NCBI GenBank assembly: GCA_017548045.1
Contig: JAFYNR010000010.1
Span: 1 to 35,270 of the forward strand
Reading direction: 5' to 3'
Source of the DNA: Clostridia bacterium
Lineage (GTDB): Bacteria > Bacillota > Clostridia > Oscillospirales > Acutalibacteraceae
DNA: 35,270 bases
A model generated the notes under the pieces. The model worked only from the letters and a program-made list of their open reading frames with translations, did not search any database and was not told where the DNA came from. The position numbers and the translations under genes were made by a program. Below are positions 1 to 35,270 of this stretch, piece after piece. Numbering within the stretch: position 1 is the first letter of the stretch; each line of letters opens with the position of its first letter.

Positions 1-531
1 AACACCATATATCCGAGCGACAATATCAAAAGTGGTATTTGCACAAATTACCTTTGAAGGTGAAATGATCTCTATTTGCCGTTTTATAAATGCGGCATAC
101 TTTCTGCCGTATGCTTTCATTGCTTTTTCATCGCAGAAGCTATATCCGCCCCGCTTGTTAATATTAATTACCGCAAGGTTTAACGGAGATATATCTGTAC
201 GCTCTAATTCTGAAAACAGCTTCAGCATTTTGGTGTTTTGCCTTTTGGCTAACGATGTACCGCTTCTGCGCCACTCTAAAGCACCATAGTGAATGCCTGC
301 ACCACAATCAAGTTGTTTTGATTGATTGCTTTCTTTTAGAATGTATAAATATTTCGCGGTTTCGCTATTAGGGTTAAGGCAACCATCAGCAATAAAATTA
401 TGCTTTGCAATCAAAGGCAAACCATCTTTTTTCGGAATGGTATCGTTTCCTTCTTCTTCAATGTGAGCCTCTTGCCAGAGTTCAAACAATTCTCTTGAAG
501 TTTTGCAATCAGCAACTGTGGAACAACTCAT
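1..531 (-). CDS. Uracil-DNA-glycosylase-like protein, C-terminus cut by window edge
   Basis: The frame is open from an ATG at 531 to the left edge, giving 177 visible residues, and the gene continues beyond base 1. A motif near residue 39, FIADGCLNP, is followed by KYLYILKESNQ, and later by LAVININKRGG and IEIISPSKVICANTTFD. This spacing resembles the uracil-DNA-glycosylase-superfamily proteins often annotated hypothetical in Firmicutes and Bacteroides ('FV.DG..NP...ILFVLKE...'). I infer a base-excision or nucleic-acid-binding role; the catalytic residues cannot be confirmed from the fragment. A modest ribosome binding site (GGTGAT) lies just before the ATG. It is the last visible gene of the minus-strand phage operon, 40 bases after metK. 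It could equally be an uncharacterised family with the same fold. Confidence 0.5.
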   Translation of the reverse strand, partial: MSCSTVADCKTSRELFELWQEAHIEEEGNDTIPKKDGLPLIAKHNFIADGCLNPNSETAKYLYILKESNQSKQLDCGAGIHYGALEWRRSGTSLAKRQNTKMLKLFSELERTDISPLNLAVININKRGGYSFCDEKAMKAYGRKYAAFIKRQIEIISPSKVICANTTFDIVARIYGV

Positions 532-571
532 ATAATCACCGAGTTAAGAATAACACAGTTCAGCTTCAAAA

Positions 572-1690
572 TCAATCTTCTTTAAGGTCATCGGCTTTAT
601 CCGTATCTTCCCACGTTGCATCGGAGTGCATAAAGTGGCAATTAGCACAAAAATCAGCAAAGACGGGTTCGGTGAGGTCAAGCTCATCTATAATCGCCCT
701 TGGTCTGAAATCAAAGTTCTTTTTACAAAGAGCCTTTATTTTCTTGACAGGCACAGTTGCCGTTCCGTAGGTTTCTATATCAACCATTACGGGTTTTGCT
801 CTGCCGATTGCGTAAGCAACCGAAACAAGACACTTCTTTGCGAGTCCGGCAGCAACGATATTCTTTGCTACATAGCGAGCGTAGTATGCTGCGGAGCGGT
901 CAACCTTAGTACAGTCTTTTCCGCTGAAAGCACCACCGCCGTGCTGAACAATGCCGCCGTAGGTATCGACCATCAGTTTTCTGCCCGTCAAGCCTGTATC
1001 AGCTTCGGGACCACCAAGAACAAATCTGCCGGATGGATTGATAAGGATTTCTGTTCCCGTGTCAAAACCATATACACCACAGGCATCCATAATAACTGTA
1101 TGGATTATTTCACGATGCAGCTCCATTGTATCTTTATCAGCACTATGCTGTACCGAAACAATAATAGTTTTGATTCGCACGGGTTTGCCGTTTTTATACT
1201 CTACGGTAACCTGCGACTTGCCATCGGGACCGATACCTTTAATCTCACCCGACTTGAATACTTCTGTCAGCCTTTCTGTTATTCTGTTTGCAAGAACAAC
1301 GGGTAGCGAAAGCATCACGTCAGTTTCATCGGTGGCGTAACCGTGCATGATACCTTGGTCACCAGCACCAATTTCAGCATCCTTGCGATTAACACCGGAA
1401 GCAATATCGGGACTCTGTCTGTGAACCTTTACTTTGATTCTGAATTTTCGGGGATTGTATCCGACTTCTTTGAGTACGGACTTAACAATTCGCTTGATTG
1501 CAATTTTCTTTTCGCAGGTAATTTCACCTGCAACGATAATCAAGCCTTTTGTTGCAAGAACCTCGCAAGCTACTCTTGAGCTCGGGTCTCGCAGTAGACA
1601 AGCATCAAGAATACTGTCTGCGATAATATCGCACAGCTTATCGGGATGACCTGCCGTAACGCTTTCTGCGGTCAAAAATTTGTTAGCCAT
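572..1690 (-). CDS. metK: S-adenosylmethionine synthetase (phage-borne)
   Basis: This 372-residue protein makes S-adenosylmethionine from ATP and methionine in the cytoplasm. All the family signatures are present: GHPDK at residues 14-18 near the N-terminus, GAGDQGIM at 108-115, and the glycine-rich ATP/phosphate loop GGGAFSGKD with TKVDRSAAY at 251-269. It is somewhat shorter than the usual 385-400 residues of bacterial MetK, mostly through shorter loops. The start ATG at 1690 sits one base after the terminase small-subunit stop, so the two are translationally linked. A metK beside small terminase, HNH and VRR-NUC genes is a recurrent arrangement in Clostridia prophages, where it probably feeds phage DNA methyltransferases. 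A chromosomal copy presumably exists elsewhere, so this one is likely accessory. Confidence 0.95.
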   Translation of the reverse strand: MANKFLTAESVTAGHPDKLCDIIADSILDACLLRDPSSRVACEVLATKGLIIVAGEITCEKKIAIKRIVKSVLKEVGYNPRKFRIKVKVHRQSPDIASGVNRKDAEIGAGDQGIMHGYATDETDVMLSLPVVLANRITERLTEVFKSGEIKGIGPDGKSQVTVEYKNGKPVRIKTIIVSVQHSADKDTMELHREIIHTVIMDACGVYGFDTGTEILINPSGRFVLGGPEADTGLTGRKLMVDTYGGIVQHGGGAFSGKDCTKVDRSAAYYARYVAKNIVAAGLAKKCLVSVAYAIGRAKPVMVDIETYGTATVPVKKIKALCKKNFDFRPRAIIDELDLTEPVFADFCANCHFMHSDATWEDTDKADDLKED

Positions 1691-1691
1691 A

Positions 1692-2234
1692 TTAGCCTCC
1701 TCGTCTTGCGTTCAGCAGTCTTTCCATCGCATCATCCTGCGGATTCTTGCCGGGAAACTCTGACGCACAGTTTTCTTTTACAATTTGATATATTTGATAC
1801 CAAGCATGGTTTGCTTGTTTCATAAAGCTCTGTGCCATTGCAACGTAAGGCGACTGAATTGCATTTCCGGTTGTAGGATGCTTTGCAAGAAAACCGAACT
1901 CTGAAATGCACTCTTCACATTGAATCCATCGTGCAACAGACATCGCATATTGCTCAACGAGCTGCTGATTTACGAGCTTGTCGCAGCTTCGTTCTTGAAG
2001 CCACTTCCATGTTTCGTTGTATATTTCTTCCGCACACATTCCTTTGCCATTCTTTTGTGCGGACTTGAGGTATTCTTTCGGTGGAGGAACATCCTCACCG
2101 CTGAACGATGCAACATCAGGAAACTCCAAAACCGTAGGTGTTAATTTCCCCTCGGTTATTTTATCTTTCAGAGCTTTCGGTTTCCTGCCAGCACCGGGTC
2201 TTGCACCACCTCTATTAGTGCCATCCTTTGCCAT
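1692..2234 (-). CDS. Phage terminase small subunit, P27 family
   Basis: This 180-residue protein recognises phage DNA at the start of packaging and hands it to the large terminase subunit. The N-terminus has the characteristic RGGARPGAGRKPK basic stretch of P27-family small terminases, followed by a helical body rich in aromatic and acidic residues (YNETWKWLQER, YVAMAQSFMKQAN). Length fits the family (about 150-190). A GAGGTC ribosome site precedes the ATG at 2234 by about eight bases. It lies between an HNH endonuclease and metK; the large terminase would be expected beyond the left edge. Assignment rests on the N-terminal signature and on position. Confidence 0.85.
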   Translation of the reverse strand: MAKDGTNRGGARPGAGRKPKALKDKITEGKLTPTVLEFPDVASFSGEDVPPPKEYLKSAQKNGKGMCAEEIYNETWKWLQERSCDKLVNQQLVEQYAMSVARWIQCEECISEFGFLAKHPTTGNAIQSPYVAMAQSFMKQANHAWYQIYQIVKENCASEFPGKNPQDDAMERLLNARRGG

Positions 2235-2415
2235 TACAAAATGACCTCTTTCTTTGATTTATTTTGATTTTTTCAAACACAGTTTTTCTGTGTATACTTT
2301 ATAGGGTAGGGACCTATTTCAATTTTGGGGTTAATTACCCGTTTGAAATCCGGTTTTTGTGCGTTGTACCCTGCGCCGCTGAAAATTATGAAAGGTTCTG
2401 GAGATTTGACCGCCC
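2235..2415 (-). other. HNH-terS intergenic region, candidate cos site
   Basis: This 181-base gap between the HNH stop and terS start is unusual in an operon where other genes abut. It holds the GGGGCGGTCAAATCTC stretch right after the HNH stop, several short runs of G and C (GGTCCCTACCC, CGGGTAATTAACCC), and a small hairpin ACACAG/CTGTGT around 2277-2294. In HNH-dependent cohesive-end phages the cut site lies near the HNH and terS genes, so this is a candidate packaging initiation site. That is inference from position and composition. Confidence 0.35.
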
Positions 2416-2775
2416 CTACCGGGTGTTCCTTTTATTGTTTGCGGCAAGGGTGATGGCAGAATGACAGCTCTTGCAAAGAGACATCAAGTTGTCATTATCG
2501 TGAGTGCCGCCTTCTGCAAGTGGGAGCTTGTGATGTACTTCTTCTACCGGAACATACCTTCCGTGCTTGAGGCACTCTTCACAAAGCGGATGTTCGGACA
2601 CATACCTTGCTCGTATCTTCCGCCACTTGCTTCCATATCTTTTGTTGGTTTCTGGGTCGCGCAAGTAATGATTGTATTGGTAGTTTGCCTTTGCCTTGTG
2701 TTCCTCGCAGTAGTCCTTTTCTGTTAGGTTAGGACAGCCGGGGTATCGACACGGCTTCTTCGGTTTCCTTGGCAA
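2416..2775 (-). CDS. HNH homing-type endonuclease of phage packaging module
   Basis: This protein of about 119 residues has an N-terminal zinc-ribbon-like cluster (CRYPGCPN ... YCEEH) and a C-terminal HNH fold: EHPLCEEC, then VHHKLPLAEGGTHDNDNLMSLCKSCHS with paired cysteines binding structural zinc. The start is taken as TTG at 2775, giving MPRKPKKPCRYPGCP, because a strong GGAGG site lies eight bases upstream and related phage proteins begin this way; the upstream ATG at 2790 has no ribosome site and would itself overlap it. In cos phages such HNH proteins work with terminase to cut concatemers, which fits its place directly before terS. Confidence 0.9.
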   Translation of the reverse strand: MPRKPKKPCRYPGCPNLTEKDYCEEHKAKANYQYNHYLRDPETNKRYGSKWRKIRARYVSEHPLCEECLKHGRYVPVEEVHHKLPLAEGGTHDNDNLMSLCKSCHSAITLAANNKRNTR

Positions 2776-2792
2776 CCACTCCACCTCCATTC

Positions 2793-2833
2793 GGACATAA
2801 AGAAAGCCCCACAGGATTCATCTCCTGCGAGGC
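2793..2833 (-). terminator. Hairpin terminator between DUF1492 regulator and HNH gene
   Basis: On the minus strand a 12-bp stem (10 of 12 paired; 2822-2833 with 2805-2816) ends in GGGGC and is followed by TTTCTTTATG. It sits immediately before the HNH start and would stop or attenuate early transcripts at the early/late junction. The 16 bases at its downstream edge (2793-2808) are identical to those of a second hairpin at 12338-12353. Confidence 0.6.
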
Positions 2834-2908
2834 TGTCGTTTGATATTTATCTACAATACCATTATAGCACATTCTACAGTACCATCAAGTACCATTAGGT
2901 ACCAACTT

Positions 2909-3322
2909 TTATTTTTTCAAAATTTTTTCAACCGAATCAAGAGCTGAATTGTGAATTCTCATCGAGGTTGTTTTTGAAATAAAAGAAGTAGCCATAATTG
3001 CATCCCACGTCATACAGCAAAGGTAACGCTTCTCAAGAAGCAACCGTTCGTTTTTGTTTTCGACCTGCATAATAACAGAACGGATTTCAGTTTTCTTGTC
3101 AACGAGAGTGTCAATCTCTGCGTTGATTTCTTCCTGCAATGCGATTATTTTTATAACAATATCCTCAAGCCTTGATGTGCTGCCATTGCCACCCTTCGGC
3201 ATATCTGAAAGCACAGAGGTACATTTTGTTGCCATCGAATTCAGCCCATCGAGCATATCGATTTTGGTGTTGATGCTATCATCAAGGTATCGTACCTGTG
3301 ATAAATATTCTTTTGCTGTCAT
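2909..3322 (-). CDS. DUF1492 phage transcriptional regulator (sigma-like/ArpU-like)
   Basis: This 137-residue protein matches DUF1492 over its whole length: MTAKEYLSQVRYLDD at the N-terminus, a long coiled segment, then RYLCCMTWDAIMATSFISKTT and MRIHNSAL, which looks like a sigma region 4/RinA-type helix-turn-helix. Members sit at the end of early operons in Gram-positive phages and are thought to activate late transcription. The start is the ATG at 3322, eight bases after AAGGAG and overlapping the previous gene's stop by ATGA; a GTG at 3331 lies inside that ribosome site and is rejected. A terminator-like hairpin and the packaging genes follow, matching a role as late-gene switch. Confidence 0.85.
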   Translation of the reverse strand: MTAKEYLSQVRYLDDSINTKIDMLDGLNSMATKCTSVLSDMPKGGNGSTSRLEDIVIKIIALQEEINAEIDTLVDKKTEIRSVIMQVENKNERLLLEKRYLCCMTWDAIMATSFISKTTSMRIHNSALDSVEKILKK

Positions 3323-3591
3323 AAACGACACTCCTTTCGTAATCTTTCAAGCAGCATTTTTCCACTTACTGTTGTCAGTTCAGAAAACCACTTTGATGTG
3401 AAGAAAGTTTCTATATCGGTGATTTTCCGTTTGATTCCTCGCATCTTGTATTCCAGCTCTTTTTTGGTTTCTTTTTTTCTTGCTCTATTGCGTTGCTTCG
3501 TAACGTTGTGATAGCCTCTTGCAAGTTTCCTATAATCTCTTGCTGCTAATTCAATAACAGCGTTTGCAAGCTCCTGATAATTCTCAAGCAT
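3319..3591 (-). CDS. Small helical phage protein of unknown function
   Basis: This 90-residue protein begins MLENYQELANAVIELAARDYRKL and is rich in Arg and Lys (KQRNRARKKETKKELEYKMRG), predicted largely helical. Related short proteins commonly sit between VRR-NUC and DUF1492 genes in Firmicutes prophages; none has a known function to my knowledge. The start at 3591 is chosen because GGAGG lies eight bases upstream; the longer frame to 3672 would add an implausible leucine-rich segment that is the antisense of VRR-NUC sequence. It overlaps VRR-NUC by eight bases and the next gene by four (ATGA), so translation is coupled. Nucleic-acid binding is possible from its charge, but unproven. Confidence 0.75.
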   Translation of the reverse strand: MLENYQELANAVIELAARDYRKLARGYHNVTKQRNRARKKETKKELEYKMRGIKRKITDIETFFTSKWFSELTTVSGKMLLERLRKECRL

Positions 3592-3880
3592 CAGGAATGC
3601 CTCCGTGTGAAGCAAGAGCAGTTTTAACATCAGCAACAGAACGCACAACCACAGCCACACCTCCGGCAGCATTTATCTTGCGGAGAGTTGCTGATTGCAG
3701 AGCAGTAGGTTGTCCTGTTTCGTTTTTAACCTCAAAGCCAAAGAATCTGCCCTTGACACATGCGATGATGTCAGGGATGCCTGCTGTGCCGTACATACCA
3801 CCGTGCTCCTTCCAAAAAAAGCACTCGGGTATCGTCTTAAGATATGTAGATATGTTGTTTACGATAGTTTTTTCTTTCAT
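3584..3880 (-). CDS. VRR-NUC family nuclease
   Basis: This 98-residue single-domain nuclease belongs to the PD-(D/E)XK superfamily. Catalytic residues are visible: GIPD at 34-37, the E-x-K pair at 50/52 (GFEVKNETGQPT), and Gln62 of the TALQ helix. Stand-alone VRR-NUC proteins occur in phage replication modules and cut structured DNA such as Holliday junctions; FAN1 carries the same domain. The start ATG at 3880 follows AAGGAG by 13 bases; the frame extends upstream to 3940, but that part (MCPMCPIP) is an artefact of the TGGACACATTGGACAC repeat. It lies downstream of the primase-helicase gene across a repeat-flanked AT-rich gap. Confidence 0.9.
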   Translation of the reverse strand: MKEKTIVNNISTYLKTIPECFFWKEHGGMYGTAGIPDIIACVKGRFFGFEVKNETGQPTALQSATLRKINAAGGVAVVVRSVADVKTALASHGGIPDA

Positions 3881-3913
3881 CTGTCCAATAAAACTCCTTG
3901 ATATATAAGGGAT

Positions 3914-4041
3914 TGGACACATTGGACACATAAAAGTCACTGCTATTAATATTCAAAATAAAACATAGCATTTTTTGAGAAATACATATATTTTCATTTC
4001 AATATATAGAAAAAGTAGGAATTTGGTGTCCAATGTGTCCA
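3914..4041. repeat. 16-bp inverted repeat flanking AT-rich spacer, origin candidate
   Basis: The sequence TGGACACATTGGACAC at 3914-3929 recurs as an exact reverse complement at 4026-4041. Each arm itself contains two TGGACAC words, giving four iteron-like sites. The 96-base spacer is strongly AT-rich (ATACATATATTTTC, AATATATAG). Lying between the primase/SF3 helicase and VRR-NUC genes, it could be the phage replication origin or a regulator-binding site. No function is proven. Confidence 0.6.
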
Positions 4042-4059
4042 TAAACAATAATTTGGATG

Positions 4060-6546
4060 TCAAAAAACTTCATCCGTTAGCTTTATGCCATTCATAACAC
4101 GTCTTGTGTTCAACTTATCTCTACCTCTTGTCACCGAAGGGTAAGAAGCAGAAATTTGCTGAACAAAGGACCTTTGTGAATATGGTTTAAGACCGCATTC
4201 TTCGCAGTATTCTTTGTAAGCGTTGAATATTTCGGTGCTGCCAACAGAAGCATTGCTGTCGATTTCACAGCACTCCTTAATGAAGGACAGCACAGAATCG
4301 CTGTCTTCACGATATTGCTGAAGTTCCGCTTTATTAACCTCTGTTTCAGAGAACACAAACTGTTTGCTCATCAGCCTTTTGAGACCTTCCAAGGCAAAAA
4401 TGAAAATGCCGTCAGCTTCTGCTGCAAATTTCTCGATAAGGTCCGGGTCACGCTTTTCAACGGGTACAGTATGATTGAAACGCATAATGATGAGCCTACG
4501 ATAGAAACCCTCGGAGCGGTCGCCGTAGTTCTTGGGGATACTGTTACAAGAAAAGAGAAGCCTTGCACAAGACTGAAAAGAAAACGGGTTCTTGTGCTTT
4601 TTCTCAACCGTCAAATAATCTTCACCGACGAGAGCCTTAAAAATGCCGTTGTCATCAATGTTCTTTGTAGGAAGGTCAGCAAAAATATTCGCCAACTTGC
4701 CAAACAGTTCGGCAGTCTTAAATCTCTCGTTCAGAGCCTGCCAAGACACATTTGAGACATTCTTTTTGCCAAGCAAAATATCATTGATTACACGGAGCAG
4801 AACAGATTTGCCTGCACCCGCAACGCCAACAATAACAAAGCATTTCTGTGCCGAGTTTATGGGGATAAGAAAATAGCCGAGCATTTCCTGAATCAATGCC
4901 ACTTGTTCCATATCTCCGCCCATAGATTCTTTGAGAAATTCTTTGAAGCGAGGACAGTCAGCTTTTTTGTTATAGTTGACATTAAGCTGAACAGTAGAGT
5001 AGTAGTTCGGGGTATGTTCCGTAAGGGTTTCTTCGAGAACATTGAACAGTCCGTTTTTAACGTTGATAATATACGGATTCGCATTAAGCTCTCGGAGGTC
5101 TTTTTGTATGCGGAGTCTCCATTGATGCTCTGCATCAACGATTTGGTTCATCTTTGATTCTCGTGCCAGCATCTTTGCCTGAACCAGTCTTTGTGCCTCC
5201 ATTTCGGACATTTCAAGATACACTCCGTCTGTGTATCTGAAAAACTGCTCTGTCGCATAAAAGACCTCTTCGTTTTTTGACATATGCTCGGCAAGAACAC
5301 CGGGTAAAAATCGCAAGCCTTGTGTTGACACCGAATACCAGTCCGGTAAATCGCTCATAAGATTTTTGGCATTGCCTTTTGTCTCTTTATATTCCTTATT
5401 AAGCTCCTTATAGATTTGAAGCAAGGGTTTGATAAAATTCGACTTAAGTTTGAAATGCTCCTTGAGCTTAAAACCGATAATAGTCTCGGCAGTAACCACA
5501 TCTTGGTTATACAAGTAGTTTTCAACAAATTCTTTTGCTATGAGCATATCGTTGATTGCATTGCCGGTAACCTCAAGTTCGTCAATCATGGCACAAAGTG
5601 CTTCGTGCGAAATAGGCTGATACACCATCGCAGCAGGTGCTTTACAAATACACTCACCACTCACATACTTCGGACACTTGAAGCCTTTTTCAGCTATAGT
5701 TTTGCAGTTCATCGGCTTAGTGCCGCTTTCAAGAAAGTGATTTATTTTCTTCTGCGTGTTCTGTTCGTTATAGCCTTCATACGGAGAGGAAAGGTCGTGA
5801 ATCAGCCTCGTGCCGCCTTCAAAGGAAGCAAGATTTGTAATCATTGCGTACCAGTCATGTTCAGAGAGGGTTGCTGCATTAGCTTTACAATGTTTTATGA
5901 AATCGCACCCGTGAAGCAAAAGAGGCAGACCCTTTTCTGAACCTTTTTTCACTTCAACGGGTTTTGCATTTTCACCTTGAGGCAACGCCTCGGAGAGCTG
6001 TTCCTGCGTGTATTTTCTTTCAGGATGAAAAGAGATGCATTCGACCATAACGGGTTCTTTTTTACAATGATAAAAACCGGGCAAACGCATAACACGGCTC
6101 TCGTTAACGCACATCGGGTCACCATGAAAATATGCAACGAGCTGTTTCTGTATTTCACGAAATTGCTCAACCTTTGCATCAAGTACGAACCAGTATGTGT
6201 GAAGCGATTTTTGTGTCTTTATAACCATCGAGGGAGGCAGCGGAAACGCTTCAATCTGCTTCTGTTGCTCCTCGAATGTAAGCTCATCGACTTCAACAAA
6301 CTGTGCATTAATTCGGGTTATGCTTCCGTCATCGTGACCACCATAATTAACAACGAAGAATATGCCACGGTTTTGCTCATTATGGTTTTTGAGCGTTTCT
6401 TCTATCGTCACAAATTTGCCTGCTTCAACAGATAATTTCGCACCGGAAAACACTCCCGTTTTCTTGTCATCGAAAACACGGAGGTTTACGATATCCTTGG
6501 GGTTAAACAAACTATTGATTACATCCATAGCAGAAACGGACATCAT
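4060..6546 (-). CDS. Bifunctional primase / D5-type SF3 helicase
   Basis: This 828-residue replication protein unwinds DNA and primes synthesis. The N-terminal 200 residues resemble a RepB/archaeo-eukaryotic primase domain (VEVDELT at 84-90; ESRVMRLPGFYHCK at 149-162). A four-cysteine cluster at C281, C291, C299 and C301 probably binds zinc. The C-terminal half is a phage/plasmid D5-type SF3 helicase: Walker A GVAGAGKS at 574-581, Walker B IFADLP near 621, motif C LLFSCNSIP near 663, and the arginine-finger region FYRRLI near 681. A D5_N-like stretch precedes the ATPase. Start ATG 6546 overlaps the upstream stop by ATGA. With the family A polymerase, it forms the core replisome of the element. 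Confidence 0.93.
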   Translation of the reverse strand: MMSVSAMDVINSLFNPKDIVNLRVFDDKKTGVFSGAKLSVEAGKFVTIEETLKNHNEQNRGIFFVVNYGGHDDGSITRINAQFVEVDELTFEEQQKQIEAFPLPPSMVIKTQKSLHTYWFVLDAKVEQFREIQKQLVAYFHGDPMCVNESRVMRLPGFYHCKKEPVMVECISFHPERKYTQEQLSEALPQGENAKPVEVKKGSEKGLPLLLHGCDFIKHCKANAATLSEHDWYAMITNLASFEGGTRLIHDLSSPYEGYNEQNTQKKINHFLESGTKPMNCKTIAEKGFKCPKYVSGECICKAPAAMVYQPISHEALCAMIDELEVTGNAINDMLIAKEFVENYLYNQDVVTAETIIGFKLKEHFKLKSNFIKPLLQIYKELNKEYKETKGNAKNLMSDLPDWYSVSTQGLRFLPGVLAEHMSKNEEVFYATEQFFRYTDGVYLEMSEMEAQRLVQAKMLARESKMNQIVDAEHQWRLRIQKDLRELNANPYIINVKNGLFNVLEETLTEHTPNYYSTVQLNVNYNKKADCPRFKEFLKESMGGDMEQVALIQEMLGYFLIPINSAQKCFVIVGVAGAGKSVLLRVINDILLGKKNVSNVSWQALNERFKTAELFGKLANIFADLPTKNIDDNGIFKALVGEDYLTVEKKHKNPFSFQSCARLLFSCNSIPKNYGDRSEGFYRRLIIMRFNHTVPVEKRDPDLIEKFAAEADGIFIFALEGLKRLMSKQFVFSETEVNKAELQQYREDSDSVLSFIKECCEIDSNASVGSTEIFNAYKEYCEECGLKPYSQRSFVQQISASYPSVTRGRDKLNTRRVMNGIKLTDEVF

Positions 6547-6971
6547 ATCACCTCCACGAATTTTATCGGTTTCTTGAGTCTGCGTGCTTCATCGATTTCG
6601 GCTTGCATACCGCTGCTTATCTCTTTACCGAAAACCCATACCTCATCACACATCGAAAGCAGCACCAAACCGAAAACGGTGCCAAGCTCACGCTCGTCCG
6701 GGTTTCCATCATCAAGCATCTGCGGATAGAGCAGGTGCGAGGCGATTGGAATTTTCTTTTTTTCTATGGCAAAACGGCAATAACGAATTGCATTAGATAT
6801 GTTATTGTCTACATCTCCCGCATATCTTGACACTATATATACTTTCGGTCTTGCCTTGATTTCGGCTTGCTTTCGCCAGACCTTTTTGCGGTTCTGTCGG
6901 TATTCTTTCATTATTTCTCCGAGTGCTGCTCCGGCAGTAGGATCGGAGTATCCTTCGTGATTTTTATACAT
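6543..6971 (-). CDS. DUF4406-like (nucleoside deoxyribosyltransferase-fold) phage protein
   Basis: This 142-residue protein has an N-terminal YSDPTAGAALGEIMKEYR segment common in Firmicutes phages. A Rossmann-like domain then carries VYIVSRYAGDVDNNISNAIRYCRFA, with IASHLLYPQ, a long GLVLLSMCDEVWVFG strand and SSGMQAEIDEARRLKKPI. That pattern matches DUF4406/DUF7768-type proteins, distantly related to nucleoside 2-deoxyribosyltransferases. A nucleotide-related role is therefore plausible, but the active-site residues are not proven. It is translationally coupled on both sides: TAATG with the polymerase gene and ATGA with the primase-helicase gene. Confidence 0.75.
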   Translation of the reverse strand: MYKNHEGYSDPTAGAALGEIMKEYRQNRKKVWRKQAEIKARPKVYIVSRYAGDVDNNISNAIRYCRFAIEKKKIPIASHLLYPQMLDDGNPDERELGTVFGLVLLSMCDEVWVFGKEISSGMQAEIDEARRLKKPIKFVEVI

Positions 6972-8899
6972 TAAAAGTCCTCCAGTTCTTCCATTGAGCC
7001 GAAGGTCTCTCCTGCAGAGGCTTCCGCAACAAGGGGTAAATCAAATTCAGGGAAAGGCTGCTCCTCCATACAGGCTTTGATGAAAAGCACCGCTTCGGTG
7101 AGCTTGTCTTTCGGAATAACAAATGTGAGTTCATCGTGAATTTGCAATATGGGTTTGAGCCACGGTCTGTCGGGAAGTCCGCACATAATTCTCACGATAG
7201 CAATTTTAAGAATATCAGCGGCAGTACCTTGTATCGGTGTATTTAAAGCACAACGTTCAGCGAAGGATCGCTGACCCCAGTTATCGCTCTTGATGTTGGG
7301 GAGATATCGTCTTCTGCCGAGCCAAGTTTCAGAGTAGACACGCTTTGATGCGATTGCTTTTGTTTCTTCCTGCCAAGAGGTAAGTCCTTTGTATCCAGCT
7401 TTGAGGTTTTCAATAATCTCTTCACACTCATTTTCTGTCTTTTCTACTCCTGCCTTGAATTTCAGAGTTTTTTGCAAACCTCTCGGAAACAGACCATAGA
7501 AAGTACCGAAGTTTACGTTCTTCGCTATGGTGCGGTTTTCCTTGTAGTTTTCAGAATGTTTGTCCTGTGCTTGCTCATAAGAAACACCAAAAATAACAGA
7601 GGTCGTTGCAGCGTGAATATCTCCTCCTTTGCGATAAGTGTCCATCATCACTTCGTCACGGCAATAGAACGCACCGACTCGAAGTTCAATTTGCGAGAAA
7701 TCAAGAGAAAGAATAAGGCAATCGTCCGGGGCCTTGATAAAACTGCGGACACCGATAGGGTCGTTTGTCTTCCTCGGCATATTCTGTGCATTGGGGTTAC
7801 GACAGTTCATTCTTCCGGTATCCGTTGACAATGCGAACAGATCGGGATGTATATTTCCGGTTTCAGAATTCCTGTGCTTGAGGTATCCGTCAATGTAGGT
7901 TGATTTGATTTTTCCCCACTTGCGATACTCCTGCACCAAGGTAAAAAGTTTTGAAAGTTCCGGTCGGTTAGTGTCGCACCATTCCTTCAAAAGCACCATA
8001 GTCATATCATCTGCTGCTTCTTTATTTGATTCGGTTGTTTTAAGAATGGGCAAACCGAGTGTTTTGAAAAGATAATCTTTGAATGCCTTGGTGCTACAAT
8101 TCGCACCAATGGGAACATCACCGACAATAAACCCGATTTCATCCTTTATTCTTTGCATCGCTGTTTCAGCCTCTTCCTTGCGTGAAAGCATCAACGGGTA
8201 ATCTATCGGAACACCGTTGTATTTCATAATGCCGAGATACACCGCTGTAGGTGACTCGATACTTTCAACGATGTTTTTATGCTTCGGCAGATACTTTTCA
8301 AGCCAGTTGTTAAACAAGAAATACAGTCTCAAAGAAAAATCGGAGTCGGCTGCACCGTATCTGACGGTTTCAAAATCCTGTGCATTGAGTTCATCGAAAT
8401 GCCTGCCGTCAGTTACATCGGTGAAAGAAGGCAGAGGCTCACCGCACAGCTCGGCAGCAAGTTTTTTTAGACCGCTATCGTGAAGACCGCGAAATTCAAA
8501 GTTGCTTTTGAGCGTCATCTGTGCAGCTACGATTGTGTCATACACAGGAGGAAGAATCACAATCCCCAGAGCATAGGAAACTTGTGATTCAAATGCAATA
8601 TTATGTGCGACCTTTACAATGTTCGGATTCATAAGAAAATCTCGAAGGAAAGTGAAAAAGGCAGTATATTCTATGTTCACACCTTCCTTGTGCGAGACGG
8701 GAACATATATGCCCGTGTGTTCTTCAACAGAAAAGGAGCAACCGACAATGTGCGACTTGTGTGCATCGAGGGCTGCTTTTTCTTCCTGACGGTAGACTTC
8801 ATCCGGAGCAGTTTCATAGTCGAAAGCTACAACCTTGGCATTGCCAATGTATGCTCGGATTTCATCAACCGTTGTAATGCATTTATATTTATCGTTCAT
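6971..8899 (-). CDS. Phage DNA polymerase, family A (PolI-like)
   Basis: This 642-residue replicative polymerase has an N-terminal 3'-5' proofreading exonuclease (DYE at 27-29, HNIAFE near 99, YGAADSD near 181) and a C-terminal polymerase domain. Motif A is LDFSQIELRV from residue 399, motif B RTIAKNVNFGTFYG at 456-469, and motif C QIHDEL near 587. There is no 5'-3' exonuclease domain, as in other phage family A enzymes. The start is placed at ATG 8899, preceded by GAGGAG, rather than the upstream frame to 8944. It ends with TAATG onto the DUF4406-like gene. Confidence 0.95.
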   Translation of the reverse strand: MNDKYKCITTVDEIRAYIGNAKVVAFDYETAPDEVYRQEEKAALDAHKSHIVGCSFSVEEHTGIYVPVSHKEGVNIEYTAFFTFLRDFLMNPNIVKVAHNIAFESQVSYALGIVILPPVYDTIVAAQMTLKSNFEFRGLHDSGLKKLAAELCGEPLPSFTDVTDGRHFDELNAQDFETVRYGAADSDFSLRLYFLFNNWLEKYLPKHKNIVESIESPTAVYLGIMKYNGVPIDYPLMLSRKEEAETAMQRIKDEIGFIVGDVPIGANCSTKAFKDYLFKTLGLPILKTTESNKEAADDMTMVLLKEWCDTNRPELSKLFTLVQEYRKWGKIKSTYIDGYLKHRNSETGNIHPDLFALSTDTGRMNCRNPNAQNMPRKTNDPIGVRSFIKAPDDCLILSLDFSQIELRVGAFYCRDEVMMDTYRKGGDIHAATTSVIFGVSYEQAQDKHSENYKENRTIAKNVNFGTFYGLFPRGLQKTLKFKAGVEKTENECEEIIENLKAGYKGLTSWQEETKAIASKRVYSETWLGRRRYLPNIKSDNWGQRSFAERCALNTPIQGTAADILKIAIVRIMCGLPDRPWLKPILQIHDELTFVIPKDKLTEAVLFIKACMEEQPFPEFDLPLVAEASAGETFGSMEELEDF

Positions 8900-8953
8900 T
8901 TCGTTGTCTCCTCGTGTTCTGATGGGGAGAGAAGCTCTCCCCATCGTTGGTGG

Positions 8954-9703
8954 TTAGTTCAGGGGTTCAATAACTTCGCCCGTTTCCGGGTCAACAAAAG
9001 GCATTTCTTCCGCTGCAAATTCTGCACTTGAAATAGTGGTTGAATAATTACGCATCTGTTCAACCATCGGAGCAACAGCAACAAGCTCTTCATCGTTAAG
9101 AGGTCTGACCATCTTAAACACAGCCTGCGAGAATGCGATGTTGCTGTCGGACATTGCCTTTTTGAGGCTGATTGTTGTGACAACACGGCTGAGTGAAGTT
9201 CTCTTTGAAAGCACATGCTTTACATAGTTCTTATAAGAAGCGGAAGAACCGACGGGAAGGTTGAGAATGATAGGGAACAGCTCACCCTCGCGAAGAATGT
9301 AAAGCATACGGCGATTTTTACAAGCCTTGCTTTTACCATCACCGCTGCCGAACTTATTGTAAGGACAGTTGAGGCACTCACCACCGGGGTTGCCTACACC
9401 GACTTTGCCGTCAAAGGAGCTGCAATCGGGAGGATTGCTCCCACCGGTGTACTTATCCTTGTAATAGGCATTTGCAGGATGATTGAAAAGAATGACACCT
9501 GTAATTTCCTTAACAAGCTGTGTGTCATCGCTGTCTTCGCCGGGGACCTCAAATGCAGTTGAACCTCCGGCAGGAATCTTGATTCGGTCGAGCTGCAGTT
9601 CGATGCCTGCACAATCCTCGTTCATTGCGTCGTTGAGCCAAGCCATATCCGCTGCTGTAGCGAAGCCGCCCACATTCTCTTTTTTCATAATTTCGTTTGA
9701 CAT
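8954..9703 (-). CDS. Cys-cluster phage protein, possible ssDNA-binding or recombination factor
   Basis: This 249-residue protein is of unknown specific function. It contains a likely zinc-binding cluster between residues about 93 and 130 (CSSFDGKVG ... GGECLNCPYNKFGSG ... ACKNRR), then a beta-rich region with a LNLPVGSSASYKNYVKHVL segment, and an acidic C-terminal tail (MPFVDPETGEVIEPLN). Acidic tails are typical of single-stranded DNA-binding proteins that recruit partners, and the gene lies directly upstream of the polymerase where phages often place an SSB (DUF2815 in relatives). The SSB role is inference. A strong AGGAGG site precedes the ATG at 9703. A 79-base untranslated gap separates it from the coiled-coil gene. 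Confidence 0.6.
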   Translation of the reverse strand: MSNEIMKKENVGGFATAADMAWLNDAMNEDCAGIELQLDRIKIPAGGSTAFEVPGEDSDDTQLVKEITGVILFNHPANAYYKDKYTGGSNPPDCSSFDGKVGVGNPGGECLNCPYNKFGSGDGKSKACKNRRMLYILREGELFPIILNLPVGSSASYKNYVKHVLSKRTSLSRVVTTISLKKAMSDSNIAFSQAVFKMVRPLNDEELVAVAPMVEQMRNYSTTISSAEFAAEEMPFVDPETGEVIEPLN

Positions 9704-9782
9704 TGAATTTTCCTCCTAATAGGTAGATTTAATATTTTTCTTGAATCAATGTGTCTATGTAACAATGGTCTTTGTATCTATA

Positions 9783-10190
9783 TCAGCCCTTGCGAATGCC
9801 CACGGATACTTTTTCGTGAATATGCACTTTATCCGCAAGCCACGCAGGAACTACATCATCGTTTATAGCCATCTGCTCTTTAATGAATGAAGCGAGTGTG
9901 TTTGCGTTAACCGTTTCGGTTACGATGTCGCCATAGCCGTTTTCTTTAAGAGCAGAAATCATCGCGTCCTTAAGACCGGATGCAGGTGAAGCAAAAAGTC
10001 TGCTGTTAAGGTAGAAGGTGCTGCCGTTTCTTGAAAATCTCTCGCACTCTGCCTCAGCCATTGCATCGGAGAGCTGAAGGTCAAGACTTTCAATTTCTGC
10101 CGTGAGGTCTTTAACCTTTGCTTCGTATTCTTTCTTCACTTCTTTCAAGAGCTTAAGCTGGTCTGCAAGTTCAAAAATTCTGTTGTCCAT
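9783..10190 (-). CDS. Coiled-coil phage protein of unknown function
   Basis: The 135-residue product begins with about 50 residues of heptad-rich coiled coil (ELADQLKLLKEVKKEYEAKVKDLTAEIESLDLQL), followed by a compact domain (ERFSRNGSTFYLN ... VPAWLADKVHIHEKVSVGIRKG). Similar proteins occupy this position in Clostridia prophage replication operons. The layout is reminiscent of Gam-like or siphophage coiled-coil factors, but I cannot assign it. AAGGAG precedes the ATG at 10190; it follows the SNF2 helicase stop by 11 bases. Confidence 0.7.
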   Translation of the reverse strand: MDNRIFELADQLKLLKEVKKEYEAKVKDLTAEIESLDLQLSDAMAEAECERFSRNGSTFYLNSRLFASPASGLKDAMISALKENGYGDIVTETVNANTLASFIKEQMAINDDVVPAWLADKVHIHEKVSVGIRKG

Positions 10191-10201
10191 AGTTTTTCTC
10201 C

Positions 10202-11647
10202 TTATTCTTCAAATGGATTTTTACCTTTGCGGTAATCGTCAACGAGCGTTCTGGCAAGGTCAACCTTGTGCCTTAATGCTCGTAATATTTTTGTGTCAAC
10301 CGTTCCTTTGGCAACAAGGTATATGTAATGACACGGATACTTCTGTGAAACACGATGAATTCGTGCTTTTGCCTGTTCAAAATTGCTCATACTATAGTCA
10401 AGAGAGTAGAAGACCATAGTTGAAGCAGCCGTAAGAGTGATGCCAAGTCCAGCGGCAGCTATTTGTCCGATAAAAACAAGGCAATCCTCATCTTCTTGAA
10501 ATCTGCGAATCTCCTCGGCTCTGTCTTTGACTCCGCCACGCACGGCTGCGTAACCGATTCCGAGGTTTTCCAAAAGTTTCTGAATATCGTTTAGTTCAGG
10601 AACGAAACGCGCCATAATTACAATTTTTTTATTTTCGGCTAATACGGAATCAATAATGTCTGCGAGAGCTGTGAGCTTTGCCGTGCTAACCAAGTTCGTG
10701 TCACCCTCGTCATCGGTCAGGTGTCCGCCTGTAACCTGCGATAGTCGCAGCAGTTTTGTCAGCACATTTACAGCGGAAACCTCCGAGCCGGAAAGTTCGG
10801 TGTAGCTCTGCTTCTCAAGTTCCTTATAGATTTTCTTTGCCTTCGGTTCGAGTTCAATCGTTCGGGTTTCCTCGGTGATTTCCGGTAAATCCAAGCACTC
10901 CGCTTTCGTTACGCGGAAAGCAATCGAGTGCATACGGTGCAAGAAATCATCAAGCATATGGGAACGAAACCTCGGCGTATGATTTCCGTAGCCGACCATA
11001 TCGAAGTAGCGGTTCCTGAAAGCATAAAAACTATCGCCAAAAATTCTGCGGTTAAGAAAGCGATACTGTGAAAACACATCCTGCTCACGGTTTGTTATGA
11101 CTGTTCCGGTAAGCAACAGTTTGTATCGTGCTTTGTCTCCGAAATGATGCATTGCCTTTGATTGCGAGGTTCTTGCCTCTTTGAGCTTGTGTGCTTCATC
11201 GGCAATAATAAGATCGGGGTCGAACCTAAGTAGATCTTTTTCTATTCGCCACGCACTTTCATAATTGACAACAACCACTTGCAAGCCGGGCATCGTTTCA
11301 AGTTTCTTCAGTTGTTCCACTTTCTGCGTACTTGTCCCTTTAAGTACGGTTAGGTTAAACAGGTAATCCGCAAAGGTATCAAATTCCTCTGCCCACACAC
11401 CAACAATTGAAAGCGGAGCTACAACCAAGATTCGTTTAATCATTCCGAATTGATATAAGGCCCCGGCAATACCGATACTTGTTAGTGTCTTTCCCGTACC
11501 CATTTCCATAAGCAGGGCAACTCCGCTGCTTTTACTTTCAGAAGGTAAGATTCCGAACTTCTTACAAGCAAACTCAAATGCTCGTATTTGGTGGTAATAT
11601 GGACGAGCCTTTACCGGCATAAGCACAAGAGTATCCTCAAGTGACAT
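10202..11647 (-). CDS. SNF2-family DEAH-box helicase
   Basis: This 481-residue protein is a compact SF2 ATPase of the SNF2 type, as encoded by many Firmicutes phages beside polymerase and primase. Motif I is MEMGTGKT (GTGKT at 50-54), motif II DEAH at 150-153, motif III LLTGTVITN, and the C-terminal lobe holds IGQIAAAGLGITLTAAS and QAKARIHRVSQ (motif VI), the second with the usual arginines. It probably remodels protein-DNA complexes or forked DNA during replication. Start: ATG at 11647 (MSLEDTL), seven bases after GGGGGT; the longer TTG start at 11668 abuts an AGGAGG with no spacing. It overlaps the preceding small gene by 11 bases. Confidence 0.93.
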   Translation of the reverse strand: MSLEDTLVLMPVKARPYYHQIRAFEFACKKFGILPSESKSSGVALLMEMGTGKTLTSIGIAGALYQFGMIKRILVVAPLSIVGVWAEEFDTFADYLFNLTVLKGTSTQKVEQLKKLETMPGLQVVVVNYESAWRIEKDLLRFDPDLIIADEAHKLKEARTSQSKAMHHFGDKARYKLLLTGTVITNREQDVFSQYRFLNRRIFGDSFYAFRNRYFDMVGYGNHTPRFRSHMLDDFLHRMHSIAFRVTKAECLDLPEITEETRTIELEPKAKKIYKELEKQSYTELSGSEVSAVNVLTKLLRLSQVTGGHLTDDEGDTNLVSTAKLTALADIIDSVLAENKKIVIMARFVPELNDIQKLLENLGIGYAAVRGGVKDRAEEIRRFQEDEDCLVFIGQIAAAGLGITLTAASTMVFYSLDYSMSNFEQAKARIHRVSQKYPCHYIYLVAKGTVDTKILRALRHKVDLARTLVDDYRKGKNPFEE

Positions 11648-11840
11648 ATCTGTTACCCCCGATACCAACCTCCTGAATGGATACTTCGCTTACGCTGTTA
11701 CCCGGAACAAGAATTGTGACCCTGCGAAGGTCACCCAAGAGGAAACGCAGGATTTTTTCCCTTACGCTTACACTCTTGCAAGATACAATTGCGTTTCTTT
11801 TGGGTTCTTTGGAAATGCTGATTGTGAGATTGTGATTCAT
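11637..11840 (-). CDS. Small basic phage protein, unknown
   Basis: This 67-residue product (MNHNLTISISKEPKRNAIVSC...) has two predicted beta segments and a basic middle region (REKILRFLLGDLRRVTILVPGN). Its 3' end overlaps the SNF2 helicase start by 11 bases, so expression is coupled. AAGGAG precedes its ATG at 11840. Proteins of this kind recur upstream of the phage SNF2 gene in gut Clostridia; no function is known to me. Confidence 0.75.
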   Translation of the reverse strand: MNHNLTISISKEPKRNAIVSCKSVSVREKILRFLLGDLRRVTILVPGNSVSEVSIQEVGIGGNRYVT

Positions 11841-11922
11841 TGCTGTTTTCTCCTTTCTGATAAGGCTTTAAGTGTGCCTTTCACCTTACGCAGAAAAAGG
11901 GGCCATTTTATTGAGGTGTTTT

Positions 11923-12306
11923 TCAAAAATTTTTCAAAAAATTTTTTCTTGCAGCTTCAACCGACTCAAATACTGCTCTCGCATTTACTTTTTCCTCCTT
12001 GGCAATTTCACATAACGACATGCCCATTGCTACTTTGAGAATTCTTCTTTTCTGTGTTTCGCTCAATTTTTCGAAGCATTCCGAAATATGTTTATTTGCT
12101 TCACACTCATCCAAAAAGGACTCCAACGTGTGCGGAGCAGCATAATCCATTCCTTCGTATGCAGCATCACTTGAATAGCAATGGTAGCGTTGCTTTTCAT
12201 TGTTGGCATGTTCTTTTTTTCTGCTGTCAACAATTACTTCACCGACATCCTCCGAGACTTCAACCATCGATACATCCCCGTTTGCGAATTTGTACTTTAT
12301 AATCAT
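11923..12306 (-). CDS. Sigma-70-region-4-like phage regulator
   Basis: This 127-residue protein starts at ATG 12306 (MIIKYKFANGD), preceded by AAAGGA; the longer upstream frame runs through a hairpin and is rejected. The N-terminal part is a small beta domain (VSMVEVSEDVGEVIVDSRKKEH), and the C-terminal 60 residues form a helix-turn-helix: LSETQKRRILKVAMGMSLCEIAKEEKVNARAVFESVEAARKNF, resembling sigma-70 region 4 as in phage sigma-like factors. It is known in this family as a sigma factor-like regulator, often opening the replication operon. It likely activates phage transcription, with the hairpin and palindrome in its leader at 12338-12460 as candidate control elements. Confidence 0.8.
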   Translation of the reverse strand: MIIKYKFANGDVSMVEVSEDVGEVIVDSRKKEHANNEKQRYHCYSSDAAYEGMDYAAPHTLESFLDECEANKHISECFEKLSETQKRRILKVAMGMSLCEIAKEEKVNARAVFESVEAARKNFLKNF

Positions 12307-12337
12307 TGTTACGTCCTTTCTGCATTGTGGGCAGGCA

Positions 12338-12382
12338 GGACATAAAGAAAGCCGGTGCATCTTGTGACACACCGGCAAAAAA
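12338..12382 (-). terminator. Hairpin in leader of the sigma-like gene
   Basis: A seven-base GCCGGTG/CACCGGC stem (12351-12357 and 12370-12376) with a 12-base loop is followed on the minus strand by TTTCTTTATGTCC, making a terminator or attenuator just before the sigma-like gene. Bases 12338-12353 are identical to 2793-2808, the downstream edge of the hairpin before the HNH gene. Confidence 0.5.
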
Positions 12383-12411
12383 CACCTCGAAAAGGCATAG
12401 CTTGGCACGGT

Positions 12412-12460
12412 GGGACACAGATGAAACAATCAATTTGATTGTCTGTTCTCTGTATGTCCC
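12412..12460. promoter_or_regulatory. Long interrupted palindrome, operator candidate
   Basis: An ACAATCAA-T-TTGATTGT core (12426-12442) is enclosed by CAGA/TCTG and GGGACA/TGTCCC outer arms (12412-12417 and 12455-12460). A 49-base dyad of this form upstream of the sigma-like gene is either an operator for a dimeric repressor or an RNA stem. The assigned role is inference. Confidence 0.45.
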
Positions 12461-12620
12461 GCCGCCTTTAATGCGCATCTCAAGGCTTTGAGATTTATTT
12501 TTTTATTTCACTTTACCAATTAATATTGGTATCGGTATAAAACCCTGTGAGATATATTTTGCATATTTATTTGCATTTGTCATACCATCTGAAAAGATGC
12601 TACCAAAAAGCAAACAAAAA

Positions 12621-12655
12621 AAGCCGAACCCCTTGATAAATAAGGGATTCGGCTT
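12621..12655. terminator. Bidirectional intrinsic terminator
   Basis: A 14-bp stem (13 paired) with AAGCCGAA arms and a seven-base loop has T runs on both sides (TTTTCGTTTT plus, TTTTTTTGTTTG minus). It would insulate the sigma-like operon from upstream minus-strand transcription. Confidence 0.75.
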
Positions 12656-12894
12656 TTCGTTTTATAACCTTGATTAATTGTATTATTTTATTTTCGCATT
12701 AAAACAACGTTTTTTGCACTAAAAACCGCTGTTTTATCTTTTCAGAAAAGATGAACTTTTTTATTTTCTACATTTTGACGAAAAATGGTACTGTATTTCA
12801 ATAGCAAATATGGTTGAAAACAAATGGTATTATATATTCAAAGATATTATTTCCATCTTAGGTTTCTTAACAACAGACGATTAAAAAGAACGCA

Positions 12895-12926
12895 AAGCAC
12901 CAAGGTTTTATCTGACCTTGGTGCTT
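12895..12926. terminator. Bidirectional terminator downstream of 68-aa gene
   Basis: A perfect 11-bp stem AAGCACCAAGG/CCTTGGTGCTT with a 10-base loop is followed by ATTTTTGTG on the plus strand and by TGCGTTCTTTTT on the minus strand. It ends the minus-strand 68-residue gene. Confidence 0.75.
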
Positions 12927-13000
12927 ATTTTTGTGTCGTTTTTTAATTTGATTCTAAAATAAAAATCCTCTGCATTTCTGCAAAGGAAAGAGTAAAAATT

Positions 13001-13207
13001 TTATGCTTCAAGGAGAGCCTTGATTGCTGCCTGTGCGTTGCGGTTACCTTTGATGTCTGTCATCGTTCTGAAATCAGTAAAGCAAACTTCGTTAAGTCCG
13101 TTCACACCGATTGCGTAACGGTATTCGTTGTCGGTGCCTTTTGTTTTTCTCTTAAGCTCGTTGAAAAGCTTTCTGGTTCTGTCGCTTATTTTACTTAAAT
13201 CACACAT
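13001..13207 (-). CDS. Small protein of unknown function
   Basis: The 68-residue product (MCDLSKISDRTRKLF...) has a basic N-terminal helix, NELKRKTKGTDNEYRYAIG, and a C-terminal helix rich in Ala. GGAGG lies nine bases before the ATG at 13207, and a good minus-strand promoter (TTGACA, 17 bases, TAGAAA) lies at 13299-13327, so it is a monocistronic, well-expressed gene ending at a terminator. I recognise no family. A regulator or antirepressor-type role is possible from the position between operator-like repeats and the early genes, but nothing in the sequence proves it. Confidence 0.7.
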   Translation of the reverse strand: MCDLSKISDRTRKLFNELKRKTKGTDNEYRYAIGVNGLNEVCFTDFRTMTDIKGNRNAQAAIKALLEA

Positions 13208-13298
13208 TGTAAAGTCCTCCGTTGTTGTTTCGTTGTGTGTATATTAACTCTAAAGCGTAAATATATCCAGTCATTTTTTCTAAAATACTACACAAATA

Positions 13299-13327
13299 TT
13301 TCTATGAAAAATGGTGTATTGTGTCAA
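13299..13327 (-). promoter_or_regulatory. Promoter of the 68-aa gene
   Basis: On the minus strand TTGACA (13327-13322) is spaced 17 bases from TAGAAA (13304-13299). The spacer contains ACCATTT, a word shared with two promoter-like sites at 12773-12841. Confidence 0.65.
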
Positions 13328-13417
13328 CCAGTATTTCGGGTTTGTCTTATGCCGAATTAAGTTGCACAACATCTTCGCAGTAAAATTGCGGTGTAATTTC
13401 AGTAAGATTTCAGTTAA

Positions 13418-13538
13418 ATTTCAGTAAATTGCATCGTGATGACAGTTACCTGACAGTATATTGTCAGTAAAATTGCAGTAGGATTTCAGTAAATTGCATC
13501 GTGGTGACAGTTGCTTGACAGTATGTTGTCAGTAAAAT
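13418..13538. repeat. Two 56-bp direct repeats rich in TGACAG/CTGTCA words
   Basis: Copies at 13418-13473 and 13483-13538 differ at four positions only. Each carries ATTTCAGTAAATTGCATCGTG, then a TGACAGTT word and a TGACA(n6)TGTCA inverted pair. Further TTTCAGTAA fragments lie just upstream (13396-13425) and an ACTGACAG lies just beyond (13546-13553). The array is noncoding, between two minus-strand genes and upstream of the 13299 promoter. It may be an operator array or a replication or partition site; that is inference. Confidence 0.8.
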
Positions 13539-13575
13539 ATATTAAACTGACAGAAAATGCTGCTTGGCAGCATTT

Positions 13576-14088
13576 CTATTTTTCTTTCCGTAAGAATCTT
13601 ATTTTAAATGCACGTAGCCGTTTTCTACTTGCAATCAATTTTTTTGCTTTTTCTTCATATTCGTTATTATATGAGTAACCATAAACCTCTGAAAGAGTCA
13701 AGTAGCATTCGTGTATGTAGCTATAATCACGCAGAAACCACAGTTTCTTTTTTTCTTTCTTAATCGTTTTAATTAAGTTTTCTTCGGTGAATTCTTCATC
13801 GTCCTCAGCACTCATAGCCAACACACTTATAAATTCCGCATACATTTCTGTTGCATCCTTTTTTCTTTCGTGAGTAGTTTCCTTCCAAGGGCAGTACATT
13901 TCACTTGGCTTTTCATCTTTGTAACCGGGATTATATGCTTTGGCAAGAATTGAAGCACACATATCAACAAGCTCTGTATCCATTTCATCATCAGGCTTTT
14001 TCATTTCATAATCCATAAGCACTTCTATTTTCTTAAGGGTAAGCATAAAATCTTCATTTGTCATATTTTTAATATCCAAGCTTTTCAC
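13576..14088 (-). CDS. Charged helical protein of unknown function
   Basis: This 170-residue, highly charged protein (Lys/Glu-rich) begins from a GTG at 14088 (MKSLDIKNMTNEDF). A TTG three codons in has a better-spaced GAGGTG site (six bases), so the true start may be 14079. Tracts such as DDEEFTEENLIKTIKKEKKKLWFLRDYSYIHECYLTLSEVYGYSY suggest helices; no membrane segment or catalytic motif is visible. A TTGTCA-17-TATTTT promoter lies immediately upstream (about 14099-14128), leaving almost no leader. It ends just before the 56-bp repeat array. Function unknown. Confidence 0.65.
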   Translation of the reverse strand: MKSLDIKNMTNEDFMLTLKKIEVLMDYEMKKPDDEMDTELVDMCASILAKAYNPGYKDEKPSEMYCPWKETTHERKKDATEMYAEFISVLAMSAEDDEEFTEENLIKTIKKEKKKLWFLRDYSYIHECYLTLSEVYGYSYNNEYEEKAKKLIASRKRLRAFKIRFLRKEK

Positions 14089-14243
14089 CTCATCAAAAAA
14101 TATCGGTTCACTTTATATATGACAAAAAATCGATTTTGTTACGCAAAAAAACGCATTGTTTACAAAAAATTCATACTTTCGCGCTGTAATGAATATTTCG
14201 CACTTTTAATTACATATGTAATCTTCTTCCATCACCAAAAAAC

Positions 14244-14289
14244 AACGAACCTCTCCATTGTAGTGTTGCTCACAACAGAGAGGTTCGTT
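14244..14289. terminator. Terminator after DUF3848 gene
   Basis: A perfect 12-bp stem AACGAACCTCTC/GAGAGGTTCGTT (14244-14255, 14278-14289) immediately follows the DUF3848 stop and has T-rich flanks on both strands. It closes the SOS/immunity operon. Confidence 0.8.
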
Positions 14290-14592
14290 TTACATATGGT
14301 GTTTTGCTGCCTCTTTGATTGAGCAGCGAATATCATCCATATAGTCCGTTTCTTTTTTGATATAGTTTTTATAAATATCCTGCAAAGGACATGGTGATAA
14401 CAATAAAGCTGACACATATTTATCTTCAAGCTCCATTGCTTCGAACGCGAAAATTATATCTTCACGCACGGTATATTCATAGGTGTGCTTTAATATTTCT
14501 TCCGGTGTTTGTTGCAATAACCATTCCCTGAATGCTGTTTGTTCACACAGTAGTGTTCCATAGAGTAAACTTTGCTGTTTCTTTGAATCCAT
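14290..14592 (-). CDS. DUF3848 phage protein
   Basis: This 100-residue protein matches DUF3848: YGTLLCEQTAFREWLLQQTPEEILKHTYEYTVREDI followed by ALLLSPCPLQDIYKNYIKKETDYMDDIRCSIKEAA. The family is common in Clostridia phages and conjugative elements; no function is established. It is the last gene of the minus-strand unit, with a strong terminator immediately after its stop and GGAAGG before its ATG. Confidence 0.8.
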   Translation of the reverse strand: MDSKKQQSLLYGTLLCEQTAFREWLLQQTPEEILKHTYEYTVREDIIFAFEAMELEDKYVSALLLSPCPLQDIYKNYIKKETDYMDDIRCSIKEAAKHHM

Positions 14593-14629
14593 TGAATTTC
14601 CTTCCCTCGCTTACATTAACGATTACAAA

Positions 14630-15520
14630 TCAAACGGCTTTACTTTTTGAGCCAATCGGTTCACAGCCGTGTGCAATAAGGCAATTATTAAGATCGATAA
14701 TATCGAAGTGTCGAATCGACCAAAAGATACGATAAATTGCTGTTTCAGGTGCATTTCTGAATGCGTATCCAGCAATTTTCAAAAGCTGCTCGGCATGGCT
14801 CAAATCGAGTTTTAAACCGAAGCAAATAGCTACCGCATTTCGATAGGTCGGAATATAATCGGGCTGCGTTTTTATTCTACTATATATGTTCGGTGTAAGG
14901 TTCGTACTTTCGACAAACTCGTGAACGTCAACTTTTTTCTCGCATATAATTTTGCATACTTCTTGTGAAAATGTCGGGAGGAAGCACTCGTAAGAGGACT
15001 TATATTCTTCCACAGCTTGTTCAACAATACTGTCTAAATCAACAGATACTCCATAGAGACTTCGGATTCCAACCTTTTCTGCAAATCGTAATTGATTACG
15101 GACACCATTGGTTTCACCGTTGTTGCTATTAAATTTCTTGGGGCCAATAAGCTCAACCGCATCCTCGTAGCCGTTGCTTCTGAACGCGATAGCGCCTTCG
15201 GTTTTATAGCTTTCAACAAAAAGACTGTTTATCATACATTCCTTTGCATGAAGCAGGGCATACCGTGAGAGTTCAGGCTTATCATTATTGTTTATAAAAT
15301 ACTGCGGTTTATTTCGCACCAAACGCCCCTCAACCAAAACATAAAGCTCGCTTGCAATTACGTGAAAAAGACTGGAATCTTCAAGGCAACGGTCAACGAT
15401 AAATTCTATCGAGACCCTTGGGTTCTTCAAAAAAGCGATTCTCTGCTCGTCTGTCATTTCCTCTCGTGCTATCTTCCGCACACGCTTGCTTTCCGGTTTC
15501 TTTTCTCGCAACGTCATCAT
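14630..15520 (-). CDS. Two-part protein sharing a C-terminal helical domain with the macro protein
   Basis: This 296-residue protein is unassigned in its N-terminal 165 residues (helical, with IVDRCLEDSSLFHVIASELYVLVEGRLV). The C-terminal part, roughly residues 185-290, aligns with the last 105 residues of the macro-domain protein at 19405-20481: both have the pattern F..S.N....Y/FS+IK...DY.P....AV...GL.L.L......LLK.AG.... followed by a helix pair and an acidic/aromatic end. That domain is widespread in Firmicutes as a C-terminal extension on diverse partners and has a DNA-binding-like helical look. GAGGTG precedes the ATG at 15520; it follows ImmA by five bases. Regulation or anti-defence is possible, not shown. 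Confidence 0.7.
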   Translation of the reverse strand: MMTLREKKPESKRVRKIAREEMTDEQRIAFLKNPRVSIEFIVDRCLEDSSLFHVIASELYVLVEGRLVRNKPQYFINNNDKPELSRYALLHAKECMINSLFVESYKTEGAIAFRSNGYEDAVELIGPKKFNSNNGETNGVRNQLRFAEKVGIRSLYGVSVDLDSIVEQAVEEYKSSYECFLPTFSQEVCKIICEKKVDVHEFVESTNLTPNIYSRIKTQPDYIPTYRNAVAICFGLKLDLSHAEQLLKIAGYAFRNAPETAIYRIFWSIRHFDIIDLNNCLIAHGCEPIGSKSKAV

Positions 15521-15525
15521 ATTAA

Positions 15526-16194
15526 TTACACCTCACAATATATATCCAAAAATTCGTGCGGTCTCTCATAGTCAACCTTTTCAACAAGACCGAGCTGAAG
15601 CAACCGAATAGAAAGAGCCTTTTTTGACACACGCAGATATCTTGCCATATCACAAAACCGCTCATAATTTTTGAAATTATACAATGGGTTCAATCTCACT
15701 ATATGATTTGCCCCTATAAAAATGTAAAAAACCGTTCTGACCGTTTCATCGGGAAGCAACAGCTTTGATGCGGCACGGTCAACTATCCGCTCATAATCTG
15801 TAGTAGCTTTGCCACGTCTATAGCAAAGAACGATGTCCGAGGGACATTCACCATTTATAATTCCGTGTACTGCTTCATGTGCTTTTGTATAGTTGCATCT
15901 GCCGAATTGCTTTTCTTCAAGTAACGACTCATCAATAATAACCGTTTTTTTTGGGAATGCTTCTTCGACTCGTTTATCATCTTTCCAAACTTTAAGTGAC
16001 ATATCTGAAAAAATAGACAAGCCGAGAATTTCACCTCTTGAGGAAAGTTTGCGATAACAGACATTGATATCTAAATATTCACGCAAGAATTTATCAATAT
16101 CTATCGGTGCGTACTTTGGGTGAGAGTCACCGAGAAACGCCTGCAGATGCTTACTGCACATTGCATCGATTTCTTTTGCGGTTAATTCTCTCAT
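15526..16194 (-). CDS. ImmA/IrrE-family metallopeptidase
   Basis: This 222-residue protein has the zinc-protease signature HEAVHG at residues 106-111 with a downstream acidic segment (DRAASKLLLPDETVR) supplying the third ligand, followed by a winged-helix-like tail (YLRVSKKALSIRLLQLGLV). ImmA proteases cleave phage/ICE repressors (ICEBs1 ImmR, Deinococcus DdrO) when DNA is damaged. Start ATG 16194 shares one base with the previous stop (TGATGA) and follows GGAGGG by nine bases; upstream ATGs are less well spaced. Its repressor target is not adjacent; the Cro/C1 protein at 31277 or an unseen one are candidates. Confidence 0.88.
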   Translation of the reverse strand: MRELTAKEIDAMCSKHLQAFLGDSHPKYAPIDIDKFLREYLDINVCYRKLSSRGEILGLSIFSDMSLKVWKDDKRVEEAFPKKTVIIDESLLEEKQFGRCNYTKAHEAVHGIINGECPSDIVLCYRRGKATTDYERIVDRAASKLLLPDETVRTVFYIFIGANHIVRLNPLYNFKNYERFCDMARYLRVSKKALSIRLLQLGLVEKVDYERPHEFLDIYCEV

Positions 16195-16442
16195 CAGCAT
16201 TTGCCCTCCATAAACCACCGATTTTCATCTTCCGAAAAATATAAAAAGGTTTCCTTTCCGCTGATACGCACGGTGTAGCGTATGCCCGTGCCGCCAACCT
16301 TTGTGGAAGAAGCTCGGCATTTATATATCACCTTATCAACCTCGTAGGATTTACCATCATCCCATACGATTTGCAAAGGCTGTATTTCACCATTCTCATC
16401 TTGCATAATTAAAACTTTAACATAAACCTTTCTCTTTGCCAT
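16194..16442 (-). CDS. Small companion protein of DNA polymerase IV operon
   Basis: This 82-residue protein (MAKRKVYVKVLIMQDENG...) has beta-strand character throughout with KAGGTGIRYTVRISGKE-like and LYFSEDENRWFME segments. It belongs to a family found with dinB in Clostridia and is presumably SOS-induced. Function unknown. AAGGAG precedes the ATG; it lies nine bases from dinB and overlaps ImmA by a base. Confidence 0.8.
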   Translation of the reverse strand: MAKRKVYVKVLIMQDENGEIQPLQIVWDDGKSYEVDKVIYKCRASSTKVGGTGIRYTVRISGKETFLYFSEDENRWFMEGKC

Positions 16443-16451
16443 TGTTTCTCC

Positions 16452-17690
16452 TTACTTAAACATAGGTGCTGGCAATACAGACTCGTGGTCATCCTTTGGT
16501 ATTTTAGTTTCATTCAGAAGCGTTGCATTGATTATTGCTTTATCTCCGAATCGCTTTCTTATAGCCATTACTGTATTGTCAATTGTCTCTTGTTTTTCGT
16601 GCTTCGTTACATTGGAAAACAAATCAAGCTGCACGGGTTCGTCATCCGGTTGCAGGTTGATTGCCCGAATCGTCAGGGAACGCACATCATACTTCCAGTT
16701 ATAATTTGTTGTGAAAAGTTCAATTCCTGCATGAGCGAGTTCCATTGCACTCTGTGTTGCAATAGGCATACCGCATTGAAACTGTCTTGAAATCAACTGG
16801 TTGTCCCTCACAGATATTTGCACACCGCAGGCATTAAGCTTTTCTTCTTTGAGCCTTTTGCTTACATTTTGAGAAAGTTCAAGCATTACTTTCCATACTT
16901 CTTCGGTACTGACAAGGTCTTCCTTACAAGTGATGCCGTGTCCGATGCTTTTTATCGGGTCTCGGAAACCATCGGGTCTTACTCGTGATGAATCCATACC
17001 GTTTGCGTACATCCACAAATCTCTGCCGTTTTTTCCGAGCCTACAAACAAGCAAATCCACATCGATATTTGCAAGGTCTCCGATTGTTTTAATACCCATT
17101 GTTTCAATCTTGTTTGTTGTTGCTCGACCGACTCCAAGCAGGTCAGAAGCAGGCAAACTCCATATCTTATCTTTGAAGTTTTCTTTGCTTATTATGGTTA
17201 TAGCATCCGGCTTTTTCATATCCGAACCGAGCTTTGCAAATATCTTATTGAAGCTGACACCAACGGAAACCGTCAGTCCCAGCTCGTACTTAATACACTC
17301 TTTAATTTGATATGCAATGTCGTAGCCGTTTCCGAAAAGGTGTGTGCTTCCGGTTACATCAAGCCAACATTCATCGAGTCCGAAAGGCTCAATCAAATCC
17401 GTATATCTTCGGTAGATTTCTCTTGCATATTCTGAATAGGCTTTGTATTTGTCATAATGAGGCGGAACAATAATAAGGTCCTTGCATTTTTGCTGCGCCT
17501 GCCACAACGCCTCACCGGTCTTGATTCCGAATTTCTTTGCTTCCTCCGATTTTGCAAGAATAATGCCGTGCCTGTTTTCAACCGAGCCACCAACCGCCAC
17601 AGGCTTTCCCTTAAGCTCCGGGTTAAGCATACACTCTACAGAAGCATAAAAGCCGTTCATATCCGAATGCAAAATCACTCGTTCTTTCAT
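16452..17690 (-). CDS. dinB: DNA polymerase IV (Y-family translesion polymerase)
   Basis: This 412-residue enzyme copies damaged DNA with low fidelity. Y-family residues are visible: D10 in HSDMNGFYASVE, the GLDECWLD catalytic pair D106/E107, the YDKYKAYS finger segment, and helix-hairpin-helix motifs GVGRATTNKIETMGIKTIGDL. A C-terminal QLDLF (about residues 354-358) is the sliding-clamp binding motif. It is the second gene of an apparent SOS operon driven by the promoter with LexA-box-like sites at 17981-18029. AAAGGA is 9 bases before the ATG. Element-encoded dinB genes of this kind are usual in Firmicutes mobile elements. Confidence 0.95.
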   Translation of the reverse strand: MKERVILHSDMNGFYASVECMLNPELKGKPVAVGGSVENRHGIILAKSEEAKKFGIKTGEALWQAQQKCKDLIIVPPHYDKYKAYSEYAREIYRRYTDLIEPFGLDECWLDVTGSTHLFGNGYDIAYQIKECIKYELGLTVSVGVSFNKIFAKLGSDMKKPDAITIISKENFKDKIWSLPASDLLGVGRATTNKIETMGIKTIGDLANIDVDLLVCRLGKNGRDLWMYANGMDSSRVRPDGFRDPIKSIGHGITCKEDLVSTEEVWKVMLELSQNVSKRLKEEKLNACGVQISVRDNQLISRQFQCGMPIATQSAMELAHAGIELFTTNYNWKYDVRSLTIRAINLQPDDEPVQLDLFSNVTKHEKQETIDNTVMAIRKRFGDKAIINATLLNETKIPKDDHESVLPAPMFK

Positions 17691-17705
17691 CGGCTCTCAT
17701 CCTTT

Positions 17706-17930
17706 CTATGCAGGTATTTGTGTCGCTTCCGTAGCGTGTTCGGTAAGCCATTTTTTGAGATGCTCAATCGTTGCTTCAACATCTTCACCAATTGCTCTGT
17801 ATTTATCCGGAGCTTTCAGCCGATCTTGAAGGCACTCATACTGCCATTTATAGTCTGACATAAATGGTATGTTAACAATCGGTAGTGCCGTTTTTCTCGT
17901 TGCAACATTCTTGTTTGCTTCTTTATCCAT
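17706..17930 (-). CDS. First gene of SOS operon, small protein of unknown function
   Basis: A 74-residue protein starting at ATG 17930, nine bases after GGAGGAG; an upstream extension to 17978 lacks a ribosome site. The central segment YKWQYECLQDRLKAPDKYRAIGEDVEATIEHLKKWLTEH is helical and includes conserved Trp/Tyr. It directly precedes dinB by 15 bases and shares its LexA-like promoter, so it is probably damage-induced. I recognise no family, though small proteins in this slot are typical of Clostridia SOS cassettes. Confidence 0.75.
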   Translation of the reverse strand: MDKEANKNVATRKTALPIVNIPFMSDYKWQYECLQDRLKAPDKYRAIGEDVEATIEHLKKWLTEHATEATQIPA

Positions 17931-17980
17931 AGCGTTAAGCTCCTCCCTCCCAGAAGTGAAGTTGTGAATTTTATTCAATC

Positions 17981-18029
17981 AAACATTTGTTCTTATCAAT
18001 AATATATCGCACATTTGTTCTTTTGTCAA
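17981..18029 (-). promoter_or_regulatory. SOS-type promoter of the dinB operon
   Basis: The minus strand has a consensus promoter, TTGACA (18029-18024), 17 bases, TATATT (18006-18001). A LexA/DinR-box-like GAACAAATGTGC (18020-18009) lies between the hexamers and GAACAAATGTTT (17992-17981) just downstream; both share GAACAAATGT and approximate GAAC-N4-GTTC. This arrangement would let LexA block transcription. Confidence 0.8.
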
Positions 18030-18131
18030 TCTACAAAAACATAAAATGTTGCACCAAAATTTGTTTCCGTTTTTGTATGCTTTCAAAATTTGGTAGGGAA
18101 CAGAGGAGGAAATTCACAATATGTATGAAAA

Positions 18132-18157
18132 AACTCCCAAGTTCACACTCGGGAGTT
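18132..18157 (-). terminator. Terminator of the alpha-CTD-like operon
   Basis: AACTCCC/GGGAGTT stem with a 12-base loop is followed on the minus strand by TTTTTTCATAC, ending transcripts from 18316-18684 and the remnant after it. Confidence 0.65.
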
Positions 18158-18162
18158 AAAAC

Positions 18163-18328
18163 TTATTTTTTCTTTTTTGTTGGCAACTTATCAAGTTCTC
18201 CACCGAGTTGCTCGAGTCTCTTGATTATTTTTGACAGTTTCTCGGCTTGTTTTTGTGCATCAGCATTTTAGCTTTAATTTTGTCTGTATAGAATTTATGT
18301 AATTCTGAACCTTGCTTAATTCAAGTTT
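18163..18328 (-). pseudogene. Possible frameshifted remnant of a small coiled-coil gene
   Basis: On the minus strand one frame reads KLELSKVQNYINSIQTKLKLK then stops at TGA; a second frame, one base on, continues ADAQKQAEKLSKIIKRLEQLGG and ends in KLPTKKKK before a stop. Joining them by a single base gives a coherent coiled-coil peptide, so the gene appears broken by a one-base change near 18266. No start codon with a ribosome site is visible. Alternatively it is noncoding; confidence is low. Confidence 0.3.
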
Positions 18329-18684
18329 AACAACCCTGTAAAGAAATCAATTCTTTCTCGCTCTGATAATCTGCAATAGCAATAATCAAGCATCTTGGTT
18401 TTAATTTCAGATATACTCTTTCTTCCAAGGTTGCGTATACAAGGTAAAGCATTCTGCTGCAATGCCTCAAGCAAATCTCCAATTGTAAAAATACCGCTCC
18501 GGCGTAATCCGTTATAAGCTCGTACTGAAAGCGAAAGTTCTAAAAGGTCTGCATTGATAGTATCTTTTCCCACGGGGATTGAAACATTAATAGTACTCCC
18601 AAAAACTGCATGTATTGTTTCTATAATGCCACGCTGGTTTGCAATCTTGCAAAGTTCTACCGCATCGAATTTTTCTGTTTTCAT
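18316..18684 (-). CDS. Free-standing RNA polymerase alpha-CTD-like protein
   Basis: The 122-residue protein carries, at about residues 44-103, the helix-hairpin-helix pattern of the RNA polymerase alpha C-terminal domain: LLELSLSVRAYNGLRRSGIFTIGDLLEAL followed by IRNLGRKSISEIKTKM. The normal alpha assembly (N-terminal) domain is absent; the first 43 residues are a different small helical segment. In alpha the CTD binds UP-element DNA and activators, so this protein could bind promoter DNA, compete with alpha, or bridge to a partner. GGAGG is eight bases before ATG 18684. It diverges from the phosphatase gene over a symmetric double promoter that would be an obvious target. Confidence 0.8.
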   Translation of the reverse strand: MKTEKFDAVELCKIANQRGIIETIHAVFGSTINVSIPVGKDTINADLLELSLSVRAYNGLRRSGIFTIGDLLEALQQNALPCIRNLGRKSISEIKTKMLDYCYCRLSERERIDFFTGLLNLN

Positions 18685-18712
18685 TTAAAAATCCTCCAAA
18701 AATTTTTATAAA

Positions 18713-18813
18713 ATTATATCATGATTATTTTTTTGCGTGAAAATTTTCGATTTTTGGCATTTTTCTTGCCAAAAAACCAGAATTTTTACGCAGATTTTTG
18801 TTTGTGATATAAT
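18713..18813. promoter_or_regulatory. Symmetric divergent promoter with long dyad
   Basis: Two extended -10 elements face outward: TGATATAAT for the minus gene (complement 18721-18713) and TGATATAAT for the plus gene (18805-18813). Their -35 regions, TTCACG (18741-18736) and TTTACG (18785-18790), lie at the outer ends of a 24-bp inverted repeat, 18735-18758 with 18768-18791 (22 of 24 pairs counting G-T), loop nine bases. Both spacers are 17 bases. Promoter pair and operator therefore share one dyad. Confidence 0.75.
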
Positions 18814-18841
18814 TTTTGCATCAATTTTCACGGAGGTTATT

Positions 18842-19315
18842 ATGAAACTATTTATCACCAATCGAGCAAGAGTAGAAAGAATGGGGCAAGAAGGCTTTTT
18901 AGAGAAAGTTGCTTTGATAAGCATAACTGATTATGGTGATGTACCTTTGAACTTGGAAAATAAGCCAAGATTTCTATTACAACTTTCTTTTGATGATGTT
19001 CCATTGGGCAAAGCGATCGAAGCGGAATACGGGAGAAAACTAACAGACGAAGAGATTGTTAATGCAGAAAAAGAACTTCATGCTTTATCTGATGAACAAG
19101 CAAAAATGATTGTTGATTTCTACAATGAAGTTTACGGAAGAGCGGTTGTGTTAATTTGCCAATGTGAACACGGTGAATCACGGAGTGCAGCAATTGTTGC
19201 TGCAATTATGGAACATTACTATAAGAAAGGAGTCCAGATTTTTGCGGATGAACGATACTGTCCCAACAAATCAATTTACAAAAAAATGCTGTATTTTTTC
19301 TCGCATCAAACCTAA
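18842..19315 (+). CDS. Cysteine-based phosphatase-like protein (dual-specificity fold)
   Basis: This 157-residue protein contains the CX5R phosphatase loop C108-E-H-G-E-S-R114-S inside LICQCEHGESRSAAIVAAIM, the P-loop of tyrosine/dual-specificity phosphatases. An acidic loop (SFDDVP) at about 49-54 could hold the general acid. The start ATG 18842 (MKLFITN) follows GGAGG by five bases; a longer frame from 18737 runs through the dyad and is rejected. Substrate is unknown. Such small Cys-phosphatases occur beside macro-domain genes, suggesting a link to ADP-ribose or phosphate-ester processing; this is inference. Confidence 0.75.
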   Translation: MKLFITNRARVERMGQEGFLEKVALISITDYGDVPLNLENKPRFLLQLSFDDVPLGKAIEAEYGRKLTDEEIVNAEKELHALSDEQAKMIVDFYNEVYGRAVVLICQCEHGESRSAAIVAAIMEHYYKKGVQIFADERYCPNKSIYKKMLYFFSHQT

Positions 19316-19335
19316 TCACAATCGATCATTGATTA

Positions 19336-19364
19336 TTGATAAATGTTTATGACTGTGATAAAAT
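19336..19364 (+). promoter_or_regulatory. Promoter of macro-domain gene
   Basis: TTGATA (19336-19341), 17-base spacer, TAAAAT (19359-19364), with TG one base upstream (GTGATAAAAT). It resembles the GTGATATAAT elements of neighbouring genes. Confidence 0.7.
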
Positions 19365-19404
19365 TGTTTCATAACAGGTATAAACATTGGAAAGGAGTAT
19401 TGCG

Positions 19405-20481
19405 TTGCCACTACAAATAATTCGACAAGATATTACAAAAATGCAAGTTGACGCTATTGTCAACCCTTCCAACAGGCATCTTTACCCCGGTGGAGGTGCT
19501 GACTTATCAATACACGAAGCTGCCGGACCCGAACTACTGGAAGCATGTAACGCTCTTGGCGGTTGTGAAGTTGGTAAGGCAAAAATCACCCCCGGTTTCA
19601 ATCTTCCTTGTAAATATGTTATTCATACGGCAGGACCGAACTGGTACAGAGTGGATAACCCAATAGCTTTACTCGCATCATGCTACACAGAATGTTTAAA
19701 CCTTGCTACAAAATATAAATGCGAATCGGTAGCTTTCCCTTTAATCGCGTCGGGTGCTTATGGTTGTCCTAAAGAACAAGTATTAAAAATAGCAACCAAA
19801 GTTATAAGCGATTTCTTGTTTGAAAATGAAATGACAGTTTACATTGTAATTTTCGATAAGAAATCGTATGAAATAAGCGAGCGAATCTTCTGCGATGTCA
19901 AATGCTATATCGATGATAATTATGTCGAGGAACACGCAGAAAGAGAAATTGTTGAGGGTGTATTTGATAATTATTATCCTACATCATTATCAAGAGATGA
20001 ACTGCGTAGACGCAGAGAAATTGCTATTGCCGAACGCAACTTCAAGAAAAAAGAAATCGAAACAGAAGATTTCATAGAATCAGAACTATGTTGTGATTGC
20101 GCCCCTATAATCAGTCTTGATGAAATGCTCAATAATATGGACAAGGGTTTTGCAGATACTTTGTTTTACTACATCGACCAAAAAGGGCTAACGGATGTCG
20201 AGTGCTACAAACGCTCAAATGTAGATAAAAAGACTTTTTCAAAAATCAAATGCAACAAAGATTATAAGCCAAGCAAAAAAACAGCAGTTTCCTTTGCTAT
20301 TGGACTTGACTTAAATCTTGAAGAAACAAACCATTTGTTGAAAACAGCTGGGTTCAGTCTTTCTAAAGCAACTATGTTTGACGTAATAATTGAGTATTTC
20401 GTTTCAACAGGCAATTACAATAATATTTTCGATGTAAATGAAGTGTTATATAAATTCGATCAAGTTACCCTTGGAGTATAA
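19405..20481 (+). CDS. Macro-domain protein with C-terminal helical domain
   Basis: This 358-residue protein has an N-terminal macro domain that binds or hydrolyses ADP-ribose derivatives: DAIVNPSNRHLYPGGGADLSIHEAAG (the GGG ligand loop) and FPLIASGAYGCP at 111-122. Residues about 170-250 are an acidic linker and 255-358 a helical domain homologous to the C-terminus of the 14630-15520 protein (YKRSNVDKKTFSKIKCNKDYKPSKKTAVSFAIGLDLNLEETNHLLKTAG). The start TTG at 19405 follows AAGGAG by seven bases; another TTG at 19387 lies inside the upstream leader. A dedicated promoter (19336) and a terminator (20525-20562) bracket it. Reaction on free or protein-linked ADP-ribose is not decided. Confidence 0.85.
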   Translation: MPLQIIRQDITKMQVDAIVNPSNRHLYPGGGADLSIHEAAGPELLEACNALGGCEVGKAKITPGFNLPCKYVIHTAGPNWYRVDNPIALLASCYTECLNLATKYKCESVAFPLIASGAYGCPKEQVLKIATKVISDFLFENEMTVYIVIFDKKSYEISERIFCDVKCYIDDNYVEEHAEREIVEGVFDNYYPTSLSRDELRRRREIAIAERNFKKKEIETEDFIESELCCDCAPIISLDEMLNNMDKGFADTLFYYIDQKGLTDVECYKRSNVDKKTFSKIKCNKDYKPSKKTAVSFAIGLDLNLEETNHLLKTAGFSLSKATMFDVIIEYFVSTGNYNNIFDVNEVLYKFDQVTLGV

Positions 20482-20521
20482 AAGTCTCTTTTCAAGCGAC
20501 CAATTGAATAAAGCGAATCGC

Positions 20522-20562
20522 TATAATGTGGTTGTAAGGTTGAAAAACCGAACAACCACATT
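20522..20562 (+). terminator. Macro-gene terminator overlapping a -10 element
   Basis: AATGTGGTTGT/ACAACCACATT (20525-20535, 20552-20562) with an inner GGTT-gaaa-AACC and a T-rich tail forms an intrinsic terminator. A TATAAT at 20522-20527 overlaps its first arm, so VWA transcripts may start inside it. The -35 for that start is poor. Confidence 0.6.
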
Positions 20563-20583
20563 TTTATTTTGGAGGAATTTGTT

Positions 20584-21237
20584 ATGAAAAACAACATCAC
20601 AGAACTCGTGTTCATTCTTGACAAAAGCGGTTCTATGGCAGGACTCGAGAGCGACACAATCGGTGGCTTTAACGCTATGATTGAAAAGCAGAAAAAACAG
20701 GACGGTAAATGCTATGTTTCAACCGTTCTTTTCAGCAACGAAAGTGAAGTGCTTCACGATAGAGTCGAACTTTCTGAAATCAACCCCATGACAGAGCGAG
20801 ACTATGCCGTTGGTGGTTGCACAGCACTTATTGATGCTATTGGTGGAGCGATTCACCACATCGGCAATGTGCATAAGTATGCCCGCCCTGAAGACGTCCC
20901 TGAAAACACAATGTTTATCATCACAACCGATGGCATGGAGAACGCAAGTCATCGTTATACAAGCGATAAGGTCAAGGCTATGATTGAACGCCAGAAGAAA
21001 CGCTATGGTTGGGAATTCCTTTTTATCGGTGCAAATATTGATGCAGTAGAAACTGCTGCGAGATATGGTATTGGTGCTGACAGAGCCGTAAATTACAATG
21101 CTGATAAAGAAGGAACAAGCATTGTTTATGATTCTATTGCAAAAGCGGTTTGCAATGTTCGTGCAAGTGTGCCGTTAAACGAAGATTGGAGTGACGAAAT
21201 CAATCAAGATTATATTCGCAGAGGCGAAAAATGGTGA
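20584..21237 (+). CDS. von Willebrand factor A (VWA) domain protein
   Basis: This 217-residue, single-domain protein has a complete metal-ion-dependent adhesion site: D-K-S-G-S at residues 13-17, the threonine of GGCTALIDAIGG, and the aspartate of TTDGMEN. No signal peptide or membrane segment is seen, so it acts in the cytoplasm. GGAGG precedes ATG 20584 by eight bases; a TTG at 20569 is rejected. VWA proteins of this type occur in TerY-like and chaperone-linked stress systems, where they scaffold partners by metal-dependent binding. Its neighbours suggest that it works with the phosphatase and macro protein; no partner is proven. Confidence 0.88.
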   Translation: MKNNITELVFILDKSGSMAGLESDTIGGFNAMIEKQKKQDGKCYVSTVLFSNESEVLHDRVELSEINPMTERDYAVGGCTALIDAIGGAIHHIGNVHKYARPEDVPENTMFIITTDGMENASHRYTSDKVKAMIERQKKRYGWEFLFIGANIDAVETAARYGIGADRAVNYNADKEGTSIVYDSIAKAVCNVRASVPLNEDWSDEINQDYIRRGEKW

Positions 21238-21249
21238 GTAATCAGTAAA

Positions 21250-21270
21250 AAAGGGCAAATTCCGCCCTTT
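21250..21270. terminator. Terminator after VWA gene
   Basis: AAAGGGC/GCCCTTT hairpin, seven-base loop. T-run quality is stronger on the minus strand (TTTTTTACTG) than on the plus strand, where TTTTTT follows ten bases on. Confidence 0.6.
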
Positions 21271-21298
21271 GCAGTCCGTTTTTTGGGACAGGTGCTCG

Positions 21299-21307
21299 TG
21301 ATATAAT
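21299..21307 (+). promoter_or_regulatory. Extended -10 element upstream of tiny membrane protein
   Basis: TGATATAAT lies 44 bases before ATG 21351. It matches extended -10 elements at 18713, 18805, 24726 and 29332. A good -35 is not seen, which extended -10 promoters tolerate. A second TATAAT is at 21312-21317. Confidence 0.6.
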
Positions 21308-21350
21308 ATGGTATAATTTAGTAGCCACCAAAGAAAAGAGGGCTTTATCA

Positions 21351-21497
21351 ATGCCGGATTTAAATGATTTTTATATTTTTGAAAGCATTACAAATAATTC
21401 TGATACAACAGACGGAGACACTTCCGGGTGCTTTTCTCCTATTGTAATTATCATAGCAATAATTCTTCTTGTTGCTTATTTTATAGGCAACACATAA
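21351..21497 (+). CDS. 48-residue single-pass membrane protein
   Basis: The sequence encodes a 48-residue product with an acidic, Thr/Ser-rich N-terminus (MPDLNDFYIFE ... TTDGDTSGC) and one hydrophobic helix, IVIIIAIILLVAYFI, near the C-terminus. AGAGGG is eight bases before the ATG and a promoter lies just upstream. It is followed after 15 bases by the repeat/CFI-box gene and is probably co-transcribed. I recognise no family; small membrane proteins of this sort can be toxins, anchors or channel components. No standard signal for export is present. Confidence 0.7.
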   Translation: MPDLNDFYIFESITNNSDTTDGDTSGCFSPIVIIIAIILLVAYFIGNT

Positions 21498-21512
21498 AAC
21501 GGAGGTATAATT

Positions 21513-22106
21513 ATGGCAAACAAAGGCAGAAGCGAAAAAAACATTTTCGGCGGTGGCTACACCCACTACGACAGTAACGGAAAAAAGGTCGGACGCAGCG
21601 AACCTAACATATTTGGTGGTGGGTACACCAATTATGATGCCCACGGCAAAAAAGTTGGACGAACCGAACATAATATTTTCGGTGGTGGGTACACCACCTA
21701 TGATAACAAAGGAAACAAGGTAGGCAGAAGCGAACCACAGATATTCGGAGTTGGATATACAAACTACGATAAAAACGGTAAAAAAATAAGCAACAGCGAT
21801 CCGCAACTTTTCGGAACAGGATATAACCATAACGATGGAGGTTGTTACGTTGCAACCTGTGTTTATGGTTCATACGATTGTCCGGAAGTCTGGACGCTGC
21901 GCCGTTATCGTGACAATACTCTCGCGAAATCCTTGTTAGGCAGAGCTTTTATCAAAACATATTATGCTGTAAGCCCAACAATTGTTAAAATCTTCGGAAA
22001 CACGAACTGGTTCAAGGTTTTGTGGAGAAAACCGCTCGATAAAATGGTTTCCGGATTGCTCAAGAAAGGTGTTGAAAATACACCATATGATGATGTAAAA
22101 TATTGA
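21513..22106 (+). CDS. 22-residue-repeat protein with CFI-box C-terminal domain
   Basis: This 197-residue protein starts with four 22-residue units and a degenerate fifth (residues 5-110), consensus GRSEPNIFGGGYTNYDANGKKV, glycine/tyrosine-rich. The C-terminal 85 residues carry CYVATCVYGSYDCPEVWTLRRYRDNTL then GRAFIKTYYAVSP, the CFI-box-CTERM pattern (C.(I/V)AT..YG......LR.(F/Y)RD). That domain is a known tail of varied bacterial proteins, of unclear function. No signal peptide. It could be a scaffold, with repeats interacting with a surface or nucleic acid. GGAGG precedes ATG 21513. It probably pairs with the 48-residue membrane protein. Confidence 0.8.
   Translation: MANKGRSEKNIFGGGYTHYDSNGKKVGRSEPNIFGGGYTNYDAHGKKVGRTEHNIFGGGYTTYDNKGNKVGRSEPQIFGVGYTNYDKNGKKISNSDPQLFGTGYNHNDGGCYVATCVYGSYDCPEVWTLRRYRDNTLAKSLLGRAFIKTYYAVSPTIVKIFGNTNWFKVLWRKPLDKMVSGLLKKGVENTPYDDVKY
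21525..21788 (+). repeat. Four in-frame 66-bp tandem repeats
   Basis: Four copies of a 66-bp unit encode the 22-residue repeats of the CFI-box protein. Copies vary at synonymous and some nonsynonymous sites, and a fifth runs on in degraded form, suggesting old expansion rather than recent slippage. Confidence 0.8.
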
Positions 22107-22136
22107 ATATAAGGAAGAATTGAAAGGAGAAGGAAA

Positions 22137-23561
22137 ATGGCAAGAGGAATAAGTTTAGAGGATTTAAAAGATATAATTGTAGAAGAAGAAATTGAACTCC
22201 CGGAAATAGCGGATAAATCAGCATACAGAAAATACTCAAAGGGTATTGCATTGACAGTAGGTTTTTTGCTCGGTGTAAGTGAAGAAGCAATGATGAAACG
22301 TCTCGAATTTCCTGATGAATTTTTACCTATAAAAGAAACACTCATAAAAGACGACGATGCTGTTGCAATCAGACACCTTAACAATATTCGTTCAAACCTT
22401 ATTTTACACTTTAAAGATGTTAGCAGAAACTTAAGAAATTTGAATTCAACCTTTGTACCTCTGTATGAAATGGAATGGTTCAAAGAAGATTTCAAAGTTT
22501 TAAATAAACTTTCAATTTACATAATTACAGGAAAACCCGATATAAACGAATACCTCAAAAGAATCAATAGTGAAATAATAAAAAGAATCGACAAAATGGA
22601 AAGATATTTCCCAGAATGGGTACGATTTAAACACATAAGAACAATGTTCACAATGCCCGGAAATATCGAAGAAGAGTCAAAAAAATTCCAGTTGAATCGA
22701 AGTTTATATCCGTTCCAAAGATACTTTTATTGGCGAGACCCTGTTGATTCCGGATATATACTTTCAACCGACCGCGATTTGCTTTCGATTATTTATCGCA
22801 ATGGTCATGAAACTTTCACCGATACCGACAGAGTTTGCGATGCAAGCGACAATGTAAAAAACAACATAAACGAATTTATAAATGCTGCATCAAAAATACA
22901 AGTTTTTATTGATGGTGAAAACGCAGATCCGTACAGATTTGCATCCGCTATCGACAGTCTCAAAGAACATGAAATAGAAAAAATCAATAAAATAGTAATT
23001 TATTACGATAGCGAGCACACAACAAAAGCATGGACAATGCTCAAACATTTCACATTCGGTATTGAAGTGGAAGCTATACCGGTTGAACGCATTATGGAAA
23101 ACAAATCTCTCGTTGACCATCGTCTTGTAATGGGTGTATCAAAAGCAATATACAAAGACGAGGTAGATTCGATAATACTTGTTTCCAGCGACTCCGATTT
23201 CTGGTCTGTAATTGATGCATCAGAAGAAGCAAAATATCTTGTCATGGTAGAAAGCGAAAAATGCGGACATGAATTCAAAAATCTGCTTCGTGACAAAGAT
23301 GTTTTTTATTGCTATCTCGACAAATTTATGACACCGAGCGAGGATAAATTTTTCGACCTCGTATTTAAGCATGAACTTGAAAAAGAATTAAAAGCTCGAT
23401 TCCATCTCGGCAACGCACATGAACTTCTTACATCGGTTTTGACCTCTTGCAGAGCTACTGTTTCTAAAGCGGAATCAGATATGCTGTTTGACAAATATAT
23501 AAAAACACTCGTTCTTAAAATAAACGCAGATGGCGATTTTGTTTTGGAATCTGCAAATTAA
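22137..23561 (+). CDS. NYN-domain (PIN-like) nuclease with long N-terminal region
   Basis: This 474-residue protein has an NYN-type PIN-fold domain at about residues 254-405. Acidic catalytic residues are in place: VFIDGEN (D259), DHRLVMG (D327) and LVSSDSDFW (D352/D354). PIN/NYN nucleases cut RNA. The first 250 residues are helical and unassigned (AYRKYSKGIALTVGFLLGVSEEAMM ... KRIDKMERYFPEWVRF), and the C-terminal 70 residues are also helical. AAGGAG precedes ATG 22137. It sits 30 bases after the CFI-box gene and is likely in one transcript with it. RNA processing or defence is plausible. Confidence 0.85.
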   Translation: MARGISLEDLKDIIVEEEIELPEIADKSAYRKYSKGIALTVGFLLGVSEEAMMKRLEFPDEFLPIKETLIKDDDAVAIRHLNNIRSNLILHFKDVSRNLRNLNSTFVPLYEMEWFKEDFKVLNKLSIYIITGKPDINEYLKRINSEIIKRIDKMERYFPEWVRFKHIRTMFTMPGNIEEESKKFQLNRSLYPFQRYFYWRDPVDSGYILSTDRDLLSIIYRNGHETFTDTDRVCDASDNVKNNINEFINAASKIQVFIDGENADPYRFASAIDSLKEHEIEKINKIVIYYDSEHTTKAWTMLKHFTFGIEVEAIPVERIMENKSLVDHRLVMGVSKAIYKDEVDSIILVSSDSDFWSVIDASEEAKYLVMVESEKCGHEFKNLLRDKDVFYCYLDKFMTPSEDKFFDLVFKHELEKELKARFHLGNAHELLTSVLTSCRATVSKAESDMLFDKYIKTLVLKINADGDFVLESAN

Positions 23562-23589
23562 AATGTTTTACGAAAGCAGCTGATAAATA

Positions 23590-24267
23590 GTGAAAAAAGG
23601 TAACGCAAGCGGAATAGGCACAGCGACACATCCTGAAAAGCATTATGAAGTATTTTTTAACCCCGATTCAGCAAAAAAATCAAGGTATAAATGTATTCAT
23701 TATGAGCTTGAAACAAAAGACTGCAAAAAATTGAGGATAGGCTGCGTAGGTCCCTCAAATGATATGTGCCGGTTTTATTGTGAAAGCATCAAACCCGCCG
23801 AACCCAATAAAGCAGAAAAAACCGCAAAACCCCTTGTTGCTGATTTCGATGGTATAAAAGAAATTCCTATGAATGAAATCGTTGTTACCGGAAAACATTT
23901 TGTAAAGCCTTCTCCGGAAAAGGTAAAGGCACTCGTAGCACACTACCTTAATTATGGCAAACTGGACAAGCCTATTATTGTTACCTGTAAAAACGGCAAA
24001 TATCACTTGGAAGATAAGTATCTTCGATATTATGTTGCAAAAGAATTGAAGTTAAAAGCGATACCGGCTGTAACCATTGAAACGAGTAAGGCGTTAAAAA
24101 AGCTGCAAAATCCCGGACAAAAAGTAACACACAAACAGTTCGGTGCCGGTCGAGTTGTAAACACAACGATAAATTTTGTTGAGATTAAATTCAATGCTAC
24201 CGGCAAAGTTATAAAATTTGATATTAACACTTGTTTGAAAAACAACAGTTTTTTCTCTTTTGACTAA
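23590..24267 (+). CDS. ParB/sulfiredoxin-like domain protein with Cys cluster and Tudor-like tail
   Basis: This 225-residue protein starts at GTG 23590. The N-terminus has a likely zinc site (KCIHYELETKDCKKLRIGC ... MCRFYC). A ParB/sulfiredoxin-like domain follows at about 90-165: EIPMNEIVVTGKHFVKPSPEKVKALV and DKYLRYYVAKELKLKAIPAVTI. The tail, KVTHKQFGAGRVV ... VEIKF...KFDINTCL, resembles the DUF3553/UvrD-type small beta domain that binds nucleic acid or polymerase. ParB-like proteins bind CTP or DNA; no HTH is seen here. Such proteins are common in Clostridia mobile elements. The ribosome site is weak, so translation may depend on the NYN gene upstream. Confidence 0.7.
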   Translation: MKKGNASGIGTATHPEKHYEVFFNPDSAKKSRYKCIHYELETKDCKKLRIGCVGPSNDMCRFYCESIKPAEPNKAEKTAKPLVADFDGIKEIPMNEIVVTGKHFVKPSPEKVKALVAHYLNYGKLDKPIIVTCKNGKYHLEDKYLRYYVAKELKLKAIPAVTIETSKALKKLQNPGQKVTHKQFGAGRVVNTTINFVEIKFNATGKVIKFDINTCLKNNSFFSFD

Positions 24268-24287
24268 TGTGTGCGATAGGAGCAATT

Positions 24288-24671
24288 ATGACTAACAAAG
24301 AAAAAATAGAACTACTGAAAGTGCTGCCACCGCAGCAATGTTGCTTGTCAGATTATTATCAAGATTTGCTTGATAAACTCGGAGGCATAAAAAGAAACTA
24401 TGCCGATTATATGACTACCGAGCCTCTTAATTGCGATGCCGAACTGAAACGCACCGAAACTGCAAACTTTGATTTATGTTGTGCCTTTCTTACTTTGCTT
24501 CTGCGAGAGGACAATTTTGCTGAATATGGTTGCTTTGACAATCGTTATAGCAATGGTGATGTTCAGAAAATCATTAACCGAATGATTGTAGTTTTGGAAG
24601 ACCATGAACAGGAAATAAAACGCAGATTGCAAAGTAGAGCGGCAGAGTTTTTGATGTTTATTAATGACTAA
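24288..24671 (+). CDS. Small protein of unknown function
   Basis: This 127-residue protein begins at ATG 24288 (MTNKEKIELL), five bases after AGGAG; the ATG at 24267 is in frame but overlaps the previous stop and has no ribosome site. It is helical, with LPPQQCCLSDYYQDLLDKLGG, MTTEPLNCDAEL and CCAFLTLLLREDNFAEYG segments. Relatives occur in Clostridia mobile elements beside ParB-like genes, but I do not recognise a domain. It ends this cargo series; 89 bases later the restriction gene has its own promoter. Confidence 0.75.
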   Translation: MTNKEKIELLKVLPPQQCCLSDYYQDLLDKLGGIKRNYADYMTTEPLNCDAELKRTETANFDLCCAFLTLLLREDNFAEYGCFDNRYSNGDVQKIINRMIVVLEDHEQEIKRRLQSRAAEFLMFIND

Positions 24672-24705
24672 ATCACTTATAGCAAATATTATTTATTAAT
24701 TACTA

Positions 24706-24734
24706 TATACAAATGCTACAATCCGTGATATAAT
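24706..24734 (+). promoter_or_regulatory. Promoter of HinfI-like restriction gene
   Basis: TATACA (24706-24711), 17 bases, TATAAT (24729-24734) with TG in GTGATATAAT. Same extended -10 as four other genes in the element. Confidence 0.7.
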
Positions 24735-24760
24735 TTTCAAAAAACATAAGGAGTATGAAT

Positions 24761-25570
24761 ATGATATTTACGTATGACTATTTTATCGATAAGTTAAATC
24801 ATAAAATCAAGAGCGATGATTCTTTTGTTTATGAATTATTAGTGACTGTTGTTAAAAACCCAAATAGATATACTGGCATTTTTAGATTAAGTAACGCAAA
24901 AACGAAACTTATTCAAAATGTAACTCAAAGCCGAGAAATTAAATTTGGAGATTTCATGGAAGATATTGTTACAGAATACATATCAAAAATGGGATATCGC
25001 AATTTGGATAAAAGTATCGGACACGACGAAGAAGGTAACGCTCTCAGTGCAGACCAAGTATTTATGAAAGGAGATACTGTATATCTCATAGAACAAAAAA
25101 TCCGCGACGACCACGATAGCACTAAAAAGAGAGGGCAGTTTCAAAATTTCAAAAAGAAATACTCTCTGTTAAAGAAGCAATACCCTAACTATAAAATTAA
25201 TGCAACTATGTGGTTTATTGATGATAGTTTAGTTAAAAACAAAAACTACTATAGTTCAGAAGCTGCACAGGAAATCGCACCTAATATTTCTCTAAATATT
25301 TATTATGGTGGGACTTTGTTTGAAAACCTATTTAATCGTGAGGATGTATGGGACGAAATTTGCTCTTATCTGTTAAGAAACAAGCAAGAGCGAAGTAATG
25401 AGTTGTTAAATATTCCGGATTTTGATACGAGTCCAGAAATTTTAATTGCTTTAAGACGACTTAAAACTAATGAACCAGCACTTTTCAGAAAGCTTAAATC
25501 TTCGACACCAACTTATGTTCAATTAAGAAAAGAGCTGTTCCCTACAGAAACTAATTTGAAAAAAGTATAA
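24761..25570 (+). CDS. Type II restriction endonuclease, HinfI/HpyAIV-like (predicted GANTC)
   Basis: This 269-residue enzyme shows the HpyAIV/HinfI-family run NPNRYTGIFRLSNAKTKL, VTQSREIKFGDFMEDIV and EQKIRDDHDSTKKRGQ. The PD-(D/E)XK active site is most likely D98 (ALSADQVF) with E111-x-K113. MWFIDDSLVKNK.YY and the IPDFDTSPEIL tail also fit the family. Predicted site GANTC comes from the family and the adjoining methylase; it cannot be read from sequence. The start ATG 24761 follows AAGGAG by seven bases; ATG 24755 is one base after it. It converges with its methyltransferase over a shared terminator. Confidence 0.85.
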   Translation: MIFTYDYFIDKLNHKIKSDDSFVYELLVTVVKNPNRYTGIFRLSNAKTKLIQNVTQSREIKFGDFMEDIVTEYISKMGYRNLDKSIGHDEEGNALSADQVFMKGDTVYLIEQKIRDDHDSTKKRGQFQNFKKKYSLLKKQYPNYKINATMWFIDDSLVKNKNYYSSEAAQEIAPNISLNIYYGGTLFENLFNREDVWDEICSYLLRNKQERSNELLNIPDFDTSPEILIALRRLKTNEPALFRKLKSSTPTYVQLRKELFPTETNLKKV

Positions 25571-25575
25571 AATAT

Positions 25576-25611
25576 AATAATGGGGCCTATAACGCTATAG
25601 GCCCCATTATT
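25576..25611. terminator. Shared terminator between R and M genes
   Basis: A perfect 16-bp stem (25576-25591, 25596-25611) with a four-base loop and T-rich flanks on both sides serves both converging genes; its right arm overlaps the methylase stop codon by one base. Confidence 0.9.
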
Positions 25612-26717
25612 TATTGTTGTTTTGCAAGTCTATACTCTTCTCGGATGTCAGAAATAGAAGTCAACTTACCATTTCTTAATACATACCAATAGTCAAAACC
25701 ATTTAAACGGTTTGCTTTTACTCCACGTGCGGTTGCTGCACAAGAATGCATATCCACTTCATTCCCATTATAGAATAACTTTCCGTTAGAACACAATGTA
25801 GCGATAGGTTCACTATTTCTAAAATAGAAACTTTCACCTTCAAAAAAGAAACCCGCTATTATCATCTCTTCCATAGTAACTTTCAACGGCTTTTCATCAT
25901 ATTGTGCCAATGCTATTGGTGTTTCCGTATATACAACTTCACTTAAACGTTTTTCACCGTATTTGCAATATTTTTTATCTTGTTCAATCATAATGTAATT
26001 TCTTCCAAGCTTTTTCGCAGCTACGCCAGTAGTCATAGTGCCACCAAAGGGGTCTAATACTATATCTCCCTTCGAAGAAGAAATTGCAACGATTCTTTCT
26101 AACATTTCCAATGGCTTTTGAGTGCTATGGAGTTTGTTTCCTTCGTCGTCTTTTAATCTTTCTGTTCCAGAACAAACCGAAAAACGCCAAACAGAACCCA
26201 TTTGCTTTCTCGTGCCGTTGCTATATGCTTTTTCTTCGACTGAATCAACATTTAATTCTTTGGCTGTTTTATAGTTAAATGTGTATTTTGATGTTTTGCT
26301 TTTTGTTGCCCATATTAATGTTTCATGGCTATTATTTAATCGTGTACCCATAAAATTGGGGGTAGGATTTTTCTTATGCCATATAACATCGTTTATTAAC
26401 CAAAATCCAACATTTTGCATTATACTTCCTATTGTATAAATGCATTGCATTCCACCGATAACCCAAATCGAACCATTGGGTTTCAATATTCTGTGGCAAG
26501 CTCTCAACCAATCTTCGGTAAATTTCTCATAAGATTCAAGAGAATCGAATTTATCCCAATCATCGTCACAGCCATCAAAATCTGTTCCCTCTACTCTTTT
26601 TAGCACTCCTTCTGTACGCATCCAATACGGAGGGTCAGCAAAAATCAAATCAACACTATTGGCGGGCATTCTATTCATTTCAACAATAGAATCCCCATTT
26701 ATAACACAATTAATCAT
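25611..26717 (-). CDS. N6-adenine DNA methyltransferase, CcrM/HinfI-like, with RAMA domain
   Basis: This 368-residue beta-class methyltransferase has the catalytic DPPYW motif at 28-32 near the N-terminus and the SAM-binding LDPFGGTMTTGVAAKKLGR at 221-239. The middle has the HSTQKPLEMLERIV segment of this class. The last 90 residues form the RAMA domain found on HinfI- and CcrM-type enzymes (AGFFFEGESFYFRN, LNGFDYWYVLRNG). With the adjacent enzyme it should protect GANTC sites. AAGGAG precedes the ATG at 26717, and its promoter (26754-26782) is independent, so methylase can be made without the nuclease. Confidence 0.92.
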   Translation of the reverse strand: MINCVINGDSIVEMNRMPANSVDLIFADPPYWMRTEGVLKRVEGTDFDGCDDDWDKFDSLESYEKFTEDWLRACHRILKPNGSIWVIGGMQCIYTIGSIMQNVGFWLINDVIWHKKNPTPNFMGTRLNNSHETLIWATKSKTSKYTFNYKTAKELNVDSVEEKAYSNGTRKQMGSVWRFSVCSGTERLKDDEGNKLHSTQKPLEMLERIVAISSSKGDIVLDPFGGTMTTGVAAKKLGRNYIMIEQDKKYCKYGEKRLSEVVYTETPIALAQYDEKPLKVTMEEMIIAGFFFEGESFYFRNSEPIATLCSNGKLFYNGNEVDMHSCAATARGVKANRLNGFDYWYVLRNGKLTSISDIREEYRLAKQQ

Positions 26718-26753
26718 AACTAAACTCCTTGCTATATATTGTGGTTTTTATGG

Positions 26754-26782
26754 ATTTTACCACAAAAAGACTTATTTATCAA
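26754..26782 (-). promoter_or_regulatory. Promoter of methyltransferase gene
   Basis: On the minus strand TTGATA (26782-26777), 17 bases, TAAAAT (26759-26754), with TG one base upstream of the -10. Same hexamers and spacing as the macro-gene promoter. Confidence 0.75.
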
Positions 26783-26790
26783 CTAAAATA

Positions 26791-29295
26791 TTATTCTCCG
26801 ATATGATTCAAAGCGTTTTTAAGAAGATCGAATTTTTCAATCATCCAACTAAAAATACGACTATGTTCGGAGGTGTCAAAATAGTCTGCTTCGGTTTTAT
26901 AAAGTATTCGTTTTGCTACACTATTTTCACGACTGGTATGCCATTCCAACTTATCTCCGAACGCAAGTTCAAGAGCTTCTTTTTTTCCCAGAAGCCTTTC
27001 AAATGCTTCTCCTGAATATGTATAAATTAACAATGTAACATATTTGCTATAAGTTATTGTAAATTGTATAATAAAATCAGTTGCACCAACTGGAACATCA
27101 TACCAATTTTGCGCCAATCCTTTTCTTGCGGATATGTCTTCATGCCTACCTTTAGAATCACAATAAGAGGTGAATTTTGCCCAAAAATCTTGTTGCATTG
27201 TTTCCAACGTTTGATTTTCTGAATTTGTTTCTGATACAAAATCATCTGGGTTTAATTCAGCAGGTATTTCTCTGCCGTCATTCACAAAGGAAATAAATGT
27301 GAGAATTTCTTTTGTTTCTGCAGAAATATTAACATTCCAACGAACTTGCATGAAATCGAGCAACTTTATTGTTCTCTCATATATTTCGGTGGCATCCCAT
27401 TTGATTTTTTGAGCTACTTCAATTTCAGAATGCGAACCATTTTCATATCCACATCGTTCACTATTTTGTGGGTGTTTCTTTTCATCAAACCCGTAGTTCT
27501 GCAGAGAAGAATTTATGCTTTGCCTCAAAGGCAGAAGATTTCCAAGGGTACCGGACAAGCACTTTATTTCCGTTTCATTAAATTGTCTAAATTGATTTTT
27601 CCAATAGAAACGCGTAGGAGTTTGAGGAAGAATATGCTCGACGGACACTTTATCTTTTTCTGTTTTTGCAAAAAGCTCCCACGTTATTTTGGTAATACCG
27701 TATTTTTCCGCTAACGAATATTCATACTCATACAAGAAATATTTTAATGCTGTCCAATCATAGTATCCATTACCGCTATCAAAACGCTTTTTTATTCTGG
27801 ATGTAAAACTCTGTAAAGCAAAATCAGTATCGGAATTAGCATAATCGTTCAATGCACTTGTTATTGCACTGAGGCTTATATCCTCAAAGTATACACTGCG
27901 GGCATAGCGATAATGCTCACTACTTTTATATGATGTATTAAATGAGCCTAATTTGAAGCTAATAAAAGAAAAGCGTTCTACCGCTCTAAAAAACGCAATT
28001 CGATTATCAAGGGATATCTTTGCCGCTTTGCTTATCACTACAGCGACAAGTGGTCTGAAATAACCCATACCAATACGATTAAGTCTATCAATCCACAGTT
28101 TCTCTTCTTCAGACAAGTTTGCACTTTCATACGGAAAATATGTATCGTACCAATATTTAGCCAAATCTTTTATGCTCTTGATATAATTACTAATTTCAAC
28201 AGGGTGTAAAACACCATCGAACGCATCATCAGCAAGAATTTCAGCGAATTCAAATTCTTCTGCGGCTTCGTCAACAATACCATCATCAATTTCTTCAAAA
28301 CCGTTTTTGAGACCGTAAACCGCATTTGCCGTAAACATCTTGTTTAAAAGGAATTTTATATAGTCATCGCCTTTATTGCGTGAATATGTAAAATAAATTA
28401 TCCAATGATTTTTTAAGTATTCATCATCGTTAAGCGGTCGCTTTTTGTTTCGTCCTAACTGATAGTAGATTTCTCGCCAAGCATCGTTAATATCTTGACG
28501 CATTTGATTTTTTGCGTGCTTATTTAAAACATCTTCGGAAAAGATTGTAGTAAGATAAATTAATCTGTTTTTTAAGATCTCCAAATTAGAAAGGGATTTA
28601 CCTCTATTGTTCATTGTTTCAAAAGCGATAAACACATCGAAATCATCATCTATATCATGAATATTAAACTGTAATTTATTTACCAATTTCCCATATAAAA
28701 TCTCAAGTGCTCTTGTGCCACCGCTCTCATATAACTCGTTTACCTTTTCGGTAAAAAAATCTTTTGCCTGTTCAAGATTTAATGTGTAGAAAGTTTCTTG
28801 AAGTGTACTCGCAGCATCCTCGCCCAAAATCGCATAACGCAAAAACATAAAACTCGGATTATCTTTTTCGTACCCAAATTTATATGCTTTGAGAACCTTT
28901 AAAGGTTTTTGATACTCTACAATATATCTTGTTTTAATTTCTTCAAGACTGCTATTATTTAAGTATTCAATACCCTCAACCGCAGCTTTGCTTATTATCG
29001 TATTCAAAAGAATAATAAATGTAGTAAGGCGTTGCTGCCCATCAACAATATGATAAGCTTCATAATCATCTTGCTCGATAAGCCATTTTTCTTCTTCCCA
29101 GCTTTGACACTCGCTATTTTTCAGCTTTTTCAATGAAAGCATACCGGTATAGTGGTAGCGATCTTCTGAAAGATTTTTTAAGTCTTCCCAGAAATCTATT
29201 AATTGGGGCAATTGCCACGCATAACCACGCTGGTAATCCGGGATACGAAATATTCTTTTGTCAAAAAGTTTAGATAATGAAATAAGATTGTTCAT
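26791..29295 (-). CDS. GmrSD-like type IV restriction protein (DUF262-DUF1524-DUF4268)
   Basis: This 834-residue protein has an N-terminal DUF262 domain (ParB-like; RIPDYQRGYAW at 17-27 and DGQQRLTT at 85-92), which in GmrS uses NTP. In the middle, roughly residues 550-630, SVEHILPQTPTRFYWKN and LSGTLGNLLPLRQSIN form the DUF1524 HNH-type nuclease of GmrD. The C-terminal 130 residues match DUF4268 (FWAKFTSYCDSKGRH ... WYDVPVGATDFIIQF). DUF262/DUF1524 proteins cut phage DNA with modified bases; DUF4268 is a common extra module. A TTGTTT-16-TATAAT promoter is at 29332-29359. Substrate modification is not known here. Confidence 0.9.
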   Translation of the reverse strand: MNNLISLSKLFDKRIFRIPDYQRGYAWQLPQLIDFWEDLKNLSEDRYHYTGMLSLKKLKNSECQSWEEEKWLIEQDDYEAYHIVDGQQRLTTFIILLNTIISKAAVEGIEYLNNSSLEEIKTRYIVEYQKPLKVLKAYKFGYEKDNPSFMFLRYAILGEDAASTLQETFYTLNLEQAKDFFTEKVNELYESGGTRALEILYGKLVNKLQFNIHDIDDDFDVFIAFETMNNRGKSLSNLEILKNRLIYLTTIFSEDVLNKHAKNQMRQDINDAWREIYYQLGRNKKRPLNDDEYLKNHWIIYFTYSRNKGDDYIKFLLNKMFTANAVYGLKNGFEEIDDGIVDEAAEEFEFAEILADDAFDGVLHPVEISNYIKSIKDLAKYWYDTYFPYESANLSEEEKLWIDRLNRIGMGYFRPLVAVVISKAAKISLDNRIAFFRAVERFSFISFKLGSFNTSYKSSEHYRYARSVYFEDISLSAITSALNDYANSDTDFALQSFTSRIKKRFDSGNGYYDWTALKYFLYEYEYSLAEKYGITKITWELFAKTEKDKVSVEHILPQTPTRFYWKNQFRQFNETEIKCLSGTLGNLLPLRQSINSSLQNYGFDEKKHPQNSERCGYENGSHSEIEVAQKIKWDATEIYERTIKLLDFMQVRWNVNISAETKEILTFISFVNDGREIPAELNPDDFVSETNSENQTLETMQQDFWAKFTSYCDSKGRHEDISARKGLAQNWYDVPVGATDFIIQFTITYSKYVTLLIYTYSGEAFERLLGKKEALELAFGDKLEWHTSRENSVAKRILYKTEADYFDTSEHSRIFSWMIEKFDLLKNALNHIGE

Positions 29296-29331
29296 AAAAA
29301 TACCAACCTAATTTTATTTTACATATTTAAG

Positions 29332-29359
29332 ATTATATCACACAAATCATAAAAAACAA
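29332..29359 (-). promoter_or_regulatory. Promoter of the GmrSD-like gene
   Basis: TTGTTT (29359-29354), 16 bases, TATAAT (29337-29332) with GTGATATAAT extended -10. Shared with the cargo genes. Confidence 0.7.
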
Positions 29360-29409
29360 CCTATTAAATTTCAAACAGCAACCCATATTTCTGGATTGCT
29401 GTTATCATT

Positions 29410-30669
29410 TTATGGATGGCAATTTCCGCAGGGTGAATATCCTGCAGCAATAGCTTCATCTCTTGTTCCATAGAACTCCTTTTTATTTTCTTCTTTCATC
29501 TTTCCGACAGAAGAACAGTCGGGGTAATGGAACTTCATACTGCTGGGGTTGATATTCAATATATAAGTAACATTAGATGAAATCGGTTTTTGTGTAGCGG
29601 CAACAGTAGGTTTTTGCGTAGTTGTCGGTTTCTTTGTCGTTTGCTCCATAGGAGGTCCCGAACTGCTGCCGTCAGCATAATTTATGGTTATACCCGGCTG
29701 GGCATTGTAACAATAAACATTGAAACAAATACCATCACCATTATCCTCAACGGAATACGCTTCCATCTGAACACCGCTTGCAAGGAGATTATCGCCTTTG
29801 AAAATAGGTGTTACACGATAAAGAACGTGGTTTCCGGTTTCCTTGATGTAGTCGGCAACCATATTCTCAAAGGGAAGCATACCTTCAACATTCATATATC
29901 GTGTTCCTGTTATGAGGTTTTTCTCGTTTGCGTTTTCACCGGTTAACTGCCATCCGATAAGGTGGCAGCGATTATAAAGATAGTTACCATCGATACCTGC
30001 ATATTTTACGGTATGCCAACCCGAAGGTTTAACCGAGCCAATGTTACCACGCTCACCCGTAGGCATAAGGTCTTTGCCGATACAAGCATAGGCAACTCCG
30101 CAGCGACCCTTACTATCAAGAGACGCATATCTCTCAAAAGAAGATGTCGTTTTGTCTGCATTCGAGAAGCCGGGTTGATTATTATTTACTGTAACATACG
30201 GCTTATTTGAAAAAGCAGGAATCTTACTCAAGTCAACCTTTGCGTTTGTTGTAATTGCCGTATTGGTTGTGGTTTGCTTTGTAGTGCTTTGCTGTGTCGT
30301 TTTTTCGGTCGTTGAGGGCTTTGTAGTGTTGGATGTCGCTGAAGTTGTTGCTGTGCTTGTAACGACTGTTTCAGCGTTATTTTCGCTGTTTATAAGCGTT
30401 ACGGATTCCTCTGGTACAATATCTATGTCGTTTTGCGTTGAGTTCTCTAATGCGGTTGTGAATTCATCAATTAAAGCTTGTGTTACCGCTTCGGTTGTTG
30501 TAGTAAATGCATCTGTGTTCTTTGCAACATCAACTATGGCGGAAATAAAAATTCCACCGAAGAACAAAACCACAAGAGCTATCATCGCAGCAAAATATGT
30601 AACAAAGAATTTTTTAATTTTGCCCATGCTTTTGTATTTGGCAAAAGCTCTCTTCAATTTTTCAAGCAT
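29410..30669 (-). CDS. Membrane-anchored DNA/RNA non-specific endonuclease
   Basis: The 419-residue protein has an N-terminal anchor helix (FVTYFAAMIALVVLFFGGIFISAIV, about 23-47), a Thr/Ser-rich linker (about 55-145), then a DNA/RNA non-specific nuclease domain at about 150-330 with YNRCHLIGWQLTGENANEKNLITGTRYMN (NRCHLIG replaces the usual DRGH) and a C-terminal zinc motif (FHYPDCSSVGKM ... AIAAGYSPCGNCHP) like Ada-type metal-binding tails. It would act outside the membrane, degrading DNA during competition or uptake. It overlaps the next upstream gene by eight bases. Exported nucleases of this build are common in Clostridia. Confidence 0.88.
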   Translation of the reverse strand: MLEKLKRAFAKYKSMGKIKKFFVTYFAAMIALVVLFFGGIFISAIVDVAKNTDAFTTTTEAVTQALIDEFTTALENSTQNDIDIVPEESVTLINSENNAETVVTSTATTSATSNTTKPSTTEKTTQQSTTKQTTTNTAITTNAKVDLSKIPAFSNKPYVTVNNNQPGFSNADKTTSSFERYASLDSKGRCGVAYACIGKDLMPTGERGNIGSVKPSGWHTVKYAGIDGNYLYNRCHLIGWQLTGENANEKNLITGTRYMNVEGMLPFENMVADYIKETGNHVLYRVTPIFKGDNLLASGVQMEAYSVEDNGDGICFNVYCYNAQPGITINYADGSSSGPPMEQTTKKPTTTQKPTVAATQKPISSNVTYILNINPSSMKFHYPDCSSVGKMKEENKKEFYGTRDEAIAAGYSPCGNCHP

Positions 30670-31075
30670 TTCTTACATAAACCTCCTCGGTAATTTTTTC
30701 GTGTGAGCTTCCCTCAAAATCCTTTGATTCAACCAGAGTCCAATTCCTCAAATCAATATCAAAAGTCAAATCAAACGGATATGCTCTGTTCCATTTGTAG
30801 AGAATTATCATTTCAACTGAAACTTCAATTTCAGAAACCGATAAATCTTCAACAAAGCAAAACTCACCTTGGATTGCTTCGCTAATAAAATCATCAGAAA
30901 TATTTATGTGCGGAGCATCGTTTTCTGTGAACTGCTTGGCAGAATAGTGGTTCATCCACAATTTTGATTTTGATGAAAACTGCACTATTCTTTCTCTCAA
31001 GACACGGTCTTGACTCTGTCTTCGACCACCGAACAGCATACCCATTCGGTCATCGACACAAGAAATAAGAATCAT
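30662..31075 (-). CDS. Conserved Clostridial protein, unknown
   Basis: The 137-residue protein starts MILISCVDDRMGMLFGGRRQSQDRVLRERI and has SKLWMNHYSAKQF, EFCFVED, IILYKWNRAYPFDLTFDIDL and EGSSHEKITEEVYVRNA. These runs recur in a Firmicutes family often mis-labelled 'ribonuclease Z', usually next to an endonuclease gene, as here. The stop overlaps the nuclease start by eight bases, so the two are coupled; it may be a partner or immunity factor. Its promoter is at 31109-31137. AGGTGA precedes the ATG. Confidence 0.75.
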   Translation of the reverse strand: MILISCVDDRMGMLFGGRRQSQDRVLRERIVQFSSKSKLWMNHYSAKQFTENDAPHINISDDFISEAIQGEFCFVEDLSVSEIEVSVEMIILYKWNRAYPFDLTFDIDLRNWTLVESKDFEGSSHEKITEEVYVRNA

Positions 31076-31108
31076 AAAAAATCACCTCAAGAAAAGAATA
31101 ACAAAAAC

Positions 31109-31178
31109 AAAGTACAATATTCAGTACATTAAGTCAAATTCAAGCTGCAACCAAACAAAAATATCATTACAATTGTAA
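31109..31178. promoter_or_regulatory. Divergent control region with palindrome
   Basis: A minus-strand TTGACT (31137-31132), 17 bases, TACTTT (31114-31109) promoter overlaps repeated GTACT words. At 31167-31178 TTACAATTGTAA is a perfect 12-bp palindrome between the nuclease unit and the XRE gene. The repressor at 31277 is the likely reader; that is inference. Confidence 0.55.
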
Positions 31179-31276
31179 CATACATGCATTACAAAATACA
31201 AGTCCGTTGCTTACACCAGACAAGTACAAAACCTTTAAAATGAGTAGTAAAATATACTCAAGGGAGGTGTGGACTT

Positions 31277-31591
31277 GTGGATACCAATTTAAAGTTAGAA
31301 AAACTACTTGAAGAAAAAGGCTGGACAAAATACAGACTTGCTAAAGAAAGTGGATTAAGCGAATCCACCATTATTAATATGTTTGCAAGAAACACCGTTC
31401 CGACAATTGCATCACTTGAAGTAATATGCAAAGCATTTAGAATTACAATGTCACAATTCTTTGCAGACGATGAAATGATAGAACTCTCACCCGAGCTGAA
31501 TGAGCTTTTCCAGCAATGGTCTTTACTTTCTGACGAACAGAAAGAAGCAGTAATGAAAATAATAAAAACAATGAATAATAGCCAAACATAA
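31277..31591 (+). CDS. Cro/C1-type (XRE) transcriptional regulator
   Basis: This 104-residue protein has an N-terminal HTH_XRE domain (LEKLLEEKGWTKYRLAKESGLSESTIINMFARNTVPTIASLEVICKAF, residues 7-55) and a short acidic C-terminal tail with a predicted helix (LSDEQKEAVMKIIKTM). It starts at GTG 31277, nine bases after GGGAGG. Facing away from the nuclease unit, it probably represses the divergent region with its palindrome and itself. A terminator follows at 31594. It may equally be the target of the ImmA protease; the ImmA partner is usually next to it, and this one is 15 kb away. Confidence 0.88.
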   Translation: MDTNLKLEKLLEEKGWTKYRLAKESGLSESTIINMFARNTVPTIASLEVICKAFRITMSQFFADDEMIELSPELNELFQQWSLLSDEQKEAVMKIIKTMNNSQT

Positions 31592-31593
31592 CG

Positions 31594-31626
31594 AAAGGGA
31601 CCGCACACGGATGCAGTCCCTTTTTT
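31594..31626 (+). terminator. Terminator after XRE gene
   Basis: AAAGGGAC/GTCCCTTT (31594-31601, 31616-31623) followed by a TTTTTT run. Confidence 0.85.
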
Positions 31627-31653
31627 ATGCAAATTTCAATACATTAATCATCA

Positions 31654-31730
31654 AAAAAGCAAATCATACGATATGCGAAAACAAAAAGCAAATCATACGA
31701 TATGAAAAAATAAAAAGCAAATCATACGAT
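31654..31730. repeat. Three direct repeats at 29-bp spacing near element junction
   Basis: AAAAAGCAAATCATACGAT occurs at 31654, 31683 and 31712. The first two extend by ATG. The spacer is AT-rich. Multiple short direct repeats near a tRNA gene resemble integrase arm-binding sites, and this lies at the drop in AT content before the chromosomal genes. An operator array is an alternative. Confidence 0.65.
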
Positions 31731-31765
31731 TACCATTTTATCAATAGCAAAAACCAAAATAAAAA

Positions 31766-31837
31766 AAGGCTTCTTATCACTATTCTAAGCCGCCCACAAA
31801 CATAAGTTTGAGAAAAGCAAAAGTGGTAAGAAGCCTT
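31766..31837 (-). terminator. Long hairpin near tRNA-Leu, terminator or att-related
   Basis: AAGGCTTCTTATCACT (31766-31781) pairs with AGTGGTAAGAAGCCTT (31822-31837), 16 of 16 counting one G-T, loop 40 bases with an inner CAAAC/GTTTG hairpin. On the minus strand a T7 run follows. A terminator of read-through from tRNA-Leu fits, but the large loop is atypical, so an attachment-site remnant is also possible. Confidence 0.5.
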
Positions 31838-31862
31838 ATATATCAACGGTTTCAAGCAAAAA

Positions 31863-31901
31863 AAGAGAAAGACTTTTTTGTATCAAAATAGTCTTTCTCT
31901 T
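31863..31901 (-). terminator. Terminator of tRNA-Leu(CAG)
   Basis: A perfect 12-bp AAGAGAAAGACT/AGTCTTTCTCTT stem, then a T-run, directly follows the CCA end of the tRNA gene. Confidence 0.85.
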
Positions 31902-31902
31902 A

Positions 31903-31989
31903 TGGTGCGGATAACAGGACTTGAACCTGCACGAACTTGCGCCCATTAGAACCTGAATCTAACGCGTCTGCCAATTCCGCCATATCCGC
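31903..31989 (-). tRNA. tRNA-Leu, anticodon CAG
   Basis: The minus strand folds as an 87-base class II tRNA with CCA encoded (31905-31903). Acceptor stem GCGGATA/TATCCGC is perfect; the D arm is GCG(n)CGC with a GGCAGA loop; the anticodon stem TTAGA/TCTAA encloses TTCAGGT (CAG anticodon); a long variable arm and a T arm with GTTCAAGTCC follow. It reads CUG. It is the first chromosomal gene after the element, and a likely candidate as integration target; the gene itself is complete. Confidence 0.95.
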
Positions 31990-32058
31990 ATATATCTCCC
32001 CTGATTTTTACACGGCGGGGCACCGAGGCGGAGCACACAGCTTTTTCCGCTTACAAAA

Positions 32059-32082
32059 AGAGGATTCCTTGCGGAATCCTCT
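32059..32082 (-). terminator. Terminator of tRNA-Leu(GAG)
   Basis: AGAGGATTCC/GGAATCCTCT with a four-base loop and TTTTTG on the minus strand, one base after the tRNA CCA. Confidence 0.88.
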
Positions 32083-32083
32083 C

Positions 32084-32167
32084 TGGTGCGAGAGACGGGA
32101 CTTGAACCCGTACGGGATTACCACACGCCCCTCAAACGTGCGCGTCTGCCGATTCCGCCACTCTCGC
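32084..32167 (-). tRNA. tRNA-Leu, anticodon GAG
   Basis: An 84-base class II tRNA with encoded CCA. Acceptor GCGAGAG/CTCTCGC is perfect; anticodon stem CACGT/GCGTG (one G-U) encloses TTGAGGG (GAG anticodon); a long variable arm and a GTTCAAGTCC T loop are visible. It reads CUC and CUU. It precedes tRNA-Leu(CAG) in the same orientation, each with its own terminator. Confidence 0.95.
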
Positions 32168-32282
32168 ATATCTTGTTCGCTCGGAACGTTGCCTATTATA
32201 GCAAACCCGTCGGCAGTTGTCAATACCTTTTTTGAAAATTTTTTAATTATTTTTCAAAAACTTTTATTATTACTTTTCGGAA

Positions 32283-33875
32283 TTATTCTGCGGCATTCAA
32301 GGCGGTATTCACGGCTATTTCTCTGAACACCGGCGCACAGCTCACGGCACCCTCTCCCCCGTCTTCTATGAGAACGGCAACCGCATACTTCGGCTCATTC
32401 GCAGGAAACCAGCCGGCAAACCATGCGTTATATATTTCTTCGCCGTTTTCCGTTTTTCCCGTCTGCGCCGTTGCGGTCTTGCCTGCCGCAGTAACGTAAT
32501 CATTCTGCACACGTCTGCCGCTGCCTTCGGTAACAACAGCTTTCAGACATTCGCAAAGAACCTGTGCCGTATGGGAGGATATTATCTGTATGCGCTCGCC
32601 GTAATCTTTTCTGCGTGTAAAGTTGCCTTCTGCATCAACCTCCCCTTCGGTAAGACAGGGCTTGCAGTATATTCCGCCCCTTGCGATTGCCGCAAACGCC
32701 GCACAAAGCTGAACGGGGGTTGCGGTAAGACTGCCCTGACCGAAAGAAAGATTTGCAACCGCCGCCTTTGAATCAAGCTCATCTGCGGCAGGCAGGACTC
32801 CCGAATCGGATTTTATTCCGTCTGCAAGAATAATTTCTCTGCCAAAGCCGAATTTTTCCGCAGTTGAAACAATGTTACTGCCGCCCGTTTTATTTGCAAG
32901 GGCAATAAAATACGTATTGCAGGAATCCGCTATTGCGCCCCGCATATCAAGCAGACCGTGGCCGTCTTTCTTATGGCAGTTAAAGGTAACTCCGTTGAGA
33001 GTAACACTGCCCGTACAGCAGTATTGAAAATTTTCAATTCCCTTTTCCGTTGCCGCCGCAGCAACAACAGGCTTGAACACCGAGCCTACGCTGAAGGGCA
33101 GAAGGGCACGGTTGATGAGAGGAGAATTCTCATCGTTGAGGCTTGCGGAAATATTATTTTGGTCAAAAGCGGGTCTTGACACGCATGCACGGATACCGCC
33201 GCTTTCAATATCAATCACAACCGCCGCACCCCTTACGCATCCCGAAGCATCAAGGGCAGTCTCCGCAATTTTCTGTATATCCTTATCTATGGTAAGCACC
33301 ACACCGTTTTTCGGTATTCCGTTGCCTTCAACACGGATTTCGCTTCCCATAAGCGCCCTGCCCCGTGCATTGCTCTCAAAACGCACAGTAACACGGGAAA
33401 GCTTCTCACCCAGCAGGCTGTTATAAGCCTTTTCGATTCCGCTTACTCCCCTGCCTTCACCGTCAAGGTAGCCGATAATATGGCAGGCAAGGGAATCCGA
33501 ATACCTTTCGGGCACGGAAATCTCTTTGATATCATCATTTTCCGCAACGTGGGAATCAATCCGCACGGCAACGCACTTTCCCTCCGCCATACGCTCGGTC
33601 AGTGAATCGAAAACATCGGGCATAACCTTGCCTTTAAGCTGACCCAGTGCATAGCCCGAGGGCTTTGCGGCGGCATAAAGACTTGTTCCGCCGTTGGTGA
33701 GAGGCTGCATATTGCAATCGTAAACCGTTCCTCTCAGCGTTGCAAGGTCAACCGTCATTGATGAAAAGGAATTTGCCGCCTGCCGTGGCTCAGAAACAAG
33801 CTCTGCCATACGCAAGCCCGTAACCGAAAACAGCGTTATAAGCGCAAGCATAACTGCCACGGCACGTTTTTTCAT
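32283..33875 (-). CDS. Class B penicillin-binding protein (transpeptidase)
   Basis: The 530-residue cell-wall transpeptidase starts at ATG 33875 (MKKRAVAVML), about nine bases after GGGGAG; the longer frame to 34007 lacks a ribosome site. An uncleaved N-terminal membrane anchor is at 3-22. The penicillin-binding motifs are S265-V-F-K268, S318-C-N320 and K466-T-A (KTATAQTG) in place of the usual KTG. The dimerisation domain (LRGTVYDCNMQPLT) follows the anchor. Its domain order and spacing match PBP2/SpoVD-like enzymes. It is GC-rich and shows no sign of recent transfer, so it belongs to the chromosome. Its exact role (growth, division or spore) is not clear. Confidence 0.9.
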   Translation of the reverse strand: MKKRAVAVMLALITLFSVTGLRMAELVSEPRQAANSFSSMTVDLATLRGTVYDCNMQPLTNGGTSLYAAAKPSGYALGQLKGKVMPDVFDSLTERMAEGKCVAVRIDSHVAENDDIKEISVPERYSDSLACHIIGYLDGEGRGVSGIEKAYNSLLGEKLSRVTVRFESNARGRALMGSEIRVEGNGIPKNGVVLTIDKDIQKIAETALDASGCVRGAAVVIDIESGGIRACVSRPAFDQNNISASLNDENSPLINRALLPFSVGSVFKPVVAAAATEKGIENFQYCCTGSVTLNGVTFNCHKKDGHGLLDMRGAIADSCNTYFIALANKTGGSNIVSTAEKFGFGREIILADGIKSDSGVLPAADELDSKAAVANLSFGQGSLTATPVQLCAAFAAIARGGIYCKPCLTEGEVDAEGNFTRRKDYGERIQIISSHTAQVLCECLKAVVTEGSGRRVQNDYVTAAGKTATAQTGKTENGEEIYNAWFAGWFPANEPKYAVAVLIEDGGEGAVSCAPVFREIAVNTALNAAE

Positions 33876-33991
33876 AAAAAAATCACTCCCCGTAATATTT
33901 TGACACAAGGAGTAAAGAATTATTATTCGGTTAATAATTTGTTTCGCAGGGTGTGATACCCTCATCACGCCGTCAGAATCTACGGCTTTGC

Positions 33992-34013
33992 GGCGGCTTG
34001 TGAGCAAGCCGCC
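33992..34013. repeat. Short perfect intergenic palindrome
   Basis: GGCGGCTTG-TGAG-CAAGCCGCC is a nine-bp hairpin in the PBP-YchF gap. It has the look of a dispersed intergenic repeat of gut Clostridia; no T-run follows, so it is not a usual terminator. Confidence 0.6.
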
Positions 34014-34025
34014 CTACAACGAAAT

Positions 34026-34050
34026 AAGGACAGCCGCAAGGGCTGTCCTT
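34026..34050 (-). terminator. Terminator after ychF
   Basis: AAGGACAGCC/GGCTGTCCTT, five-base loop, TTATTTCG on the minus strand. A GGACAGCC sequence recurs at the right edge (about 35257), probably the start of another such hairpin cut off. Confidence 0.75.
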
Positions 34051-34061
34051 AAACTCACTGT

Positions 34062-35156
34062 TTATACATTAAATCTGAAAAGAACTACGTCGCCGTCTTT
34101 CATAACGTATTCCTTGCCCTCACTGCGGACAAGTCCCTTTTCTTTTGCGGCGGCGATTGAACCAAGCTCAATAAGGTCTTCGTAAGCAATAACCTCTGCT
34201 CTGATGAAGCCGCGTTCGAAATCGCTGTGAATCTTGCCTGCCGCCTGGGGTGCCTTCGTGCCCTTGGTGATAGTCCAGGCTCTTACCTCGGGCTGACCTG
34301 CGGTAAGATATGAAATAAGACCGAGAAGCGCATAGCTCTTTTTAACGAGAAGGTCAAGGCCGCCCGATTCAACGCCAAGCTCTTCAAGGAACATTTCTTT
34401 TTCATCCTTTTCAAGAGAAGCAATCTGTGCTTCAAGCTCGGCGCAGATGGGAAGCACCTCACTGCCCTCTGCTTCGGCAATGGTGCACACCTTCTTGTAA
34501 TGTGCGTTATTTTCAAGACCGCCGGCAAAATCGCTTTCGCTCATATTGCAGGCATAGATAACGGGCTTTGCGGTAAGAAGTGCAATTTCGGAAAGCCAGG
34601 CTTTTTCGTTTTCGTCACATTCCAGATTCCTTGCAGGAACGTTATCCTCAAGGCTCTGCTGAAGTCTTTTAAGGAATTCAAGCTCCGAAGCAAGGGTTTT
34701 ATCACCCTTGAGTGCCTTTGTGACACGGTCAATTCTGCGCTCAACCATTTCAATATCTGAAAGAATAAGCTCAAGATTGATGGTTTCAATATCTCTTTCG
34801 GGGTCGATTGTTGCGTCAACGTGAACGATATCGTCATCCTCAAAGCAGCGTACAACGTGAATAACCGCATCAACCTCACGGATATGTGAAAGGAATTTGT
34901 TACCCAGACCCTCGCCCTTTGAAGCGCCTCTTACAAGACCTGCAATATCAACGAACTCAATGAATGCGGGAGTTATTTTAACGGGATTGTAAAGCTCTGC
35001 AAGCTTATCAAGCCTTTCATCGGGAACGTTTACAACGCCTACGTTGGGCTCGATTGTGCAGAAAGCGTAGTTTGCAGACTGAGCGCCCGCATTTGTTATT
35101 GCATTGAAAAGCGTACTCTTGCCTACGTTGGGAAGACCGACTATACCCAGTTTCAT
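34062..35156 (-). CDS. ychF: Ribosome-associated GTPase/ATPase YchF
   Basis: The 364-residue translation-linked P-loop protein has G1 GLPNVGKST at 6-14, [17 protein letters not shown] (G3 region) and an N-x-S-E variant ACNMSES of the G4 motif, typical of YchF/OLA1, which prefers ATP. A coiled insert and a C-terminal TGS domain ([25 protein letters not shown] ... [13 protein letters not shown]) complete it. Length is as in Escherichia coli (363). AAGGAG lies 11 bases before the ATG. It is a universal housekeeping gene and confirms that this end is chromosome. Confidence 0.97.
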
Positions 35157-35270
35157 ATATCTTCATTCTCCTTCGGAATTTATTCATTCAACTTGCGATT
35201 ATATCACATAATCGGTATTTCCACAAGAGATTAAATGAATTTTTTAGCAAGAAAAAGGACAGCCGTCAGG

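What the first reader, a model, noticed from the sequence alone, without database searches (positions are those of the whole stretch)
18842..24671. Cargo module linking phosphatase, macro, VWA, repeat/CFI-box, NYN and ParB-like proteins
Eight plus-strand genes of unrelated fold, with close spacing and similar promoters, sit between phage replication and restriction genes. The mix (ADP-ribose handling, phosphate removal, metal-dependent scaffold, RNA cutting, a membrane peptide) suggests a coordinated stress or defence system, perhaps akin in concept to TerY/VWA or ADP-ribosylation-based immunity. The joint function is inference; I know of no described system of this content.
Basis: inference. 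Interest (0 to 1): 0.7.

Follow-up and report, generated by a model that had tools for sequence, protein, structure and literature searches.

The report
ADP-ribose-linked macro-HTH/VWA gene switch
Most of the eight neighbouring genes look like unrelated passengers, but two of them form a switch that recurs across gut bacteria and some phages: a probable ADP-ribose-sensing DNA-binding protein beside a short DNA target that appears to control a second, metal-binding protein.

Summary
The eight plus-strand ORFs exist but are not one module. In 200 genomes of the family, matches to the phosphatase (6 genomes), NYN (7), ParB-like (1), CFI-box (22) and last ORF (2) share no contig with a VWA or macro match outside the own genome. 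Two genes do belong together. The "macro-helical" protein is a macrodomain fused to a Cro/C1-type HTH. The HTH lies within 6 kb of the small VWA gene in 46 of 54 family loci and in 49 of 55 fetched loci from other families. Upstream of VWA, or of ARH-VWA pairs, is an operator, GTCGC-N7-GCGAC, in 49 of 54 and 53 of 55. A -10 box starts 21 bp after it in 43 of 46 and 52 of 53 scored sites, with no good -35: class II activator geometry, centre about -42. A pattern scan of 84,980 genomes stopped at 118 loci: 86 lead into this VWA, 3 into ADP-ribosylglycohydrolase. I infer a one-component regulator that senses ADP-ribose species, a new variant of the ARG/vWA/macro operons predicted by Iyer et al. 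2022. Ligand, DNA binding, sign and output are untested.

The parts
19405..20481 (+). macro-HTH protein: macrodomain (about 19405-19911), variable linker, C-terminal Cro/C1-type HTH (about 20113-20475); predicted sensor-regulator
   Evidence: PF01661 3e-38; domain limits; MacroD-like residues N and D kept in the window copy; HTH_26 matches 14 of 41 family members at E<=10, best 3.2e-6, not the window member; AlphaFold pLDDT 90; most Foldseek rows are XRE-type proteins, best E 0.015
20484..20500 (+). operator GTCTC-N7-GCGAC (consensus GTCGC-N7-GCGAC), followed by C at 20501
   Evidence: site with at most one mismatch in 49 of 54 family loci and 53 of 55 class loci; 3 of 1080 shuffled upstream regions
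20522..20527 (+). -10 box TATAAT of the VWA promoter, 21 bp after the operator; no good -35 box
   Evidence: spacing 21 bp in 43 of 46 and 52 of 53 sites
20526..20561 (+). inverted repeat (ATGTGGTTGT ... ACAACCACAT) followed by a T-run: predicted hairpin complete only in read-through RNA
   Evidence: RNA folding of 45 family and 51 class loci; in the window itself the effect on the ribosome site is small
20584..21237 (+). small VWA protein (217 aa from ATG), metal-site residues invariant; predicted target gene of the switch
   Evidence: phrog_7371 2e-55; D13, S15, S17, T80, D116 in 54 of 54
18842..19315 (+). CX5R (DUSP/Rit1-like) phosphatase-like gene; not linked in relatives
21351..21497 (+). 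48-aa putative membrane peptide; relatives not searched
   Evidence: no family match
21513..22106 (+). four 66-nt repeats + CFI-box protein; not linked in relatives
22137..23561 (+). NYN-domain protein; not linked in relatives
23590..24267 (+). weakly ParB-like protein; no relative in the 200 genomes
24267..24671 (+). 134-aa ORF of unknown kind; not linked in relatives

Best explanation
Genes 19405-20481 and 20584-21237, with the operator between them, are a prophage-borne copy of a widespread regulatory switch. The macro-HTH protein binds the palindrome GTCGC-N7-GCGAC as a dimer through its Cro/C1-type HTH (strong inference). Because the site is centred at about -42 of a promoter with no good -35 box, it most likely activates transcription, as lambda cI does at PRM (inference; the comparison is recalled). 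The macrodomain gates this by binding an ADP-ribose species (inference). Targets are the small VWA protein and, in some relatives, ADP-ribosylglycohydrolase (ARH), HD-domain and SseB-macro proteins. The response would detect abnormal ADP-ribosylation or ADP-ribose and remove or buffer it, with VWA as a metal-dependent client-binding factor (inference). A hairpin reaching from the -10 region to the VWA ribosome site is predicted to keep VWA untranslated in read-through RNA, so that VWA is made mainly from its own promoter (computed).
For: Linkage: HTH within 6 kb of VWA in 46 of 54 loci, macro fused in 39 of 54; HTH in 49 of 55 loci of other families. Operator: 49 of 54 and 53 of 55; the two class misses have at most 71 nt of upstream DNA. 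Rigid spacing, no good -35, both samples. Exact motif TGTCGC-N7-GCGACC in 39 of 45 genomes with VWA and HTH vs 5 of 35 without a VWA match (Fisher 4e-11); by my reading of that list the site is the pair's own in 35 of 45. The seven HTH-only regulators of the family sample all have the operator, so the HTH rather than the macrodomain goes with it. Separate ARH genes carry it: L081, away from the pair; L209, L211 and Selenomonas pSRC2 have one before ARH and another before VWA. ARH and VWA form one ORF in the host's second copy, L015. Pattern scan: VWA directly downstream in 86 of 118, ARH in 3. HTH fold. Hairpin.
Against: No biochemistry; the sign of regulation rests on geometry, and 33 of 99 promoters have a TGn-extended -10 (10 of 46, 23 of 53), which can work without a -35. 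The macro Asp position is D in 40, C in 5, N in 1 of 46 but C in 21, D in 17 and unscored in 4 of 42 class proteins, so ligand or activity may differ between branches. L052 has HTH and VWA without a good operator; L060, L062, L286 and L292 have the operator without an HTH in the fetched stretch, besides contig-edge cases. Altered half-sites do not track the HTH cleanly: GTCTC/GTCAC goes with DKKTFSKIKC helices in 6 loci, but L307 has GTCTC with DRRLF. In 80 genomes, sites away from a pair (22 of 57) are no more than the 28 reversed-pattern controls (my count), so single extra targets may be chance. 29 of 118 scanned promoters precede neither VWA nor ARH. The window lacks an ARH, and its folding effect is small (0.21 vs 0.27 control). 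VWA relatives without macro-HTH are common in other phages (215 records with VWA, 9 with any macro match).
Confidence: 0.6

Rival explanations
1. Same switch, opposite sign: macro-HTH is a repressor sitting over the -35 region, and an ADP-ribose ligand releases it, as proposed for the Nudix/WYL-HTH regulators of ARG operons.
For: Iyer et al. (PMC9503650, section 3.8) predict negative regulators; many XRE proteins are repressors (recalled); the operator lies over the -35 region; 33 of 99 promoters have a TGn-extended -10.
Against: At spacers 16-18 no site has more than 3 of 6 -35 matches (99 sites), so most promoters should be weak unaided; spacing fixed to the base pair is expected of an activator that touches polymerase, not of a repressor.
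Confidence: 0.27
2. The whole eight-gene block is one coordinated defence/stress island.
For: Adjacency and orientation in the window.
Against: Matches to PTP, NYN, ParB-like, CFI-box and orf134 (6, 7, 1, 22, 2 of 200 genomes, own included) never share a contig with the pair outside this genome; no viral-contig relatives of PTP or NYN; no phage record covers the block.
Confidence: 0.04
3. Toxin-antitoxin-like pair: VWA (or its partner gene) is harmful, macro-HTH keeps it in check, and the hairpin guards against leaky translation.
For: Two adjacent genes, HTH partner, copies in phages and plasmids, predicted sequestration of the ribosome site in read-through RNA.
Against: The neighbours of the family loci look mostly like ordinary chromosomal genes (by eye); the same promoter also drives ARH and HD genes; VWA has no toxic activity that I know of (recalled).
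Confidence: 0.07
4. The palindrome is bound by some other factor; the macro-HTH protein is a mere ADP-ribosyl hydrolase neighbour.
For: DNA binding untested; four loci away from contig edges show the operator without an HTH in the fetched stretch.
Against: L059 and L066, whose genomes gave no match to the macro-HTH protein, lack the operator; so does a Fusobacterium VWA with no HTH in 8.6 kb; genomes of L060 and L062, with operator but no HTH in cis, have HTH matches elsewhere.
Confidence: 0.06

Closest known systems
ARG-centric predicted anti-ADP-ribosylation operons (Iyer et al. 2022, PMC9503650; section 3.8 read in full, rest by passages)
   Same: ADP-ribosylglycohydrolase, vWA, SseB, macro, HD or CX5R phosphatases and an HTH-fused sensor regulator recur together; relatives here include ARH+SseB+macro and SseB+macro+HD proteins
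   Different: That section names actinobacteria, planctomycetes and proteobacteria and Nudix- or WYL-HTH regulators called negative; here the named hosts are mostly Clostridia, the sensor is a macrodomain, VWA is the core target, ARH is optional, and an operator with activator geometry is defined; 'operator' and 'palindrom' have 0 hits in that text
MacroD-type ADP-ribosyl hydrolases (MACROD1/2, bacterial macrodomains)
   Same: The macrodomain aligns to MACROD2 and bacterial homologues in the PDB; N and D kept in the window copy
   Different: Fused to an HTH; Asp position is Cys in 21 of 42 class proteins
XRE/Cro-C1 one-component regulators (SinR, ClgR, DdrO, CapH, C proteins)
   Same: Fold matches of the C-terminal domain, palindromic operator
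   Different: HTH at the C-terminus behind a macrodomain, with extra helices after it; fold E-values weak (best 0.015)
SirTM/Zn-macro and DarTG systems (recalled; search listing only for PMC4518038 and PMC11490716)
   Same: Macrodomain as ADP-ribosylation eraser
   Different: No ART or sirtuin match among the 30 window proteins scanned with Pfam
TerY-P triads (recalled)
   Same: Small stand-alone VWA protein
   Different: No kinase or PP2C match in the block; partner is a macro-HTH protein

Membership tests
ARG-centric anti-ADP-ribosylation operon | ADP-ribosylglycohydrolase gene in the operon | tested here: not met
   none in the window block; beside the pair in L014, L015, L017, L063 and beside a macro-HTH gene in L072 and in 5 of 14 viral-contig loci
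ARG-centric anti-ADP-ribosylation operon | HTH-fused sensor regulator (Nudix or WYL) | tested here: not met
   an HTH is there, but the sensor is a macrodomain
ARG-centric anti-ADP-ribosylation operon | vWA chaperone-like protein | tested here: met
   VWA domain present; chaperone activity not tested
ARG-centric anti-ADP-ribosylation operon | CX5R (rhodanese-phosphatase) or HD phosphatase | tested here: inconclusive
   a CX5R gene adjoins in the window but is not linked elsewhere; HD proteins under the operator in some relatives
ARG-centric anti-ADP-ribosylation operon | no coupled ART or sirtuin | tested here: inconclusive
   no such match among 30 window proteins scanned with Pfam; neighbourhoods of relatives not scanned systematically
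XRE-type one-component regulator | Cro/C1-type HTH | tested here: met
   HTH_26 in 14 of 41 members at E<=10, best 3.2e-6, not the window member itself; model pLDDT 90; DdrO, SinR, ClgR, C.AhdI, 434 Cro among the fold matches, E>=0.034
XRE-type one-component regulator | binds a palindromic operator | not testable with these tools
   operator found by comparison only
Class II activated promoter | site centred near -41.5/-42, -10 box, no -35 box, fixed spacing | tested here: met
   transcription start predicted, not mapped; 33 of 99 also have an extended -10
MacroD-type hydrolase | Asn and Asp of the GGGxD loop | tested here: met
   both present in the window copy; Asp in 40 of 46 but 17 of 42 class proteins; activity not tested
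DarTG / macro-sirtuin toxin-antitoxin | adjacent ADP-ribosyltransferase or sirtuin | tested here: not met
   no match in the window proteins scanned
TerY-P system | Ser/Thr kinase and PP2C next to the VWA gene | tested here: not met
   no such match in the block

The most novel reading that the evidence does not exclude
Macrodomains can serve as the sensor of a one-component transcription activator: rising ADP-ribose species make a macro-HTH dimer switch on a class II promoter. This defines a dedicated ADP-ribosylation-response regulon (VWA, ADP-ribosylglycohydrolase, HD hydrolases) spread through Clostridia and carried by some of their phages.
Probability: 0.4. Interest if true: 0.86.

Novelty: new variant of a known kind. 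Interest (0 to 1): 0.74.

Why it matters
Bacterial ADP-ribosylation is known mostly from toxins, phages and a few toxin-antitoxin pairs; how cells sense it is largely open (recalled). This gives a candidate regulator, its DNA site, its promoter geometry and first targets. The VWA gene is in 58 of 216 sampled genomes of the class, and cultured strains carry the set, so it can be tested directly. It also offers a way into the function of a common, unexplained small VWA protein.

Tried and rejected
Eight-gene module: rejected by co-occurrence. TerY-P, DarTG and PADLOC systems: no fitting partners; PADLOC gave only the restriction pair and weak stray matches. The ArsC/Spx-like gene (7 of 53 fetched family loci), RtcB (L043), the WapI-like gene and others between macro-HTH and VWA were read as a variable slot, not core. 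Idea that the conserved macro-VWA spacer is a known structured RNA: Rfam found only two tRNAs in the window. Viral-contig scan with the exact promoter found nothing, although 9 of 11 viral-contig loci with macro-HTH and VWA carry the site (one with a mismatch) with other -10 forms. Fold search of the full model against viral models: the named rows among the 50 shown are macrodomain proteins and viral polyproteins, so a model of the HTH part alone was used. PDB sequence searches with the HTH part found nothing or one match at E=1. Operator-HTH covariation: looked clean in the family sample, but the class sample holds an exception (L307). Literature: no paper found on a macrodomain-HTH regulator or on this operator in the held open-access library; subscription papers are not covered.

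Rows dropped: three fragmentary VWA hits (G043, G059, G002) were not fetched; of the 62 places, the own genome's two, two family genomes (G066, G101) and three end-of-contig fragments (G214, G298, G206) were not fetched, leaving 55. One search scored loci with a site within 330 nt of VWA (46 of 54, 53 of 55). Hairpin scripts scored 45 of 54 and 51 of 55 loci. Of 25 plasmid records with VWA, 4 were looked at.
Full report
What is there. The window is contig C65 of an unnamed 2.38-Mb genome. It carries phage-type genes on the minus strand (terminase small subunit, D5/DUF5906 helicase, PolA, SNF2, DinB) and ends in host-type genes next to two tRNA-Leu genes, so it is prophage-like. The eight plus-strand ORFs of the finding exist. 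Family scans support macro, NYN and CFI-box well, VWA through phrog_7371, and the phosphatase and ParB labels only weakly.

Test of the block. I searched 200 genomes of the family with seven of the eight proteins (not the 48-aa membrane peptide). Genomes with a match, own included: VWA 55; macro 84, of which many are macrodomains without the C-terminal domain; phosphatase 6; NYN 7; ParB-like 1; CFI-box 22, mostly only the CFI end; last ORF 2. Comparing contig numbers, none of the phosphatase, NYN, CFI-box or last-ORF matches outside the own genome shares a contig with a VWA or macro match. By contrast the C-terminal part of the macro protein lies beside VWA in most genomes.

Neighbourhoods. 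I fetched 53 VWA loci from 52 family genomes (three fragmentary hits left out) and added the window: 54 loci. The C-terminal domain lies within 6 kb in 46, fused to a macrodomain in 39; of the 8 without it, three have VWA near a contig end. Genes between macro-HTH and VWA vary: ArsC/Spx-like in 7 loci, ADP-ribosylglycohydrolase (ARH, PF03747) in 3, WapI-like, RtcB and others; L063 has ARH after VWA. In the own genome a second copy (C25, L015) has macro-HTH, a 145-aa relative of the WapI-like protein, and ARH joined to VWA in one 494-aa ORF.

The operator. The spacer before VWA in the window is 89% identical to the spacer before ARH-VWA on C25. Aligning spacers showed a palindrome, GTCGC-N7-GCGAC, often within TTTGTCGCYTNNNARGCGACC. 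It occurs with at most one mismatch upstream of VWA, or of ARH in ARH-VWA pairs, in 49 of 54 loci; shuffled upstream regions gave 3 of 1080. L039 has it before an extended ORF, so 50 of 54 by inspection; L052, L058, L059 and L066 lack it. No site was assigned to the start of a macro-HTH gene. With every offset counted alike, a -10-like hexamer starts 21 bp after the palindrome in 43 of 46 sites, and no other offset exceeds 8. At spacers 16-18 no site has more than 3 of 6 -35 bases; 10 of 46 have a TGn-extended -10. The palindrome centre is thus at about -42 of a predicted start, the classical class II activator position (recalled).

Replication. A search of 216 genomes of the class found VWA in 58, own genome and two family members included. 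I fetched 55 loci, none from the window's family. The operator is present in 53 of 55; the two without have at most 71 nt upstream. The HTH is in cis in 49 of 55, in five of them (L319-L323) on the opposite strand with the operator between. The spacing is 21 bp in 52 of 53; 23 of 53 have an extended -10.

Specificity. The exact motif TGTCGC-N7-GCGACC occurs in 39 of 45 genomes with VWA and HTH and in 5 of 35 without a VWA match (Fisher 4e-11). By my reading of the list, 35 of the 57 sites are the pair's own VWA promoter, one per genome; the other 22 are not more than the 28 hits of the reversed control pattern, so as a group they are at chance level. In the own genome the looser pattern gives the window site, the C25 site and one other that I did not inspect. 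I read ten extra sites: L081 lies 76 bp before a separate ARH gene, and L084 after an ArsC-like gene in a genome without the pair; the rest precede ordinary or unknown genes.

Targets. A scan of 84,980 species genomes with the motif plus TATAAT at the fixed distance stopped at 118 stretches; about 7 would be expected by base count alone in the whole collection (my arithmetic, equal base frequencies). All 118 were held: this VWA lies directly downstream in 86, ARH in 3, neither in 29; an HTH is in the fragment in 77 (the 80 printed loci gave 57, 2 and 21). I read 21 of the 29 and scanned ten of their genes: two YfbK-type VWA, one DUF2828/DUF7788 VWA, one DUF2201 VWA-metallopeptidase behind a gene that looks MoxR-like by eye, an ARH in L103, HD domains in L102 and L124, an AAA ATPase, a weak DUF6847 protein and an ankyrin protein that carries the HTH; L122 and L124 have ARH later in the run. 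Others (for example L098, L112, L132, L154, L165) look unrelated and may be chance. The printed record titles are mostly Clostridia, many of them gut or rumen bins, with a few Spirochaetes, Fibrobacterales and Chloroflexi-labelled bins.

Mobile copies. VWA relatives occur in 215 of 50,697 phage records, mostly actinobacterial and Pseudomonas phages with no macro-HTH match; macro matches occur in 9, near full length in 2. These two, MT838259 and the gut phage PV036457, have macro-HTH, operator and VWA; PV036457 adds a gene annotated as phosphohydrolase. In IMG/VR 14 loci match over macro and HTH (L235 with its frame broken); 11 have VWA nearby, and 9 of these have the operator before it (L212 with one mismatch; not seen in L213 and L216). 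L209 and L211 have one operator before ARH and a second before VWA; L214 has one (one mismatch) before ARH. Of 25 plasmid records with VWA I looked at 4: Selenomonas ruminantium pSRC2 has macro-HTH, operator, ARH, operator, VWA; Peptoclostridium acidaminophilum has macro-HTH, operator, VWA; Vescimonas has operator and VWA with no HTH in the stretch; a Fusobacterium VWA has neither.

The regulator. The C-terminal 136 residues match the Cro/C1-type family HTH_26 in 14 of 41 members at E<=10, best 3.2e-6, and HTH_3 in 6; the window member itself gives no HTH match. AlphaFold gives pLDDT 90. Most of the 50 Foldseek rows are XRE-type proteins (DdrO, SinR-DNA, ClgR, CapH, C.AhdI, 434 Cro); the rest are mainly MPnS/HEPD oxygenase chains and the first row, 9a7f; no E-value is below 0.015. 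In the family sample GTCTC or GTCAC half-sites with an HTH in cis go only with DKKTFSKIKC helices (5 loci); the class sample adds one such (L269) but also L307, GTCTC with DRRLF, and other altered sites with common helices, so this is weak support at best. The macrodomain matches MacroD-type structures. Its Asp position is D in 40 of 46 but C in 21, D in 17 and unscored in 4 of 42 class proteins, which fits a sensor with shifting ligand better than a fixed enzyme (inference).

Insulation. In read-through RNA the VWA ribosome site is mostly paired: mean unpaired probability 0.17, against 0.60 in RNA begun at the predicted start and 0.34 with shuffled upstream DNA (45 loci, lower than its control in 34; Wilcoxon 7e-5). 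In 51 class loci: 0.19, 0.71, 0.28 (37 of 51; 9e-4). The shorter RNA has fewer partners, so the shuffled control is the fair comparison; the window's own effect is small (0.21 against 0.27).

Reading. Shown by comparison: the pair, the operator, its geometry, a predicted HTH fold, and recurring company of ADP-ribose enzymes in a minority of loci. Inferred: binding, activation, ADP-ribose as ligand, and removal or buffering of ADP-ribosylation as the output. A role against phage ADP-ribosyltransferases is plausible, but the family loci sit mostly among ordinary chromosomal genes (by eye). In a prophage the pair may protect the lysogen or blunt the host's own response.

Known and new. Iyer et al. 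2022 (PMC9503650; section 3.8 read in full, other passages by term search) predicted ARG-centred operons with vWA, SseB, macro, phosphatases and Nudix- or WYL-HTH regulators. The present set is of that kind with a different sensor, a VWA core, mostly clostridial named hosts and a defined operator. I found no description of a macro-HTH regulator or of this operator in the searches listed, which cover open-access papers only.

Noticed in passing
window 14630-16218 (-): An ImmA/IrrE-like gene (HEXXH seen by eye) followed by a gene with a second, divergent copy of the same HTH-type domain; both match phrog_4031, so the macro-HTH's DNA-binding part may be kin to a phage regulator family.
   Followed up: partly
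window 24755-26717: HpyAIV-type restriction enzyme convergent with a CcrM-like methyltransferase, with a 16-bp-stem terminator-like repeat between them that scores on both strands at 25576-25611.
   Followed up: no
window 18316-18684 (-): A 122-aa protein with an RNA polymerase alpha C-terminal domain (PF03118, 5e-16) next to the block.
   Followed up: no
window 21513-22106 (+): Four in-frame 66-nt repeats in front of a CFI-box; a full-length relative at 65% identity lies in G040, on another contig than its macro-HTH/VWA pair.
   Followed up: partly
L139 (Bacilli-labelled bin): HTH-domain gene, operator, DUF2828/DUF7788-VWA gene, a GNAT-like gene and a 410-aa ORF that looks ADP-ribosyltransferase-like by eye only.
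   Followed up: no
L135 (Spirochaetaceae-labelled bin): Ankyrin repeats in one protein with the same HTH-type domain directly under the operator: possible self-regulated relative.
   Followed up: no
L266 (Selenomonas pSRC2): An ADP-ribosylglycohydrolase frame at about 2414-3368 is absent from the PLSDB gene table although it has its own operator; a nucleoside 2-deoxyribosyltransferase and a DUF262 gene follow the VWA gene.
   Followed up: partly
L058 upstream of VWA: No standard operator, but an inverted repeat GGTCAA-N7-TTGACC with the same gap; the genome's listed HTH match is divergent (33%) and elsewhere: possible altered specificity.
   Followed up: no
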